Shown here: in pieces, positions 1 to 64,000 of the stretch | Numbering within the stretch: the first letter of the stretch is position 1 | Layout of the letters: each line of letters opens with the position of its first letter | NCBI RefSeq assembly: GCF_013366925.1 | Contig: NZ_JAALDK010000001.1 | Span: forward strand, 1,247,089 to 1,311,088 | Length of the DNA: 64,000 nt | From: Paraburkholderia youngii | GTDB taxonomy: Bacteria; Pseudomonadota; Gammaproteobacteria; Burkholderiales; Burkholderiaceae | Direction: 5' to 3' | The notes under the pieces: model-generated | Told to the model about the DNA's origin: nothing | Database searches by the model: none | Seen by the model: the letters and a program-made list of their open reading frames with translations, nothing else | Program-made: the position numbers and the translations under genes

Positions 1-120
1 GTCAACGCGCTCCTGATCAGCGCGGCGGTTGCGTTCGCGGCGGCGCTCGTCTATCTGTTCGTCGTCAAGGAAGTCGCGCCCGCGCCGCTCGCGACCTCGA
101 TCGAGACCCAACCCACCTGA
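1..120 (+). CDS. C-terminal end of a membrane transporter (partial)
   Basis: The reading frame is open from the first base and encodes the last 39 residues of a protein that starts outside the window. Residues 3-22 are one hydrophobic helix ending in a KEV turn, followed by a short polar tail. This looks like the final helix of an MFS-type carrier, but that is inference from one helix. The SDR gene starts 13 nt after its stop, so the two are probably co-transcribed. Confidence 0.45.
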   Translation, partial: VNALLISAAVAFAAALVYLFVVKEVAPAPLATSIETQPT

Positions 121-133
121 CGCGGCTTCTCAC

Positions 134-862
134 ATGACATTCCAGAATCAGCTACTCGAAGGCAAGACCGCATTCGTGACCGGCGGCTTGTCCGGCATCG
201 GCGCGGCAATCGCCAACGCGCTCGCGCACCTCGGGGCGCACACGGTTGCGGCCGGTTTGCCGCTGCCCGAACGCGCACCCGATACGCTCGATCGCGAGAT
301 TCCGCGCGTCACGCTGGACGTGCGCTCGGCCGAGGCGGTAAGCGCAGCGGTTAACGCGTTCGAGCGTCTCGACATCGTGGTCAACTGCGCGGGCGTGATC
401 AGCCGCGTCGAAGAACATCGGCTCGACGTATTCGAACGCGTGATGGATATCAATCTGAACGGCACGATGCGGGTGTGCGCGGCCGCGCGCGACTTGCTGA
501 AGGCATCGGCGGGCTGCATCGTGAACACGGCGTCGATGCTGAGTTTTTTCGGCGGCGGTCTCGTGCCCGCCTATAGCGCGAGCAAGGGCGCGGTGGCGCA
601 GCTAACGAAGTCGCTCGCGATCGCGTATGCGGCCGACGGCATTCGCGTCAATGCGGTGGCGCCGGGCTGGATCGCAACGCCGCTCACGCAGGCGTTGCAG
701 GACGACGCTGCCCGCTCGCAGGCAATTCTCGAGCGCACACCGCTGCGTCGCTGGGGCACGCCTGAAGAAGTCGCGCAGGTCGCGGTGTTCCTCTGCACGC
801 CGGCGGCATCGTTCATGACGGGCGCGATCGTTCCGGTCGACGGCGGATATCTGGTCGCGTGA
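134..862 (+). CDS. SDR-family NAD(P)-dependent oxidoreductase
   Basis: A 242-residue classical short-chain dehydrogenase. The Rossmann motif TGGLSGIG lies at residues 16-23, the NCAG motif near 84-87, and the catalytic Ser134, Tyr147 and Lys151 (YSASK) are all present. The C-terminus ends in the usual PVDGGY. I chose the ATG at 134 because the frame upstream has no SDR character and this start puts the Rossmann motif at the normal distance. It sits between a transporter end and an IclR regulator, a typical small catabolic cluster for a sugar or hydroxy acid. The substrate cannot be read from the sequence. Confidence 0.9.
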   Translation: MTFQNQLLEGKTAFVTGGLSGIGAAIANALAHLGAHTVAAGLPLPERAPDTLDREIPRVTLDVRSAEAVSAAVNAFERLDIVVNCAGVISRVEEHRLDVFERVMDINLNGTMRVCAAARDLLKASAGCIVNTASMLSFFGGGLVPAYSASKGAVAQLTKSLAIAYAADGIRVNAVAPGWIATPLTQALQDDAARSQAILERTPLRRWGTPEEVAQVAVFLCTPAASFMTGAIVPVDGGYLVA

Positions 863-947
863 GCGAGTCGTTGCGTGAAGCGGCGTCACCGTCGATTGAG
901 GCCATCGATAAAGGCATAATTGCGTACCCCTGCCCTGCCTCTGTGTA

Positions 948-2995
<2,048 letters not shown>

Positions 2996-3017
2996 TGTGC
3001 GTGCCGACCACTGAACG

Positions 3018-3536
3018 ATGACGACCCTGCCCGCCTACGAGCCGCCCGTCGACGAAACCGAGTTGCTGTTGAAATGGATTCGCCGCGCGCGCGAATCGCA
3101 GATGAGCCATTACGACATGGCGGATCTGCTGTCCGCGCGCGAGCGCCGCATGGGCTGGCTCGTGACCGCGCTGACCGCGTTCGTCGGCACGGCGGTGTTC
3201 GCGTCGTTGAGCGTGCCGCCGGTGTCGTTCGAGATGCGGATATTCGTTGGACTCGTCAGCGTGACGGCGGCGATTTCCGCGGCGTTGCAAACGTTCCTGC
3301 GCTATGCGGAGCGTGCCGAGAAGCATCGCGCGGCCGGTGCGCGCTATGGCGCGGTGCGCCGGCGGCTCGAAGCGGTGTTTGCCGGCGACGCCGATGCGCG
3401 CGAAGCGCACTACCTCACCGGGATCCGTACCGAACTCGACCGTCTCGCAGAAGACTCGCCGAACGTGCCGCCGCGGATCTTCTATCGCACGCAGCGCACG
3501 TTGCTGGCGGACAGGCCGCGTCGGCGCGATGCGTGA
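3018..3536 (+). CDS. SLATT/DUF4231-like two-helix membrane protein
   Basis: A 172-residue protein with a helical N-terminus rich in Glu and Arg, two adjacent transmembrane helices at roughly residues 50-70 and 76-96, and a charged helical C-terminus. Two central helices joined by a short hairpin and flanked by helical arms match the SLATT group, which is associated with nucleotide-signalling conflict systems; many solo members have no known job. It begins 22 nt after the mreB-like gene and is probably co-transcribed with it. No nucleotide-generating enzyme lies beside it, so a defence role is not supported here. The family call is by pattern only. Confidence 0.6.
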   Translation: MTTLPAYEPPVDETELLLKWIRRARESQMSHYDMADLLSARERRMGWLVTALTAFVGTAVFASLSVPPVSFEMRIFVGLVSVTAAISAALQTFLRYAERAEKHRAAGARYGAVRRRLEAVFAGDADAREAHYLTGIRTELDRLAEDSPNVPPRIFYRTQRTLLADRPRRRDA

Positions 3537-3577
3537 AACGGGCGGCTTTACGTTTCCGTTTCCGTGTGCAATTCACA

Positions 3578-4273
3578 TCACAAATCGTCCGCGCTGATAC
3601 CCAGCTCGGCCGCCATGCGCCGCACGACGGCCTGCAGACGGCTGACTTCATCGGCGAGACGCTTCTGCTCGGCCTTCAGCGCCTCGAATGCGGACAGCGG
3701 CACGCTGTCGTCCTCGGCAACCGCCGACTGCGCGGCTTCGCTGATGCTGACCTCGCCGCACAACAGATGCATCCAGCGATTCTCGCGCTCGCCCACCATG
3801 CGCGGCAGCCGGACGACGCGAGGCGGATCGTTCGCGGCCAGCTCGTCGAGAAACGCTTCGACCGACGAGATATCGGCGAAACCGTGCAGACGCGCGCTGT
3901 TCAGGCGCAATTCGGCGGCCGTTTGCGGGCCGCGCAGCAGCAGTGTGGTCAACAGCGCGATCGACTGTCCCGGCAGTCCGAGCACGCGGTTCATGTTGTG
4001 CTCGAAGCGCGGCACGCGGCTGCTGCTGCCCTCGAACACGAGGCTCAGGCGTTTCAAGCCGTCGATGGCGGTCAGCACCTCGGCCTCGGTCGCGTTCATC
4101 ACCGGCGCGCGGCCGGTCTTCTGATTGCAGCCGAGCGTCAGCGCGTTCAGCGATAGCGGATAACTGTCGGGTACTGTGTTCTGTTTTTCGACGAGCACAC
4201 CGAGAACACGTCCTTCGAGCGCGGTCAGCGCGCGCAGCGAGGGTCGGGAAGGAGCGTCGGGAGTCGAATTCAT
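3578..4273 (-). CDS. yceH: YceH-family (UPF0502/DUF480) protein
   Basis: A 231-residue protein. The N-terminal part carries the family signature LEGRVLGVLVEKQNTVPDSY, followed by PLSLNALTLGCNQKT and a tandem winged-helix architecture. The C-terminus (about residues 200-228) is a coiled-coil-like heptad region. The biochemical role of YceH is not established; the fold suggests nucleic-acid binding. It converges with the SLATT-like gene, leaving 41 nt between stops with no clear terminator. Confidence 0.88.
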   Translation of the reverse strand: MNSTPDAPSRPSLRALTALEGRVLGVLVEKQNTVPDSYPLSLNALTLGCNQKTGRAPVMNATEAEVLTAIDGLKRLSLVFEGSSSRVPRFEHNMNRVLGLPGQSIALLTTLLLRGPQTAAELRLNSARLHGFADISSVEAFLDELAANDPPRVVRLPRMVGERENRWMHLLCGEVSISEAAQSAVAEDDSVPLSAFEALKAEQKRLADEVSRLQAVVRRMAAELGISADDL

Positions 4274-4405
4274 GGGGATGCGAGGTCTCGTGGAAGATGC
4301 GCGCGCCGTTCGCGGCTGGACGGCGCGTTCTGTCAGGTGGCCACTATGATAAACGCGGCGCGGTTCGCGCGGTGCGGGAATCTGCGCTGCCGGCGCCGCC
4401 GCGCG

Positions 4406-4801
4406 TCAGGCGGTCTTCGAATACTTGAAGGTGCCCTGCGCGCTCGCGATCAGCAGCTTGCCGTCCACCCACGCTTCGGCGCGCGAAAAGAAAATGGAGC
4501 GGCCCGACCGTTCGAGAAAGCCCTTCGCGGTGACCGTCGCGCCGAGCCCCTTGTCCAGATAGTTGGTGGTCAGCGACAGCGTGAAGCCATGCCGGGCCGG
4601 CTGTCCCGGCTGCGCATACAGGCCCGCGTAGCCTGCGGCGGCATCGAGCAGCGTCGCGATCGCGCCGCCTTGCAGCACGCCCTGACGATTGAGCTTGCTC
4701 GCGTCGATCGGCATCAGCAGCTCAGCGTAGCCGTCGCGCCATTGCGTCAGACGCACGCCGAGCGATTCGAGAAACGGGTTGTCGATGGGAAAGTCGGACA
4801 T
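4406..4801 (-). CDS. PaaI/YdiI-type hotdog thioesterase
   Basis: A 131-residue hotdog-fold acyl-CoA thioesterase. The helix motif VLQGGAIATLLDAAAGYAG carries the conserved glycines and Asp of the PaaI group, followed by the strand TLSLTTNYLDKGLGATVTAK. The ATG at 4801 is chosen because the MSDFPIDNPFLESLG N-terminus is typical; the 32 residues possible upstream are Arg-rich and unlike the family. The acyl substrate is unknown. Confidence 0.88.
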   Translation of the reverse strand: MSDFPIDNPFLESLGVRLTQWRDGYAELLMPIDASKLNRQGVLQGGAIATLLDAAAGYAGLYAQPGQPARHGFTLSLTTNYLDKGLGATVTAKGFLERSGRSIFFSRAEAWVDGKLLIASAQGTFKYSKTA

Positions 4802-4913
4802 GATTCGGGCGTGGGCTCGGTCGGAACGAACCGTGAGCATACCCTTGAAACGCGCGCGGCAGCGGCCAGGCGCGCACGCGGGCAAATCCCGCCGCATCTG
4901 CTAGTGTGAAGGG

Positions 4914-5195
4914 ATGGACATTCTGTTTCGTGGAGACTCGATGCGCTCCGCTAGCTGGAAATCTGGCGAGCCTGCCCGCCTGACCGACGCGCAGATCGCC
5001 GCTGAAGCGGCGCGCCGTCTCGCGTGGGACTCGGCCGTGCCGCCGCGCGCGGTGCGCGTGAAGGTCACGCACGGACGCATCACGCTGTCGGGTGAGCTTC
5101 AGCGCGAAGCACAGCGCACCGCGATGCTCGAAGACGTGACGCGGTTGTTCGGCGTCACCGGCATCGCGGACCGGACCGTCGTCAAATCGGCATAA
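4914..5195 (+). CDS. BON-domain protein
   Basis: A protein of up to 93 residues that is almost entirely one BON domain: LTDAQIAAEAARRLAWDSAV, then VRVKVTHGRITLSGEL and the VTGIADRTV strand. BON domains are thought to bind membranes or small ligands and are common in osmotic-shock and outer-membrane proteins. No signal peptide is visible, so this copy is probably cytoplasmic. An in-frame ATG at 4941 (84 residues) is an alternative start. It converges with ackA, 24 nt away. Confidence 0.8.
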   Translation: MDILFRGDSMRSASWKSGEPARLTDAQIAAEAARRLAWDSAVPPRAVRVKVTHGRITLSGELQREAQRTAMLEDVTRLFGVTGIADRTVVKSA

Positions 5196-5219
5196 CGCGG
5201 CCCAGGCGGGTCAGGCCGT

Positions 5220-6371
5220 TCAGCTCAGGCCTGCTTGCAGCAGTTCCCGGCAATGCCGCGCGATCTGCTTCTCCTCCTCGGTGTGCAGCACCTTCACCTT
5301 GCCCGCCGGATCGCCCTCGACGAGCCCGAGAAACGCAAGACCGTCGCATACGCGCCGTCGAACCTCGGCGCTGTGCTCGCCGATCCCGCCGGTGAACACC
5401 AGCAGATCGATGCCGCCAAGCAGTGCCGCGTATCCGCCGATCGTCTTGCGCACTCCGGTCGCAAACGCATCGAGCGCGAGCGACGCGTGCGCATCGCCGG
5501 CCGCCGCGCTTTTTTGGAGCGCTTGCATGTCGCTTTCGCCGTCCGCGTAACCGGCCAGACCGCTCTGGCGATTGAGCAGCGTGTCCAGCGCATCGGCGTC
5601 GAGCCGTTCCGCGCGCATCAGATACAGCAGCACGCCCGGATCGAGATCGCCGCTGCGCGTGCCCATCGGGATGCCGCCGGTCGGCGTCAGGCCCATCGTC
5701 GTATCGACCGAGCGGCCGTCGAGCAGCGCGCACAGGCTCGCACCATTGCCGAGATGCGCGAACACCGCGCGCGACGGCAAAGCCGCGCCGAGTTGCTTGA
5801 CCAGCGATTCGTACGACAGCCCGTGAAAGCCATAGCGGATCACGCCGGCGTCCGCATAACGGCGCGGCAGCGGGAGCCGCGCGGCGCGCGGTGGCAGCGT
5901 CGCATGAAACGCGGTGTCGAAGCACGCGTAATGCGTAGCGTCGCGGAAAATCTCCGTGGCTTCGTTGATCAACTCGAGTGCCGGCGGGATATGCAGTGGC
6001 GCGAAGTGCAGCGCGTCGAGCAACTGACGGCGCACGTCGTCGGTGATGCGCTGGTGCGTGCGCAGATGCGGGCCGCCATGCACGACGCGATGCCCCACCG
6101 CCGAGGGCCGCGCATGATGCTGTTGCACGAGCAGTTGCGAAAGCTGTTGCAGCGCCTCGGTCTGCGAGTCGAGCTTCTGGTCCTGCTGCAACAGCACGCG
6201 GCCATCGGCCGCCTTGATCCGCAGGCGGCCATCGGTGCGGCCGATACCCTCGGCCGCGCCTTCGAGCAGCAGCGTTTGGTCGTCGGCCGAGGGTGCGAAA
6301 AGCCCGAACTTCAGCGACGAGGACCCACTGTTCAACACGAGGATCGTGCGTTCCTGATCGTGGTCGTGCAT
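5220..6371 (-). CDS. ackA: Acetate kinase
   Basis: A 383-residue acetate kinase, converting acetyl phosphate and ADP to acetate and ATP. Diagnostic segments are LVLNSGSSSLKFG near the N-terminus, VGHRVVHGG, the ATP-binding HLGNGASLCAL, the MGTRSGDLDPG loop, and FTGGIGEHSAEVR near the C-terminus. The start at 6371 is 10 nt after the phosphoketolase stop; the 128 residues open upstream are antisense-type noise over the phosphoketolase gene. The pairing means acetyl phosphate made by phosphoketolase is used directly for ATP formation. Confidence 0.96.
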   Translation of the reverse strand: MHDHDQERTILVLNSGSSSLKFGLFAPSADDQTLLLEGAAEGIGRTDGRLRIKAADGRVLLQQDQKLDSQTEALQQLSQLLVQQHHARPSAVGHRVVHGGPHLRTHQRITDDVRRQLLDALHFAPLHIPPALELINEATEIFRDATHYACFDTAFHATLPPRAARLPLPRRYADAGVIRYGFHGLSYESLVKQLGAALPSRAVFAHLGNGASLCALLDGRSVDTTMGLTPTGGIPMGTRSGDLDPGVLLYLMRAERLDADALDTLLNRQSGLAGYADGESDMQALQKSAAAGDAHASLALDAFATGVRKTIGGYAALLGGIDLLVFTGGIGEHSAEVRRRVCDGLAFLGLVEGDPAGKVKVLHTEEEKQIARHCRELLQAGLS

Positions 6372-6381
6372 GGTGTCCCCC

Positions 6382-8775
6382 TCAGCCTTTCCACGTCCAG
6401 TTGCGGATTTCCTCCTTGTCGATCCCCTCCTCGTGCGCATACGCGAGATGCTCGATGATCTGCCCGCGCAGCCACTCCTTCGTATGATCGCCGACACCGC
6501 GCAGCGTCGGCACGCGATCGATCGCATCGATCGCCAGCGTGAAGCGGTCGACGCCGTTGATGATCGCGAGTTCGAGCGGGGTATTGATGTTGCCCCTCTC
6601 GTTGTAGCCATGCACGTGCATGTTGCCGTGGTTCTTGCGGTTGTACGTGAGCTTGTGCACGAGCGCCGCATACGCGTGGAAGTTGAAGATAACCGGTTTG
6701 TCGGTCGTAAACAGCGAATCGAAATCGCGGTCGGACAGTCCATGCGGATGCGCACGCTCGGGCATCAGGCGGAACAGATCGACCACGTTGACGAAGCGGA
6801 TCTTCAGCGTCGGGCAGTGCTCCTTCAGGATCTGCACGGCGGCGAGCGCTTCCATCGTCGCGATGTCTCCCGCGCACGCCATCACCACGTCCGGCTCGGC
6901 GCCCTGGTCGGTCGACGCCCAGTCCCAGATGCCGATACCTTTGGTGCAATGAATGACGGCCGCGTCCATGTCGAGATAATCCAGATGCGGCTGCTTGTCG
7001 GACACGATCACGTTGACGTAGTCGCGCGAGCGCAGGCAGTGGTCGCCAACGCTCAGCAGACAGTTCGCATCGGGCGGCAGATAGATGCGCACCACTTCCG
7101 GGCTCTTGTTCGTGACCACGTCGAGAAAACCGGGGTCCTGGTGCGTGAAACCGTTGTGATCCTGGCGCCACACGATCGACGTGATCAGCAGATTGAGCGA
7201 TGGCACCGGCTGCCGCCAGCCGAGCTCGCGCTTGGATTTTTCGAGCCATTTCGCGTGCTGGTTGAACATCGAGTCGATCACGTGCACGAACGCTTCGTAG
7301 GTCGCGAAGAGCCCATGACGGCCGGTCAGGTTATAGCCTTCCAGCCAGCCTTCGAGCGTGTGCTCGCTGAGCATCTCCATCACGCGGCCGTCGGGCGACA
7401 GGTAGCCTCCGTCGGCGTCGCTCGGTTCGAGGGGATCGAGCCAGGTCTTGCCCGACACTTCATAAACCGCATGCAGTTTATTGCTCGACGTTTCATCGGG
7501 GCCGAACAGCCGGAAGTTCGACATGTTCTTGCGCATCACGTCGCGCAGGAAGGTGCCAAGCACCGCGGTCGGCGACGTATACGCCGCCGCCGGTTTCTTC
7601 ACGGCCACCGCGTAATCGCGGAACGACGGCATGTCGAGCATCTTGCACAGCAGGCCGCCGTTCGCGTGCGGGTTGGCGCTGATGCGGCGCGCGCCTTCGG
7701 GCGCGAGCGCGCGCAGTTCTTCGACGAGCCGGCCGTTCGCATCGAACAGCGTTTCGGGACCGTAGCTGCGCAGCCAATCCTCGACGATCTTCAGACTCTT
7801 GCGATTGGTCACCGCATCGGCCACCGGCACCTGATGCGAGCGCCACGAGCCTTCCACCTTGTGACCATCCACTTCTTTCGGCCCGGTCCAGCCCTTCGGC
7901 GAGCGCAGCACGATCATCGGCCAGCGCGGCCGCGTGGTGTCGTTGTTCTGCCGCGCGTTCTGCTGGATCGCGCGAATGTCGCTGATGCATTGTTCGAGCG
8001 TCGCCGCCATCTGCTGATGCATCGTGTCGGGATCGTCGCCTTCGACGAAATAGGGCTTGTGCCCGTAACCGACCATCAATGCCTCGAGCTCTTCACGCGG
8101 AATGCGCGCGAGCAGCGTCGGATTGGCGATCTTGTAGCCGTTCAGATGCAGCACCGGCAGCACCGCGCCGTCGCGGATCGGATTCAGGAATTTGTTCGAA
8201 TGCCACGAGGTGGCGAGCGGTCCGGTCTCCGCTTCGCCGTCGCCGATCATCACGGTGACGATCAGCTCAGGATTGTCGAACGCGGCGCCGTAGCCGTGCG
8301 ACAGGCAGTAGCCGAGTTCGCCGCCTTCGTGAATCGAGCCCGGCGTTTCGGGCGTGCAATGCGAACCGACGCCGCCCGGGAACGAGAATTGCCGGAAAAA
8401 GCGCCGCATGCCGTCTTCGTCCTCGCTGCGGTCCGGATAGACCTCAGAGTAGGTGCCTTCCAGATAGCAGTGCGCGAGACTCGCCGGCGCGCCGTGACCG
8501 GGGCCGGACAGAAAGATCATGTCGAGATCGTGCTTGCGGATCAGCCGGTTCAGGTGCACGAGCACGAAGCTCTGGCCGGCGTCGGAACCCCAGTGGCCGA
8601 GCAGCCGGTTCTTGATGTGCTCGGGCTTCAGCGGTTCGCGCAGCAGCGGGTTGTCGCGCAGATAGATCATGCCGACCGACAGGTAATTGCACGCGCGCCA
8701 GTAGCGATCGAGGTTGCGCAGCGTATCGGGGTCCAGAACTTGCGGTGGGGTGGGATGCGAGGTTGCTTCGGCCAT
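6382..8775 (-). CDS. xfp: Xylulose-5-phosphate/fructose-6-phosphate phosphoketolase
   Basis: A 797-residue ThDP enzyme that cleaves xylulose-5-phosphate or fructose-6-phosphate to acetyl phosphate plus a C3 or C4 sugar phosphate. Length and motifs match the family: [20 protein letters not shown] and [14 protein letters not shown] near the N-terminus, the ThDP motif [20 protein letters not shown], and a C-terminal domain ending in [15 protein letters not shown]. It is the first gene of the xfp-ackA operon. Together with gnd and the HAD gene downstream on the same strand it forms a pentose-phosphate and phosphoketolase cluster. Dual substrate use cannot be read from sequence. Confidence 0.96.
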
Positions 8776-8924
8776 GGCGTCACTCCTCGAAAAGAACTGT
8801 CAGGCTGGTTGGCGGATGATGCGGTGCAATCGAAACGAAGCCGTGGGGCACGGGTCGAATGTACTAAGCTGCTCAAACCGGGGGCGAATGTTTTTCTACC
8901 CCTCGCAGTATCTCGCGCTGAATG

Positions 8925-8940
8925 TGGCATTCGTACTGCA
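8925..8940 (+). promoter_or_regulatory. Candidate sigma-54 (-24/-12) promoter
   Basis: TGGCATTCGTACTGCA has GG and GC separated by exactly 10 nt, as in sigma-54 promoters (consensus TGGCAC-N5-TTGCA). The predicted start is about 40 nt before the small ORF at 8990. One match to a degenerate motif is weak evidence. Confidence 0.3.
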
Positions 8941-8989
8941 ATTGCCTTGCGCTGTCTGCTTTCTTTTCGTGATCCTCTGTCTCAGGTCA

Positions 8990-9127
8990 ATGGCCGCCAT
9001 GTCGAGATCTCCCAGTGCGCTCAAAGTGCTTAAGGTTCTGGTCCTGACGCTCGTGTTGACGTTCGTGGCGGTCGGAATACCGATAGGCGTATTCGGGCTG
9101 CTGGTCAAGCTGTTCAGCCACGCCTAG
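8990..9127 (+). CDS. Small single-helix membrane protein
   Basis: A 45-residue ORF (42 from the second ATG at 8999). A basic, Ser-rich N-terminus (SRSPSALKVLK) is followed by one strongly hydrophobic helix, LVLTLVLTFVAVGIPIGVFG, and a short amphipathic end. The hydrophobic block and the position between divergently arranged genes support a real small membrane protein, but no Shine-Dalgarno is strong and no family is recognised. A candidate sigma-54 promoter lies just upstream. Confidence 0.5.
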   Translation: MAAMSRSPSALKVLKVLVLTLVLTFVAVGIPIGVFGLLVKLFSHA

Positions 9128-9241
9128 CACAGCGGCGCCGCTGTCGGCACGCGGACGCGAGCGCCGCGGAATGTGTATGCTCTTTGCAAGACCTGGCGTG
9201 ACATTTGCCTCGCGCCGCTCATTCAACGCAAGGAGAGAGCT

Positions 9242-9781
9242 TTGGCCCACCACAGCGACCACACCAACAACCCGCCCGCTTCGCAGCCCGATCCTGAATT
9301 GCAGGCGCTCGCCCGCGAAGTCTTCGACCTCGCGCGACGCGGCGATGCGACGATGCTCGCCGCTGTCATCGAAAAAGGCGTACCGCCGAATCTGCGCAAC
9401 GAACGCGGCGACAGCCTGCTGATGCTCGCGAGCTACCACGGCCACGTCGACGCGGTGCGCACGCTGCTCGAACAGGGCGCCGATGCGAACCTGCGCAACG
9501 ATGCGGGACAGACGCCGATCGCGGGCGCCGCGTTCAAGGGCTTCGACAACGTGATTGAAACCTTGCTCGCGCATGGCGCCGACGTCGAAGGCGCATCGCC
9601 CGATGGCCGCACCGCGCTGATGATCGCCGCGATGTTCAACCGCACCGCAATCGTCGATTTGCTGCTCGCGCACGGCGCTGACCCGCATGCGCGCGACGCG
9701 AACGGCGTCAGCGCGGCCGATGCCGCCGCACGGATGGGCGCCGCCGATACCCAGGCGCGCCTGAAAGCGCTGGGCGCTTGA
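9242..9781 (+). CDS. Ankyrin-repeat protein
   Basis: A 179-residue protein made of about four ankyrin repeats, for example GDSLLMLASYHGHVDAVRTL, GQTPIAGAAFKGFDNVIETL and GRTALMIAAMFNRTAIVDLL. I place the start at the TTG at 9242 because AAGGAGAG precedes it by a good spacing; the frame is open further upstream to 9173 but without a ribosome site. No signal peptide is present, so it is a cytoplasmic protein-binding scaffold of unknown partner. Confidence 0.85.
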   Translation: MAHHSDHTNNPPASQPDPELQALAREVFDLARRGDATMLAAVIEKGVPPNLRNERGDSLLMLASYHGHVDAVRTLLEQGADANLRNDAGQTPIAGAAFKGFDNVIETLLAHGADVEGASPDGRTALMIAAMFNRTAIVDLLLAHGADPHARDANGVSAADAAARMGAADTQARLKALGA

Positions 9782-9800
9782 TCTCGCGGCTTCACCCGCG

Positions 9801-9816
9801 GCTTCACCCCTGAAGC
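9801..9816. terminator. Short hairpin between convergent genes
   Basis: GCTTCA and TGAAGC flank a CCCC loop, in the 63-nt gap between the ankyrin and HAD stops. There is no T-tract on either strand, so terminator function is uncertain. Confidence 0.25.
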
Positions 9817-9844
9817 GGTGCCCGCACATCGCGCGCGGCGCCGC

Positions 9845-10543
9845 CTAGTTGCCCTTCCCGCTACGCAACAGCGTCTCCACGTCGATCTCCGCCAACTCGC
9901 CGATTCGCCCGACGCTCACGTCCGCGGGCGGATTGTTCGCGATCTCCTTCGCATCGAACGCATAGTGTCCCTGGCGCGGAAACACGGTCGTCAGCTCCGC
10001 GCCCCATGCCTTCTTCATCGCGCCCAGAATCCGCAGCTTGTCGTCGACCATCACGTAATGGCGCGCCGGATAGCAATCCATCACCTGATCGAGCATCAAC
10101 TCCTTGTGGATGTAGATCAGCACGCGTCCTTCGACTTCGTCCCACAGGCCCGAGCGCGAAATCTTGCGCGGCTGGAACACGACGTCGCCGTCCGACAGGA
10201 TCACCGTCGGCCCGTACTTGCCGACATGCCGCAGCGCGTCGAGCGCACCCGGATAGAGCCGGTTCGCAAACGGATACTCGATCAGGAACGACGACATCAG
10301 CAGCAGGCGCGTGTCGCGTGGATGCTCGGTCCGGTAGCGCTGCAGCGCGCCGAGGTAGTCGGCGTAGCCGAGTTCAGTGCGCAGGTTCTCGAAGATTTCC
10401 CAGTAGCGCGCACTGTTCTCTTCGCCGAACTGCCCCATCATGTGCGCGCGCAGATCCTGCAGCACGTGATCGTTGTCGAGCAGCGTGTTATCGCAATCGA
10501 ATAGAAATACGACATCGTGCGGCGTCGCGGAAGTGACTGGCAT
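9845..10543 (-). CDS. HAD-family hydrolase
   Basis: A 232-residue haloacid-dehalogenase-type phosphatase. Motif I is FLFDCDNTLLDN with the catalytic Asp16 and Asp18, motif II VILSDGD, and motif IV YVMVDDK. A helical cap of about 80 residues lies between motifs I and II. It lies between gnd and the ankyrin gene on the gnd strand; gnd ends 36 nt upstream of its start, so the two are likely one operon and the substrate may be a sugar phosphate. That substrate is inference only. Confidence 0.88.
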   Translation of the reverse strand: MPVTSATPHDVVFLFDCDNTLLDNDHVLQDLRAHMMGQFGEENSARYWEIFENLRTELGYADYLGALQRYRTEHPRDTRLLLMSSFLIEYPFANRLYPGALDALRHVGKYGPTVILSDGDVVFQPRKISRSGLWDEVEGRVLIYIHKELMLDQVMDCYPARHYVMVDDKLRILGAMKKAWGAELTTVFPRQGHYAFDAKEIANNPPADVSVGRIGELAEIDVETLLRSGKGN

Positions 10544-10579
10544 CGCGGTTCCTCGTGGCAGGTTCGTGGATCGCCTCGG

Positions 10580-11614
10580 CTACTTCAGCCCGCCGTCCGG
10601 CGCGACGGGTTTTTCCGCATGGCCGCCGAAATCGTGCCGCATCGCCGACAGCACGCGGTTCGCGAAATCGGCTTCTCCGCGCGAACTGAAGCGCGCGAAC
10701 AGCGCCGCGCTGAGCACCGGCGTCGGCACGCCTTCGTCGATGGCCGCCGCGACGGTCCAGCGCCCCTCGCCCGAATCCGATACGCGGCCCGCGTAGCCTT
10801 TCAGCTCTGTGTCGCTGGCGAGCGAGCCGGCGATCAGGTCGAGCAGCCACGAGCCGATCACGCTGCCGCGCCGCCACACCTCCGCGATGTCGGCGAGATT
10901 CAGATCGTACTGATACTGCTGGGGGTGGCGCAGCGGCGACGTCTCCGCATCGGCTTCGCGCGCGTGGCGGCCGGCGTCGGCGTGGCGCAGCACGTTCAGG
11001 CCCTCGGCATAAGCGGCCATCAGCCCGTACTCGATGCCGTTATGAACCATCTTGACGAAATGCCCCGCGCCTTGCGGGCCGCAATGCAAAAAGCCCTGCT
11101 CGGCGGTGCTCGCGGCCGCCGCGCGGCCCGGTGTCGCGCTCTCCGAGCCGACGCCGGGCGCCAGCGCCGAGAAGATCGGTTCGAGCCGTTTCACGACCTC
11201 GGCCTCGCCGCCGATCATCAGGCAGTAGCCGCGCTCGCGCCCCGCCACGCCGCCGCTCGTGCCGACGTCCACGTAGTGAAGCTGGCGCGCGCCGAGCTGC
11301 TGGCCGCGGCGGATGTCGTCGTGATAGTAGGAGTTGCCGCCGTCGATCACGATGTCGCCCGGTTCGAGCAGCGGCACGAGTTTGTCGAGCGTCGCGTCGA
11401 CCACCGCGGCGGGCACCATCAGCCACACGGCGCGCGGCCTGGCGAGCTTCGCGACGAGGTCTTCGAGCGAGCTGGCGCCGGCCACGCCTTCCTGCTTCAG
11501 CCTGTCGACGGCCGCCGGCTGCACGTCGTACACGATGCATTGCTGAGCACCGCTGGTCAGGCGCCGCACCATGTCGGCGCCCATCCGTCCCAATCCAATC
11601 ATGCCTAGCTGCAT
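10580..11614 (-). CDS. gnd: 6-phosphogluconate dehydrogenase, decarboxylating (short form)
   Basis: A 344-residue enzyme that oxidises 6-phosphogluconate to ribulose-5-phosphate and CO2. Visible are the dinucleotide fold [15 protein letters not shown], the [10 protein letters not shown] motif, the substrate loop [19 protein letters not shown], and the catalytic Lys in [18 protein letters not shown]. At about 340 residues it belongs to the short class (GndA/YqeC type), often NAD-preferring, rather than the 470-residue E. coli class. It is the lead gene of the pair with the HAD phosphatase and feeds pentose phosphates to the nearby phosphoketolase. Confidence 0.93.
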
Positions 11615-11830
11615 AGCTCGCTCCGGAAGATGCTGCGTTGCGCTGTCCGATTTTCTGGTCGTCGTGTTGCGGCGGCGTGGTTGCCCTTAAGCATAGGCGC
11701 TGTGTCGCGAGGTGCGCCGAATGGGTCGAAATAAGCCGCACTTTTTTGCGGAGGTGCGGCGCGGGTCAAATTTCCGCGCGGCTGGAGGCGCGCCGCATCC
11801 GCACGAAGGCGGATGCGGCGGTGTCGCGCG

Positions 11831-13174
11831 TCATTCGCTGCGCTCGGGCAGGCGCGTGCCGCGTCGCGCGGCCAGCTTCGCGTATTGCTCGGCCGCGAAG
11901 CGCTTCACCGCGCGCCACATCAGCGGATAGCGATAGCCGGGCACCGCGAACAGCACGAGCGCGCACAGCCCCAGCAGTCCGCAAAACAGGAACGTGCCGC
12001 GATAGCTGAACGCCTGCACGAGCAGCCCGGACAGCACCCCCGACAGGATCGAGCCGACCCGCGCCGCATTGAAGAACAGCGCGGTCGCGCGCCCGGGCGA
12101 ATGCGGCATCAGATCCTGCACGTAGGTCATGCCGAGGCACGAGGTCACGGCGACCACGAACGCGTTCAGCATCTGCATCGGGATCAGCACGCTGACGTTG
12201 CCGGCGAGCGACATCGCGACGAAGTACACCGCATGCACGGCCGCGCACGCGGCAAGCCAGTTCGGCTTGTGCAGCGACGAGGACTTCGCGCCGAGCGCGA
12301 GCATCATCGGGATCTCGGTCAGCGCGCCGAGACCGAGCATCACCGACACGTCGAGATGCGTGCCGTTCAGCCCGTGCACGATGTAGAGCGGCAGCACGAT
12401 CATCGTCGCGTTCGCGGCGAGGCCGAGCAAGGTCAGCGCGGTCACCGAGCGCAGGATGTCGTTCGCCGACGCGGCTGGCAGCGTTTCGTGCGCATCCTCG
12501 CCGGGTTGCCGCAGCGGCGGCACCGTGATCGACGCGGACGGCTCGGACGCGGTGTCCTCGACCGTGTGATCGCCGAGATGGCTCTGCGGCTCCTGCATGC
12601 GCCAGACGATGAAGCCACAGGTCGCGAAGCTCGCGGCCGCGAACAGGAACAGCCCGGTGAAGCTCGTCGCGGCGAGCACCAGCGCGCCGACCGACGGCCC
12701 GAACACCCATGCGGCCGACAGGATCGTGCGCAGCGTCGCGCTCGCGAACACACGTTCGGCCGGGTCCGGCACCGGCAGCGCCGCGCGGCTCAACGAGAAC
12801 ACCATCGAAATCGCCGAGCCGCCCGCGCCGATGAAAACGATGCCGACCACGAGCAGCAGCCGGTAATCTCGCACCACGCACAGACACAGGTAGCCGAGCG
12901 CGGCCAGGATCAGCGCCGCCAGCAACAACGGCCGGTGCCGCCCGCTCCGGTCGCTCCAGCGCCCGGCGGCCGTGCTCGCGAGCACGCCGCTCGCGGCGAT
13001 CAGCGTCATGAATACGCCGAGCCGGAACGGCGTCATGCCGGCGCGTTCGATGCCGAACAGAGACAGATACGGTGCGGTGAAGGACATCGCCACACCGAGC
13101 ATCAGGGTGGCGGCAGCGAGCGGCTTGAAGCCAGGAATGCGAAGCAGGTCGAAAAAACGCGCAGTTTTCAACAC
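11831..13174 (-). CDS. MFS transporter, sugar-efflux (SetB) type
   Basis: A 447-residue carrier with about 12 membrane helices and the MFS loop GRWSDRSGRHRPLLL between helices 2 and 3. The opening ATLMLGVAMSFTAPYLSLFGIERAGMTP resembles the Set family of sugar and multidrug exporters. A long polar loop around residues 205-245 (PQSHLGDHTVEDTASEPSAS) separates the two halves. The start is a GTG at 13174 without a strong ribosome site, so the true start may differ. The substrate is unknown. Confidence 0.82.
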   Translation of the reverse strand: MLKTARFFDLLRIPGFKPLAAATLMLGVAMSFTAPYLSLFGIERAGMTPFRLGVFMTLIAASGVLASTAAGRWSDRSGRHRPLLLAALILAALGYLCLCVVRDYRLLLVVGIVFIGAGGSAISMVFSLSRAALPVPDPAERVFASATLRTILSAAWVFGPSVGALVLAATSFTGLFLFAAASFATCGFIVWRMQEPQSHLGDHTVEDTASEPSASITVPPLRQPGEDAHETLPAASANDILRSVTALTLLGLAANATMIVLPLYIVHGLNGTHLDVSVMLGLGALTEIPMMLALGAKSSSLHKPNWLAACAAVHAVYFVAMSLAGNVSVLIPMQMLNAFVVAVTSCLGMTYVQDLMPHSPGRATALFFNAARVGSILSGVLSGLLVQAFSYRGTFLFCGLLGLCALVLFAVPGYRYPLMWRAVKRFAAEQYAKLAARRGTRLPERSE

Positions 13175-13409
13175 GGGGACGGAGGGTCAGGTGGAGCGGC
13201 CTCGCTGCGCTTCGATGCGCTCGACGGCACGATAGGCGTCGCGGGCTCGGGGCCAAAACGACCGGGGCATTATCGACCCGGAGCGCGGCCCGCGTAAACC
13301 CGCGCAACAGCCGTCCCAAATGTGGAATGCGCGCGCCCGTGCGCAGCGCTGCTCGCGCCGTGCCGCGCCGATGCGTGCGGTTAGCGGCAAGCTGCAGGCA
13401 CGCTCGCCG

Positions 13410-13853
13410 CTACTTGCCCTCAGTTGCGCGCATTTGCTGCGCCTGCGCCTTGTAGTCGTAGGTCGGATAGAACTCGGTGTGATAGCCGCCCCACGCGGTC
13501 GATTCGATCGCACGGTTCACTTCGCGCAGCCGGCTCGCGGGCACGCGCAGCGTCACGACCTGTCCGATGCCCATCATCACGTACCACGACACGACTTCGA
13601 TGCCGGGCGGCGGAAAGGTCTTGAAGAAGCCCTGCTCGCGCAGTTGATCGTTGATCTTCGGCAGCGGCTTCGATTCGTCGTGGCGCAGGAAGATCGTCAG
13701 CAGGAAGGTGTCGTCGGCGGGAGCGGACGCTGGTGTGGCGGGGGTGGCGGCGAGCGTGGCAGGGGGCGCCGCGTCGGCGGCGTGGGCGAGCGGCGCGATG
13801 GCCAACATCCCCAACGAAACGGCGAGACCAGCGACTGTCGATCCAATGAGCAT
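13410..13853 (-). CDS. Conserved periplasmic protein of unknown function
   Basis: A 147-residue protein with a signal peptide (residues 1-25, ending LAHAADA) and an Ala/Pro-rich linker, then a compact domain of about 90 residues with the strand FLLTIFLRHDESK and the segments GIEVVSWYVMMGIGQVVTL and WGGYHTEFYPTYDY. GGAGG precedes the ATG. I do not recognise a named family, though the fold looks like a small alpha/beta (YCII-like) domain. Confidence 0.75.
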   Translation of the reverse strand: MLIGSTVAGLAVSLGMLAIAPLAHAADAAPPATLAATPATPASAPADDTFLLTIFLRHDESKPLPKINDQLREQGFFKTFPPPGIEVVSWYVMMGIGQVVTLRVPASRLREVNRAIESTAWGGYHTEFYPTYDYKAQAQQMRATEGK

Positions 13854-13931
13854 GAAACGCCTCCATCACGGGTTGAACTCAGCTTCGATCACACGTCTGC
13901 GCGCAGCAATCCCCGCTCCAGCGCGAACGCA

Positions 13932-14228
13932 TCACACGGTCACGTAGCCGCGCTGTTCGAGCGTCCAGCGATGCCAACGGTTGCCATACGCGCCGCACGC
14001 GAACGCGAACACGATCGACAGCGCGAAGCCGATCAGGTCCGCCGTCTCGCCCCACAGACCGATGCCGAGCAGAATCACGTTGATGCCCAGCATCACGAAC
14101 GCGGCGAACCACATTCTTTTCGACAGCGCCCAGATGAAGCCGAGCAGGCACGCGCCCCAGCTGAAGCCGGTCGCGACCGCGATTGCGTCCTTGTGCTGCG
14201 GATGTTGCAGATAGATTCGGGCGTTCAT
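13932..14228 (-). CDS. DUF2628-like small membrane protein
   Basis: A 98-residue protein with three hydrophobic helices (residues 17-35, 40-58, 63-82) and the phrase GFSWGACLLGFIWALSKRMW, which is characteristic of DUF2628 proteins. The ATG at 14228 is preferred to an upstream start because the preceding 19 residues are polar noise. No function is known for the family. Confidence 0.75.
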   Translation of the reverse strand: MNARIYLQHPQHKDAIAVATGFSWGACLLGFIWALSKRMWFAAFVMLGINVILLGIGLWGETADLIGFALSIVFAFACGAYGNRWHRWTLEQRGYVTV

Positions 14229-14400
14229 GTTTTGCGAGGTTCCGTGCGATGACGCGGCGCGTCGATCGGTCGAGCACGCGCGCACCGCTTTTTAACATGC
14301 CGCGGCGACATCACGCGCATCGGCTGCATACGGCCGCTGCGCTGACGATCCGCAGCATAGCTGCTACCCTTGGCAGATCAAGATCAAGAGCGGAGCACGC

Positions 14401-14721
14401 ATGACCTCCTCGACAGCTTATTCCCCGAAAGCCCCTTCCCGCGCCGAGCTCGACTCGCTGCCCGGCGCCACCGTCGTCGAATTCGGCACCGACTGGTGCG
14501 GCTATTGCCAGGGCGCGCAGGCCTCGATCCGGCAGGCGCTCGCGCCGCACGCGGGCCTGCGGCATCTGAAGATCGAGGACGGTCCCGGCCGCCCGCTCGG
14601 CCGCTCGTTCAAGGTCAAGCTGTGGCCGACGCTCGTGCTGATGCGCGACGGCGCCGAGGTCGCGCGCGTGGTGCGGCCTCGCAGCGCCGAGGACATCGAG
14701 GACGCATTCGCGTCGCTCTGA
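14401..14721 (+). CDS. Thioredoxin-family protein
   Basis: A 106-residue thioredoxin fold with the redox motif DWCGYC (Cys33 and Cys36) after the strand VVEFGTDW and the cis-Pro in LWPTLVLMRDG. There is no signal peptide, so it acts in the cytoplasm as a disulfide reductant or a monothiol donor. The YC in place of PC in the active site sets it apart from housekeeping TrxA. It is followed after 15 nt by a YjbQ-family gene, probably co-transcribed. Confidence 0.88.
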   Translation: MTSSTAYSPKAPSRAELDSLPGATVVEFGTDWCGYCQGAQASIRQALAPHAGLRHLKIEDGPGRPLGRSFKVKLWPTLVLMRDGAEVARVVRPRSAEDIEDAFASL

Positions 14722-14736
14722 CATTCGAGCTCCATC

Positions 14737-15156
14737 ATGCGCCAGGTCATCCATCATCTGCGTGTCCAGGCCCGTGGCCGCGGCCTGGTCGAATTTACCG
14801 ACGACGCGCGCCGCTTCGTCGACGATACGGACATCCGTACGGGTCTCCTGACGGTGTTTTGCCGGCACACGTCGGCGTCGCTGCTGATTCAGGAGAACGC
14901 CGATCCATCGGTGCGGCGCGATCTGCAGCGCTACTTCGAGAGCCTCGCGCCAGAGGACGACACGCGCTACGAGCACGACGCCGAAGGCCCCGACGATATG
15001 CCCGCGCATCTGCGCACGGCACTCACGCAGGTGCAGCTATCGGTGCCCGTCGAGCATGGAAGAATGGTGCTCGGCACATGGCAGGGGCTCTATCTGTTCG
15101 AACATCGGCGTCAGCCACAGCCGCGCGATATCGTGTTGCATCTGCTCGGCGAATAA
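14737..15156 (+). CDS. YjbQ/UPF0047-family protein
   Basis: A 139-residue protein of the YjbQ family, some members of which show weak thiamine-phosphate synthase activity. Signature segments are TGLLTVFCRHTSASLLIQEN, the acidic DTRYEHDAEGPDDMPAH, and GTWQGLYLFEHRR near the C-terminus, with the metal-binding His residues kept. It follows the thioredoxin gene on the same strand. The physiological substrate is not known. Confidence 0.88.
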   Translation: MRQVIHHLRVQARGRGLVEFTDDARRFVDDTDIRTGLLTVFCRHTSASLLIQENADPSVRRDLQRYFESLAPEDDTRYEHDAEGPDDMPAHLRTALTQVQLSVPVEHGRMVLGTWQGLYLFEHRRQPQPRDIVLHLLGE

Positions 15157-15253
15157 AGTCCGCTTTCGCACCCACCCGTCACGCAAAGGAAACCGTCACC
15201 GGCACTTCTCCGCACACCGCATCGTACGGAGCCTACCCAAGGGAGCACACCTC

Positions 15254-16273
15254 ATGGACACCCGTAGCGAGCTGCAAGCCACCGTCAAGGCGATGATTCA
15301 ACCGGGCAAGGGGCTTCTCGCCGCCGACGAAAGCGGCCCGACCATCGCCAAACGCTTCAAGACGATCGGCCTCGAATCGACCGAAGAAAACCGTCGCGCG
15401 TATCGCAACCTGCTGCTGACGACACCCGGCCTCGGCGAGTTCGTGAGCGGCGTGATCCTCTACCAGGAAACGCTCGGCCAGAAAGCCGACGACGGCACGC
15501 CGTTCCCGCAAGTGGCCGCGGCGAACGGCATCGTGCCCGGCATCAAGGTGGACCTCGGCAAAGTGCCGCTCGCGCTCGCTCCGGGCGACGAAATCACCGA
15601 AGGCCTCGACGGTCTCGCCAAACGCTTCGTCGATTACAAGCGGCAAGGCGCTCGCTTCGCGAAGTGGCGCGCGGTCTACAACATCAGCGCGAGCCTGCCG
15701 AGCCGGCTCGCGATCGAGGCGAACGCCGATTCGCTCGCGCGCTACGCGGCGATCAGCCAGGAAGCCGGCATCGTGCCGATCGTCGAACCCGAGGTGCTGA
15801 TGGACGGCGATCACACGATCGAGCGTTGCGCCGAAGTGACCGAGGCCGTGTTGCACGAGGTGTTTCATGCGCTGCATCGGCATCGCGTCGTGCTCGAACA
15901 TATCGTGCTGAAGCCGAGCATGGTGTTGGCCGGCTCCGAGCATGAGCAGCAGTCGAGCACCGCGCATATCGCGGCGGCGACCGTGCGCGTGCTGATGCGC
16001 ACGGTGCCCTCTTCCGTGCCGGGTCTGGTGTTCCTGTCGGGCGGACAGTCGCCCGAGGAGGCTACCGCCAATCTCAGCGCGATGAACCGGCTCGGCGCGC
16101 TGCCGTGGAATCTGAGCTTTTCGTATGGGCGCGCGTTGCAGGAGCCGCCGTTGAATGCGTGGCGCGGCCAGCCGGGCAACGTAAAGGAAGCGCAGCAGGC
16201 GCTGCTCAAGCGCGCGCGTCTGAATGGCGCGGCCGCGCTCGGCAAGTACGACCCGTCGATGGAAAAGGATTGA
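15254..16273 (+). CDS. Class I fructose-bisphosphate aldolase
   Basis: A 339-residue Schiff-base aldolase of the animal/plant type. Diagnostic segments are KGLLAADESGPTIAKRF, FVSGVILYQETL, PIVEPEVLMDGDH, and the Schiff-base Lys in EHIVLKPSMVLAG; the C-terminus contains FLSGGQSPEEAT. It reversibly splits fructose-1,6-bisphosphate into two triose phosphates without a metal. I chose the ATG at 15254, since the frame upstream runs into the YjbQ gene. It belongs functionally with the gnd and xfp genes. Confidence 0.93.
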   Translation: MDTRSELQATVKAMIQPGKGLLAADESGPTIAKRFKTIGLESTEENRRAYRNLLLTTPGLGEFVSGVILYQETLGQKADDGTPFPQVAAANGIVPGIKVDLGKVPLALAPGDEITEGLDGLAKRFVDYKRQGARFAKWRAVYNISASLPSRLAIEANADSLARYAAISQEAGIVPIVEPEVLMDGDHTIERCAEVTEAVLHEVFHALHRHRVVLEHIVLKPSMVLAGSEHEQQSSTAHIAAATVRVLMRTVPSSVPGLVFLSGGQSPEEATANLSAMNRLGALPWNLSFSYGRALQEPPLNAWRGQPGNVKEAQQALLKRARLNGAAALGKYDPSMEKD

Positions 16274-16325
16274 GCGCCGGCGGGCGCAGCGCGAATCGCC
16301 CGTCATCACGCTTCTGTACGAAACC

Positions 16326-16366
16326 GCAGGAGCCGACACGCCGGGGGACCGGCGCGCGGCTCCTGC
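16326..16366. terminator. Bidirectional hairpin terminator
   Basis: A perfect 10-bp stem, GCAGGAGCCG (16326-16335) with CGGCTCCTGC (16357-16366), encloses a second stem CGCCGG/CCGGCG with a GGGA loop. It lies in the 119-nt gap between the convergent aldolase and the small secreted protein. A pyrimidine-rich run (CGTTCTTCTGCCTC) follows on the plus strand. Confidence 0.7.
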
Positions 16367-16392
16367 CGTTCTTCTGCCTCAATACGCGGCGC

Positions 16393-16680
16393 TTACTGCC
16401 CCTTCGTATCGCTGCTCGCGTCGGCGCCCGGCGTATTCGTCGAGTCGGTCATGGGCTTCTTCGACTTCGAGTGCTTCTTCATGTGATGGTGGGTCGCAGG
16501 CGTAGCCGTCGTCGCCGGGCCCGCATCGCCGCCCTCGCGCGACGAGGTCGCGGCGTTGGTGTTCGGGTCGGTGCCAGCCGGCCCCCCGCCGCCACCGGCG
16601 CCACCGCCGGCACCTTGGGCCATCGCGAGCGACGAAGCCGCGAGCAAGGTGGAAACGAGCACTGCGTGTCTGATCTTCAT
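16393..16680 (-). CDS. Small secreted Gly/His/Lys-rich protein
   Basis: A 95-residue protein with a clear signal peptide (residues 1-22, ending SLAMAQG), a Gly-rich stretch and a His/Lys block HHHMKKHSKSKKPM before a Thr/Asp-rich tail. It has no recognisable domain and looks disordered. The His/Lys block could bind metal or anions, which is speculation. The start at 16680 gives the signal peptide and is preferred over the longer frame. Confidence 0.7.
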   Translation of the reverse strand: MKIRHAVLVSTLLAASSLAMAQGAGGGAGGGGGPAGTDPNTNAATSSREGGDAGPATTATPATHHHMKKHSKSKKPMTDSTNTPGADASSDTKGQ

Positions 16681-16833
16681 GGCGATTCTCCTGGGTGTCG
16701 AGAGGGTCGAAACGAAGTGGGCGCGCGGCAGCCGCACGCGCAAACCTCGCAGTCTTTTCAGCAAGGGCTGTGCCGCAGCACAGCACGACAGGAAAAGCAC
16801 ATGCACGCAATGCGCGAACGGCGTGCCGCGGCT

Positions 16834-18996
16834 TCAGGGGCCGCACGCCACCAGCGCATGCAATTCGTCGATATTGAAGGGCTTCGAGAGGATTGCGATG
16901 CCGAGCCGACGCGCGCGGTCGAGCTCGTCGGCGTAACCGGTCATCAGCGCGATCTTCTGCGACGGCCACGCGCTGCGGATCTTCTCCGCGAGGTCGATAC
17001 CGTTCAGCTTGCCCGGCATCTGGATGTCCGACAGCACGAGCTCGAAGCGCTCGCCGGCGCTCAGCACGTCGAAGGCCTGGTCGGCGGTCGGCTCGTGATG
17101 GACCTCGCAGCCGAAGGTTTCGAGCACCGCGGTCACGCCGGCCGCGACGTCCTCGTTGTCCTCGACAAGCAGTATGACCCCGGCCGCGGCCGGCAGCGGC
17201 TGGCGCGCATCGGCGCCGGCCGTTGCGGCGCGCTCACGATAGCGCGGCAAAAACATCCGTATCGTCGTGCCGCTGCCCAGCACGCTGTCGATCTTCGCGG
17301 TGCCGCCGGCCTGCTCGGACATCGACAGCACCTGGGCGAGCCCGAGGCCGGTGCCCGAGCCGCGCAGCTTGGTCGTGAAGAGCGGCTCGAACGCGCGTCG
17401 CGCGACCGATTCGGGCATCCCTTCGCCGTCGTCGGAGCAGGCGATCAGCACGTACTCGCCGTCCGGCAGCAGCGTGTCGCTGCCGACCAGCCGATTGTTC
17501 TGGCAGCGGATCACGAAGCGCCCGCCGCGCGGCATCGCATCGCGCGCGTTCATCGCGATGTTCACGATCGCGAACTCGAGATCGGTCGGATCGACGAGCA
17601 CCTGCCACAGGCCCTCCGGTATGCGCAGCGCCAGCTCGATCGTGTCGCCGAGCGCCGCGTTGATCAGCGGCACGGCGGCCGGCAGCCAGCGCGCAAGCTC
17701 GACGGGCTCCTGCTTCAGCGGCTGCTTGCGCGCGACGCTGAGCAGACGCCGTGTCAGCGCTTCGGCCGTGGCGGTGGCACGCTCGACCGCTTGCACTTCC
17801 TTCTCGAGATCGTTGTAGTGCTTGAGCCGCGCTAGCTCGGTATTGGCCGACACCACCATCAGCAGATTGTTGAAATCGTGCGCGACATTGGCGACCAGAT
17901 TGCCGAGCGCGCCCATGCGCTGCAGTTGCCGGCTCGACGCTTCGGCCGACAGACGCATTGCGACCTCGCCCTGCCAGCGCTCCCACGCGCGGCGCTCCGC
18001 TTCGAGCTGGCGCAGCGAATACAGCACGAGCGCCCAGATCGCGATACAGGGCATCGCCGTCAGCGCCGCGATCAACAGAAAGTGCATGCGCCATGCCGCC
18101 ACGATCGACGACGTCGCGTACGCGCTCATCACATACAACGGGTAGTCGCCGACGCGGCGAAACGCGAGCAGCCGCTCGACGCCGTCGACGCTCGAATCCA
18201 GACGCACGTGGCCGAACAGCTGTTTTTCGCGCAACGCGGACATGAACGCGCTGTGCATCGACGGCCGCGCGCCGGCCGGCCATGGCGGATAGCGCACCAG
18301 CAGATTGCCGTCCTGCCGGTATAGTGCGAGCGCGAGCGACTGATCGCCGTTGGTCAGTTCGTGATAGAAACGCGAAAAATATTCGTTGCGCAGCGCGACC
18401 GTGACCGCGCCGAGAAACCGACCGTTCGCGTCCGAGCGGCCGATCGCGGTCGTGAAGACGTCCACCTTCGAGAGCGGGCCGAACATCGGCAGCGAGAAAT
18501 ACGGCTCCGGACGCATCGCCTTCGCGGCGAGAAAATCGTCGCGCTGGCCGATCTGCACCGCCGGCGCCGGATACGCGAGGCTCGACACGAGCAGCTCGCC
18601 GTTCACGCCGAGCAGCGCGATCGATGCCACCTGCGGAAAGTCGCCGCCAATGCTCTGCAGGCGCTCATGCAATTCGCGCTCGCGCGTACGGATCTGCGCA
18701 TCGTCGGAATCGCCGAGCAGCTCGATCACGCGCGAGGCCATCTGCCGGTTCAGATCCAGCACCTTGACGGCCTGCTCTTGCGCCACGCGCGCGAGGCGGT
18801 CGATCATATCGTTCGCATCGGAGATCCGGCGCTGGTAGTCGAAGTAGCCGTAGCCCGCGAGGCAGGCCAACGGAAACACAATCGACACGGCCAGCACGAT
18901 CAGCAACATGCGCCGTGTCGCCGCGAAGTTGCGTGACGGCATCGGCACATCGACTGCGACACGTTCTGCACGCTGCACGGTCACCTGCTCCATCAA
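16834..18996 (-). CDS. Hybrid sensor histidine kinase with receiver domain
   Basis: A 720-residue membrane kinase. Helix 1 is at about residues 30-50, a periplasmic PDC/CACHE-like sensor at 51-300, and helix 2 at about 302-326. The dimerisation box NVAHDFNNLLMVV has the phosphorylated His373, followed by the ATPase boxes NIAMNARDAM, DDGEGMPE and GSGTGLGLAQV. A C-terminal receiver domain starts at residue 607 (VILLVEDNEDVA) with the phospho-acceptor Asp657. There is no separate output domain or adjacent regulator; the response regulator at 36712 is 18 kb away, so the partner is unknown. Confidence 0.92.
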   Translation of the reverse strand: MMEQVTVQRAERVAVDVPMPSRNFAATRRMLLIVLAVSIVFPLACLAGYGYFDYQRRISDANDMIDRLARVAQEQAVKVLDLNRQMASRVIELLGDSDDAQIRTRERELHERLQSIGGDFPQVASIALLGVNGELLVSSLAYPAPAVQIGQRDDFLAAKAMRPEPYFSLPMFGPLSKVDVFTTAIGRSDANGRFLGAVTVALRNEYFSRFYHELTNGDQSLALALYRQDGNLLVRYPPWPAGARPSMHSAFMSALREKQLFGHVRLDSSVDGVERLLAFRRVGDYPLYVMSAYATSSIVAAWRMHFLLIAALTAMPCIAIWALVLYSLRQLEAERRAWERWQGEVAMRLSAEASSRQLQRMGALGNLVANVAHDFNNLLMVVSANTELARLKHYNDLEKEVQAVERATATAEALTRRLLSVARKQPLKQEPVELARWLPAAVPLINAALGDTIELALRIPEGLWQVLVDPTDLEFAIVNIAMNARDAMPRGGRFVIRCQNNRLVGSDTLLPDGEYVLIACSDDGEGMPESVARRAFEPLFTTKLRGSGTGLGLAQVLSMSEQAGGTAKIDSVLGSGTTIRMFLPRYRERAATAGADARQPLPAAAGVILLVEDNEDVAAGVTAVLETFGCEVHHEPTADQAFDVLSAGERFELVLSDIQMPGKLNGIDLAEKIRSAWPSQKIALMTGYADELDRARRLGIAILSKPFNIDELHALVACGP

Positions 18997-19244
18997 AGTT
19001 GGCTACGGTCAGGGAAGGCATTGCCTGTGAATTCGCACGCCGCTGTTCGCGCGCTAATTCCCCTGCCTCGAAATTTACCGCAACTCGGCCTATCTTCCCA
19101 AGCGGGTTCGCTGCATCACTTCGCTAAGCCGCGCGGGCACACCGATTGCTGCCCTATCGCTGCTTGATGGCAAGCCCACGTCCGTTCCTGCTCGCGACGC
19201 GCCTCGCTGCGCTGCGCGAGCCTTTCCATGCGCGAGGCCTCACC

Positions 19245-20870
19245 ATGTCGACGACTGCCCGCCGCGTTGCGCGGCTATCGGAATTGCCGGCGGAGCGCGC
19301 GGTGCGCGTCACCGTGGACGACACGCCGATCCTGCTCGTGCGCGACGGCGACACCGTGCGCGCGTACTCCCCGGATTGCCCGCATGCGGGGGGCCCGCTC
19401 GAAGAGGGCGCGCTGTGCCACGGCCGCATCATCTGTCCGTGGCACAAGGGCACCTTCGATGTCACGACCGGCAACGTGCTGGAGCCGCCCCCGCTGCTGC
19501 CGCTCGATCGCTACCCGGTCACGCTCGATGGCGACGACGTGCTCGTATCGGCGGAAAAAATCGCCGCGCCGGATGCGGCGGCGCGCACGCCCGCGCTCGA
19601 TGCCGCCGCGCAACGCAAGCACTACGTGGTGATCGGCGCGGGCGCGGCCGGCGCCGCCGCCTGTGCCGCGTTACGCGAGTTCGGCTTCGAGGGCCGCATC
19701 ACGCTGATCGGCGACGAAGCGCACGCGCCGTACGACCGCACCTCGCTGAGCAAATTCGTTCCATCGTTCGAAATGCCACCCGCCGACGTGCCGCCGCTGT
19801 TGCCGCCCGATTGGCTGCACACGCACGGCATCGAACGGATCGTCGCGAAGGTCGCGCGGCTCGACGTGCCCGCGCGCACGATCCATTTCGAAGCCGGCGC
19901 GGGTAATGGCGGGCAGAGCATCGAGCCGCTCAAATACGACACCGCGCTGCTCGCCACCGGCAGCGTGCCGAAAGTGCCCGACATTCCAGGCTGCGAACTC
20001 GGCGGCGTGCACGTGCTGCGGCACCTCGACGATGCCGCCGCGTTGATCGACGCGCTCGGCGACGATGCATCGCAAACCCGCGTCGCGATTCTGGGCAGCA
20101 GTTTCATCGGCCTCGAAGTCGCATCCGCGTTGCGCAAGCACGGCGTGCCCGTCACCGTGATTTCGCGCGACAAGGTGCCGTTCGTGAAGCAGTTCGGCGA
20201 GCGCGCGGGCCAGATGTTTCGCGCGCTGCACGAAAGCAATGGCGTGAAGTTTTATCTCGACGCGAAGGTCGCCTCGCTCGAGGGCGAGGAAGGCAACGTG
20301 CATACGGTGATGCTCGCGGACGGCGAAGCCATCGCCGCCGATGTCGTGCTGCTGGGCACGGGGGTTGCGCCGGCTACAGGGTTCGTCGAAGGACTGCCGT
20401 TGCAGAAGGACGGCGGCGTGGTCGTCAATGCCGGCATGAGCGCCGCGTGCGGTCTGTATGCGGCCGGCGATATCGCCGTGTTCTCGCTGCACGAGAACCA
20501 GGAGCCGCTGCGTATCGAACATTGGCGCGTCGCGCAGCAGCATGCGCGCATCGCCGCTCAGAACATGTGCGGCTTGCGTACCCGCTATGCGGACGTGCCG
20601 TTCTTCTGGACCTATCACTACGGCAAGAACTTCGAATACCTGGGTCACGCGAGCGAGTGGGATGAGATCGTCGTCGATGGCGACTTCGATCATCACCAGT
20701 TCATCGCGCTGTACGTGCGCGACGGCAATGTCGACGCGGTGTTCGCCTGCGAGCGCGACGCGCTGACCGCGCGGCTTTCGGACGCGATGCGCGGCGGGCT
20801 GTCGCGCGCCGAAGCGCTCACGATCATCGGCGCGACGGCCGGCAGCGCGCCGCAAGCGGCGGCGTCGTGA
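19245..20870 (+). CDS. Rieske [2Fe-2S] plus FAD/NAD-binding oxidoreductase fusion
   Basis: A 541-residue protein. Residues 1-105 are a Rieske domain with Cys45, His47, Cys64 and His67. Residues about 122-530 are a pyridine-nucleotide-disulfide-type reductase with the FAD motif VVIGAGAAGAAACAAL, the NAD motif VAILGSSFIGLEVASAL and the second FAD segment GLYAAGDIAVF. The domain order matches AIFM3-like and ferredoxin-reductase-like proteins, which pass electrons between NAD(P)H and the cluster. The ATG at 19245 has GAGG nearby. It is transcribed divergently from the histidine kinase, and no partner oxygenase is adjacent. Confidence 0.9.
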   Translation: MSTTARRVARLSELPAERAVRVTVDDTPILLVRDGDTVRAYSPDCPHAGGPLEEGALCHGRIICPWHKGTFDVTTGNVLEPPPLLPLDRYPVTLDGDDVLVSAEKIAAPDAAARTPALDAAAQRKHYVVIGAGAAGAAACAALREFGFEGRITLIGDEAHAPYDRTSLSKFVPSFEMPPADVPPLLPPDWLHTHGIERIVAKVARLDVPARTIHFEAGAGNGGQSIEPLKYDTALLATGSVPKVPDIPGCELGGVHVLRHLDDAAALIDALGDDASQTRVAILGSSFIGLEVASALRKHGVPVTVISRDKVPFVKQFGERAGQMFRALHESNGVKFYLDAKVASLEGEEGNVHTVMLADGEAIAADVVLLGTGVAPATGFVEGLPLQKDGGVVVNAGMSAACGLYAAGDIAVFSLHENQEPLRIEHWRVAQQHARIAAQNMCGLRTRYADVPFFWTYHYGKNFEYLGHASEWDEIVVDGDFDHHQFIALYVRDGNVDAVFACERDALTARLSDAMRGGLSRAEALTIIGATAGSAPQAAAS

Positions 20871-20909
20871 GCCATCGTCTTGCCGTTCAACGTTGAGAAA
20901 GGAGCCACC

Positions 20910-21083
20910 ATGACGACACACAAGGAACAGCATCCGCACTCGGAAAAGAGCGAACAGCAGATCGACGAACAGGTCGAGGACAGCTTCCCGGCTAGCGACC
21001 CGCCTTCGACCGGCGGCACCACGAAGATCGAGCCGGAGCAGGACAAGGCAAAGGCCGGGCACGACAAGCCCGCCGGTCAATAG
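20910..21083 (+). CDS. Small hydrophilic protein with EDSFPASDPPS motif
   Basis: A 57-residue charged, probably disordered protein with a strong ribosome site (GAGAAAGGAG) before the ATG. The core VEDSFPASDPPSTGG is a recurrent motif in small proteins of alpha- and betaproteobacteria, often near stress genes. No function is known. It starts 39 nt after the Rieske-FAD gene and is likely in its transcript. Confidence 0.75.
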   Translation: MTTHKEQHPHSEKSEQQIDEQVEDSFPASDPPSTGGTTKIEPEQDKAKAGHDKPAGQ

Positions 21084-21223
21084 GCGCGTGGCGGCGCGCT
21101 GCGCGCTGCCCGTGTTTCCCGAGCGCCCGCGGCCTCGTGCATTGCTGTGATCACGGCGGCCGCGGGTGGCATCTACTGCACTCCCCCATTCTCAACCCCC
21201 TGGAACGACGGAAACGACTCACC

Positions 21224-22420
21224 ATGTCAGACGAGACCGGCTCGGCCAGCACCGGGAAGGAAGCATCCGGGCGCGATGCGTCGCACGGCGATGCGCGCCG
21301 CGACGGCAACGACGCACGCGATGACGACGGCAAAGGCGGCAACGGCAAGAACAAGGACAACGGCGACGAGGACAGCCAGCAGAAAAAGCCCGGCAAAAAG
21401 CCGCTGATCATCCTCGGCGCGGTCGTGATCCTGATCGGCATCGTCGGCTTCGTCTGGTGGTTCGCGACCCGCAACGAAGTAACGACCGACGACGCCTACA
21501 CCGATGGCAACGCAATCACGATGGCGCCGAAAGTCTCCGGCTACGTGGTGACGCTGGCGGTCGACGACAACCTGTTCGTGCACAAGGGCGACCTGCTGCT
21601 CGTGATCGACAAGCGAGACTACCAGGCACAGGTCGATCAGGCGAAGGCGCAGCTCGGCCTTGCGAAGGCGCAATTGAACGCCGCGCAGGTGCAGCTCGAT
21701 ATCGCGCGCGTGCAGTATCCCGCGCAGTACCGCCAGGCGAAGGCGCAGACCTCGTCGGCGGAAGCGAATCTGCGCGAGGCGCAAGCCGCCTGGCAGCGTC
21801 AGCACTCGGTCGATCCGCGCGCGACTACGCAGCAGAACGTCGATACCGCCGACGCGCAGCGCCAGTCGGCCGGCGCGAGCGTCGAGCAGGCGCGTGCGCA
21901 GCAGCGCACCGCGAGCCTCGTGCCGCAGCAGTTGCGCGAGGCCGAGGCCAGCGTCGACGAACGCCGCCAGCAGGTGCATCAGGCCGAGGCGCAGCTCGAA
22001 CAGGCGCAGCTGAATCTGTCGTATTGCGAGGTGCGCGCACCGTCGGATGGCTGGATCACACGGCGCAACGTGCAGCTCGGCAGCTTCCTCACCGCGGGCG
22101 TGTCGCTGTTCTCGATCGTCACGCCGCAGGTGTGGATCACCGCGAACTTCAAGGAATCGCAGCTCGAACGCATGCGCCCCGGCGACAAGGTCAAGGTCGA
22201 CGTCGACGCGTATCCGAAGCTCGAGCTGCGCGGCCATGTCGATAGCGTGCAACTCGGCAGCGGCTCGCGCTTCTCGGCGTTCCCGACCGAAAACGCGACC
22301 GGCAACTTCGTGAAGATCGTGCAGCGCGTGCCGGTCAAGATCATCATCGACGAAGGTCTGCCGCGCGATCATCCGCTCGGGCTCGGCTTGTCGGTTAAGC
22401 CGAAGGTGTACCTGAAATGA
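21224..22420 (+). CDS. emrA: EmrA/HlyD-type membrane fusion protein
   Basis: A 398-residue periplasmic adaptor. The first 60 residues are an unusually charged Asp/Gly/Lys-rich cytoplasmic leader; one helix follows (PLIILGAVVILIGIVGFVWW), then the biotinyl-lipoyl half VTTDDAYTDGNAITMAPKVSG, a long coiled-coil hairpin rich in Gln/Ala, and the second lipoyl half YCEVRAPSDGWITRRNVQLG. It links the MFS pump to the outer-membrane channel. Its stop overlaps the pump's ATG by 4 nt. Confidence 0.93.
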   Translation: MSDETGSASTGKEASGRDASHGDARRDGNDARDDDGKGGNGKNKDNGDEDSQQKKPGKKPLIILGAVVILIGIVGFVWWFATRNEVTTDDAYTDGNAITMAPKVSGYVVTLAVDDNLFVHKGDLLLVIDKRDYQAQVDQAKAQLGLAKAQLNAAQVQLDIARVQYPAQYRQAKAQTSSAEANLREAQAAWQRQHSVDPRATTQQNVDTADAQRQSAGASVEQARAQQRTASLVPQQLREAEASVDERRQQVHQAEAQLEQAQLNLSYCEVRAPSDGWITRRNVQLGSFLTAGVSLFSIVTPQVWITANFKESQLERMRPGDKVKVDVDAYPKLELRGHVDSVQLGSGSRFSAFPTENATGNFVKIVQRVPVKIIIDEGLPRDHPLGLGLSVKPKVYLK

Positions 22421-24006
22421 CGGCGTCCGATGCCGCGCCAGGCGACGAATCGTCGAACTGGAAGCCATCCGCGAATCCGTGGCTGATCGCAATCGTCGTC
22501 ACGCTCGCGGCGTTCATGGAAGTGCTCGACACGACCATCGTCAACGTCGCGTTGCCGCATATCGCGGGCACGATGTCCGCGAGCTACGACGAAGCGACGT
22601 GGACGCTGACCTCGTATCTGGTCGCCAACGGCATCGTGCTGCCGCTCTCGGGCTTCTTCGGCCGGCTGCTCGGCCGCAAGCGCTATTTCCTCGTCTGCAT
22701 CATTGCGTTCACCGTGTGCTCGTTTCTGTGCGGCATCGCGACCGATCTGTGGCAGCTCATCATCTTCCGCTGTTTGCAGGGCTTTTTCGGCGGCGGGCTG
22801 CAACCGAACCAGCAGTCGATCATTCTCGACACGTTTCCGCCGCAGCAGCGCGGCCGCGCGTTCTCGATCTCCGCGGTCGCGATCGTCGTCGCGCCGGTGC
22901 TCGGGCCGACGCTCGGCGGCTGGATCACCGACAACTTTTCGTGGCGCTGGGTGTTCCTCGTGAACGTGCCGTTCGGCGTGCTGACCTCGCTCGCGGTGAT
23001 GCAGCTGGTCGAGGACCCGCCATGGAAACGCAAGGGCGACCTGCGCGTGTCAGTGGATTACGTGGGCATCGTTCTGATCGCGGTCGGCCTCGGCTGCCTG
23101 CAGGTGATGCTCGATCGCGGCGAGGACGACGACTGGTTTTCATCGAACTTCATTCGCATGTTTACGGTGCTCGCGGTATCGGGCATCGTCGGCGCGACCT
23201 ACTGGCTGCTGTACACGAAAAAGCCGGTCGTCGATCTGCGCTGTCTGAAGGACCGCAACTTCGCGCTCGGCTGCGTGACGATCGCCGCGTTCGCAACGAT
23301 TCTCTATGGCAGCGCGGTGCTCGTGCCGCAGCTCGCGCAGCAGCAGCTCGGTTATACGGCGATGCTCGCGGGCCTCGTGCTGTCGCCGGGAGCGGTGCTG
23401 ATCACGATGGAAATTCCGCTGATCAGCAAAATGATGCCGCACGTGCAGACGCGCTTTCTGGTGGCGACCGGCTTCGGGCTGCTCGCGTGCGCGCTCGCGT
23501 ATTCGCATACGCTCACGCCGGACATCGATTACTTCACGCTAGTGAAGATGCGCAGTGCGCAGTCGCTCGCGATCGGCTTCCTGTTCGTGCCGATCACGAC
23601 GCTTGCGTATCTGACGGTGCCGCCGCGACTCAACGACGACGCGTCCGCGCTGTTTACGATGTTCCGCAACGTCGCGGGTTCGATCGGCATCTCGCTGTCG
23701 ACCGCGATGGTTCGCGAGCGCACGCAGGCGCGCATGGCGCACCTGTCGGAGTTCATGTCGCCGCTTTCGCAGAACTACAACGATACCTTGCAACGCAACG
23801 CCCAGAGGATCGCCGACATGAATGGCATGCCGCATTCGCAGGCGCTGCAAACCGCAAACGGCCATCTGTACACCACGTACATCTCGCAGGCGACGTTCCT
23901 CGCCTATGTCGACGTGTTCGCGTTCCTCGCGATTTTCTGCACGCTTTGCATTCCGATCACGATTTTCTTTTCACCGGTCAAAGCGTCCGGCGGCGGAGGA
24001 CCTTGA
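22417..24006 (+). CDS. emrB: EmrB-type DHA2 multidrug efflux MFS transporter
   Basis: A 529-residue proton-driven exporter with about 14 helices. Typical DHA2 signatures are AAFMEVLDTTIVNVALPHIA in helix 1, GFFGRLLGRKRYFL in the first cytoplasmic loop, and APVLGPTLGGWITD (motif C of antiporters). The ATG overlaps the emrA stop, so the two are translationally coupled. With the adaptor and the NodT channel it forms a complete three-part pump exporting hydrophobic drugs or organic acids; no local regulator gene is present. Confidence 0.95.
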   Translation: MTASDAAPGDESSNWKPSANPWLIAIVVTLAAFMEVLDTTIVNVALPHIAGTMSASYDEATWTLTSYLVANGIVLPLSGFFGRLLGRKRYFLVCIIAFTVCSFLCGIATDLWQLIIFRCLQGFFGGGLQPNQQSIILDTFPPQQRGRAFSISAVAIVVAPVLGPTLGGWITDNFSWRWVFLVNVPFGVLTSLAVMQLVEDPPWKRKGDLRVSVDYVGIVLIAVGLGCLQVMLDRGEDDDWFSSNFIRMFTVLAVSGIVGATYWLLYTKKPVVDLRCLKDRNFALGCVTIAAFATILYGSAVLVPQLAQQQLGYTAMLAGLVLSPGAVLITMEIPLISKMMPHVQTRFLVATGFGLLACALAYSHTLTPDIDYFTLVKMRSAQSLAIGFLFVPITTLAYLTVPPRLNDDASALFTMFRNVAGSIGISLSTAMVRERTQARMAHLSEFMSPLSQNYNDTLQRNAQRIADMNGMPHSQALQTANGHLYTTYISQATFLAYVDVFAFLAIFCTLCIPITIFFSPVKASGGGGP

Positions 24007-24007
24007 A

Positions 24008-25678
24008 GTGAAGCTTCGTTTAAGGCGCAACGTTCCCGATTCCGCTACGGGTTTGATTGCGTGTGTCGTCGTCGGCATGCCCGCGCTGCTGCTCGCTTCC
24101 TGCACGGTCGGCCCCGACTTTCATGCGCCGCACGCCGACGTGCCGGCGCAGTGGCACGATACCCAGCGCACCGCTGCGAGCGATGCGGCCGCAAGCGGCG
24201 CATCATCCGCAACGGCGGCCAACGTCGCTTCGGTGCCGACGCTCGACACCGATCCCGACCCGCGCTGGTGGCGCAGCTTCAACGATCCGACGCTCGACGC
24301 GCTGATAGCTCGCGCGGCGCTCGGCAACCTGGACTTGCAGCAGGCGGTGCTGCGCATCGTCGAAGCGCGCACCCAGGTGCAAGCGGCGGCCGCCCAGGGT
24401 CTGCCGAACCTGCGCGCGACCGGCAGCTATCAGCGCGAGCAGCTGGGCCTCAAAGGTTTTCTGCAGGAGAACGGCGCCTTCGATAAGGTCGATCAGCTCG
24501 GCGCGCCGAATTCGCCGGTCAATGCGATCGCACCGGGCGCGGGCGCCGCGCTGCAAAACGGCGCGAACAACCTGCTCGATCAGCTCACGGCGCCGATCAA
24601 TCTGTGGCAGGTCGGCTTCGACGCGACCTGGGAGCTCGATCTGTTCGGCCGTGTGCGTCGCTCGGTCGAGGCCGCGAACGCGCAAACCGAGGCCGCGTAC
24701 GAAAGCCGCAACGACGCGTTGCTATCGCTCGAAGCCGAGGTCGCACAGACCTATATGCAGTTGCGCGGCGCGCAGACCTTGCACGACATCGCGGTGAGCC
24801 TCGTCGAGCAGCAAAGTGAAACCGTCGCGTTGACGGAGAACCAGGCGAAGGTCGGACTCGCGAGCCAGCTCGATGTGCAAAGCGCCCGCGCCCAGCTCGC
24901 GCAAACGAAAACGCAGTTGCCGCAATACGACCAGCAGATCGCCCAGGCGCTGAACGCGCTCGCGTATCTGATCGGTGAGCCGCCCGGTGCGCTCGAAGCG
25001 CAGCTGAGCGCGCCGCAGACCGTGCCGCCGGTGCCGCCCGTCGTGCCGGTAGGCCTGCCGTCGACGCTCGCGCGGCGCCGGCCCGACATCCGCCGCGCCG
25101 AGGCGAACCTGCATGCGGCAACGGCGAGTGTCGGCGTCGCGGTCGCGCAGTTCTATCCGGACGTGTCGCTGACCGGCAAGGCCGGCACGCGCGCGACGAA
25201 TGCGCGCGATCTCGCGCGCTGGTCGCACCTGTTCTATTCGTTCGGACCGACCGTGTCGCTGCCGATTTTCGAGGGCGGCGCGCTGGTCGCCAATCTGCGC
25301 ATGTCGAAGGCCGAGCAGGCCGAGGCCGCGCTCGATTACCGCAAAACCGTGCTGAGCGCGCTGCGGGACGTGGACAACGCGCTCGTCGTCTATCGCACCG
25401 ATCAGGCGCGGCGCGATGCGCTCGCCGACAGCGTCAGCGCGCAGCAGACCTCGTTCGATCTGTCGCGCGACAGCTATCGCAAGGGGCTCACGAGTTTCAT
25501 CAACGTGCTCGATGCGCAACGGCAGCTCGCGCAGGCACGCGAGCAATACGCTCAAGGCACGACCCAGGTCAGCACCGATCTGGTGGCGCTCTACAAGGCG
25601 CTAGGCGGGGGCTGGCAGAGCGATGCGGATGCGGCGGGAGCGGCTGGCGCGGCGGCGGCGCCAGGCAGTGGCGGATAA
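24008..25678 (+). CDS. NodT-family outer-membrane efflux lipoprotein
   Basis: A 556-residue TolC-like channel lipoprotein. The signal peptide ends in LLLASC, with lipidated Cys32. Two outer-membrane efflux repeats follow, with the motifs DLFGRVRRSVEAA in the first half and RRPDIRRAEANLHAATASVG and DLSRDSYRKGLTSFINVLDA in the second. A GTG start at 24008, one base after the emrB stop, fits the lipoprotein signal and implies tight coupling. It is the exit duct of the emrAB pump. The Ala/Gly-rich tail is low-complexity. Confidence 0.92.
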   Translation: MKLRLRRNVPDSATGLIACVVVGMPALLLASCTVGPDFHAPHADVPAQWHDTQRTAASDAAASGASSATAANVASVPTLDTDPDPRWWRSFNDPTLDALIARAALGNLDLQQAVLRIVEARTQVQAAAAQGLPNLRATGSYQREQLGLKGFLQENGAFDKVDQLGAPNSPVNAIAPGAGAALQNGANNLLDQLTAPINLWQVGFDATWELDLFGRVRRSVEAANAQTEAAYESRNDALLSLEAEVAQTYMQLRGAQTLHDIAVSLVEQQSETVALTENQAKVGLASQLDVQSARAQLAQTKTQLPQYDQQIAQALNALAYLIGEPPGALEAQLSAPQTVPPVPPVVPVGLPSTLARRRPDIRRAEANLHAATASVGVAVAQFYPDVSLTGKAGTRATNARDLARWSHLFYSFGPTVSLPIFEGGALVANLRMSKAEQAEAALDYRKTVLSALRDVDNALVVYRTDQARRDALADSVSAQQTSFDLSRDSYRKGLTSFINVLDAQRQLAQAREQYAQGTTQVSTDLVALYKALGGGWQSDADAAGAAGAAAAPGSGG

Positions 25679-25724
25679 CCGGCCGCGATGCGGCGAGGCC
25701 GCAAGACGGCAAGGCCGCAAGGCG

Positions 25725-27791
25725 TCAGCCATGCTCGAACTGTGGCTCCTCAATCACCGTTCGCGTCGCATCGAGATGACGGCACGCGGCTAGCATCTGC
25801 TGCAACGACGTCACCGCGCAATCCGCTTCCAGCGACTCTTGCTGCTCCGCGCTCCACTGCTGCGTATCCTCGGGCGCCCAAAGGCCGACCACGATCGACA
25901 CGTTCGGCAAGCGCGCGCGGATGCGCCGGATCAGATTGCGCAGATGCGACGGAATGCCGTCGATCTGCAGATACAGAAGGCAGACGATGCCGACGTCGTC
26001 GGCCTCGAGGCTATCGATCGACGCGCGCGACACCGCCTCGTGCGGCAGCGAGCGCGCCGCGAAGCCGTGCTTGCCGAGCAACTGCAGCAGGATGATCGTC
26101 GCGAGCGCATCGAGCGGGCCACGGCCCGGCAGGCACAACGCGCGGCTCGTCGGCGCATGCCACGCGAATACGGGCTCTATGACGGAAGGATCGCTGCCCG
26201 GCTCCTGCTGCGGGCCGTGGGTCTCCTCCGGCGTGACCGTCGCGGTGCTCATGCCACTGTTCGCCGCGTCGAGCGATCGTGGCATCGCCCGCGCGGCCCG
26301 CGTTTCGTCGGTGGGCGCGAGCGGCCCCGCCGCGCCCCAGTGCGACTGCGTCGCGAGCGGTGCGGGCTCGCGATCCTCGTAGCCGTCGAGGCCGTCGACC
26401 AGCTCGTTGGTCGTCGATTCGATGCGCGCGAGCTGTGCGCTCGTCACGCTGCCGCGCGTTACGTCGCTGGCCGCGAGCCGCAAGGCCCCGATCGCGACTT
26501 CGTCGTAATAGGCCGACAACGAGCGATCACGCAGCAGCACTTCGGCCTGCTCGATCGGTTGATCCGGATCGCCGGCGAGCGCGCGTTGATAGAAGTTTTC
26601 GACCGGCGTCAGCGGGGGCTGATCGCCGAGCAGCACGTCGAGAAACTCCAGACGCCGCACATGCCGGCCGAGTACCAGCAGACACAGCGTCAACGGTGTC
26701 GACAGGATCAGTCCGATGGGCCCCCAGATCCAGCTCCAGAAGATCGCCGCGACCACCACCGAAAACGGCGACAGGCCCGTGCTGCGCCCATACAGCAGCG
26801 GCTCGACCACCTGCCCCACTGCGAGCTCGGCGACCACGAACAGCACCAGCGACCAGATCGCCATCTCCCAGCCGGGACTGACCGCGGCCGCGAGCGCGGT
26901 GGGCAGTATCGCCGCGATCCAGATGCCGACGTAGGGCACGAGCCGCAGCAGCGCCGCCAGAATGCCCCACAGAACCGGGCTCGGCACGCCGATCAGAAAC
27001 AGCCCCGCGCCGATCACGACGCCGACGCCGGTGTTCACGCCGAGCTGCGACACGAAGTAGCGGCTCAGGCGCCGCGCGGTCTCGTCCATCACCGTGGTCG
27101 TGCGATGCAGGTCGCGCGAGCCGAACAGCCGGATCGCGCGATCGCGCAGGTCGTCACGTTGCAGCAGGATCACGATCGTGACGACGAACACGATGAACGC
27201 GGTTTCCAATGGACTGATGGCCGGCGACAATACCCGTCGCGCGAGCTCGAACGGCGTCGGCACCGGCTCGCGCACTTCCACCGGCACCGCCGTCGATGCC
27301 TGCGGGCTCGCCGCGGCCGCCGCACCGTTCGGCGCTGGTAATTGCGGCGGCTCGATCGTCGCGGGCTGCAACGCCTGCCCTGCCTCGCTCGCGAAACGGT
27401 TCAGCTTGCCGATCGTGAGGCTGTGCACGGTATCGAGCTTGTGATGGATGGTCGCCTGATAGCGCGGCATGCCGGCGGCGAGATCGGTCAACTGTGTGGC
27501 GATCACCGCGCACAACAGCGCGATGACCGACACCGAGATCAGCACCGCCGCGCACACCGACGCGACATGGCCGAGTTTGAGCCGGGCCAGTGCATCGGCG
27601 AGCGGCGCGACGAGAAAGCTCAACAGGATCGCGAGCGTGATCGGAATCATCACCGCGCTCGCGAAGTACAGGCATGCGACCGCGATCACCGCGACGACGA
27701 ATGTGACGAGGCCCTCGATACCGAAGGCGGCGGTCGCTGCCTGAATACGCGCGGCGGGGCTCGTGGCGCGCGGCTCGGGTGTGTCGTTCAT
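25725..27791 (-). CDS. AI-2E-family (PerM) permease with extra C-terminal domain
   Basis: A 688-residue protein. Residues 1-420 are a PerM/AI-2E exporter core with about eight helices, including VTFVVAVIAVACLYFASAVM, the proline-rich loop in residues 150-180, and PLTLCLLVLGRHVRRLEFL. Members move signals, Na+ or organic anions. Residues 430-550 are a polar linker. Residues 550-688 form an additional alpha/beta domain (VGIVCLLYL, then NVSIVVGLW) that resembles a B12-binding-like Rossmann fold. That domain is absent from typical 350-400-residue members. It converges with the nodT gene, 46 nt apart. Confidence 0.82.
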   Translation of the reverse strand: MNDTPEPRATSPAARIQAATAAFGIEGLVTFVVAVIAVACLYFASAVMIPITLAILLSFLVAPLADALARLKLGHVASVCAAVLISVSVIALLCAVIATQLTDLAAGMPRYQATIHHKLDTVHSLTIGKLNRFASEAGQALQPATIEPPQLPAPNGAAAAASPQASTAVPVEVREPVPTPFELARRVLSPAISPLETAFIVFVVTIVILLQRDDLRDRAIRLFGSRDLHRTTTVMDETARRLSRYFVSQLGVNTGVGVVIGAGLFLIGVPSPVLWGILAALLRLVPYVGIWIAAILPTALAAAVSPGWEMAIWSLVLFVVAELAVGQVVEPLLYGRSTGLSPFSVVVAAIFWSWIWGPIGLILSTPLTLCLLVLGRHVRRLEFLDVLLGDQPPLTPVENFYQRALAGDPDQPIEQAEVLLRDRSLSAYYDEVAIGALRLAASDVTRGSVTSAQLARIESTTNELVDGLDGYEDREPAPLATQSHWGAAGPLAPTDETRAARAMPRSLDAANSGMSTATVTPEETHGPQQEPGSDPSVIEPVFAWHAPTSRALCLPGRGPLDALATIILLQLLGKHGFAARSLPHEAVSRASIDSLEADDVGIVCLLYLQIDGIPSHLRNLIRRIRARLPNVSIVVGLWAPEDTQQWSAEQQESLEADCAVTSLQQMLAACRHLDATRTVIEEPQFEHG

Positions 27792-27885
27792 CTTGTGAAG
27801 GAAGATCGGGCATGGGAAAGCGGTCCCCGAGCCGCGCGCGATGCGCCGGCTCAGAGTCTCGTTACTCCGGAAGGCTAAGTAATGC

Positions 27886-28062
27886 CTATTTCATCGTGTC
27901 GCCCGACACCGGCCCGCTCTCGACCGGTGGTGCCTCCTTCTCGATCTCACTGCGCGCCTGCTCCCAGTATTGCTCGGGCGTGCCCTTCGGCTCGGCCGCT
28001 TGCTCCCACAGATAGTAGGCGCGCGTGCGGATCTGCTCGTCGACGCTCGGTTCCTGTTCCAT
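27886..28062 (-). CDS. DUF2934 small protein
   Basis: A 58-residue protein, MEQEPSVDEQ at the start and a TAG stop at 27886-27888. The core IRTRAYYLWEQAAEPKGTPE followed by YWEQA is the hallmark of DUF2934, short proteins frequent in Burkholderia and Rhizobium beside glycogen and trehalose genes. That fits its place next to glgX on the same strand. Function is unknown. Confidence 0.8.
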   Translation of the reverse strand: MEQEPSVDEQIRTRAYYLWEQAAEPKGTPEQYWEQARSEIEKEAPPVESGPVSGDTMK

Positions 28063-28153
28063 TTGTTCACCCCAGCCTGGCTGTTTGCGTTCGCGCGTCT
28101 ATCGTCGCGAAGAACGGAGACGCGTGCATGTCGTCAACCACAGAGGGAGCAAA

Positions 28154-28187
28154 CGTTGTACCCGGGCTGCGGCCCGCTTGTACAACG
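28154..28187 (-). terminator. Hairpin terminator downstream of glgX
   Basis: CGTTGTAC (28154-28161) pairs with GTACAACG (28180-28187) around an inner CGGGC/GCCCG stem with a TGCG loop. On the minus strand it lies about 40 nt after the glgX stop and is followed by TTTGCTCC. Confidence 0.5.
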
Positions 28188-28224
28188 GAGTGCAACGGAA
28201 CTGGCGTCGCTCACTCACCAGGAC

Positions 28225-30438
28225 CTAGCCTGGCGCGGAGTCGCCTTCGTCGGAAGTCAACTGCTCTTCGAGGCGGTCGAATACGCGCTGGGTCGCGCGG
28301 CTCGGCGCTTCGAGCGCGAACAGCAGCAGCGAGCGGCCCGTCACCTGGTACGAATCGCCCGCGCTGAATTGCGGCAGCTCGGCGCGCACCGGCATGTTGG
28401 TATCGACGAGGCAGGTCCAGCTCTCGCCCTCGGGAAGGTCGGGCAGCGTGAAATTGACGACGTCGTGATGCGCGTTCAGCACCAGCAGCAAGGTCGCGTC
28501 GGACGCGAGGCGGCGAATTCCGCTCGCTTGCGCGCGGCCGTCGATCACGAGGCCGAAGCAGCGCATCGCCGGATCGGCCCATTGCTCGTCCGTGATGTCG
28601 GTGCCGTCCGGCGATAGCCAGCGCGTGTCGGTCACGTCGAGCGTCTCGTTGTATTCGCCAGTCAGAAACCGGCCGCGCCGCAGCACCGGCAAGCGGTGGC
28701 GCAGCGTGGTCAGCTTGCGCACGAACTCCGTCAGCCCGCGGCCGTCGTCGTCGATCGCATCCCAATCGACCCAGCTGATCTCGTTGTCCTGGCAATACGC
28801 ATTGTTGTTGCCCTGCTGCGTGCGGCCGAATTCGTCGCCGGCGAGGATCATCGGCGTGCCCTGCGACAGCAGCAGCGTCGCGAGCAGATTGCGCTTCTGG
28901 CGCTCGCGTTGCTGGCGGATGTCGGCGTCGTCGGTCGGTCCTTCGACGCCCATGTTCCACGACCGGTTGTCCGCATGGCCATCGCGGTTGTCCTCGCCGT
29001 TTGCGTCGTTGTGCTTGTCGTTGTACGAGACCAGATCGTTCAGCGTGAAGCCGTCGTGCGCGGCGATGAAGTTCACGCTCGCCCACGGCCGCCGGCCGCG
29101 GTGATTGAACTTGTCGCCCGACGCGGTGATGCGTGTGGCGAGATCCGCGGCGGTGCTCTCGTCGCCCTTCCAGTAGGCGCGCGCGGTGTCGCGGAAGCGA
29201 TCGTTCCATTCGGCCCAGCCCGGCGGAAAACCGCCCACCTGATAGCCGCCCGGGCCGCAATCCCACGGCTCGGCGATCAGCCGGATGCTGGAGAGCACCG
29301 GGTCCTGGCGGCAGCTGTCGAGAAAGCCGCCGCCTTCGTCGAAGCCGTGATCTTCGCGGCCGAGGATCGTCGCGAGATCGAAGCGGAAACCGTCCACTTT
29401 CATTTCGGTGACCCAGTAGCGCAGACTGTCGGTCACCATCTGCAGCACACGCGGATGCGACAGGTTCAGCGTGTTGCCGGTGCCGGTGTCGTTGATGTAG
29501 TAGCGCGGCTCGTCGGGCATCAGCCGGTAGTACGACGCGTTGTCGATGCCCTTGAACGAGATCGTCGGGCCGCGTTCATTGCCTTCGGCCGTGTGGTTGT
29601 ACACGACGTCGAGTATCACTTCGAGGTCGGCCTGGTGAAAGCGGTCGACCATCTCCTTGAACTCGCCGACCGACTCGGTCGACGACGCGAAGAAACGCGG
29701 ATCGGCCGCGAAAAAGCCGATCGTGTTGTAGCCCCAGTAGTTCGTCAGCCCCTTGTCGAGCAGATGTTTGTCGTTGACGAAGGTCTGGATCGGCATCAGC
29801 TCGACCGTGGTCACGCCGAGGCTGCGGATGTGGTCGAGCACCGGCTGCTGCGCCAAACCCGCGAACGTGCCGCGCAAACGCTCGGGCACTTGCGGATGAC
29901 GTTTCGTATAGCCGCGCACGTGCGTCTCGTACAGAATCACGCGCTCCCACGGCAGCGCGTTGCGCTCCGGATGACTCCACGAAAAATTCGCGTCGACCAC
30001 CTTGCATTTCGGCACGAAGGGCGCGCTGTCGCGCTCATCGAATGACAGGTCCAGCTCTTCCGAATCGAGCGTATAGCCGAAAATTTCCGGCGCCCATTTC
30101 AGCTCGCCGATGTGCGCCTTCGCATACGGATCGAGTAGCAGCTTGTTCGGATTGAAACGATGCCCGTTCTGGGGCTCGTAGGGGCCATGCACGCGATATC
30201 CATAGACGGCACCGGGTTTCAGATTCGGTACGAACACATGCCATACCTCGTCGGTGTACTCGGGCAGTTCGATGCGTTCGAGTTCGTGCTGGCCGGATTC
30301 GTCGAACAGACACAGTTCGACCTTCGTCGCGTGCGCGGAGAACAGCGCGAAGTTGACGCCGCTGCCGTTCCATGTCGCGCCGAGCGGAAATGGCGTGCCT
30401 TCGGAAATGCGCGTCGAGTAGCTGGCTGGGGATGACAT
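28225..30438 (-). CDS. glgX: Glycogen debranching enzyme GlgX
   Basis: A 737-residue GH13 isoamylase-type enzyme that trims alpha-1,6 branches from glycogen limit dextrins. An N-terminal CBM48 domain (residues about 10-110, PFPLGATWNGSGVNFALFSA) is followed by the catalytic barrel: VVYNHTAEG (region I), DGFRFDLATILG with the nucleophile Asp (II), IAEPWDCG with the general acid Glu (III), and FIAAHDGFTLNDLVSYN (IV). The ATG at 30438 starts the CBM48 region; 16 further residues are possible. No glgA, glgB or treXYZ gene is in the window. Confidence 0.95.
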   Translation of the reverse strand: MSSPASYSTRISEGTPFPLGATWNGSGVNFALFSAHATKVELCLFDESGQHELERIELPEYTDEVWHVFVPNLKPGAVYGYRVHGPYEPQNGHRFNPNKLLLDPYAKAHIGELKWAPEIFGYTLDSEELDLSFDERDSAPFVPKCKVVDANFSWSHPERNALPWERVILYETHVRGYTKRHPQVPERLRGTFAGLAQQPVLDHIRSLGVTTVELMPIQTFVNDKHLLDKGLTNYWGYNTIGFFAADPRFFASSTESVGEFKEMVDRFHQADLEVILDVVYNHTAEGNERGPTISFKGIDNASYYRLMPDEPRYYINDTGTGNTLNLSHPRVLQMVTDSLRYWVTEMKVDGFRFDLATILGREDHGFDEGGGFLDSCRQDPVLSSIRLIAEPWDCGPGGYQVGGFPPGWAEWNDRFRDTARAYWKGDESTAADLATRITASGDKFNHRGRRPWASVNFIAAHDGFTLNDLVSYNDKHNDANGEDNRDGHADNRSWNMGVEGPTDDADIRQQRERQKRNLLATLLLSQGTPMILAGDEFGRTQQGNNNAYCQDNEISWVDWDAIDDDGRGLTEFVRKLTTLRHRLPVLRRGRFLTGEYNETLDVTDTRWLSPDGTDITDEQWADPAMRCFGLVIDGRAQASGIRRLASDATLLLVLNAHHDVVNFTLPDLPEGESWTCLVDTNMPVRAELPQFSAGDSYQVTGRSLLLFALEAPSRATQRVFDRLEEQLTSDEGDSAPG

Positions 30439-30732
30439 AGATGTTCTCAGTGGATGCAAGGAGGCTGGTATCTCGGGGGCATGCATGTGCTTTTTTCAAC
30501 TGCCTTCCCATGTGTTCCGGGCTGCGCGCTATTCAAGTTTAGGCATTCGGGGCGAACGCGCCGGACATTGCACAGCGCGCACCCAGCAGGCGAGTTCGAA
30601 CAGCAACTTTTGGGCCTGACGGGCTTGCTTTCCCTCAGATCAAAAATCGCGGCATGAGATTTGCAGCATAGCGGCAAGGCGCACGCGTTCCGCGCCATCG
30701 AAAAGCCACGACAGCAATCAGGGAGAACCAAG

Positions 30733-31155
30733 ATGATGCGCAACACGCAGATCAAACCGCTGGCCGCTTCCGCATCGCTTCTCGCCGCCATTACGCTGAT
30801 TTCCGCGTTGGGTCCGTCCGGCAGCGCGTTCGCGCAAGGCGCTCCGCAAGCGATCACCGAAAAACGCACCGACGTCGTGCAGCTCGCGAGCGGATATCGC
30901 GCGTCGAAGCTGTCGGGCGCGGACGTGTACAACCGCAACAAGGACAATATCGGCACGCTCGACGATCTGATCGTATCGCCGGGCACCGAGCGCACCACCT
31001 ACGCGATCCTGTCGGTCGGCGGCTTTCTCGGCCTGGGCAAGCATCTGGTCGCCGTGCCGTTCAATGATCTGCAGATCGACAACCGGCGTATCGTGCTGCC
31101 CGACGGGACGAAGAAATCGCTCGAGGCGTTGCCGGAGTTCAAGTACGCGGATTGA
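30733..31155 (+). CDS. Secreted PRC-barrel domain protein
   Basis: A 140-residue protein with a signal peptide (residues 1-35, ending GSAFAQGA) and one PRC-barrel domain (about residues 55-135: SGADVYNRNKDNIGTLDDLI, then LGKHLVAVPFNDL). PRC-barrel proteins of this secreted type are common stress-induced periplasmic proteins in Burkholderia; their ligand is unknown. It is divergent from glgX. ATG at 30736 is an equally good start. Confidence 0.85.
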   Translation: MMRNTQIKPLAASASLLAAITLISALGPSGSAFAQGAPQAITEKRTDVVQLASGYRASKLSGADVYNRNKDNIGTLDDLIVSPGTERTTYAILSVGGFLGLGKHLVAVPFNDLQIDNRRIVLPDGTKKSLEALPEFKYAD

Positions 31156-31165
31156 GCGCGGCGCT

Positions 31166-31190
31166 GCCGCGTCGAATCGATCGACGCGGC
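31166..31190. terminator. Bidirectional hairpin terminator
   Basis: A perfect 10-bp stem, GCCGCGTCGA with TCGACGCGGC, around a 5-nt loop, in the 44-nt gap between the convergent PRC-barrel and aldehyde-oxidoreductase genes. It has no T-tract. Confidence 0.55.
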
Positions 31191-31199
31191 TACGGGCCG

Positions 31200-33461
31200 T
31201 CAGCCGAGCAGCTTGTCGGGTGTAATCGGCAAATCGCGGATGCGTTTGCCGGTCGCATGCCAGATCGCGTTGCAGACCGCCGCGGCCACGCCCACCACGC
31301 CGATTTCGCCGACGCCTTTGACGCCGAGCGGATTGACGATGTCGTCACGCTCTTCGACGAATAGCACGTCGATCTCGTGAATGTCGGCATTCACGGGCAT
31401 GTGGTATTCGGCGAGATTGTGATTCATCTGCCGTCCGAGCACGTGATCGAACTGGCCGTGCTCGTGCAGCGCCATGCTGATGCCCCACACGACGCCGCCC
31501 GCGATCTGATTGCCCGCCGTCTTCGGATTGACGATGCGCCCCGCCGCGACCGCGCTGACCACGCGCGTCACGCGCACGGTGCCGAGCGCTTCGTCGACGC
31601 GCACTTCGGCGAACACCGCCGAATGCGTGCCCATCGAATATGCCTGCTGCTTGACGTGCGGCTCCACGCTCGCCTGCTCCTCGAGTTCATCGAGTCCGGC
31701 GCGTTCGAGCAGCGTCGCGATCGCGATCGAGTCGTCCGCGTGCGGGCCGCACACGAGCCGGTTGCGCTCGCGCCGCACTGCTTCGCGATCCACCGACGCG
31801 AAGCGCGCACCGCCATGTTCGCGCGCGAGTTCGACGAGACGATTGTGCAGGCGCGTGCAGGCCGCATCGACAGCGCTGCCCACTGACGACACCGTCCACG
31901 ATCCGCCCTCGATCGGCGCCTTCGGCAGCCGCGTATCGCCGAGTTCGAAGCTGACGTCCGCGAGCGGCACGCCGAGCGCATCGGCGGCGATCTGCGTCAT
32001 CGCGGTGTAGGTGCCGGTGCCGATATCGGCGGTCGAGCTCGACACCCTGACGCAGCCATCGGGCGTCAGCACCGCACGGGCGGCCGCTTTGTTCTGCATC
32101 GCGTCCCACGCACCGGTTGCCATGCCCCAGCCGATCAACTCGTTGCCTTCGCGGCGTGCACGCGGTTCGAGCGGCCGCCCGGCCCAGCCGAAGCGCGCCG
32201 CGCCTTCGCGATAGCAGTCGCGCAGCGCCTTGCTCGAAAACGGCAGGTTCTTGTTCGCGTCGCGCTCCGCATAGTTGACGAGCCGCAATTCGAGCGGGTC
32301 CATCCGCAATGCCTCGGCGAGTTCGTCCATCGCGACTTCGAGCGGAAAGAGCCCTTGGGTCGCGCCGGGCGCGCGCATGTCGGCTGGCGTCGGCACGTCG
32401 AGCTTCGCGACCTTGTAGCCCATCGACACGTTGTCGCATCGATACAGCTGCCCGGCCCAGTTGACCACCACGTCGCAGAACTCCTCATAGCGCGAGGTTT
32501 CCGACACCGCCTCGTGGATCACCGCCTGCAGGCGGCCATCCGCCGACGCGCCGAGCGCGACGCGCTGCACCGATTGCGGCCGATGCGCGAAGGTGAACAT
32601 CTGCTGCCGGGTCAGCGTGACGCGCACGGGTTTCTTCAGTTCGCGCGCGGCCATCACCGCGAGCGCCAGATGATATTGCGGCCGCAAGCCGGAGCCGAAC
32701 GCGCCGCCGACGAACGGCGAAACCACCTGCACTTCGTCGTCTTTCAAACCGAACACGCGCTGCAGATAGCCCTTCGTATTGACGACGCCCTGAGTCTTCT
32801 CGTAGACGGTCAAGTGTCCTTGCGCATCGGGCACCACGGTGCAGCCGTGCATTTCCATCGGATTGTGGTATTGCGCGGGCGTCGTGTAGAACGCATCTAC
32901 ACGCACCCTGGCATCGGCCAACGCTTTGCGCGGGTCGCCGCGCTCGGGCGGCGGCGGGTCGAAGCCGCCCTTCTCGGCCGACGGCGGTACGGCGCTCATC
33001 AACGCCGCCTCGATATCGGTCTGATGAGAAGCGGCCTCGGAGCGCACCCGCACCAGCGACGCCGCGTAGCGCGCGAGTTCGAGCGACTGCGCGACCACCA
33101 GCGCGACCGGCTGCCCGCTGTACCACACGCGCTCGTCCCACAGCGGTCTCAATGGCGTGCCGGCCGGCGCGATCATGTCCTTGAACGCATCGACGTCCGA
33201 TGGCAGCGCCGGGCGTTTGCGATGCGTGAGCACGAGCAGCACGCCGGGCAGCGCTTCGGCGGCCGAGGTATCGATCGAGACGATCTTGCCCGAAGCGATC
33301 GTGTCCGACACGACGACGCCATGTACGAGCCCTTCGGCGCAGAACTCGGCCGCATATTGCGCGGCGCCGGTCACTTTGGCGAGGCCGTCGACACGCGAAT
33401 GCGGCACGCCGATCGCGTGCTTCGGGCTGCCTGTCGATGGCAAGGTTTCGGCACGGTTCAT
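31200..33461 (-). CDS. paoC: Aldehyde oxidoreductase molybdenum-binding subunit (PaoC/YagR type)
   Basis: A 753-residue xanthine-oxidase-family large subunit that holds the molybdopterin cofactor and oxidises the substrate. Recognisable segments are VDGLAKVTGAAQYAAEF, FVGGAFGSGLRPQYHLALAV, the MRAPGATQGLFPLEVAMDEL channel, and the catalytic Glu in GVKGVGEIGVVG. Its start overlaps the FAD-subunit stop by 4 nt. The subunit split and gene order (2Fe-2S, FAD, Mo) match E. coli PaoABC, which detoxifies aromatic aldehydes. A cofactor-maturation gene (paoD type) is not adjacent. Confidence 0.92.
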   Translation of the reverse strand: MNRAETLPSTGSPKHAIGVPHSRVDGLAKVTGAAQYAAEFCAEGLVHGVVVSDTIASGKIVSIDTSAAEALPGVLLVLTHRKRPALPSDVDAFKDMIAPAGTPLRPLWDERVWYSGQPVALVVAQSLELARYAASLVRVRSEAASHQTDIEAALMSAVPPSAEKGGFDPPPPERGDPRKALADARVRVDAFYTTPAQYHNPMEMHGCTVVPDAQGHLTVYEKTQGVVNTKGYLQRVFGLKDDEVQVVSPFVGGAFGSGLRPQYHLALAVMAARELKKPVRVTLTRQQMFTFAHRPQSVQRVALGASADGRLQAVIHEAVSETSRYEEFCDVVVNWAGQLYRCDNVSMGYKVAKLDVPTPADMRAPGATQGLFPLEVAMDELAEALRMDPLELRLVNYAERDANKNLPFSSKALRDCYREGAARFGWAGRPLEPRARREGNELIGWGMATGAWDAMQNKAAARAVLTPDGCVRVSSSTADIGTGTYTAMTQIAADALGVPLADVSFELGDTRLPKAPIEGGSWTVSSVGSAVDAACTRLHNRLVELAREHGGARFASVDREAVRRERNRLVCGPHADDSIAIATLLERAGLDELEEQASVEPHVKQQAYSMGTHSAVFAEVRVDEALGTVRVTRVVSAVAAGRIVNPKTAGNQIAGGVVWGISMALHEHGQFDHVLGRQMNHNLAEYHMPVNADIHEIDVLFVEERDDIVNPLGVKGVGEIGVVGVAAAVCNAIWHATGKRIRDLPITPDKLLG

Positions 33462-34465
33462 CGCGCGGCCTCCTCGAACGAACGTTGTGTGGCCTCGCCG
33501 AAGGCGCGCACGATCACGCGCGCCGCGAGTTCGATCTTGAACGCGTTGTCGCGCTGGGGGCGCGCATCGCGCAGCAGCGCCCCCGCGAAATCGCGCACCG
33601 TCCGCGCGTTCAGCGTCTCGCCGCGCAGTGCGGCTTCGGCGGCGGGATCGCGCCACGGCTTGTGCGCGACGCCGCCGAGCGCGCAACGCGCATCGACGAT
33701 GCGCGAGTCGTCATCCAGTTCGACACCGACCGCGGCCGACGCCAGCGCGAACGCATACGATGCGCGGTCGCGCACCTTCACGTACGCGTGATGCGCGGCA
33801 AAGCCTTGCGCCGGCAGCTCGATCGCGGTCACGAGTTCGTCGTCGCGCAAGTTGGTATCGATATGCGGCGTGTCGCCCGGCAGCCGGTGAAAATCCGCGA
33901 ACGGCAACGTGCGTACGCCGTCGTTGCCGATCAGATGCACGGTGGCGCCGAGCGCCGCCAACGCGACGCACATATCGGACGGATGCACGGCGATGCAGTG
34001 TTCGCTCGCGCCGAGGATTGCGTGAATGCGGTTCACGCCGTGCAGCGCCGGGCATCCGCTGCCGGGTTCGCGTTTGTTGCACGGCGTGCCCACGTCGTAG
34101 AAGTAGTAGCAGCGCGTGCGTTGCAGCAGATTGCCGCCGACCGTCGCGACATTGCGAATCTGCGGCGACGCGCCGGCCAGGATCGCTTTCGCAAGCAGCG
34201 GGTAGCGCGCTGCGACGGTATCGTCATACGCGAGCGCGCTGTTCGTTACGAGCGCGCCGATCATCAGGCCGCCTTGCGCCGACGCTTCGATCCGCCTGAG
34301 CGGCAAACGGTTGATGTCGACGAGCAAAGCCGGCCGCGCCACGTCTTCGCGCAGCAGGTCGACGAGATTCGTGCCGCCCGCGATAAACGCGGCGGCCTTG
34401 TCCGACCGATGCCGTTCGAGCGCATCCTGCACCGCCTCGGCGCGCGTGTACGAGAAGTGGTTCAT
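33458..34465 (-). CDS. paoB: Aldehyde oxidoreductase FAD-binding subunit (PaoB/YagS type)
   Basis: A 335-residue FAD subunit of the molybdenum hydroxylase. The flavin motifs are FIAGGTNLVDLL and VATVGGNLLQRT. Cysteines in RCYYFYDVGTPCNKREPGSG and in HCIAVHPSDMC match the extra [4Fe-4S] cluster of PaoB-like subunits, which sits off the main electron path. A CO-dehydrogenase-type C-terminal domain ends the chain. It overlaps both neighbours by 4 nt. Confidence 0.92.
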   Translation of the reverse strand: MNHFSYTRAEAVQDALERHRSDKAAAFIAGGTNLVDLLREDVARPALLVDINRLPLRRIEASAQGGLMIGALVTNSALAYDDTVAARYPLLAKAILAGASPQIRNVATVGGNLLQRTRCYYFYDVGTPCNKREPGSGCPALHGVNRIHAILGASEHCIAVHPSDMCVALAALGATVHLIGNDGVRTLPFADFHRLPGDTPHIDTNLRDDELVTAIELPAQGFAAHHAYVKVRDRASYAFALASAAVGVELDDDSRIVDARCALGGVAHKPWRDPAAEAALRGETLNARTVRDFAGALLRDARPQRDNAFKIELAARVIVRAFGEATQRSFEEAAR

Positions 34466-35022
34466 GGCCGCGCTCCGCGCTGATTCGCGACCGGACTGGC
34501 TTGCCTTGCATCCTCGTCACCGAAATGCGCCGCGTCGAGAATCGCGGCGACGATATTCGTATATGCGCCGCAGCGGCACAGATTGCCGCTCATCTGCTCG
34601 CGCACGTCGTCCGCGCAGCGCGCATGGCCTTCTTCGAGCATCGCGTACGCCGAGCAGATTTGCCCCGGCGTACAGTAGCCGCACTGGAACGCGTCGTGTT
34701 CGATGAACGCCTGCTGCAATGGATGCAACGTATCGCCGTTCGCGAGACCTTCGATGGTCGTGATCGATGCACCGTCGTACACGACCGCGAGCGCGAGGCA
34801 GGTATTGATCCGCTGACCATTGACGAGCGCCGTGCACGCGCCGCATTGGCCGTGATCGCAGCCCTTCTTGGTGCCGGTCAGGTGCGCATGCTCGCGCAGC
34901 AGATCGAGCAGCGAGGTCCACGCTAGAACGTCGAAGTGCCGCGTCTCGCCGTTGATCTCGAACGTCAATGCATGCGACGCGGGCGCGTCGGCCTGCGCGG
35001 TTTCAGCATCGGGGGTAGCCAT
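34462..35022 (-). CDS. paoA: Aldehyde oxidoreductase 2Fe-2S subunit (PaoA/YagT type)
   Basis: A 186-residue subunit with two [2Fe-2S] clusters: a plant-type one at Cys55, Cys60, Cys63 and Cys75 and a second at Cys114, Cys117, Cys149 and Cys151. It passes electrons from the molybdenum site towards FAD. E. coli PaoA has a twin-arginine signal that exports the complex; this protein begins MATPDAETAQADAPASHALT with no RR motif or hydrophobic stretch, so the complex is probably cytoplasmic. The ATG is preceded by GAGGAAATCCG. Confidence 0.92.
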   Translation of the reverse strand: MATPDAETAQADAPASHALTFEINGETRHFDVLAWTSLLDLLREHAHLTGTKKGCDHGQCGACTALVNGQRINTCLALAVVYDGASITTIEGLANGDTLHPLQQAFIEHDAFQCGYCTPGQICSAYAMLEEGHARCADDVREQMSGNLCRCGAYTNIVAAILDAAHFGDEDARQASPVANQRGARP

Positions 35023-35100
35023 CGGATTTCCTCCTCACAAGGCGTCGCGCAAGCAACGCGGCGCGCGACGAAACTCCATGCAACTCGAACCCATGCAAAA

Positions 35101-35130
35101 CGGCGGCAGCGCGCGAGCGCGATGCCGCCG
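35101..35130 (-). terminator. Rho-independent terminator of the small secreted protein gene
   Basis: On the minus strand an 8-bp stem, CGGCGGCA/TGCCGCCG, encloses a GC-rich inner hairpin and is followed directly by TTTTGC, 43 nt after the stop of the gene at 35173-35490. It also separates that gene from the paoABC operon. Confidence 0.72.
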
Positions 35131-35172
35131 CGGCGTGCGGCGCGTCGCAGCTCGACGCGCCCGGCTGAACGC

Positions 35173-35490
35173 TTATTGCCCCGCCGCGCTTCCCGCGCGC
35201 GGCGGCGTCGCGCCTTTGAAGCGCTTGTCGGTAGTGGTGCGGCCATTGCCGCCGCCGGCGACACCATTGGTCGCGCCCCCCGACTCGCCGACATTACCGT
35301 TCGCGTCGTTCGTACCGGTCGTATCCGGCGTGCGCGATTCTTCCAGACTTGCGCCCGGTTTTGCGGCGGACTTTCCGGGTTGCGTAGACGGATTGGAACC
35401 GGTCTGCGCGAAGCCCGCCTGCGCAAAACCTAGCGCAAGGCAGCCCGACACGAGCGCGGCCCCCAGTTTGACGGATACATCGATCTTCAT
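35173..35490 (-). CDS. Small secreted Gly/Asn/Thr-rich protein
   Basis: A 105-residue protein with a signal peptide (residues 1-29, LALGFAQAGFAQTG) and a low-complexity mature chain rich in Gly, Asn, Thr and Ser with no domain. It resembles the small proteins at 16393 and 46749 in layout. It is read in the same direction as the downstream pao operon but ends at its own terminator. Confidence 0.7.
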   Translation of the reverse strand: MKIDVSVKLGAALVSGCLALGFAQAGFAQTGSNPSTQPGKSAAKPGASLEESRTPDTTGTNDANGNVGESGGATNGVAGGGNGRTTTDKRFKGATPPRAGSAAGQ

Positions 35491-35575
35491 GTCACTCTCC
35501 CTTATGACGTTATGGAAACCACTGCGAGAAGCGCCATGCGCTCGCCGGCAGCCTCGCCGCCTTCGGTTCGCCAAC

Positions 35576-36442
35576 CTAAATAATCGGCGCGCCGCCTGTC
35601 ACGGCAATCGTCGCGCCCGAGATGTAGCTCGCTTCGTCCGACGCGAGCATCACATACGCGGCCGCGAGCTCCGCCGGTTGTCCGGGGCGCTTCATCGGCA
35701 CCTGCTTGCCGAACTGCTCGACCTTGTCGGGCGGCATCGTCGATGGGATCAGCGGCGTCCAGATCGGTCCCGGCGCCACGCAGTTCGCGCGAATACCCTT
35801 TTCCGCGAGCAATTGCGCGAGGCCGCCGGTGAAGTTCTGAATCGCACCCTTGGTCGTCGCATAGGCGATCAGGCCGGGGTTCGGATGATCGGCATTGATC
35901 GACGACGTGTTGATGATCGCGCCGCCCGGCTTCATATGGCGGACCGCCGCGCGCGTGATCCTGAACATCGCGCCGATGTTGGTATCGAAGGTCTTGTCCC
36001 ATTCTTCGTCGCTGATCGCGTCGAGCGACGGATAGCTCATCTGATACGCCGCGTTGTTGACCACCACGTCGAGCCGGCCGAAAGCCTCGATCGCCTTGTC
36101 GACGATCGCATCGCAATGCTGGCGATCGCGGATATCGCCGCCGACCAGCACCGCCTTGCGACCGGCGTCCTCGACCCAGCGCGCGGTCTCGCGCGCATCG
36201 TCTTCTTCGTCGAGATAGGCGATCAGCACATCGGCGCCTTCACGCGCGAACGCGATCGCGACCGCACGGCCAATGCCGCTGTCGCCGCCGGTCACGATCG
36301 CTGCCTTGCCAGCGAGACGCCCCGAACCTTCGTAGGTTTTCTCGCCGTGATCCGGTTGCGGGTTCATGCCGGCCGTGCGGCCGGGCGTCTGGTCCTGCTG
36401 CTGTTCAGGAAACGGCGGTGCCGGGCGTTGCTTGTCGCTCAT
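35576..36442 (-). CDS. SDR-family oxidoreductase with N-terminal extension (YhdF/YhxC-like)
   Basis: A 288-residue short-chain dehydrogenase. A polar Pro/Gln-rich leader of about 45 residues (PPFPEQQQDQTPGRTAGMNP) precedes the Rossmann motif TGGDSGIG at 51-58, NNAA near 129-132, and the catalytic Ser181, Tyr194 and Lys198. The leader marks the stress-associated group of SDRs common in Bacillus general-stress regulons and in Burkholderia. GAGGGAGATCAG precedes the ATG. The substrate is not known. Confidence 0.9.
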   Translation of the reverse strand: MSDKQRPAPPFPEQQQDQTPGRTAGMNPQPDHGEKTYEGSGRLAGKAAIVTGGDSGIGRAVAIAFAREGADVLIAYLDEEDDARETARWVEDAGRKAVLVGGDIRDRQHCDAIVDKAIEAFGRLDVVVNNAAYQMSYPSLDAISDEEWDKTFDTNIGAMFRITRAAVRHMKPGGAIINTSSINADHPNPGLIAYATTKGAIQNFTGGLAQLLAEKGIRANCVAPGPIWTPLIPSTMPPDKVEQFGKQVPMKRPGQPAELAAAYVMLASDEASYISGATIAVTGGAPII

Positions 36443-36711
36443 GTCTGATCTCCCTCGTTGCAAATGACCCTCGGCGGCGCGCCCGAGCGCGCCGCGTCAT
36501 CGGTCTTTTAGCAACGAGTGGGCCTGCGTGTGCGAGCGAAGTGAAACCCCTGCGTGAACTGCAACGTAGGGGCTCGCATGGCTAAGGAAGCTGCGGCGGA
36601 TAGAACGGTGGCAGCCAGATGGCAAACAAATGACAAACGGATTCGCACCGCACCGAGTGCGATTTCCGACGACGACCCTGCAGAAATGACAGAACGGTCA
36701 GCAAGTTTTCG

Positions 36712-37188
36712 CTAACAGCCTGATTCAGATGATGGCTCCGCCGCATGCAACGCGGCCGCCGATTCGAGCACGCGCAACAGACGCTCGGGCGTCAATGGTT
36801 TCGCGCAATGCGCGTCGAAGCCAGCCGCCTTGGCGAGCGAGCGATCCTCGCGCGACGCGAACGCGGTACACGCAACCAGCAGCATATGCGCAGTCTGCGG
36901 ATGCGCGCGCAGACGCCGCGCAAGTTCGAGCCCGTCGAGCCCCGGCATCTTGATGTCGAGCAGCACCGCAAACGGCTGCCACTCGCACGCGGTCTGACAC
37001 ACGGCATACGGATCGTCGAGCGCACGGCACTCGAAGCCGTCGGCCGTCAGTAGCATTTGCAGCGCGTCCGCTGCTTCCCGGTAATCGTCGACTACCAGCA
37101 CGCGACGATGCGCGGCCATCGCATAGCGGATCGGCCGCCATACGAGCACGTCGTCGCTGCTGTCCACGCTGTCGTTGAACACAGTCAT
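36712..37188 (-). CDS. Single-domain response regulator
   Basis: A 158-residue protein holding one receiver domain from about residue 30 to 145: RVLVVDDYREAADAL with the acidic pair, phospho-acceptor Asp in AVLLDIKMPGLDG, Thr in LVACTAFAS, and the conserved Lys in AHCAKPLTPERLLRVL. There is no output domain, so it works by protein contact, as in CheY-like or hybrid-kinase relay chains. No kinase is adjacent. I chose the ATG at 37188; the longer frame adds 18 basic residues. Confidence 0.88.
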   Translation of the reverse strand: MTVFNDSVDSSDDVLVWRPIRYAMAAHRRVLVVDDYREAADALQMLLTADGFECRALDDPYAVCQTACEWQPFAVLLDIKMPGLDGLELARRLRAHPQTAHMLLVACTAFASREDRSLAKAAGFDAHCAKPLTPERLLRVLESAAALHAAEPSSESGC

Positions 37189-37633
37189 TTTTTCTCGCCC
37201 TTTTACATTCGCCCTGAAGGGCATCTCGCGCCACGCGCGCAAGATTCGATCCCATTGCGTCTGCCGGACTGCGGCCAGGTTTTTTTGCTATTTCCGCTTC
37301 ATTCGGACGATGCGCGGCCGGCACGCGTCGTCCCGCACTCCAGCGTTGCAATTACCTGGTATGCGGGATTTAGCGTGCCCATACATCACGGCGTTTGAAT
37401 GACGGCGACAGCGATGTGCGTGCTGCGCAACATCGTCTGACGCACTGTCGTTGTGCGATCCGCCTCGCTCAGGGGCGTCGCACGACATCGGTATTCCAAC
37501 GGATTGAGGGGGCCACGCAATGCATGCCGCGAGCGCTCTTATGGCGCGAATCGATGACGCGGTCATAAACAAAGGATAAGCGACGATGCCGATAAAAAAA
37601 TGCTCGACGTGTTAGGGGTTTGTGCTCTGCGGG
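37189..37633. other. 445-nt intergenic region
   Basis: This lies upstream of the response regulator and downstream of the DNA ligase stop, and should contain the regulator's promoter. A run of seven T at 37280-37286 follows a short GC-rich hairpin on the plus strand. I see no convincing coding sequence. Confidence 0.4.
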
Positions 37634-39307
37634 TTATCCCGCACGATTATCGATAAAGCCCTTCAGCATCGCGAGCGTGTCGGCGTCGTCGATATGTTTG
37701 TCGGTACGCCAGCGCAGCATGCGTGGAAAACGCACGGCCACGCCTGACTTATGGCGCGAACTCGCTTGTATCCCTTCGAAGCCGATCTCGAACACGAGCG
37801 TCGGCGTTACGCTGCGCACCGGGCCGAATTTATCGACGGTGGTCTTGCGCACGATCGCATCGACGCGATGCATCTCTTCGTCGGTAAGCCCTGAATAGGC
37901 CTTCGCGAACGGCACGAGCGTGCGCACGCCGTCGGCTTCGTCCCACACCGCGAATGTGTAGTCGGTGTAGAGACTCGCGCGACGGCCATGACCGCGCTGC
38001 GCGTACACGAGCACAGCGTCTACCGCATAGGGCTCGATCTTCCATTTCCACCACGTGCCCGATGCCTTGGTGCGGCCGACGCCATACATCGATTCGCGCT
38101 CCTTCAGCATCAAGCCTTCGACGCCGCGCGCGCGGCTCTCCTCGCGCAAGGCCGTGAGCGCGCTCCAATCCGCGCCACGGACGAGCGGCGATACGCGCAG
38201 CAGACCGCGCGCGAGCGTGCCATCGACCGACGCGCTCAACGCATCGAGCCGCGCGCGCCGATCAACGAGCGCGTTCATGCGCAGGTCCTGGCCGTTCGCT
38301 TCGAGCAGGTCGTACGCGAGCAGCGCTGCCGGCGAATCCGCAAGGATCTTGCGAGTCAGCGTCTTGCGCGCGATGCGCGGTTGCAGCCGCGCGAACGGCA
38401 ACGGCGCGGCCGCGCCGGGTTCCCAGGCGAGAATCTCGCCATCGATCACATACCCATCGGGTAAGGACTCGCCCAATGCCGCGACCTCGGGAAAACGATC
38501 GGTGATCAGATCCTCGCCGCGCGACCATAACCACACGCGCCCGCCGCGTTTGACGAGTTGCGCGCGTATGCCGTCCCACTTCCATTCGATCAGCCAATGC
38601 GCGGGATCGCCGAGCGTCGCCGGATCGGTCTGCAACGGATGCGCGAGAAAAAACGGGTACGGCAGGCCCAGGTCGCTATCGTGTTGACGCGCATGAGCTT
38701 GCGTATCGTCGTCGGTCTGCGGCGCGATCAGACGCAGATAGCGCGCCGCATCGGGCTTCTGTCGCGAATCGGTCCAGCCGACCATTCGTTGCGCAATCCG
38801 CTTGTGATCGACGCCGGCCACTTCGGCGAGCGCGCGCACCACCAGTTGCCGCGCGACGCCGACACGAAAGCCGCCGCCGATCAGCTTGGTCAGCAGGAAG
38901 CGGCCGCCCCAGTCGAGTTCGTCCCAGTAACTGAGTAGACGCGTGCGCAACTCGTCGGGCGGCAGGCCGCGCAACGGCAGCATGCGTTGCTCGATCCATT
39001 GCGTGAGACCCAGCTCGGAGTCGCGCGACGCGGGCGGCAGGATATGCGCGATGGTTTCGGCCAGATCGCCCACCGCGTGATACGACTCCTCGAACAGCCA
39101 CTCGGGCAAGCCGGCGCGCTCGCGCGCGATGTCGGTCAGCAAACGCGTCGGCACCAGTTGACGCGGTTTGCCGCCCGCGAGGAAATACGACGCCCATGCC
39201 GCGTCTTCAGGCTCGGCCACCGAGAAATAACTGGTCAGCGCCGCAAGCTTGTCGTGCGTCGACGTGGTCGCATCGAGCGCGGTGTAGAGGGCCGCGAAGC
39301 GTTTCAT
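37634..39307 (-). CDS. ATP-dependent DNA ligase (ligase-exonuclease pair type)
   Basis: A 557-residue ATP-dependent ligase. The N-terminal 200 residues are an alpha-helical DNA-binding domain, the nucleotidyltransferase domain has the nucleophile Lys243 in EWKWDGIRA, then GYVIDGEILAWEP, VEGLMLKERES and TWWKWK, and an OB-fold closes the chain. This class forms a conserved pair with an MBL-fold ligase-associated exonuclease, which is exactly the gene starting upstream. The ligase-associated helicase and phosphoesterase of larger sets are absent here. Confidence 0.92.
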   Translation of the reverse strand: MKRFAALYTALDATTSTHDKLAALTSYFSVAEPEDAAWASYFLAGGKPRQLVPTRLLTDIARERAGLPEWLFEESYHAVGDLAETIAHILPPASRDSELGLTQWIEQRMLPLRGLPPDELRTRLLSYWDELDWGGRFLLTKLIGGGFRVGVARQLVVRALAEVAGVDHKRIAQRMVGWTDSRQKPDAARYLRLIAPQTDDDTQAHARQHDSDLGLPYPFFLAHPLQTDPATLGDPAHWLIEWKWDGIRAQLVKRGGRVWLWSRGEDLITDRFPEVAALGESLPDGYVIDGEILAWEPGAAAPLPFARLQPRIARKTLTRKILADSPAALLAYDLLEANGQDLRMNALVDRRARLDALSASVDGTLARGLLRVSPLVRGADWSALTALREESRARGVEGLMLKERESMYGVGRTKASGTWWKWKIEPYAVDAVLVYAQRGHGRRASLYTDYTFAVWDEADGVRTLVPFAKAYSGLTDEEMHRVDAIVRKTTVDKFGPVRSVTPTLVFEIGFEGIQASSRHKSGVAVRFPRMLRWRTDKHIDDADTLAMLKGFIDNRAG

Positions 39308-39317
39308 ACGGTATCCG

Positions 39318-40400
39318 TCATGATTCGCTCGCCGCCGGCGCTTCGTCGGCGCCGGCCGCATCGGCTTCGACCGTATCGTCGCCGTATTGCGTGTCGAACG
39401 CACTCGCCTGCAGGCCCTGCTCGTTGAGCCAGCGCACCATCGGTTCGATCGAGCCATGCGTGACGATCACACGCGAGGCGCCGCTTTCGCGGATCGCCGT
39501 TTGCAAACCCGGCCAGTCCGCGTGATCGGACAGCACGAAGCCGCGATCGACGCCGCGCCGGCGCCGCGCGCCGCGCAGGCGCATCCAGCCCGACGCGAAT
39601 GCATCGCTGTAATCGCTGAAGCGCTTGAGCCACGCGCTGTTCTGCGCGGACGGCGGCGCAACGATCAGCGCCTGTCTGAACACGGCCTTGTCTTTCGCGG
39701 CGATCTCGCTGACGAGATTGACCGGCGGCAGACGCACGCCCGCGTCGCGATACGCGCGATTGAGCGGCTCGAGCGCGCCGTGGCAGAAGATCGGCCCGAT
39801 CGCGGCATCGACGCTCGCGAGCACGCGTTGCGCCTTGCCGAACGAATAGCAGAACAGCACCGACGCGCGCCCTTCGGATGCGTTGTGACGCCACCATGAA
39901 TCGATCGAATCGAACACGCTTTGCGGCGTGTCCCAGCGATAGATCGGCAGGCCGAACGTCGACTCGGTGATGAAGGTATCGCAATGCACCGGTTCGAACG
40001 CGGCGCAGGTCGGATCGGCTTCGAGCTTGTAGTCGCCGGATGCGACCCATACGCGGCCCGCGTGTTCGATGCGCACCTGTGCCGAGCCGAGCACGTGCCC
40101 GGCCGGATGCAGCGACACGCGCGCAGCGCCAACCATGAGCGGCTCGCCGTAGTCGAGCGTGTGCAGTGCGATGCCGGGCAGCCGCGCCATCAGCACGCTC
40201 GCGCCCGCGCGCGTCGCCAGATAGCGCTGATGACCAAAGCGCGCATGGTCGGAATGCGCATGCGTGATCACCGCGCGTTCGACCGGCCGCCATGGGTCGA
40301 TGTAAAAATCGCCGGCCGGGCAATACAGTCCCTCGGGCCGCGCGACCACCAGATCATTGGCTTGCGGCGCGGTGTTGTTCTGACGGGGCGGCTGATCCAT
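39318..40400 (-). CDS. Ligase-associated MBL-fold DNA exonuclease
   Basis: A 360-residue metallo-beta-lactamase/beta-CASP-like nuclease. The metal motif THAHSDHARFGH supplies His47, His49, Asp51 and His52, with further ligands in HPAGHVLGSAQV and SGDYKLEAD. It ends 10 nt before the ligase start, so they form one operon for DNA end processing and sealing. The start at 40400 is set by homology of MDQPPRQNN-type leaders; the frame continues upstream only as antisense noise. Confidence 0.9.
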   Translation of the reverse strand: MDQPPRQNNTAPQANDLVVARPEGLYCPAGDFYIDPWRPVERAVITHAHSDHARFGHQRYLATRAGASVLMARLPGIALHTLDYGEPLMVGAARVSLHPAGHVLGSAQVRIEHAGRVWVASGDYKLEADPTCAAFEPVHCDTFITESTFGLPIYRWDTPQSVFDSIDSWWRHNASEGRASVLFCYSFGKAQRVLASVDAAIGPIFCHGALEPLNRAYRDAGVRLPPVNLVSEIAAKDKAVFRQALIVAPPSAQNSAWLKRFSDYSDAFASGWMRLRGARRRRGVDRGFVLSDHADWPGLQTAIRESGASRVIVTHGSIEPMVRWLNEQGLQASAFDTQYGDDTVEADAAGADEAPAASES

Positions 40401-40559
40401 CGGCTGTCCTCGGGAATGGCGGGCGATCTTCCGAACGCGGCCAAGCAAACTGTATGCCGCGCCATTGATGGCCCCGTTTCTGCTTACGGTATATAAAGCA
40501 CACACGCGTGTCGAGAGCGGCTGCCATCCGGCAGCGCCCGGCGCGCACCGCGAGGCCTC

Positions 40560-41462
40560 ATGCCCATCCTGCTCGACCAGCATGCGCTGTTTATCGCCAG
40601 GCATCCCGGGCGCTTCCTGCTGCAAACGCTGAAAGCGTTTCGCGCGAACCAGGGGCTGCTGCTCGCGGGCGCGGTCGCATACTACGCGTTGCTGTCCATC
40701 GTGCCGCTGCTGATCCTGGTCGTCATCGTGCTGTCGCGCGTGGTGCCGCAGCAGCTGGTGCTCGAAGCGCTGTCGCATCTGCTGCGCTGGCTCGTGCCCG
40801 GGCAATCGGCCGCGCTCGTGCGTGAGCTGTCGAACTTTTTGCAGCATCGCGCGGTGATTGGCTGGGTGCTGCTGCTGACGATGCTGTTCTTCAGCTCGCT
40901 CGCTTTCACCGTGCTCGAAAACGCGATGTCGCTGATCTTCGTGCACCGCGTCGTCGTGAAGCGGCGCCACTTCCTGGTCTCGGCGTTGCTGCCCTACTGC
41001 TACATCATGTTTCTCGGCGTTGGCCTGCTGATCGTCACGTTCGTATCGAGCGCGCTCGACACGATCGGCGCCGAAGGTCTGCAACTGTTCGGCCTGCATG
41101 TGTCGTTGCAGGGCTTCACGCGAGTGCTGCTGTATCTGCTCGGGCTCGCCGGTGAAATCTTCGTGCTGACTTCGGTGTATCTGGTGATGCCGGTCGGACG
41201 TCCGTCGCTCAAACACGCGCTGATCGGTGGCGTGGTGGCCGGCGTGTTGTGGGAGGTCACGCGGCACGTGCTGGTCTGGTATTTCGCCACGCTGTCGCAG
41301 GTGAGCCTCGTCTATGGCTCGCTGACGATGGCGATCGTGATCCTGCTGAGCTTCGAATGGCTCGCCACGCTGCTGCTGTTCGGCGCGCAGGTGATATCGC
41401 AGTACGAGCGCTTCGGCACCGAACCGCTCGACGCGCCGCAGCCGAAGATCAAGACCGGCTGA
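40560..41462 (+). CDS. YihY/BrkB-family inner-membrane protein
   Basis: A 300-residue protein with six membrane helices and the family's opening ANQGLLLAGAVAYYALLSIVPL. Members were once called RNase BN; no enzymatic activity is established and transport or envelope roles are suggested. The C-terminal segment LVWYFATLSQVSLVYGSLTM is also typical. It is divergent from the ligase operon. Confidence 0.9.
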   Translation: MPILLDQHALFIARHPGRFLLQTLKAFRANQGLLLAGAVAYYALLSIVPLLILVVIVLSRVVPQQLVLEALSHLLRWLVPGQSAALVRELSNFLQHRAVIGWVLLLTMLFFSSLAFTVLENAMSLIFVHRVVVKRRHFLVSALLPYCYIMFLGVGLLIVTFVSSALDTIGAEGLQLFGLHVSLQGFTRVLLYLLGLAGEIFVLTSVYLVMPVGRPSLKHALIGGVVAGVLWEVTRHVLVWYFATLSQVSLVYGSLTMAIVILLSFEWLATLLLFGAQVISQYERFGTEPLDAPQPKIKTG

Positions 41463-41473
41463 GCGAGCCAGTC

Positions 41474-41491
41474 GCAAGGAACAGCCCTTGC
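41474..41491 (+). terminator. Weak hairpin after the yihY-like gene
   Basis: GCAAGG and CCTTGC surround a six-base AACAGC loop just after the stop at 41462. There is no T-tract, so this may only attenuate read-through into the next gene. Confidence 0.25.
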
Positions 41492-41561
41492 TCGTTCGAT
41501 ACCGACCAAAGCCGCCCGTTCCACGCGGCGGCATCGACTGGATATCGAGGGAGCGAGGATC

Positions 41562-43397
41562 ATGGCTGAAACCGTTGGCGATTTCATCATCGGGCGGCTG
41601 CATGCATGGGGCGTGCGGCGTATCTATGGCTATCCGGGCGACGGCATCAACGGCGTGTTCGGCGCGTTGAACCGCGCGCAGAGCGAAGCGAAAAAGCGCC
41701 ATAGAGGCACGGATCAGCCGGGCCCGATCGAATTCATCCAGGTCCGCCACGAAGAAATGGCCGCGTTCATGGCCGCCGCGCATGCCAAGTTCACCGGCGA
41801 ACTCGGCGTGTGCATCGCCACCTCGGGGCCCGGCGCTTCTCATCTGCTGACGGGCCTCTACGACGCGCGCATGGATCACATGCCGGTGCTCGCGATCGCC
41901 GGTCAGCAGGCGCGCGCGGCGATCGGCGGACACTATCAGCAGGAGCTGGATCTGCCGGCGATGTTCAAGGACGTGGCCGGCTCGTTCGTCGGCTTTGCGA
42001 CGATGCCCGCGCAGGTGCGTCATCTGGTCGATCGGGCGGTGCGTATCGCGCTTGCCGAGCGCGCGGTGACCGCGCTGATACTGCCGAACGATCTGCAGGA
42101 CATTCCGTATGAACCGCCGGGGCGCAAGCACGGCACGCTGCATTCGGGCATCGGATACGCGCGTCCGCGCGTCGTGCCGGGCGACCAGCAGTTGCGCGAG
42201 GCCGCCGACGTGCTGAACGCCGGCCGCAAGGTCGCGATCCTGGTCGGCGCTGGCGCGCTGCACGCGACCGACGAAGTGATCGCGGTCGCCGAGAAACTCG
42301 GCGCCGGCGTCGCGAAAGCGCTGCTCGGCAAGGCGGCGCTGCCCGACGATCTGCCTTGGGTGACCGGCTCGATCGGCCTGCTCGGCACGAAGCCGAGCTA
42401 CGACATGATGACCCATTGCGATACGTTGCTGATGATCGGCTCCGGCTTCCCATACTCGGAGTTTCTGCCGAAGGAAGGCGACGCGCGCGGCGTGCAGATC
42501 GACATCAAGGCCGACATGCTGAGCCTGCGTTATCCGATGGAAGTGAACCTCGTCGGCGATAGCGTCGAGACGCTGCGCGCGCTGCTGCCGCTCATCGAGC
42601 AGAAGCAGGATCGGCTGTGGCGTGAGCGCATCGAAGGCTGGGTGTCCGACTGGTGGAAGACGCTGGAAAAACGCGCGCACGAACCCGCGAAGGATGGCCT
42701 GAATCCGCAGCTGTCGGTATGGGAGCTGTCGAAGCGCATTCCGTCGAACGCGATCGTCACCAGCGATTCGGGTTCGGTCGCGAACTGGTACGCGCGTGAT
42801 CTGCAGGTGCAGCGCGGCATGATGTGCTCGCTGTCGGGCGGCCTCGCGTCGATGGGCGCGGCCGTGCCGTATGCGATCGCCGCGAAGTTCGCGTACCCCG
42901 AGCGGCCCGTGATCGCGCTGGTCGGCGACGGCGCGATGCAGATGAACAACATGGCCGAGCTGATCACGGTCGCGAAGTACTGGCAAGGCTGGAGCGATCC
43001 GCGCTGGATCTGCATGGTGCTCAACAATGGCGATCTGAACCAGGTCACATGGGAGCAACGCGTGATGGAAGGCGATCCGAAGTTCGAGGTGTCGCAGGAC
43101 ATTCCTTCCGTGCCGTATCACCGCTTTGCGGAGCTGATCGGTTTGAAGGGCATCTATGTCGACAACCCCGAGCAGATGGCGACCGCCTGGGACGACGCGC
43201 TCGCGTCGAATCGTCCCGTCGTGATCGAGGTGAAGTCCGATCCGAACGTGCCGCCGCTACCGCCGCACGTCACACTCGCGCAGGCCAAAGCGTTTGCCGA
43301 GACCTTGCTGAAGGGCGATCCCGATCAGGGCAACGTGGTGGTCGAGACGGCCAGGCAGGTGCTCGGTGCGGTGCTGCCGGGGCATCACGACAAATGA
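41562..43397 (+). CDS. ThDP-dependent pyruvate-oxidase/dehydrogenase-like enzyme (PoxB-like)
   Basis: A 611-residue ThDP enzyme of the acetolactate-synthase/pyruvate-oxidase family. The catalytic Glu is in QVRHEEMAAFMAA, the central domain contains ATSGPGASHLLTGLYDAR, and the ThDP-binding motif is GDGAMQMNNMAEL followed by NNGDLNQVTWEQRV. PoxB converts pyruvate to acetate plus CO2, feeding electrons to quinone. The C-terminal lipid-binding helix of PoxB is not obvious, so a different keto-acid substrate is possible. GAGGGAGCGAGG precedes the start. Confidence 0.85.
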   Translation: MAETVGDFIIGRLHAWGVRRIYGYPGDGINGVFGALNRAQSEAKKRHRGTDQPGPIEFIQVRHEEMAAFMAAAHAKFTGELGVCIATSGPGASHLLTGLYDARMDHMPVLAIAGQQARAAIGGHYQQELDLPAMFKDVAGSFVGFATMPAQVRHLVDRAVRIALAERAVTALILPNDLQDIPYEPPGRKHGTLHSGIGYARPRVVPGDQQLREAADVLNAGRKVAILVGAGALHATDEVIAVAEKLGAGVAKALLGKAALPDDLPWVTGSIGLLGTKPSYDMMTHCDTLLMIGSGFPYSEFLPKEGDARGVQIDIKADMLSLRYPMEVNLVGDSVETLRALLPLIEQKQDRLWRERIEGWVSDWWKTLEKRAHEPAKDGLNPQLSVWELSKRIPSNAIVTSDSGSVANWYARDLQVQRGMMCSLSGGLASMGAAVPYAIAAKFAYPERPVIALVGDGAMQMNNMAELITVAKYWQGWSDPRWICMVLNNGDLNQVTWEQRVMEGDPKFEVSQDIPSVPYHRFAELIGLKGIYVDNPEQMATAWDDALASNRPVVIEVKSDPNVPPLPPHVTLAQAKAFAETLLKGDPDQGNVVVETARQVLGAVLPGHHDK

Positions 43398-43627
43398 TGC
43401 GGTAGTGGCTCGACGACGTGTGCGCGCGCCAACGGTTCGACAGGGGACGTGACTGGTAAAATGGCGCGCGCTTCGTGCACGCGCTCATTGGGCCTGCTTC
43501 AGCGCAGCCCATCACGCCGCCCCTTACCTCATGCTCACACACGTCCTCGCCGTTTTCGCGGTGGCCCATTCTGCGTCATTCGCGCAAGTCGCATCATTTG
43601 CATCACCTGGCATGGACGCTCTCGCCC

Positions 43628-44728
43628 ATGCTTGACGAAACCCGCATCGCACGCGCATTGACCGCACGCGGCATCACGCCCGATCCCCGCCAGCGTGAGG
43701 CGATCAGCGCGCTCGTCGCGTTGCTCGGCGCGCAGCAGCGGGCACGGCGTGCATGGTCCACCGCCGCGTTCGGGCCGCAAGGTGTCTACTGTCATGGCTT
43801 GCCGGGGCGCGGCAAGAGCCTCGTCGTCGATACGCTGTTCGAGCTCGCGCGGTGCCGCAAACGGCGCCTGCATTTCCACGAGTTCCTGCGCGAGATGAAC
43901 CACCGGCTCGTCCAGGCGCCGCGGGGCGACGACCGGCTCGGCGACGTATCGCGGCAATGGCTCGACGGTATCGAGCTGCTGTGCTTCGACGAATTCCATG
44001 TGCACGATATCGCCGACGCGTTCCTGATGGGCCGCTTTCTCGACACCGCGATCAACCTCGGCACGCGGATCGTGCTGACGTCGAACTACGCACCGGACGA
44101 TCTGCTGCCCGAACCCGAGTTTCACGAGCGCTTTGTGCCGACCATCGCGCAGATCAAACGCGCTTTCAAGGTGATCCATTTCGACGGCGCGCGCGATTAC
44201 CGCTTCGGCGGCGAAGCGGCTGAGGTGCCGCGCTTTTTCGCGCCGCTCGATGCGTCGAGTGAGGCCGCGTTGCGCGAGATCTTCACGAGCCATGAAAGCG
44301 GCGCTGCGATCGAACCGGTGAAGCTGAGCGCGGCGGGCCGCCCGCTCGAAGCGCGCGCGGCCGGCAGCGCGCTGCTGTGGGCGGACTTCGAGCAGCTATG
44401 TGTCGCGAGCCGCTCGCACCTCGACTACCTCGATCTCGCCGAGCAATGGCAAGGCTTGATCGTCGATCGTCTGCATACGGAAGCATTGAGGCAGTCGCAT
44501 ACGCTGCAGCGCCTCGTGTGGCTGATCGACATCTTCTACGACCGCAAGCGCGCGCTCTTCATCGCGTCCGATCAGCCGATCGGGACCGCCTTGATCGGCC
44601 TCGAAGGCGCGCATGATCTGTCGCGTACGCTGAGCCGGCTCGCCGAGATGCAATCGCGCGCGTATCGCAGCGCGCTCGAGCGAGGCGGCGAGGACCAAGC
44701 GCAAGACGGGATCGACGCCGAAGCTTGA
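43628..44728 (+). CDS. zapE: ZapE-type AFG1 ATPase
   Basis: A 366-residue AAA-type ATPase. Walker A is GLPGRGKS (residues 57-64), Walker B LLCFDEFHVHD, and sensor-1 VLTSNYAPDDLLPEP. In E. coli ZapE acts at the Z-ring under stress. It is usually a housekeeping gene; here it stands alone. The ATG at 43628 is chosen because the 51 residues possible upstream are basic low-complexity sequence. Confidence 0.9.
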   Translation: MLDETRIARALTARGITPDPRQREAISALVALLGAQQRARRAWSTAAFGPQGVYCHGLPGRGKSLVVDTLFELARCRKRRLHFHEFLREMNHRLVQAPRGDDRLGDVSRQWLDGIELLCFDEFHVHDIADAFLMGRFLDTAINLGTRIVLTSNYAPDDLLPEPEFHERFVPTIAQIKRAFKVIHFDGARDYRFGGEAAEVPRFFAPLDASSEAALREIFTSHESGAAIEPVKLSAAGRPLEARAAGSALLWADFEQLCVASRSHLDYLDLAEQWQGLIVDRLHTEALRQSHTLQRLVWLIDIFYDRKRALFIASDQPIGTALIGLEGAHDLSRTLSRLAEMQSRAYRSALERGGEDQAQDGIDAEA

Positions 44729-44951
44729 AAGCCGGGCATCCACCCTGCGCATTTCTGCAATTCTTGCAAGGCAGCGGTAAAGCGTGCCAACGCCCTTGCG
44801 CATCGACGCACGCGCGACGCCGCCGCGCGCGGCGCCGGAGCGACAACGAAGCCGCCCGCTGACCCGGCCCGCCGCTTGCGCGGGAATGGGTTCTGCTACC
44901 GCCGAGCGCAGACCCCATTGTTCAGCGGATTACCGCCGCTCGCGCCCGTCC

Positions 44952-46058
44952 ATGCTCAGAACCGCTTCCGTAGCCGCCACATTGTGCGCGGCCTGCCTCA
45001 CGTCCGCCTGCGTGCATATCGGCCCCTCGCGTCTGAAGGCCGATCAGGTCGACTATGCGCGGGCGCTCGGCGACGCGAAGAAACGCGCGATCCTCGCCGC
45101 CGTGATCGGTCTGCGCTACGGCGATGCGCCCGCATTCCTGACCGTCAGCAGCATCATCGCCGCCTACACGTTCGACACCACCGGCGGCGCGACGCTCAAC
45201 GCCGGCTCGGGCACCATGCCGAACTACGCGCAGGCGACCGGCAGCGTGTCGTACTCGAACCGGCCGACCTTCACGTTCACGCCGACCACCGGTGAAGCGT
45301 TCGCGTCCGCCTATATCCGGCCGCTCGCGCCGGCGCTCGTGTTGCCGCTCGCCGAGGGCGGCGTGCCGATCGATCTGCTGTTGCGCATCACCGCGCAATC
45401 GATCGGCGGTCTGCGCAACGGCGATGTGCTCGGCGGCAACAACAGCGCGGGCGCGCCGGGCTTCTTCGAATTGCTGCAGGCGTTGCGTCGTCTGCAACTG
45501 GCGGGCGAACTGAACGTCGAGACACGTCAGCTCGATGTGAAGGCCGATCTCAAAGGCGGCCAAAGCCCCGCACTGGCCGTGTTCCTGTCGATCGGCGCGA
45601 CCACCAGCGGCGAGTCGCCGAGCACGGCCGCCGATGTCGCGCGCGTGCGCAGGCTGCTGCATCTGTCTACGAAGACACGTAGCTATGAGGTCGTTTATGG
45701 GCCGTCGTCGACTTCCGCGAAGGGCGAGCGCATTACGATGGTCACGCGCTCGGTGCTCGGCATCCTCAGCGATCTCGGCGCGCAGGTGCAGGTGCCGCAG
45801 GAGCGCATCAGCGACGGTTCGACGAAGCCGACCGTCGGGTTGGTCGGCGGTGAAACCAGGCCGACGATCATCGTGCATTCGGGCAAGGTCGCGCCGGCCG
45901 ATGCTTATGTGTCGATCGCATATGGGCCTTCGGTGTATTGGGTCGAGCGCAATGACTTCGACTCGAAATACGCGTTTACGGTCGTGCAGAATCTGATGGC
46001 GCTCGCGGAGTCGGATACGAGCAGTAAGGCGCCGGTGGTGACGATTCCGGCGAATTGA
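44952..46058 (+). CDS. Putative lipoprotein of unknown function
   Basis: A 368-residue protein with a lipobox LTSAC (lipidated Cys20). A Thr/Gly-rich beta region follows (TLNAGSGTMPNYAQATGSVS), then GEAFASAYIRPLAPALVLPLAEG and a C-terminal alpha/beta part ending VVQNLMALAESDTSSK. No enzyme motif is visible. It may be an envelope scaffold; nothing in its neighbours (zapE, a VOC protein) reveals a pathway. The 223 nt before it contain no gene. Confidence 0.75.
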   Translation: MLRTASVAATLCAACLTSACVHIGPSRLKADQVDYARALGDAKKRAILAAVIGLRYGDAPAFLTVSSIIAAYTFDTTGGATLNAGSGTMPNYAQATGSVSYSNRPTFTFTPTTGEAFASAYIRPLAPALVLPLAEGGVPIDLLLRITAQSIGGLRNGDVLGGNNSAGAPGFFELLQALRRLQLAGELNVETRQLDVKADLKGGQSPALAVFLSIGATTSGESPSTAADVARVRRLLHLSTKTRSYEVVYGPSSTSAKGERITMVTRSVLGILSDLGAQVQVPQERISDGSTKPTVGLVGGETRPTIIVHSGKVAPADAYVSIAYGPSVYWVERNDFDSKYAFTVVQNLMALAESDTSSKAPVVTIPAN

Positions 46059-46121
46059 CGAGCGAATGTAAGCGGCTCACCTGCCGCTCACCCGCCGCTC
46101 TTTCGCGGCAAAGGAGAAGCC

Positions 46122-46550
46122 ATGGAAAAGATCCCAGTTACCACCGCCTTATTCATCGCAGGCTTTGGCCCGATCGTGACCGAGGCCCAGCCAAGCCGCG
46201 ATCTCTATGGCCGGGCCTTCGGTATCCCCTTCAAGGAAGAGAACGGCGGCTATCTCCATACGGAGAGCCTGAACGGCGCAAACTCTTTCGCGTTGTGGCC
46301 GCTCTCTCACGCCGCTCAGTCTTGCTTCGGCACCGAAGCGTGGCCTCCCGAGGTACCCATCCCGCAAGCCTGGATCGAGTTCGATGTCGACGACGTCGAA
46401 GCGGCAACGGCAGAACTTGAATCGCAAGGGTATCGAATGCTGGTCAGAAACCGGAATGAGCCATGGGGCCAGACTGTCAGCCGCTTTATCGGGCCGGAAG
46501 GATTGCTGATCGGAATCACGTATACGCCCTGGCTGCGGGACAAGAAATGA
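46122..46550 (+). CDS. VOC (glyoxalase/bleomycin-resistance) family protein
   Basis: A 142-residue protein with two beta-alpha-beta-beta-beta modules of the vicinal-oxygen-chelate fold: LFIAGFGPIVTEAQPSRDLY, then WIEFDVDDVEAATAELESQG and QTVSRFIGPEGLLIGITYTP. The usual first metal His is not clear, which is seen in antibiotic-binding or non-catalytic members. AAGGAGAAGCC precedes the ATG. Substrate unknown. Confidence 0.85.
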   Translation: MEKIPVTTALFIAGFGPIVTEAQPSRDLYGRAFGIPFKEENGGYLHTESLNGANSFALWPLSHAAQSCFGTEAWPPEVPIPQAWIEFDVDDVEAATAELESQGYRMLVRNRNEPWGQTVSRFIGPEGLLIGITYTPWLRDKK

Positions 46551-46615
46551 TGACGGCCGCCGCGCAGATCAGGGACGAGCGCGCATCGGATTGCCCGGTT
46601 AATTCCTGAAATCGA

Positions 46616-46633
46616 TATTCACCATTGTGAATA
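46616..46633. promoter_or_regulatory. Operator-like inverted repeat
   Basis: TATTCAC-CATT-GTGAATA is a perfect 7-bp inverted repeat with a 4-bp spacer. It sits about 115 nt before the gene at 46749, overlapping a possible -35 element (TTGTGA). The size and symmetry fit a dimeric regulator's site; which one is unknown. Confidence 0.4.
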
Positions 46634-46748
46634 ATGCGCATAACTATCAGCCCTCGCTTTCCTAAACTTGGAGTCTCGCGACCCTGACGGAAACGTACGT
46701 GAGCATCGTTTGCGTCGATATCGCAATCCATTAAAGGAGAAGCGCTTC

Positions 46749-47045
46749 ATGAACAAGGCAACCAGCACATTGATCGCGGCTGTCGCCGCCCTGATGCTGT
46801 CGAGCGGCGTATATGCCCAAAGCAACAACACGCTGGCGACTCCATCCACGAAGTCGCCGGCCGCTCCAACGAGTGGCTACGGCACGCCTGGCGCCACCGG
46901 CTCGGACAGCGGCTCGGCATCGCCGAACTCGGGCCAGCCGATGAGCACGATGAGCACGGACAGTAGTTCCACGTCCCGCCAGCCCGCTTACGGGGTCAAC
47001 AACTCACTGGCGACCCCATCCACGAAGTCGCCAGCCGGCCAATAA
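46749..47045 (+). CDS. Small secreted Ser/Thr/Pro-rich protein with duplicated motif
   Basis: A 98-residue protein with a signal peptide (residues 1-23, ending GVYAQS) and a low-complexity mature chain. The phrase NN(T/S)LATPSTKSPA occurs at both ends of the mature region, and the DNA encoding the two copies is nearly identical, indicating an internal duplication. AAGGAGAAGCGC precedes the start. No function is recognisable; it may be surface-exposed and disordered. Confidence 0.7.
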   Translation: MNKATSTLIAAVAALMLSSGVYAQSNNTLATPSTKSPAAPTSGYGTPGATGSDSGSASPNSGQPMSTMSTDSSSTSRQPAYGVNNSLATPSTKSPAGQ

Positions 47046-47077
47046 GCGCAAGCTCGGCTGGCAACCCCGCGCGGTAA

Positions 47078-47116
47078 ATCGAACGTCGCCTCTGCCCCGG
47101 CATGCGGTCGTTCGAT
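47078..47116 (+). terminator. Possible hairpin after the small secreted protein gene
   Basis: ATCGAACG (47078-47085) pairs perfectly with CGTTCGAT (47109-47116) over a 23-nt loop, 33 nt after the stop. The loop is long and no T-tract follows, so this is tentative. Confidence 0.3.
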
Positions 47117-47203
47117 CCGCGAATGCGTGCACTCGCCGCGCGCGACTTCGGTGGACGCTGACCTAGAATAAAAGCATGGTCGCGACCCAACGAGGAGGCT
47201 GCC

Positions 47204-47677
47204 ATGACACTCACGCTAACGTCGCAAGCCTTCCGACAGAGCGGCGAGATTCCGGTGCAGCATACCTGCGAGGGCGCCAATGTATCCCCGCCGCTCGCGT
47301 GGTCCGGCGTGCCCGCGAACGCAAAAAGCCTGGCGCTGATCGTCGACGACCCCGACGCGCCGGACCCCGCCGCGCCGAGAATGACTTGGGTACATTGGGT
47401 GCTCTACAACATCCCGCCGACAGCAACCGGGCTAGCCGATGGCGCTGATGCACAGGCTTTGCCGGGCGGCACGCTCGAAGGCACCAATGACTTCAAGCGT
47501 GCCGCTTACGGCGGCCCGTGTCCGCCCGTGGGACGCCACCGCTATTTCCACAAGCTGTATGCGCTCGACACCGTACTGCCCGATTTGAAAAGCCCCAGCA
47601 AGGCCGCTCTCGAGAAGGCCATGCACGGGCACGTACTCACGCAGGCCGAACTGATCGGCACCTATCAGAAGCGATGA
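47204..47677 (+). CDS. YbhB/YbcL-type phosphatidylethanolamine-binding (PEBP) protein
   Basis: A 157-residue PEBP-fold protein. Conserved segments are CEGANVSPPLAWSGVPANAK, IVDDPDAPD, WVHWVLYNIPP and the ligand-site loop YGGPCPPVGRHRYFHKLYAL. Bacterial members are cytoplasmic or periplasmic with no proven role; this one lacks a signal peptide. A good ribosome site, GAGGAGG, and a possible -10 box TAGAAT precede it. Confidence 0.92.
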   Translation: MTLTLTSQAFRQSGEIPVQHTCEGANVSPPLAWSGVPANAKSLALIVDDPDAPDPAAPRMTWVHWVLYNIPPTATGLADGADAQALPGGTLEGTNDFKRAAYGGPCPPVGRHRYFHKLYALDTVLPDLKSPSKAALEKAMHGHVLTQAELIGTYQKR

Positions 47678-47686
47678 GCGCTGGCA

Positions 47687-48658
47687 TCAGTGCGACGACA
47701 CATAAGACGTATCAGCGAATACAGCCGGGATCGCGAAGCTCTCGCGCATCCGCTTAGCCTCCGCTGCCGGCGTCAAGCCGAACAGACGCCTGAATTCCCT
47801 GCTGAACTGGGACGGGCTCGCGTAACCCACAGCGTGTCCGGCGGCCTCCGCGGTCAGGTCCTGGCGCACCATTAACAGGCGAGCCTGATGAAGTCGCGTC
47901 GACTTCACGTATTGCATCGGCGACACCTGTGTAATGGCCTTGAAGTGGCTGTGGAAACTCGGAATGCTCATACCCGCTTCGTCGGCCAGTCGCCTTACGT
48001 CGAGAGGCTGCGCATAGCTTGCATGAATCACGCGGAGTGAGCGGCCTATCTGGCCGAACTGTCCTCGCATCGCCAAGGCCTCGCGCAACGAGCTTCCCTG
48101 GGCCCCCGTGAGCACCCGGAAATACAGCTCACGCAGCAGCCCTGCACCCAACACAGCAGCTTCGAGTGGCCGATGCATCGCCTCGAGAAAGCGCAGCACG
48201 GACGCTTGCATCGCGTCATCCATCGGCGTCGACATCATGCTCCGAGGTGCTGGTGTGCGCTCAGCCCCCCCTTCGCGGTCGATCCGCTCCGCAAGTTCGG
48301 CGGCCAAGGCGAAATCGAGGTGCAGATACAGCGCGAGCAGTGGTCGCTCCTCGGTTGCGTCGGTCTCCATGCTGAATGGCACTGGCACGGATACGGCCAG
48401 ATAGTGATGCTCGTCATACAGGTACAGCTGGTCGCCGAAATAGCCTCGCTTGCGGCCCTGGCAGACGATCACGATACCGGGGTCGTACAGAACGGGCGTG
48501 CGCGATAGCGCCCGGTTCGACCGCAAGATGCGGACGCTCGGCAGCGCCGTCAGGTTGTAACCCTCGTCGGGCGCCAACGCGCGCAGCAGCGCAACCATGC
48601 GTTTCTGGCTGCGCGAGGATAGAGCTGGGTGCTGGGTCGAAGCGCGTGGCGTGCTCAT
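47687..48658 (-). CDS. AraC-family transcriptional regulator
   Basis: A 323-residue regulator. Residues 1-200 are the AraC_N-type ligand region typical of the group that controls adjacent oxidoreductases. The tandem helix-turn-helix lies near the C-terminus: LADEAGMSIPSFHSHFKAIT and AAGHAVGYASPSQFSREFRR. The ATG at 48658 is preferred over an upstream TTG. It is divergent from the SDR gene at 48753 with 94 nt between starts, so it most likely controls that gene. Confidence 0.92.
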   Translation of the reverse strand: MSTPRASTQHPALSSRSQKRMVALLRALAPDEGYNLTALPSVRILRSNRALSRTPVLYDPGIVIVCQGRKRGYFGDQLYLYDEHHYLAVSVPVPFSMETDATEERPLLALYLHLDFALAAELAERIDREGGAERTPAPRSMMSTPMDDAMQASVLRFLEAMHRPLEAAVLGAGLLRELYFRVLTGAQGSSLREALAMRGQFGQIGRSLRVIHASYAQPLDVRRLADEAGMSIPSFHSHFKAITQVSPMQYVKSTRLHQARLLMVRQDLTAEAAGHAVGYASPSQFSREFRRLFGLTPAAEAKRMRESFAIPAVFADTSYVSSH

Positions 48659-48752
48659 AGTTTTGTGCAAGAAACTCAGCGGAATTCGGCTTATTTTGCC
48701 TCGTCTGTCAGATTAGTATGCACTCTCCAATCGACTTTCGGGAGAAGCTTCA
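48659..48752. promoter_or_regulatory. Divergent promoter region of the AraC and SDR genes
   Basis: A 94-nt gap between divergent starts that must hold both promoters and the regulator's site. It is AT-richer than the genes around it (TTCGGCTTATTTTGCC). CGGGAGAAGC is the ribosome site for the SDR. I cannot assign individual boxes. Confidence 0.5.
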
Positions 48753-49586
48753 ATGACATCCAGCAAAACTCTGCTCATCACTGGCGTCAGCAGCGGTTTT
48801 GGCCGCGTGCTCGCACAGGAAGCGCTGGCGACGGGTCACAAGGTCGTCGGTACGGTGAGAACTGCCCAGGCAAAGCGCGAATTCGAGTCCCTGTCCGCGA
48901 ACGCCGCTTGGGGACGCGTGCTCGACGTGACCGACTTCGACGCGATCGACGGCGTGGTGGCGGAAATCGAGGCTAGCGTCGGACCCATCGATGTGCTGGT
49001 CAACAATGCCGGCTACGGTCACGAGGGCATCATGGAGGAATCGCCGCTCCCGGAGATGCGCCGTCAGTTCGATGTGAACGTATTTGGTGCGGTCGCGATG
49101 ATGAAGGCCGTCCTGCCATTCATGCGTGAGCGCCGCCGCGGTCACATTGTGAATATCACATCGATGGGCGGCTACATCACGATGCCGGGAATCACCTACT
49201 ACTGCGGCAGCAAGTTTGCGTTAGAGGGCATCTCCGAGGCGCTCGGCAAAGAGGTCAAGCCCTTCGGTATTGCCGTGACGGCGGTGGCGCCGGGCTCGTT
49301 TCGCACAGACTGGGCGGGCCGCTCGATGACCCGAACGCCCCGCTCGATTCCGGATTACGACGATATTTTCGATCCCATCCGCCAAGCCCGCGAGGAAAAA
49401 AGCGGCAAGCAATTGGGAGATCCAAGGAAAGCGGCGCGCGCAATGCTGGCCGCCATCGCAGCGGAACATCCGCCCGCGCATCTTTTGCTCGGTAGCGACG
49501 CACTCGGTCTCGTTCGAGACAAGATGTCGGCGTTGAACGCGGAAATCGGTGCGTGGGAGGCTATCACCGTTTCGACGGATGGCTGA
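48753..49586 (+). CDS. SDR-family oxidoreductase under AraC control
   Basis: A 277-residue short-chain dehydrogenase with the variant glycine motif TGVSSGFG (residues 10-17), NNAG near 84-87, and Ser137, Tyr150 and Lys154. Its length and the C-terminal helix (LLGSDALGLVRDKMSALNAE) fit the group annotated as oxidoreductase/retinol-dehydrogenase-like. Divergent from an AraC regulator, it is probably induced by an aldehyde, ketone or alcohol. Confidence 0.9.
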   Translation: MTSSKTLLITGVSSGFGRVLAQEALATGHKVVGTVRTAQAKREFESLSANAAWGRVLDVTDFDAIDGVVAEIEASVGPIDVLVNNAGYGHEGIMEESPLPEMRRQFDVNVFGAVAMMKAVLPFMRERRRGHIVNITSMGGYITMPGITYYCGSKFALEGISEALGKEVKPFGIAVTAVAPGSFRTDWAGRSMTRTPRSIPDYDDIFDPIRQAREEKSGKQLGDPRKAARAMLAAIAAEHPPAHLLLGSDALGLVRDKMSALNAEIGAWEAITVSTDG

Positions 49587-50059
49587 TGAACGCCGTCTTG
49601 TTGACGCGGTCGGGCGGCCTCACTGTCAGGCGGCGTCGACTGGGTTGTCCCGCCCAAGCACCTCGACGAGAAAGGCAGCGACGTGCAACATACGCTTTTT
49701 AGCAGCTGCGACCCGGAACGCCCACTTCGCTTTCTGACAATTTGCGCACTGGAACCCGGCCAGTCATACGTCATCGAGCTTTGAAGATCAGTTGCGCTTC
49801 GGACGCTTCGGTGGCATTGTCACTCTCGACGCTGGCCGAAGTTGCCGCCGAAGCAGGCACGGTGACAATCATTGGAGATAATTCGCGAACGCTTTGAATG
49901 TGTGCGATAGCGCACCAAATCGTCCCGACATTCGGGGGGAGCATTGCGAGGCACCCTCTACCCACCGACCGGCGCCGCCGGTTGTGGGCACTCGCGTGTT
50001 GTTGTGGCGTTAGGCTCCTCACATAGCCCTGTGCAGGTTGCTACGGAATCGAAATTCAA
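49587..50059. other. 473-nt gene-poor stretch with protein debris
   Basis: No intact gene is visible. The plus strand contains one protein-like fragment ending at 49784, listed separately. Codon patterns between 49785 and 49905 also read as protein-like (LSTLAEVAAEAGTVTIIGDN) but lack a start. The region is a likely deletion or recombination scar. Confidence 0.45.
49612..49784 (+). pseudogene. C-terminal fragment of an unidentified protein
   Basis: In one frame the DNA reads as an ordinary protein end: GGVDWVVPPKHLDEKGSDVQ, then CDPERPLRFLTICALEPGQS, finishing YVIEL and TGA at 49782-49784. A stop just upstream and the lack of any start make it a remnant of about 55 codons. I do not recognise the parent family. 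Confidence 0.35.
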
Positions 50060-50698
50060 ATGCTGAACATCGATCTCAGGTCACAACTGCAGACGTATTT
50101 GCGAAACCTTCGCAGACCCGTCGAATTAATCGTGTCGCCGGGCGGTAGTCGAACATCGCACGAAATGCTGGCGATGCTGAACGAAATTGCGTCGTTGACC
50201 GACCTGGTCACGGTCGTCGAGGAGCAGCACGGCGACGAGCGCAAGCCATCGTTTTCAATCAGGCAGGTGGGAGCAGATGCCTGCATTCAGTTTGCCGCCA
50301 CCCCAACAGGGCCTGAATTTTCGTCCCTTGTTCTTGCAATTCTCCAGGTTGGAGGGCATCCCGTCGTAGCCGACAGTACGACCATCGAACGGATTCGAAC
50401 ACTGGAACGTGACTACTATTTCGAAACCTATATTTCGTTGTCGTGCGGAAGCTGTGTGGACGTTGTGCAAGCGCTGAACATGATGGCGGTGATCAATCCA
50501 CGGATTCACAACGTTACGATCGACGGCGGAATTTTTCAAAGTGAGCTGTCCGCGCGTGAAATTAGCGTCGTGCCGACGATCTACATGAACGGCGAGGTCT
50601 TCGGCGAGGGGCGCAGCAGCTTCGTGGAGCTCGGCGCAAGACTTCTCGACATAGAAATGAGCATGAGAGCGGCACTGCGTGCGGCGAGCAAGTCGTAA
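50060..50698 (+). CDS. Stand-alone N-terminal domain of alkyl hydroperoxide reductase AhpF (possibly truncated)
   Basis: A 212-residue protein aligned from its first residue with the N-terminal part of AhpF, two fused thioredoxin folds, including VELIVSPG, EFSSLVLAIL and the redox centre SLSCGSC with Cys129 and Cys132, the same positions as in E. coli AhpF, then VVQALNMMAVINPRIHN and GVVPTIYMNG-like VVPTIYMNGEVFGEGR. AhpF is about 520 residues; the FAD/NADH thioredoxin-reductase half is missing here and the chain stops in the linker (RAASKS). No ahpC is adjacent. It may still work as a disulfide carrier, or be a decayed gene. Confidence 0.8.
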   Translation: MLNIDLRSQLQTYLRNLRRPVELIVSPGGSRTSHEMLAMLNEIASLTDLVTVVEEQHGDERKPSFSIRQVGADACIQFAATPTGPEFSSLVLAILQVGGHPVVADSTTIERIRTLERDYYFETYISLSCGSCVDVVQALNMMAVINPRIHNVTIDGGIFQSELSAREISVVPTIYMNGEVFGEGRSSFVELGARLLDIEMSMRAALRAASKS

Positions 50699-50807
50699 CC
50701 GAGCCGTCGCACAGAAAACCAACCTTTGACGAAACCTCGCGCGCGAAGCCCATTTCATGGATCGCGAGCAGCATCGTCATGCCCTCGCTCGCGCGATCGC
50801 GTACGAT
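50697..50807 (-). pseudogene. Fragment of a polar-amino-acid ABC transporter ATPase
   Basis: The minus strand encodes [20 protein letters not shown] and continues VSSKVGFLCDGSV. This matches the H-loop region of GlnQ/HisP-type ATPases (consensus [22 protein letters not shown], with the switch His). Only about 37 codons remain, without Walker A, signature or Walker B. The match ends exactly at the stop codon of the AhpF-like gene on the other strand, which marks a recombination junction. Confidence 0.6.
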
Positions 50808-50863
50808 CAGATTGATCCACGCGCCACCGAAATGAGCTTCGAGGAGCGCCGACGCAAGCACCG

Positions 50864-51922
50864 CTACCGCGATCCCGTGGATGCAAGCGCCATGATGCGA
50901 AGCACGGGCCGACCATCGACGTTCTTCAGCGGGAAGTAAGTGCGGTGTGTCGCGGGATCGACGCCGACGACATGGGCGTTGGGTCCTACCCTGCCCTCAC
51001 CTGCTTTCGATACGGCAGACTCCGAGACGCGGAACATCGACACGATGCCGGCTTCGCCGGCCACGTAAAGCAGATGCGCGCCCGGATCGTAAGCGAGCAC
51101 GTCAGGCCCGCCTCCGACGTCGAAAGTCTGAGTGACGCGCTTCGTCAGCAGGTCGAGCACGATCAGCTTGTCATTGTCTTCACACGCGATGAACGCGAGA
51201 TGCAATTGAGGAACGATGGCGAGGCCGTGGTTGCCTTTCGCACCAGGCAGATCGATCCGGCTGATAATCGTGTCGGTCGACGGATCGATTTCGACGAGCT
51301 GCCGCCGCGTCTGCACATTGACGAAGATGTGGTGCGAGTCGGGGTCGTACTGCGTGTTGCCCGCTTCTCCACCCAACTGGATAGTGCTCTTTCGCTGGTT
51401 GGTGTGCGTATCGACCACGGTTACCGTGCCGCCCGTCTCATCCGACACATAAAGTTTCTGGGAGTCGGGCTCATATGCGATGCCGTCGGGGTAGATGCCA
51501 CCCGGCACACGCGCCACCACATGCATGCTGGCCTCGTCGATCGCTACGACCTCGTTGGTGCCGGTCGCCGATGCATACACCCGCCCGAGTTCCGGCACGG
51601 CCAGTACCCCATGTACTGACGCAATGTCGGCGACGCGGGACACAACGCTCGACCTGAGCGTATCGAACACCACGACTTCACTGTCGCCAAGATGAGCGAT
51701 GAACAGCAGGTGCCGGTCAGCGTCATGGCTTACGTAGTCCAGACGCGTGGCGCGGCCCGGCAACGGGACGTCGGCGCTGTGATCGAGCGGCAGGCGGGCC
51801 TCCGACTGCGCGGCGCGCGCTGCTGAAATGACGTGTACCAGAATGCCTGCCGCCGCCGACACTACGAGCAGGAAGACGTAAAGCGATATGGCTGGTGGCC
51901 CGCAGGGGCGCGTGCGCGTCAT
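50864..51922 (-). CDS. YncE-type beta-propeller protein with N-terminal membrane anchor
   Basis: A 352-residue protein. Residues 12-37 are one hydrophobic helix acting as signal or anchor. The rest is a seven-bladed propeller with repeats such as GTNEVVAIDEASMHVVARVP, DETGGTVTVVDTHTNQRKST and EDNDKLIVLDLLTKRVTQTF. YncE proteins are periplasmic; some bind DNA or metals, many have no known role. Its ATG overlaps the stop of the MFS gene by 4 nt, so the two are translationally coupled. Confidence 0.88.
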   Translation of the reverse strand: MTRTRPCGPPAISLYVFLLVVSAAAGILVHVISAARAAQSEARLPLDHSADVPLPGRATRLDYVSHDADRHLLFIAHLGDSEVVVFDTLRSSVVSRVADIASVHGVLAVPELGRVYASATGTNEVVAIDEASMHVVARVPGGIYPDGIAYEPDSQKLYVSDETGGTVTVVDTHTNQRKSTIQLGGEAGNTQYDPDSHHIFVNVQTRRQLVEIDPSTDTIISRIDLPGAKGNHGLAIVPQLHLAFIACEDNDKLIVLDLLTKRVTQTFDVGGGPDVLAYDPGAHLLYVAGEAGIVSMFRVSESAVSKAGEGRVGPNAHVVGVDPATHRTYFPLKNVDGRPVLRIMALASTGSR

Positions 51923-53178
51923 GGCGACCCGCCTTCCGGTTCGATGTGGCGAAACGCTGCGAGCAGCGAAAGATCGTAGGCGATCTTGAGCACGCCGCAA
52001 GCGACAAGCGGAGCGCCCAGCCATCCGAGGCCAAGCAACGTACCCGACAGCACAGGCGCGAGCGCCGCCGCAAGACTTCGCGGGACGGCGGTAAAGCTCG
52101 CGGCGGCAGGACGTTCCATGGGCGTCACTACCGACATCACATAGGCGCTGCGGGTCGGCACGTCCATCTGTGACAGGGCACTTCTCGCGAGAAGCAGCGC
52201 CAGAGTCAGTGGGAGCGACGGCGAGAACGCGGCCGCGATGAGGCAGACGCTGGATGGCATATGCGTGAACACCATCGTGTTCAGCAGACCAATCCTTCGC
52301 GAAAGCGGCGCTGCGACGAGTTGGGACCCAGCGCTCAACATGCCGGCCCAGAAGAAGAACTGGCCCACTGCGCCGGGCGAAAGCCCGAACCGCTGGATCA
52401 GCCACAGCGCGAGCAGCGAGTTGACGACAAGACCGCCCGCGAACGCGTCGACACTGAACAGCAGTGCGAGGCGGATCACGATCCCGCGTGACGGTCCGAG
52501 CGGCGCACGCACAACACGCGCCTGCGGCACGCGCGCGGGCAAGCGCAGGTAGAGAAGCCAGATGGCAAACCCCGTCAGCGCATAGACCACGAACATGGCT
52601 CGCGTCGCGGACAGTGACGAGACGGCCAGACCCGTAGCGATCCTGTCCGGCAGTGCGGCAGCGAGCGCGCCCACCGCCGCCGACAATGCGCCGATCAGGC
52701 TATAGCGTGCAAAGAGCGAAGTACGCGCGTCGCCACTAGCGGATTCCGCGAGCCGTGCATGTTCCAGTGGAAGGAACAGGCTTACGTCGCCGGAACCCGG
52801 ATTCAGGGTTCCGATAAAAGCGACGACCAGCAGCGGCCACAGCGAAGAAAGGCTGGCGAACGCAAGACCTGTAGCTGTCATCAGCGCCGCGGCAAACAGC
52901 AGCAACAAGCGCAGGGCGACGCGATTGCCCACAAAGCCGATCAGAACCGTGGCGAGAGCAGAACCGAATAGCGTTGTGGTGCTGATCAACCCGACAGTCA
53001 GTTGGCCGAATCCGAGCCGGAGAAGATAGACAGGCAGCAGCACCGCGACGAATCCATCGCAGATACCCCGCAAACCGCGAGCCGCAAGCAGTGTCAACGC
53101 GCCACCTTCCACGCCGCCCGGCAGAACCAGACTGGAGAGCCGGGAGTGAAGCGTCGCCGATGAGACGTTGCATCGCAT
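51919..53178 (-). CDS. MFS transporter
   Basis: A 419-residue carrier with 12 predicted helices (for example FVAVLLPVYLLRLGFGQLTV and LWPLLVVAFIGTLNPGSGDV). The charged loop after helix 2 is short (GFVGNRVALRLLLL), unlike drug-efflux members. The substrate is unknown. It is the first gene of a coupled pair with a periplasmic-type beta-propeller. Confidence 0.88.
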   Translation of the reverse strand: MRCNVSSATLHSRLSSLVLPGGVEGGALTLLAARGLRGICDGFVAVLLPVYLLRLGFGQLTVGLISTTTLFGSALATVLIGFVGNRVALRLLLLFAAALMTATGLAFASLSSLWPLLVVAFIGTLNPGSGDVSLFLPLEHARLAESASGDARTSLFARYSLIGALSAAVGALAAALPDRIATGLAVSSLSATRAMFVVYALTGFAIWLLYLRLPARVPQARVVRAPLGPSRGIVIRLALLFSVDAFAGGLVVNSLLALWLIQRFGLSPGAVGQFFFWAGMLSAGSQLVAAPLSRRIGLLNTMVFTHMPSSVCLIAAAFSPSLPLTLALLLARSALSQMDVPTRSAYVMSVVTPMERPAAASFTAVPRSLAAALAPVLSGTLLGLGWLGAPLVACGVLKIAYDLSLLAAFRHIEPEGGSP

Positions 53179-53338
53179 GACAGTGCTATGCGCGCGTCGC
53201 TGCCTTTAGCCGCTAAGCCGCGTTCCCAGTTGGTGATGTTGAAAAGCTGGCTGACGTACTGGCCATCTGACCACGCGTACAGCCGGGCACGTGTGCGCTC
53301 GTCGTGCTCATGGGCGCCTTCCCGTTTCGCTGCCTTTT

Positions 53339-53461
53339 TCACTGGCCGCGAAATGCGTGTACATCGCGGGCTTTCAGCGCACGCCAGTAACGCATCCGCG
53401 CGGTGGCGTTCTCTGTCGGAAGAGTCAGCACCAGTAGCAACCAGGTTGAAAGCGTGCTCAT
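53339..53461 (-). pseudogene. chrB: N-terminal remnant of chromate-resistance regulator ChrB
   Basis: A 40-codon ORF starting ATG at 53461 reads WLLLVLTLPTENATARMRYW followed by RALKA, the conserved ChrB N-terminus (consensus WLLLxxSLPTENATARMRxWRALKA). The remaining residues before the TGA do not match, so the gene breaks after about residue 31. Full ChrB is about 300 residues. No chrA is in the window. The family call is from memory of the motif. Confidence 0.6.
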
Positions 53462-53496
53462 GTAGATTACGTTACGTCGCAGTAACGATTTCTACA
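53461..53496. promoter_or_regulatory. 36-bp interrupted palindrome, candidate operator
   Basis: The arrangement is TGTAGA-N4-GTTAC-N6-GTAAC-N4-TCTACA, with both arm pairs perfectly complementary and symmetric about one centre. It abuts the start of the chrB stub and lies about 95 nt before the start of the DMT exporter, so it may be the surviving ChrB-type operator now serving the exporter. It has no T-tract and is not a terminator. Confidence 0.5.
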
Positions 53497-53589
53497 AGCA
53501 AGCTTTTGGCTGCCTGCTGCGAGTTTGATCCGTCACCTCAGCAATGGTCTGTAAACTGTCCCTTCTGCTGCGAACATGAGGTTGAAGTT

Positions 53590-54651
53590 GTGAAATCAGG
53601 ATACGCCGCGATATTCACCGCCTTGGCCGCTGCGGCGCTGTTCGGCGCCGCGACACCGCTGGCCAAGGCGCTGCTCGGCTCGGTCAGCCCATTCATGCTC
53701 GCAGGCCTGTTTTATCTCGGTAGCGGCCTGGGGCTTGGCGTCGGCATCGCGTGGCGCGCCTTCCGGTCGCGCGGGCATCAGTCCGGCGCGCACCACCGCA
53801 TCACCAAAGGCGAGCTACCCTGGCTGATCGGGGCAATAGCGATGGGCGGCGTCGCCGGGCCTGCATTGCTGATGCTGGGGCTGTCCACCACACCAGCGGC
53901 AACGAGTTCGTTGTTGCTCAACCTCGAGGGCGTGTTGACCGCAGTGATTGCCTGGGTGGTCTTCCGGGAAAATGTCGACATTCAGGTTTTTCTCGGGATG
54001 GTGGCGATCGTTGCGGGCGGCGTGCTTCTGTCGTGGCATCCGGGCCAGACAGGCGTGCCGGTAGGTGCGTTACTGATCGTCGGCGCGTGCCTGTGCTGGG
54101 CAATCGACAACAATCTGACGCGCAAGGTCTCGGCGAACGACGCGATGGTGATCGCGTGTCTCAAAGGGTTGGTGGCCGGTCCCGTGAATCTCGGCATCGC
54201 GCTCGCGGCTGGCGCTTCGCTTCCTTCAGCAGGAACCATGGCGGCGGCGATGCTGACCGGGCTCAGCGGTTACGGCATCAGCCTCGTCTTGTTCGTTATC
54301 GCGCTTCGGCATCTCGGTACGGCGCGTACAGGCGCGTACTTTTCTGTAGCGCCGCTTTTCGGTGTGATCCTTTCGCTGATCATATGGCCCGCCCTGCCCA
54401 ACCTGTCTTTCTGGAGTGCCGCGGCCCTGATGGCGCTGGGTATCTGGCTGCATGTGCGCGAACGGCATGAGCATGAGCACAGTCATGAGTTTCTCGAACA
54501 CACGCACCGGCATCGTCATGACGAGCATCATCAGCACGAGCATGATTTTCCTTATGCCGGTGACGAGCCGCACACACATCCTCACGTGCATCTGCCTGTT
54601 ACCCATTCGCACGCACATTTCCCCGATATTCATCATCGGCATCCGCACTAG
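53590..54651 (+). CDS. DMT/EamA-family transporter with His-rich C-terminal tail
   Basis: A 353-residue carrier with ten membrane helices in two EamA repeats (AAALFGAATPLAKALLGSVS; ATSSLLLNLEGVLTAVIAWV; VGACLCWAIDNNLTRKVS). Residues 290-353 are a cytoplasmic tail with 23 His in 64 residues, such as HEHEHSHEFLEHTHRHRHDE, so a divalent metal (Ni, Co, Zn) is the likely ligand and perhaps cargo. EamA proteins usually move amino acids or metabolites. The start is a GTG preceded by GAGG at eight bases; there is no ATG in frame nearby. Confidence 0.88.
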   Translation: MKSGYAAIFTALAAAALFGAATPLAKALLGSVSPFMLAGLFYLGSGLGLGVGIAWRAFRSRGHQSGAHHRITKGELPWLIGAIAMGGVAGPALLMLGLSTTPAATSSLLLNLEGVLTAVIAWVVFRENVDIQVFLGMVAIVAGGVLLSWHPGQTGVPVGALLIVGACLCWAIDNNLTRKVSANDAMVIACLKGLVAGPVNLGIALAAGASLPSAGTMAAAMLTGLSGYGISLVLFVIALRHLGTARTGAYFSVAPLFGVILSLIIWPALPNLSFWSAAALMALGIWLHVRERHEHEHSHEFLEHTHRHRHDEHHQHEHDFPYAGDEPHTHPHVHLPVTHSHAHFPDIHHRHPH

Positions 54652-54877
54652 TTGTGCGCACGGCTTGAAGACCGGATATGGCTCCCACGCCAGGTATCGG
54701 CAACCGGACGTTCAAGGTCGGATTGAGGCGGACGCTGTGGGGCTTGGTACGGCCACAAGCGGCCCTTCGGCGCTCACTTCTGAATTCGTAACAAGTCAAA
54801 GGTCCGGCGCTGACCCGCCACTGACCGGGCGGGAAATCGGACCGGCCAATCATTCGCATCCTGATCGTGTGCGCTAT

Positions 54878-55426
54878 CTATTCCGCTGTCGAGGCGTCTG
54901 CCGGATGATGGTGCATCATGCCTGGATCGTGCCCTGCCATCGCGTCGTGGCCATGATCGGACAACTGGGCGTCGAACCATTCGTGTAGCGCCATGATGAG
55001 GCGAGGCTCGTCCGCGTGATATACGATTTCGCCTCCATCAGGCAAGTCGTGATAGTGGATCGTCAGTTCACCCTGCTTCGCGGCACGTAGTACGGCTAGG
55101 CCCGGCATGTCGTTGCCGTGGATCTGCACCGGCGCATTGAAATCTCCCTCCGAAAACTGCCGGGCGATCATGGCCAAGTGTCCGCGGATCATGGCGGCCT
55201 GCTTCGGATCATGATGCTTCGTGACGACCTGCTGGGTTCCGCCATTGGCCGTCTTCGTAAAGATGTGTGTGGTGGCTGCAAGGGAGAACGGCATTACCTC
55301 CGTGCCGTATTGCTCAACTTCCCTCTGGCGTGGCGTAACGTCGGCGATGGCGGACGACGAAAGAACAGCTATCCCGAGAAGGACCGCGGTTGAGACCGCG
55401 ACAACAGCCGCCGACGGGCGCGACAT
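54878..55426 (-). CDS. Secreted protein with His/Met-rich tail
   Basis: A 182-residue exported protein with a signal peptide (residues 1-29, ending SSSAIADV). The body holds VMPFSLAATTHIFTKTANGG, a HGNDMPGLAVLRAAK loop and HEWFDAQLSDHGHDAMAGHD, ending in GMMHHHP. Similar proteins are often mislabelled aspartate carbamoyltransferase; there is no catalytic resemblance. The His/Met tail suggests copper or nickel binding, in line with the His-rich exporter nearby. The 226 nt between the two hold no clear gene. Confidence 0.75.
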   Translation of the reverse strand: MSRPSAAVVAVSTAVLLGIAVLSSSAIADVTPRQREVEQYGTEVMPFSLAATTHIFTKTANGGTQQVVTKHHDPKQAAMIRGHLAMIARQFSEGDFNAPVQIHGNDMPGLAVLRAAKQGELTIHYHDLPDGGEIVYHADEPRLIMALHEWFDAQLSDHGHDAMAGHDPGMMHHHPADASTAE

Positions 55427-55507
55427 GGTTTGCTCCAATCGAAAGAGAGAACGCATAGTCTAGCGTTCACTGTCCGTTTCCGGTATTGGCGAACCTCCCT
55501 TCAGGGT

Positions 55508-55535
55508 CGACTACGGGCGTACGCCTCGGTAGTCG
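55508..55535 (-). terminator. Hairpin downstream of the STAND/TPR operon
   Basis: CGACTAC (55508-55514) and GTAGTCG (55529-55535) enclose an inner self-complementary GGCGTACGCC. It lies 140 nt after the large gene's stop and before the next minus-strand gene. No T-tract follows. Confidence 0.35.
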
Positions 55536-55674
55536 TTCACCTCTTCCGCAACTGGATATGTGGGCGATGACTCGCCCGAAATAACGGAAAACGACCAGAC
55601 TGCCGCGCAGCAAAAGGAAATAACTGGACTGGCAACGCGAGAGGCAAGCGTTCGCCGAAGTCAACGGGACTAAC

Positions 55675-58600
55675 TCAGGCGGGGTCGCCGTCGGAAACGC
55701 GACGGATGCCATGCAGGCCACTGTTGCCTTGCCCCTGAGAGCGAGACCGCGAGATGTCGGCCGCCTCTCGCGACGCATCCAGCGCGCCGGCATCATCGCC
55801 GACATCCATAAGGCGGGCCGACAAGTTGTTGAGGCTCCTAACAAGGTCAGGTGCAAAGCGGTCTGGGTTCTCGTGTGCGAGACGCCTACGGATCTCCACC
55901 GCCTCGCGAATCGCATCCAGCGCACCCGCGCCATCGCCCGTGTCTTTGAGGCGGTCCGAGAGATTGTGGAGGCTCTTGGCAAGACTGGGCGCAAAGCGGC
56001 CCGGATTCTCCTTTGCGAGCGAGCGATAGATGTTGACCGCTTCGGCTATCGCGGCAAGTGCTCCCGCGCTATCGTTCGCATTGTGGAGACAGCTCGCCAG
56101 GTTGTGGAATGTGGCGGCGAGATCGCGAGCGAAACGGCCCGGGTCCTCCTTTGCGAGAGGACTATAGATTCTTACCGCCTGACGGATCGCGTCGAGTGCC
56201 CCCGCACCGTCGCCGGCATCGCCAAGGCGGAGCGACAGATTGTTGAGGCTCATGGCGAGAGCGGATGCGAAGCGGCCCGGGTCCTCTTTTGCGAGAGGAC
56301 TATAGATATTCACCGCCTCACGGATCGCGTCCAGTGCCCCCGCGCCGTCGCCGGCATCGCCAAGGCGGACCGACAGATTGTTGAGGCTCATGGCGAGATC
56401 GGCTGCAAAGCGGTCCCGGTCATCCTGTACTAGCCGTCGCCGGAGCTTCACCGCCTCGCGTATTGCAGCCAATGCGCCCGGGCCATCGCCCTCAGTATCA
56501 AGACAGTTCGAAAGGGCTTGGAGGCTCGCGGCAAGAGCAGGTACGAAGCCGCCGGGGTTCTCCTGTGCGAGACGCCGCCGGATCTGAACTGATTCGTGGA
56601 TCGCCGCCAGCGCGCCCGCTCCATCGCCAGCATCCTTGAGGTGGAGCGACAGGTTGTAAAGACTGGTTGCGAGGTCGGGCGCGAAACGGTCTGGATTCTC
56701 CTGTACGAGATGCCACTGGAGCTCCGCCGCCTCGCGGATCGCGGCCAGCGCGCCCGCACCATCCCTGGCATTACGGAGAAGGAGCGACAGGTCGTTAAGG
56801 CTCCCGGCTAGATCGGGAGCGAAGCGGCCCGGGTTCTTCTGTGCGAGACGCCGCCGGATCTCCACCGCCTCGCGCATCGCGACCAGTGCGCCGCCGCCAT
56901 CACCGGCATCGGCCAAGCGGCGCGACACGTTGTGGAGGCTGCTGCCGAGATCGGGCGAAAAGCGGTCTGGGTTCTCCTCTGCGAGAAAACGATGGATGTT
57001 CACTACCTCGCGCATCGCGATCAGTGCGCCGGCACTGTCGCCGGCATCGTCGAGGCGGAGCGACAAGTCGTTAAGGCTCACGCTTAGATCAGGAGCGAAG
57101 TACCTCGGGTTCTCCTGGGCGAGACGCCGCCGTATCTCCACCGCCTCGCGGATCGCGACCAGCGCGCCTACGCCATCACTGGCTTTGGCCAGGAGGAGCG
57201 ACAGGTTGTGGAGGCTGCCGGCGAGCTCGGGCGAGAAGCGGTCCGGGTTCTCTTCCGCGAGAAAGCGATAGATTTTCACCGCCTCGCGGATCGCGGCCAG
57301 CGCGGCGGCGCCATCGCCGGCATCGCCGACGGAGCGTGAAAGGTTGTTGAGGCTCATGGCGAGATCGGCTGCGAAGCGGCCCGGGTTCTCTTGTGCGAGA
57401 CGCCGCCGGATCGTCACCGCCTCGCGGATCGCGGCCAGCGCGCCTGCGCCATCGCCAGCATCGTGAAGGCGGACAGACAGATTGTTGAGATTCATGGCGA
57501 GATCGGGTGCGAAGCGGCCCGGGTTCTCCTGCACGAGACGCCGCCGGATTTCTACCGCTTTGCGGATCGCGGCCAGTGCGCCTGCGCCATCACCGGCATT
57601 GTGAAGGCGGAGCGACAGGTTGTTAAGGCTCATGGCGAGATCGGGTGCAAAGCGGCCCGGGTTCTCCCGCATGAGACTCTGCCGGATCTCTACCGCCTGA
57701 CGGATCGCAGCCAATGCGCCCACGTCATCGCCGACGTTGCCCAGGAAGTCAGAAAGACTATTGAGACTCATGGCGAGATCGGGTGCGAACTGACTTTCGT
57801 TCTCCTGCGCGACAGACTGAAAGATATCTACTGCCTCGCGGGCTGAAGCTACCGCGCCCGCGCGATCACCTGCATCACTGAGACGGACGGACAGGTTGTT
57901 GAGGCTCGCAGCAAGACCGGGGGCAAACTGGCGCTGGTCCATCTCTACGAGACGCCGCCGGATTTCTACCGCTTCGCGGATCGCGGCTAGCCCGGGCCCG
58001 CCATCGCCGGCGTCGCCGAGGCGATTTGACAGATCGTTGAGAATTTCTGCGCGTTCGGCAGCTGGAAGATCAGCCATACCAAGCAGCGCCTGGCCAACTG
58101 CGATACCAACCGGACTTAGCCGGAAGCCGACTGCGTTGGCCTCAAGAAAGCCCCGCCATGCTTTGGCACGTTCAGGTTTCCCCGTGACCGCTTCAACAAG
58201 CGAGTCACGCAAGATCCGTTCAGCAGGTCCATGCAGAGTAACCAAGTCGTGCATACGCCTGCTCAAGAGTTCGATGTGATCCGCTCCGGTTTCAGACAGT
58301 GTCGCCCATACCCAGTCAGCGCGACGGTCCTGAGCATCGATGAGCACCTGTCGCAGCAGTTCGGCTGCAACGATGTCAGGCGCTGGCGATGGAAATCGAT
58401 TGTCTCTGCACCAGCCCAGCAGACGCACCCCATCGACCACATACTGAGGAGCCGGCAGCCCGATCCCGAGCTCAGGTGCAGCAAGTCGCCGCATCGTTGA
58501 AGCGTCGAGGCCGTCAAGCAAAGCCGCGAGCCCGACCAACCGGGAGGCGCCATGCTCTCCCCACCCTGTATTGCGTCCGACTCGATCTAGCTGGGTGCGC

Positions 58601-59478
58601 TCACGATCGATCAGAGCGGCGACGATGTCTGGCGCTGTCAGGTCGAGCGTCTCGTCAGGTGAGTCCACGAAGTGGACGGCCGCGGCCGTGATCAGCAGGG
58701 GTAATGCAAAAAGCTCCGGGCTTTGGGAGAGCCAATTGTCGATTGCAGCACCATCGAACTGTGGCTTGCTGTAGCCACGATGCTGGGCGAGTCGAGAGGC
58801 GACACGCTTGAACAAAACCGTCGCTGAGACTGTGGGAAGCGCGCGGATTGCCACCTCATGCGCGTCACAGATGTGTGAAGCACGGGCATCGAGGACGTCT
58901 TGTCTCCACTCGTCGAAAGGGCGACGGCTCAACAACAGAATCCGAACCGGCGCGGACGGCTTTTGCCGGTCTTCCCGACCTGCTTCACGAAGCAGACTCC
59001 TCACCTGCTCGCGCCATGCTTCGGGATAATCCAATATGACCAATAGCCCCTTGTCAGAAACAGGAAGGGACGCGCCTTGCTCAAGCGCAGAAAAGCCGGC
59101 ATACCAGCCCTCCGCTTTCAGTCGTTCGGCAAGTTCGGCGGCCAGGCGAGACTTGCCACTGCCTCCGGCACCCACAAGAAACCTGATGCGCAAAGGTTGT
59201 CCCGATCGAGCCCAACTGAGGAGTTCGTCGAGTTCGGGACCCCGGCCGATCAGGTCGTCCGCAAGCCTGCACCGCCAGGAGAGTAGATTGAAAACTTCAA
59301 AAGGGTCGCCCTGCTTGGGCAAGCCCGAGGCCCAGTCCACGATAGGCGGTGGTGATGGCTGCCGGCCGTCGTACACCTGATAAACAAGACCGGAATTCGA
59401 CCCGACGAAGACGTTCCCAACGATCTTTTCGGAGGACACCGCATAACTGCCCCAACGAAAAAGGCGGGGGAATTTCAT
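55675..59478 (-). CDS. STAND-type NTPase with TPR repeats and N-terminal signalling-type motif
   Basis: A 1267-residue NLR-like protein. Residues 21-36 are the short motif GNVFVGSNSGLVYQVY, shared with the upstream gene. Residues 70-300 are a P-loop NTPase: GRGPELDELLSW, Walker A VGAGGSGKS (102-110), Walker B LLVILDYPE (Asp150), and LLLSRRPFDEW as a sensor-like strand. A helical region runs to 470, then one degenerate and 16 regular 46-residue TPR-like repeats (residues 517-1246). The layout fits a sensor whose repeats bind a trigger. No enzymatic effector domain is present, so the effector is probably the 95-residue membrane protein upstream, whose stop overlaps this ATG (ATGA). Confidence 0.85.
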   Translation of the reverse strand: MKFPRLFRWGSYAVSSEKIVGNVFVGSNSGLVYQVYDGRQPSPPPIVDWASGLPKQGDPFEVFNLLSWRCRLADDLIGRGPELDELLSWARSGQPLRIRFLVGAGGSGKSRLAAELAERLKAEGWYAGFSALEQGASLPVSDKGLLVILDYPEAWREQVRSLLREAGREDRQKPSAPVRILLLSRRPFDEWRQDVLDARASHICDAHEVAIRALPTVSATVLFKRVASRLAQHRGYSKPQFDGAAIDNWLSQSPELFALPLLITAAAVHFVDSPDETLDLTAPDIVAALIDRERTQLDRVGRNTGWGEHGASRLVGLAALLDGLDASTMRRLAAPELGIGLPAPQYVVDGVRLLGWCRDNRFPSPAPDIVAAELLRQVLIDAQDRRADWVWATLSETGADHIELLSRRMHDLVTLHGPAERILRDSLVEAVTGKPERAKAWRGFLEANAVGFRLSPVGIAVGQALLGMADLPAAERAEILNDLSNRLGDAGDGGPGLAAIREAVEIRRRLVEMDQRQFAPGLAASLNNLSVRLSDAGDRAGAVASAREAVDIFQSVAQENESQFAPDLAMSLNSLSDFLGNVGDDVGALAAIRQAVEIRQSLMRENPGRFAPDLAMSLNNLSLRLHNAGDGAGALAAIRKAVEIRRRLVQENPGRFAPDLAMNLNNLSVRLHDAGDGAGALAAIREAVTIRRRLAQENPGRFAADLAMSLNNLSRSVGDAGDGAAALAAIREAVKIYRFLAEENPDRFSPELAGSLHNLSLLLAKASDGVGALVAIREAVEIRRRLAQENPRYFAPDLSVSLNDLSLRLDDAGDSAGALIAMREVVNIHRFLAEENPDRFSPDLGSSLHNVSRRLADAGDGGGALVAMREAVEIRRRLAQKNPGRFAPDLAGSLNDLSLLLRNARDGAGALAAIREAAELQWHLVQENPDRFAPDLATSLYNLSLHLKDAGDGAGALAAIHESVQIRRRLAQENPGGFVPALAASLQALSNCLDTEGDGPGALAAIREAVKLRRRLVQDDRDRFAADLAMSLNNLSVRLGDAGDGAGALDAIREAVNIYSPLAKEDPGRFASALAMSLNNLSLRLGDAGDGAGALDAIRQAVRIYSPLAKEDPGRFARDLAATFHNLASCLHNANDSAGALAAIAEAVNIYRSLAKENPGRFAPSLAKSLHNLSDRLKDTGDGAGALDAIREAVEIRRRLAHENPDRFAPDLVRSLNNLSARLMDVGDDAGALDASREAADISRSRSQGQGNSGLHGIRRVSDGDPA
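55741..57930 (-). repeat. Tandem 138-nt coding repeats (TPR array)
   Basis: Sixteen in-frame units of 46 residues, each starting RFAPDLAMSLNNLS or a close variant and containing AGALAAIREAVEIRRRL. DNA identity between units is high enough for blocks such as 57361 and 57499 to match over tens of bases, implying recent duplication or gene conversion. A seventeenth, degenerate unit lies at about 57931-58060. Confidence 0.9.
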
Positions 59479-59762
59479 TTGCGAATATCGTGAACCAGTT
59501 GAGCCGCCGCGATCAATGCGCCCACGATTCCGATCACCCACGCAACGCGGTCACCGTGCGGGGCAGTCCGGCTTGGACCTTCTTTACCCGATGGCGCGGC
59601 CATTTCCGAATAGGTTTGCGTCAGGTGGCCTGATTGGTTCCCGACAACGATATTTCCCTGGACCTTACTTGCCTTCAGGACGTTCGATCGCCTCAGTCTT
59701 GCAATTGCGACGACAAAGAAAATCGCTGCAAGGCCGTAGACAAGGAATCGTTCGATAGCCAT
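59475..59762 (-). CDS. Small two-helix membrane protein sharing the STAND protein's motif
   Basis: A 95-residue protein. Helix 1 is residues 5-21 (RFLVYGLAAIFFVVAIA), then a basic stretch, then GNIVVGNQSGHLTQTY (36-51), a polar loop, and helix 2 at 72-90 (VAWVIGIVGALIAAAQLV). The motif matches residues 21-36 of the large protein at 8 of 16 positions: both Gly-Asn, the Val-Gly, Ser-Gly, Gln and Tyr. The start at 59762 leads directly into helix 1; the longer frame adds 68 residues of noise. It is translationally coupled to the NTPase gene and is a good candidate for the membrane effector. Confidence 0.75.
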   Translation of the reverse strand: MAIERFLVYGLAAIFFVVAIARLRRSNVLKASKVQGNIVVGNQSGHLTQTYSEMAAPSGKEGPSRTAPHGDRVAWVIGIVGALIAAAQLVHDIRK

Positions 59763-60170
59763 TGGCCGCTCCAAACGTGCGTCTTGTCGAGAATAGTCGA
59801 TGGCTGGGTGTAATGCCAGCGTCCGCCCAGAGTTTGCCTCGCCCTCGACAATGCGACCCATTCCGACAGTTGGCTGGGAGTTGCACGGCAACCGGACGCA
59901 TTCGACCACCAGCGCGCTGATCGTGACACAGAATACGTACCCCCGCGAAGACCTCGTGGAGACCATCTTGCGCTACGTGGAAGAGCCATTGGCGGAGCCC
60001 ACCAGGTGAACCCTTTTGCCGCCTCTATGAAAGGACCGTTTGACCCTGGAAGCGGTCGTAAAGGTGGCGCGGGGTCTTGTGGTTGAGTTGGGTCGGCTAA
60101 GGAAGTTCGTCGGTTGAGTCGGGCGGGTCGCTGTGAACTTGCGGGCTCAGCGTTACCGCTGCCGCCTCGC
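59763..60170. other. 408-nt intergenic region upstream of the STAND operon
   Basis: It should hold the operon's promoter. On the plus strand a 69-codon ORF at 59800-60009 is listed separately. Between 60010 and 60130 the minus strand reads RPLPGSNGPFIEAAKGFTWW, which is protein-like but unidentified and may be an insertion-sequence end. No terminal inverted repeats are obvious. Confidence 0.4.
59800..60009 (+). CDS. Small hypothetical protein divergent to the STAND operon
   Basis: A 69-residue ORF whose second half reads as natural protein: HGNRTHSTTSALIVTQNTYP followed by REDLVETILRYVEEPLAEP. A stop codon lies just before the ATG and there is no good ribosome site, so it may be the end of a decayed gene instead of a complete one. 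No family recognised. Confidence 0.25.
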   Translation: MAGCNASVRPEFASPSTMRPIPTVGWELHGNRTHSTTSALIVTQNTYPREDLVETILRYVEEPLAEPTR

Positions 60171-61361
60171 TCAAAACCGATGCCGCAACCCCGCCAGCAC
60201 CGCAATCTGACTATTGCGCCCCGCCCCAGCCGGTCCGAAGAAGTTGATTGCGACGGTGCTCGCATCGCCGGCCAGACGCTGATAGACCATCGACATATGC
60301 AGATCGGTGCGCTTCGACAGCAGGTAACTGATGCCCGCGTCCACCTGATGCCATTTTGGCCGCTCGCCGGTTGCAAACGACGTCGCGCCGCTGCCGGTAT
60401 AGCCATCGCCATCGGTGAAGATGTAGCCGAGCCCCGCCATCAGCGCCGGCGTGAAGTAGTAGCGCCCGTTGATCTCGTAGTTATTGACACGCAGGCTGTG
60501 GCCGCCACGATAGTCGAGCAGCGTGTTGGTGAAGATGAAGTTCACGTTTGCAGCGCCGAACGTATAGCCGGCGCCCAGCGCCGAGATCCGCTGGCGCTCG
60601 ACGAAGCCCGCGTTATAGAAGATGCTGGTCGAGCCGCTGTACTCGTCGCCGATCGCGCCGTTCGGATTGTTCCCCGACGCGAGCCCCGCCGACGGATTGT
60701 TCAGCTGCAGGTAGCTCGCGACCACATGCAACGGCCCGCGCAGGTAGTCGACCCCGAAGCCGTACGCGCGGTTGTTGGCGAAGCCCTGGCCGGCGTCGCC
60801 GCCCGCCTGGTTGCTGAACGCGTAGAGCGCGCCGAGCTTCAGACCCGCGAGCGGACTCACCTCGTACTTGACGCTGTTGTTCAGGCGAAACGTCTGGAAA
60901 CTGTCGTCGACGTCGCCGATGTGCGCGCCGTAGATGCTGCCGAACATCAGCCAGGACATCAGCGGCGCGACGTAGTCGAACGTGTAGTCGTACTGGCGGC
61001 CGAGCGTCAGCTTGCCGTACTGCTTGCTCGCCAACCCTACGTACGCCTGTCGCCCGAACAGCCGGCCGCCCTGCGACGACGTGCCGTTCAGTCCGCTGAA
61101 GCCCGCTTCGAGCTGGAACACGGCGGACAGGCCACCGCCGAGGTCCTCGCGTCCGAGGAAGCCGAAGCGGTCGCCGCTGCCCCAGCCGGTCGCCATCGAC
61201 CAGCGCGAGGCCCCTTGCGCCTTGATCGACGACGCGACCGTATTCGTCCAGGCAATGCCCGTATCGATGATGCCGTACAGCGTGACCGAGCTTTGCGCGT
61301 CGGCCGTGAGCGGCGCCGCGAAGGCGCAAACCACCGCAGCAGTGCAGACTGCTGTTTTCAT
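60171..61361 (-). CDS. Gram-negative porin (OmpC family, Burkholderia type)
   Basis: A 396-residue outer-membrane trimeric porin. The signal peptide ends TADAQSSVTLYG, the standard start of the mature betaproteobacterial porin. Features include GSGDRFGFLGREDLGGGLSA, FGRQAYVGLASKQYGKLTLG, and the C-terminal aromatic residue required for assembly (LRHRF). CCGGAGAAGC precedes the ATG. It sits downstream of an aromatic-acid-type MFS gene on the same strand, so it may admit the same substrate. Confidence 0.95.
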   Translation of the reverse strand: MKTAVCTAAVVCAFAAPLTADAQSSVTLYGIIDTGIAWTNTVASSIKAQGASRWSMATGWGSGDRFGFLGREDLGGGLSAVFQLEAGFSGLNGTSSQGGRLFGRQAYVGLASKQYGKLTLGRQYDYTFDYVAPLMSWLMFGSIYGAHIGDVDDSFQTFRLNNSVKYEVSPLAGLKLGALYAFSNQAGGDAGQGFANNRAYGFGVDYLRGPLHVVASYLQLNNPSAGLASGNNPNGAIGDEYSGSTSIFYNAGFVERQRISALGAGYTFGAANVNFIFTNTLLDYRGGHSLRVNNYEINGRYYFTPALMAGLGYIFTDGDGYTGSGATSFATGERPKWHQVDAGISYLLSKRTDLHMSMVYQRLAGDASTVAINFFGPAGAGRNSQIAVLAGLRHRF

Positions 61362-61469
61362 TGTGCTTCTCCGGTTTCGATGTAATTGGGTGATGCGGAT
61401 GAAGGGCGGCAGCGAGCCTCGTGCGCGACGGTGCGCCGCGCACAGCCGGCCCTGCCGCTGCTGCTGGTC

Positions 61470-62876
61470 CTACCGCTCGGCCGCGGACAGCGGCGGCTCG
61501 GCGCCGTGCGCGAGATCGTGGTCGGCGAGGCCGTCGTCGTGCGCATCGCCCGGCCGGTACATGCGACCCAGCACGAACATCAGCGCCGCGACGCTGACGA
61601 CCGGCAGCGCCGCGACCTGGAACAGCTCGCGCACCGGCAGATGTCCGGCGAGCAGCATCCCGCCGATCATCGGGCCCGAGATCGAGCCGATCTTCGCGAC
61701 GCCGATCGCGGTGCCGGTGCCTTTCGAGCGGAAGCTGGTCGGATAGACGATCGATGCGACCGCATTGAGACCCGCCTGGGTGCCGGCTACGCAGAAGCCG
61801 ACGCCGAACACGGCGGCGGTCAGCAAAGCCGTATTCAGGTCCATGCCGAGCGCCGCGACGAGCGGAAAGCCGACGAGCGGCAGACAGGTGACGAGCCTCA
61901 CGCCGTGGCGATCGATGAAGCGCATCAGCACGAGGCCGCCGAGCGTGCCGCCGACCGAGAACAGCGTCGTCATCAGCGCGGCGCGATGCGCGGCGACGCC
62001 GGTCGCCTCGATCAGCACGGGTAGCCAGTTCTGCAGGAAGAACAGCGCCATCGAATTGGCGATGTACGCGAGCCACAACGCGGTCGTCACGTAGCGCAGG
62101 CGGCCGGCGAACAGCATTCGTGGCGAGAACCTGGCGACGCGGCGCTCGTCGGTCACGACGAACTGCGCGCCGGGCACCAACGCGAGTTCGGGCCGCACGC
62201 GCGCGGCGGTCGCCGCGATGCCGTCGCGGGGCCAGCCTTTCAGCACCTGATAGCGCAGCGACTCCGGCATCACGAACGACAGCCCGGCCGCCACCACGAG
62301 CGGCGCGAGCCCACCGACCACGAATACCGCGGGCCAGCCAAAGTGCGGCACGAGCCACACGGCGACGCCGCCGCCGAAGCCCGCGCCGAGCGTGTAGCCG
62401 GTGAACATCAGCGTGACCCAGGTGGCGCGCAGCCGCTTCGGGGCGAATTCCGACACCAGCACGAACGCATTCGGCACCGCGCCGCCGATGCCGATGCCCG
62501 CGGCGAAGCGCAGCCACAGCAGCTGGTCGACACTCGCCGCCCATGCGGTCGCGAGCGTGATGAGCCCGTACCAGCACGCACCGAGCAGGATCGCGCGCTT
62601 GCGCCCGATCCGGTCGCCGATATAGCCGAACAGGATCGAGCCGACCATGATGCCGAAGATGTTGGCGCCGAACACCGGACCGAGCACGCTGCGCTCGATG
62701 TGCCACGCGCGAATCAGCGAAGGCGCGGCGAACGCCAGCGCACTGAGCTCGTAGCCGTCGGTCAGCATCACGAGCCATGTGGACGCGATCAGCAGGATCG
62801 CGAAGCGGCCGATCTTCTGTTCGTCGATCAGGCGCGACACGTCCACCGTGCGCGCATCGGGCAGGGTTTGAATCAT
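61470..62876 (-). CDS. AAHS-family (aromatic acid:H+ symporter) MFS transporter
   Basis: A 468-residue carrier with 12 helices. The helix-1 signature LTDGYELSALAFAAPSLI, containing the essential Asp, and the loop GYIGDRIGRKRAILLGA place it in the AAHS group that takes up benzoate-like acids. A CTGGAGGAGACG ribosome site precedes the start. With the porin downstream and the FAD oxidoreductase upstream it looks like part of an aromatic or hydroxy-acid catabolic cluster continuing past the window. Confidence 0.88.
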   Translation of the reverse strand: MIQTLPDARTVDVSRLIDEQKIGRFAILLIASTWLVMLTDGYELSALAFAAPSLIRAWHIERSVLGPVFGANIFGIMVGSILFGYIGDRIGRKRAILLGACWYGLITLATAWAASVDQLLWLRFAAGIGIGGAVPNAFVLVSEFAPKRLRATWVTLMFTGYTLGAGFGGGVAVWLVPHFGWPAVFVVGGLAPLVVAAGLSFVMPESLRYQVLKGWPRDGIAATAARVRPELALVPGAQFVVTDERRVARFSPRMLFAGRLRYVTTALWLAYIANSMALFFLQNWLPVLIEATGVAAHRAALMTTLFSVGGTLGGLVLMRFIDRHGVRLVTCLPLVGFPLVAALGMDLNTALLTAAVFGVGFCVAGTQAGLNAVASIVYPTSFRSKGTGTAIGVAKIGSISGPMIGGMLLAGHLPVRELFQVAALPVVSVAALMFVLGRMYRPGDAHDDGLADHDLAHGAEPPLSAAER

Positions 62877-63042
62877 CGTCTCCTCCAGAGGTGCCGCGTC
62901 GGCGGCCGGGCAGATCCCGGCGCGTCGCGCGGTTCCGTCATATCGTCTCTGGCTGGCGCGGCAGTGGGTGCTCGCCGGGAGCCTCCTCGCGGAGCTCGCG
63001 CTGCACCTCTTTGGTATTGCCGCGCCGCCGGCGGATCATGCG

Positions 63043-64000
63043 TCAGTTCTTCAGATGCGGCGGATCGATGCGATCGACGTTGTCGGCGAGCCGCTCGCGC
63101 AGCATGCCGCGATCGATGTCGTGAACACTGCCGCCGTCGGCGAGATCGAATGCGTGCGCGGCCGCCGCGCCCATCGCGATGCACGGCCCCATCACCCGCA
63201 CGCTCGACAGTGCGGTCGCATCCGCGTCGATGCAGCGGCCGGCCGCGATCAGGTTGTCCGCGTCCTTCACGACGAGGCTGCCGAACGGCACGGTATGCAG
63301 ATGGTCGTCGCCGAACGGCTTCCATTCATAGCCTTCGGCGCGATCGTGCAATTCGATCGGCCACGACGTGCGCGCGACCGCGTCGGGAAACTGCCGGGCG
63401 GCGATCACGTCTTCCGAACTCAACTGCTGCGCGCCGACGATCCAGCGCGTCTGCCGGATGCCAGGCAGACCATAGCTGCGGATGTGGGCGTTGCGATAGA
63501 TGTGCGGATACTCGCCGCGCAGGAACTCGAACGCGCGGTCCGCCTGGTCGCGGCCGACGAGCGCCGTGTGCGACGCCGCCATCGGTTCGAGCGGCGTCTC
63601 GATGTGCGTCATGTTCGCGATGCCGATATTGCGGCCACGGAAGTAGAACACGAGCCCGTCCTTGCGCTCGAGCCCATAGGCGTGCGCCTTTTCCTCGACG
63701 CGCTCGCGAAACGCGGGCGGCGTCGGCAGATCGGTTTCGTCGAGGTTTTCGAGCACGATCATCTGCGTGCCGCGAATCGGCGTTTCCGGCTCCTGGCAGT
63801 CGAAGCCTGCGAGCCACGTGAGCGCCGCATCGCCGCTCGCATCGACGAAGCCGTTCGCCGCGATGCGCACGTCGCCGTAACGCGTCGCGACTTCCAGCTC
63901 GCGCACCCGCCGCTCTTCGCGTACGACGTTGCGCAGCACCGCGCCGAGCACGACGGTGATGCCGGCGTCGAGAATCTTCTGCTCGATCCAGCGCGCGAGC
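63043..64000 (-). CDS. FAD-dependent oxidoreductase (FAD_oxidored-like), partial
   Basis: The C-terminal 319 residues of a larger protein that continues beyond the window; the frame stays open to base 64000 (reading LARWIEQKILDAGITVVLGA). Conserved parts are NGFVDASGDAALTWLAGFD, DRAEGYEWKPFGDDHLHTVP and NLIAAGRCIDADATALSSVR, which holds the C-terminal FAD contact, then VMGPCIAMGAAAAHA. This is the PF12831-type group, related to fumarate reductase flavoproteins. It shares a strand with the aromatic-acid carrier. Confidence 0.85.
   Translation of the reverse strand, partial: LARWIEQKILDAGITVVLGAVLRNVVREERRVRELEVATRYGDVRIAANGFVDASGDAALTWLAGFDCQEPETPIRGTQMIVLENLDETDLPTPPAFRERVEEKAHAYGLERKDGLVFYFRGRNIGIANMTHIETPLEPMAASHTALVGRDQADRAFEFLRGEYPHIYRNAHIRSYGLPGIRQTRWIVGAQQLSSEDVIAARQFPDAVARTSWPIELHDRAEGYEWKPFGDDHLHTVPFGSLVVKDADNLIAAGRCIDADATALSSVRVMGPCIAMGAAAAHAFDLADGGSVHDIDRGMLRERLADNVDRIDPPHLKN

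Follow-up and report, generated by a model that had tools for sequence, protein, structure and literature searches.

The window, a 64,000-nucleotide stretch of the Paraburkholderia youngii genome, contains two overlapping genes on the minus strand, encoding a small predicted membrane protein and a large NLR-like protein. Their features, in window coordinates, are as follows.

59475..59762, minus strand: small gene, 95 aa, predicted membrane effector with the order helix, motif loop, helix (frame listing; 105 relatives)
55675..59478, minus strand: large gene, 1267 aa, putative NLR-like sensor with an N-terminal motif, a P-loop NTPase and TPR repeats (frame and Pfam)
59475..59478, minus strand: ATGA overlap of the small-gene stop and the large-gene start (tcat on the forward strand)
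59694..59744, minus strand: predicted membrane helix 1, residues 7-23 of the small protein (hydropathy; helix 2-23 in the structure model)
59610..59657, minus strand: effector-side motif GNIVVGNQSGHLTQTY, residues 36-51 of the small protein (local alignment, profile search)
59496..59546, minus strand: predicted membrane helix 2, residues 73-89, where conservation within the family is highest (hydropathy; helix 71-94 in the structure model)
59371..59418, minus strand: receptor-side motif GNVFVGSNSGLVYQVY, residues 21-36 of the large protein (local alignment, profile search)
58849..59253, minus strand: P-loop NTPase core, AAA_16, residues 76-210, Walker A GAGGSGKS (Pfam E 6.7e-9, 36.9 bits, cut-off 32.6)
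55779..58023, minus strand: TPR array, 17 units of 46 residues, DNA period 138 with 16.3 copies (Pfam and repeat analysis)

A sequence-only reading of this DNA had proposed that a two-helix protein of 95 residues and a protein of 1267 residues overlap at ATGA and both contain a 16-residue motif, located between the helices of the former and near the N-terminus of the latter. These proposals were borne out: the overlap and both motif positions are as listed, 8 of the 16 motif residues are identical, and hydropathy and the structure model agree on two helices. Both frames could be extended upstream, to 163 aa for the small and 1288 aa for the large protein; the 95-aa start coincides with the start of P0003, and a length of 80-105 aa is found in 96 of 105 relatives. 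The window neighbours of the pair were judged by eye to be transport and porin genes, with no defence island seen among them. The pair is missing from the syntenic locus of a congener (G1290), where the flanks are separated by 801 bp holding a different 186-aa frame, and no clean insertion site is seen relative to this genome.

When the two full window proteins are aligned locally, the motif stretch comes out best, with a score of 53 that was reached by none of 2000 loop shuffles. The shared motif of this pair is real and not due to chance. Only two of the eight identical residues use the same codon, against 3.4 expected, which indicates that the match is not a recent DNA copy.

The P-loop of the large protein scored above the Pfam cut-off, and residues G103, G105, G106, G108 and K109 are invariant among aligned NTPase relatives. 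The C-terminal repeats match TPR_10 (E 1.7e-65), and this array may act as the sensor. NB-ARC in the strict sense was matched neither in the organism's own genome (E<=0.001) nor in the large protein (E<=1). PADLOC returned for the large protein only a spurious Cas11a match within the TPR region (residues 1084-1108, E 7.8e-4), and no anti-phage system model for the small protein. The motif columns G21, G26, G30 and Q34 are, like the P-loop, invariant across eight aligned NTPase relatives, and G21 and G30 are at 90% or more in 17. Structure modelling placed one strand at residues 19-25 on this side. Fold comparison gave a match to 9jap, with an NLR-like fold of the NTPase half as a candidate assignment, and a PDB sequence search retrieved TPR proteins only. 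Viral contigs yielded no relatives of the NTPase half, and plasmids yielded four matches, two covering 80% or more.

Approximately 105 relatives of the small protein share its layout of a helix, a positively charged motif loop and a second helix. The loop carries more positive charge than either tail in 96 of 99 small proteins, and the predicted topology is one of two membrane crossings that leave the motif loop cytosolic and both termini outside. In an alignment of 94 of the 106 small proteins, which omits 12 that are mostly fragments or near duplicates, G36, G41 and G45 are each present in at least 90% of rows. The structure model contains only the two helices, with the motif loop at low confidence (pLDDT 51-59). 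No family was matched in Pfam, PADLOC or NCBIfam (E<=1) or in PHROGs (E<=0.01), nor was any sequence in the PDB. Relatives were absent from the viral contigs searched for the small family, from the phages searched with the window protein, and from the plasmids searched with the window protein and P0094. Named relatives come from Stellaceae (P0091) and Acetobacteraceae (P0105), and one is labelled Streptomyces scabiei (P0128), a partial frame of 73 aa. The hairpin loci beyond the window lie in genomes sampled within the class of Novispirillum.

The motif connects the two families as well as the two window proteins. A profile of the effector motif matched residues 9-41 of 17 of the 26 large proteins, 16 of them at E<0.01, and the best of 1040 decoys reached 0.021. 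The reverse profile, built from the sensor motif, reached E<=0.001 for 79 of the 106 small proteins and for none of 1060 decoys.

The type of motif varies between loci and often agrees within a locus. We compared cognate and exchanged partners at eight loci, with L101 and L076 used in turn, and with L095 (a sister of L096), L109 (motif lost) and three couples of the window's motif type omitted. With loops and N-termini trimmed at a proline-rich linker, a choice made after the untrimmed matrix was known, the cognate scores summed to 385 or 389, the permutations averaged 207 (sd 32), and 2 or 1 of the 40,320 re-pairings scored as high. At six loci (the window, L102, L088, L089, L096 and L105) the cognate score exceeded every non-cognate score among the eight loci as well as the best small-to-small score. 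The within-locus signal is thus carried by six of the eight loci, with one marginal (L106, 24 of 2000 shuffles as good) and one showing none: L101 and L076 have a two-helix gene with motif similarity not above shuffles (614 and 436 of 2000). In the untrimmed matrix of 13 pairs the cognate score was top of its row in only 6, and the L105 loop scored 53 against a sensor of another type versus 48 against its own. Start positions are uncertain for the large protein of L105 and for the small proteins of L101 and L076; L106 has a large frame of just 401 codons, and the large frame of L013 is broken. Across seven pairs the same codon is used at 39 of 57 identical residues, against about 25 expected. 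This sharing is clearest in L089 (12 of 13), L088 (6 of 7) and L105 (5 of 5), whose motif matches could therefore be explained by recent copying.

We then considered the partners of related NTPases in a table of 24 loci, which excluded those with E above 1e-40. A genome-contig scan gave 55 loci, with frames listed for six; three of these six (L011, L012 and L013) entered the table. Since only a limited number of candidates was scored in each genome, these locus counts are no gauge of rarity. A two-helix gene lies directly upstream of the related NTPase at 11 of the 24 loci, and the genes were found adjacent or overlapping in the window, at nine further loci that were measured and at L109, which has kept the two-helix gene and lost the loop motif. 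The motif pair itself is not absent from homologous loci: it is present at 7 of the 24, including the window, at below 1% by shuffling, and three additional small and large couples of the window's motif type, each placed together by the equal length of their contigs, lie beyond these seven. Together, the two locus checks, of the motif pair and of the adjacent gene, support the existence of the pairing, a membrane nature of the partner and its coupling to an NLR-like NTPase.

At other loci the partner differs. A domain or helix is fused to the N-terminus at 5 of the 24 loci, as in L011, where a helix occupies the N-terminus of the NTPase. A helical neighbour was labelled BELL-like by eye at two loci (L012, L013), and the Rhizobium plasmid loci L067 and L068 have neighbours of the same appearance. 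The C-terminal tails of these neighbours resemble the NTPase N-termini only suggestively (51, 26, 15 and 1609 of 2000 shuffles as good for L012, L067, L068 and L013, respectively), and for this reason no shared motif is claimed for them. Five of the 24 loci show no partner (L075, L077, L078, L103 and L104), with L103 running off its contig. The sequence-only reading had named, as a finding that would count against it, large homologues without a motif-bearing gene beside them; some such homologues exist, and its interpretation is partly supported. However, in a protein comparison that scored the 7990 candidates sharing most words, at 0.55-1.75 times the query length, eight of nine motif-less relatives carried another effector-type domain or a hydrophobic N-terminal segment at the motif site. 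The fused domains are PNP_UDP (P0020), CHAT (P0023) and trypsin-like (P0025 and P0027-P0030).

Taken from sequence, these results lead us to lean toward a pair made up of an NLR-like sensor and a two-helix membrane protein, in which the shared motif likely allows the sensor to activate its partner. The TPR array would bind a trigger, upon which the NTPase may assemble into a ring or similar oligomer. The clustered N-terminal motifs could then form a beta-rich nucleus, probably amyloid-like, that would template the loops of the membrane protein, and the clustered hairpins would open or disrupt the inner membrane. Activation of the small protein would in this way injure the membrane of its own cell, with growth arrest or death of the infected cell as the outcome. 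The role of the pair is probably defence against infection.

An unlikely alternative is that ordinary beta docking between the motifs, not of amyloid type, tethers the NTPase to the membrane at rest, with the small protein serving as an anchor or regulator and the killing step located elsewhere. The shortness of the motif, its glycines at fixed spacing and the single modelled strand on the sensor side are consistent with docking, and two-helix proteins of such small size can serve as anchors. However, the large protein consists of motif, NTPase and TPR, no other effector domain is seen in the pair, and effector-type domains take the place of the motif in the motif-less relatives. It is less probable still that we are dealing with a new but otherwise ordinary BASS/BELL amyloid signalosome whose BELL domain is degenerate. 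The gene logic is the same, with adjacent or overlapping genes and a motif at the NLR N-terminus, as described for BASS pairs (PMC7889193), and two related NTPase loci and the two Rhizobium plasmid loci named above have neighbours that look BELL-like by eye; against this, the motif here is internal, between two predicted membrane helices, and the small protein lacks the body of a helical bundle. Finally, that the resemblance is a signal-free by-product of duplication or gene conversion between neighbours is very improbable, since the excess codon identity of L088, L089, L105 and the seven pairs jointly stands against codon identity below expectation in the window, where the residues nevertheless match, and against a motif widely conserved in both families.

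With the sensor and membrane-hairpin reading preferred, we regard a broader proposal as having slightly better than even chances. It envisages a class of immune switches of amyloid type whose executioner is a two-helix hairpin, embedded in the membrane from the outset and presenting the templating motif on its cytosolic loop. Every locus would have a private motif, changing jointly in sensor and executioner through selection, and in some lineages through gene conversion, to give insulated channels. The same NTPase family would swap between formats: a hairpin in trans, a BELL-like bundle in trans, a membrane helix in cis and enzyme domains in cis. If true, amyloid-type NLR signalling, known in bacteria mainly from filamentous groups, would extend to alphaproteobacteria and to the window host, with an executioner of only about 95 residues. 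Natural pairs with differing motifs are available for studying motif-to-motif specificity, so that signalling specificity is directly testable by loop swaps. One NTPase family with several executioner formats also bears on the evolutionary exchange of NLR effectors.

Among known systems, the large protein resembles the anti-phage STAND proteins Avs and bNACHT, which combine a STAND-type NTPase with C-terminal repeats or a sensor; their effector is mostly fused in cis, whereas that of the window pair is in trans. BASS motif pairs of NLR and BELL proteins were reportedly described by Dyrka and colleagues. Such pairs have adjacent or overlapping genes, several motif families and a partner thought to act on membranes, and come mainly from filamentous actinobacteria and cyanobacteria (PMC7889193). 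The window pair shares the gene arrangement and has its motif at the same two places, one at the N-terminus of the NLR and one within the partner. It differs in that the motif of BELL proteins is C-terminal and the motif here lies in the loop between two helices, and in that the 95-aa protein, with two model helices and no Pfam family, shows no sign of a BELL helical bundle.

The short Gly/Val-rich motif also recalls RHIM (RIPK1/RIPK3) and the PP motif. Of the 106 small proteins 72 contain the pattern (I,V)-x-(I,V)-G, as do 10 of the 17 large ones. The RHIM core, given as G-(I,V)-Q-(I,V)-G in PMC7885112, occurs in 0 of 106 and 0 of 17, respectively, and identity with RHIM, PP or BASS3 was rejected; the looser (I,V)-Q-(I,V)-G occurs in 3 of 106 and 0 of 17. 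SLATT proteins, as described in PMC7159879, likewise have two membrane helices and are predicted to form pores in NTP-dependent conflict systems, but respond to a nucleotide signal; the small protein has no SLATT profile match, nor any Pfam match at E<=1, a search in which HMMER filters can lose weak matches. In the open-licence literature searched, some of it available in part, including PMC12261475, PMC8086366, PMC7889193, PMC7885112, PMC7159879, PMC8195603, PMC12881547 and PMC12133306, and with the original BASS paper outside that scope, no earlier description of a hairpin partner with a loop motif was found.

In the fungal NWD2/HET-S and PNT1/HELLP systems, an NLR (in PNT1, NB-ARC plus TPR) activates an adjacently encoded, membrane-targeting partner through a short common motif, as proposed here; the fungal executioner moves to the membrane upon activation, whereas the partner here is predicted to reside there already (PMC7889193). 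The window pair thus appears to follow the logic of NLR and amyloid-effector pairs such as BASS/BELL and HET-S, presumably including amyloid formation, but with a two-helix hairpin carrying the motif in its loop as the effector.

The two genes lie on the minus strand of the window and overlap:

59475-59762, minus strand: small gene, 95 codons, whose stop falls inside the start of the large gene
55675-59478, minus strand: large gene, 1267 codons, overlapping the small gene by ATGA

The large protein consists of an N-terminal motif, a P-loop NTPase half and a TPR array, with an AAA_16 match at residues 76-210 that exceeds Pfam's cut-off and 17 TPR units of 46 residues encoded by DNA of period 138 (71% matches). 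The 16-17 units of 138 bp at 55779-58023 are 71% alike and vary most at unit positions 7, 10, 27 and 31, columns that may form a fast-changing ligand surface. The small protein, for which no family was matched in Pfam, PADLOC, NCBIfam or PHROGs, has two hydrophobic helices with the motif located between them. The sequence-only reading had noted that this motif is shared with the large protein at 8 of 16 identical residues, and that count was borne out; the motif stretch is the top local alignment when the full sequences are compared.

A single-sequence search with the small protein found 3 relatives, and a profile search found 105 at E<=1 that share its layout, of which 96 are 80-105 aa long. 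Two hydrophobic helices are present in 96 of the 99 family proteins of at least 78 aa, and conservation across the family is highest in helix 2. The strict pattern G-x4,5-G-x3-G-x3-Q is present in 80 of 106 small proteins, compared with 0.4% of shuffled versions. Net charge is more positive over the initial 18 residues of the loop than in each of the two tails in 96 of 99 small proteins (mean +3.3 for this part of the loop, -0.2 and +0.1 for the tails). Since the loop is more positive than the tails, the positive-inside rule predicts that it is cytosolic, within reach of the NTPase.

On the sensor side, G21, G26, G30 and Q34 of the large-protein motif are invariant among 8 aligned NTPase relatives, and G21 and G30 are conserved at >=90% among 17. 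We built a profile from the small-side motif alone and ran it against 26 large proteins and 1040 shuffled decoys. It matched residues 9-41 in 17 of the 26, 16 of them at E<0.01, and the best decoy reached E 0.021. At E<=0.001 the reverse, large-side profile recovered 79 of the 106 small proteins, and it matched none of 1060 decoys. The nine large proteins missed by the small-side profile are informative for what appears to replace the motif: a PNP_UDP domain precedes the NTPase in P0020, a CHAT domain in P0023 and a trypsin-like domain (precomputed Pfam) in P0025 and P0027-P0030, while P0024 has an N-terminal hydrophobic segment, read from its sequence. P0026 showed none of these four features.

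Gene pairing was assessed in 24 loci, comprising the window and all 23 loci with NTPase relatives at E<=1e-40 from genome searches, to which further searches contributed no more. A two-helix gene lies directly upstream in 11 of these (the window, L076, L088, L089, L095, L096, L101, L102, L105, L106 and L109), with spacing, given the chosen starts, from a 4-nt overlap to a 15-nt gap in the nine loci measured. Not all loci are independent, because L095/L096 and L103/L104 are closely related and L105 and L109 come from one genome. For three further small and large proteins (P0034/P0006, P0075/P0013 and P0094/P0007), contigs of equal length (4,550, 10,148 and 4,159,613 bases) show co-location, not adjacency. 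The L109 pair, on another contig of the L105 genome, is a second copy whose 64-aa small protein keeps both helices and has lost the loop motif, and looks like a decaying paralogue.

Among the other loci, L094 is a fragment, L011 has a hydrophobic helix fused to the N-terminus of the NTPase protein, and two have a helical neighbour resembling, by eye, the NLR partner domain BELL (L012 downstream, L013 upstream). Neighbours at the Rhizobium plasmid loci L067 and L068 are also BELL-like by eye. The hosts of these four loci (Novispirillum for L012, Elstera for L013) are not among the groups in which BELL is usually cited. At L068 (8870-11341), genes annotated as caspase family and EAD1-containing adjoin the NTPase locus, so conflict systems may be clustered in that region. 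Four loci, L090-L093, carry before the NTPase an unnamed N-terminal domain of ~170-200 residues (LPELVxRLIxET...FVFVTxRxWPG), which had no match in a Pfam scan of L090 and L092 and could be a new effector or adaptor domain. Five of the 24 loci have no visible partner gene: L075, L077 and L078 (upstream and ~2 kb downstream inspected), L104 (either side, as far as its contig extends) and L103 (upstream side). In L075, L077 and L078, from three genomes, the NTPase N-termini are short and beta-like in appearance, an era-like GTPase gene lies directly upstream of the NTPase-TPR gene, and a recO-like gene lies downstream in two, the third contig ending there (gene names by eye).

Motif types are diverse, including GNVxVGxxSG in the window, GSAVVNGPVSG in L102, GNVYxGD in L088, GTLNQGNxxAGGDxSI in L089 and NxGxxNSxxxIxNxAG in L096. 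Before trimming, a 13-pair matrix placed the cognate sensor at the top of its row in 6 cases. For the window's loop its own sensor came third, after two others sharing its motif type, and the L105 loop scored 53 with P0007, a sensor of another type, and 48 with its own. Trimming at the proline-rich linker was adopted after this matrix, followed by reduction to one locus per motif type, giving eight loci. Permuting these pairings gave a mean summed score of 207 (sd 32). The cognate sum was 385 or 389, depending on whether L101 or L076 represented its type, and 2 or 1 of 40,320 re-pairings reached it. In the window, L102, L088, L089, L096 and L105, the small motif is closest to its own sensor when compared with the other seven sensors and all other small motifs. 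Similarity was at shuffle level in L101 and L076 (614 and 436 of 2000 shuffles as good) and marginal in L106 (24/2000).

Codon usage bears on how such matches arose. In the window, 2 of 8 identical motif residues share a codon, against 3.4 expected; as the codons differ, protein-level constraint is the better reading there. Nearly all motif codons are alike in L089 (12/13), L088 (6/7) and L105 (5/5), and over seven pooled pairs 39 of 57 identical residues share a codon, against ~25 expected. In some lineages, therefore, both motifs may have been reset together by recent copying between the small and large genes; such copying would explain the joint change of pairs yet lowers their value as evidence of selection.

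The small protein had no credible match in 57 other genomes of the genus; a single weak match (E 0.0091, 28% identity) contains four stops. The flanks also occur in one congener, at 97% and 92% identity, where they are separated by 801 bp containing a different frame, compared with 5,495 bp here. The G+C of the gene pair (62.3%) does not stand out. This setting fits an accessory gene pair and does not indicate a defence island.

The main rival explanation is that the small protein has a non-amyloid docking or anchoring role. The gene pairing and the shared motif are established from sequence and the membrane topology is predicted; on this basis we consider an NLR-type switch with its executioner in trans most likely. 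In such a switch the TPR array would bind a trigger, the NTPase would assemble and cluster the N-terminal motifs, and these would template the matching loop motifs of the membrane hairpins, presumably in an amyloid state, with membrane damage following in a putative defence role. The available parts of the open-licence literature searched held no description of a motif placed centrally between two membrane helices, and we therefore take the arrangement to be a new form of the known NLR/amyloid pairing.
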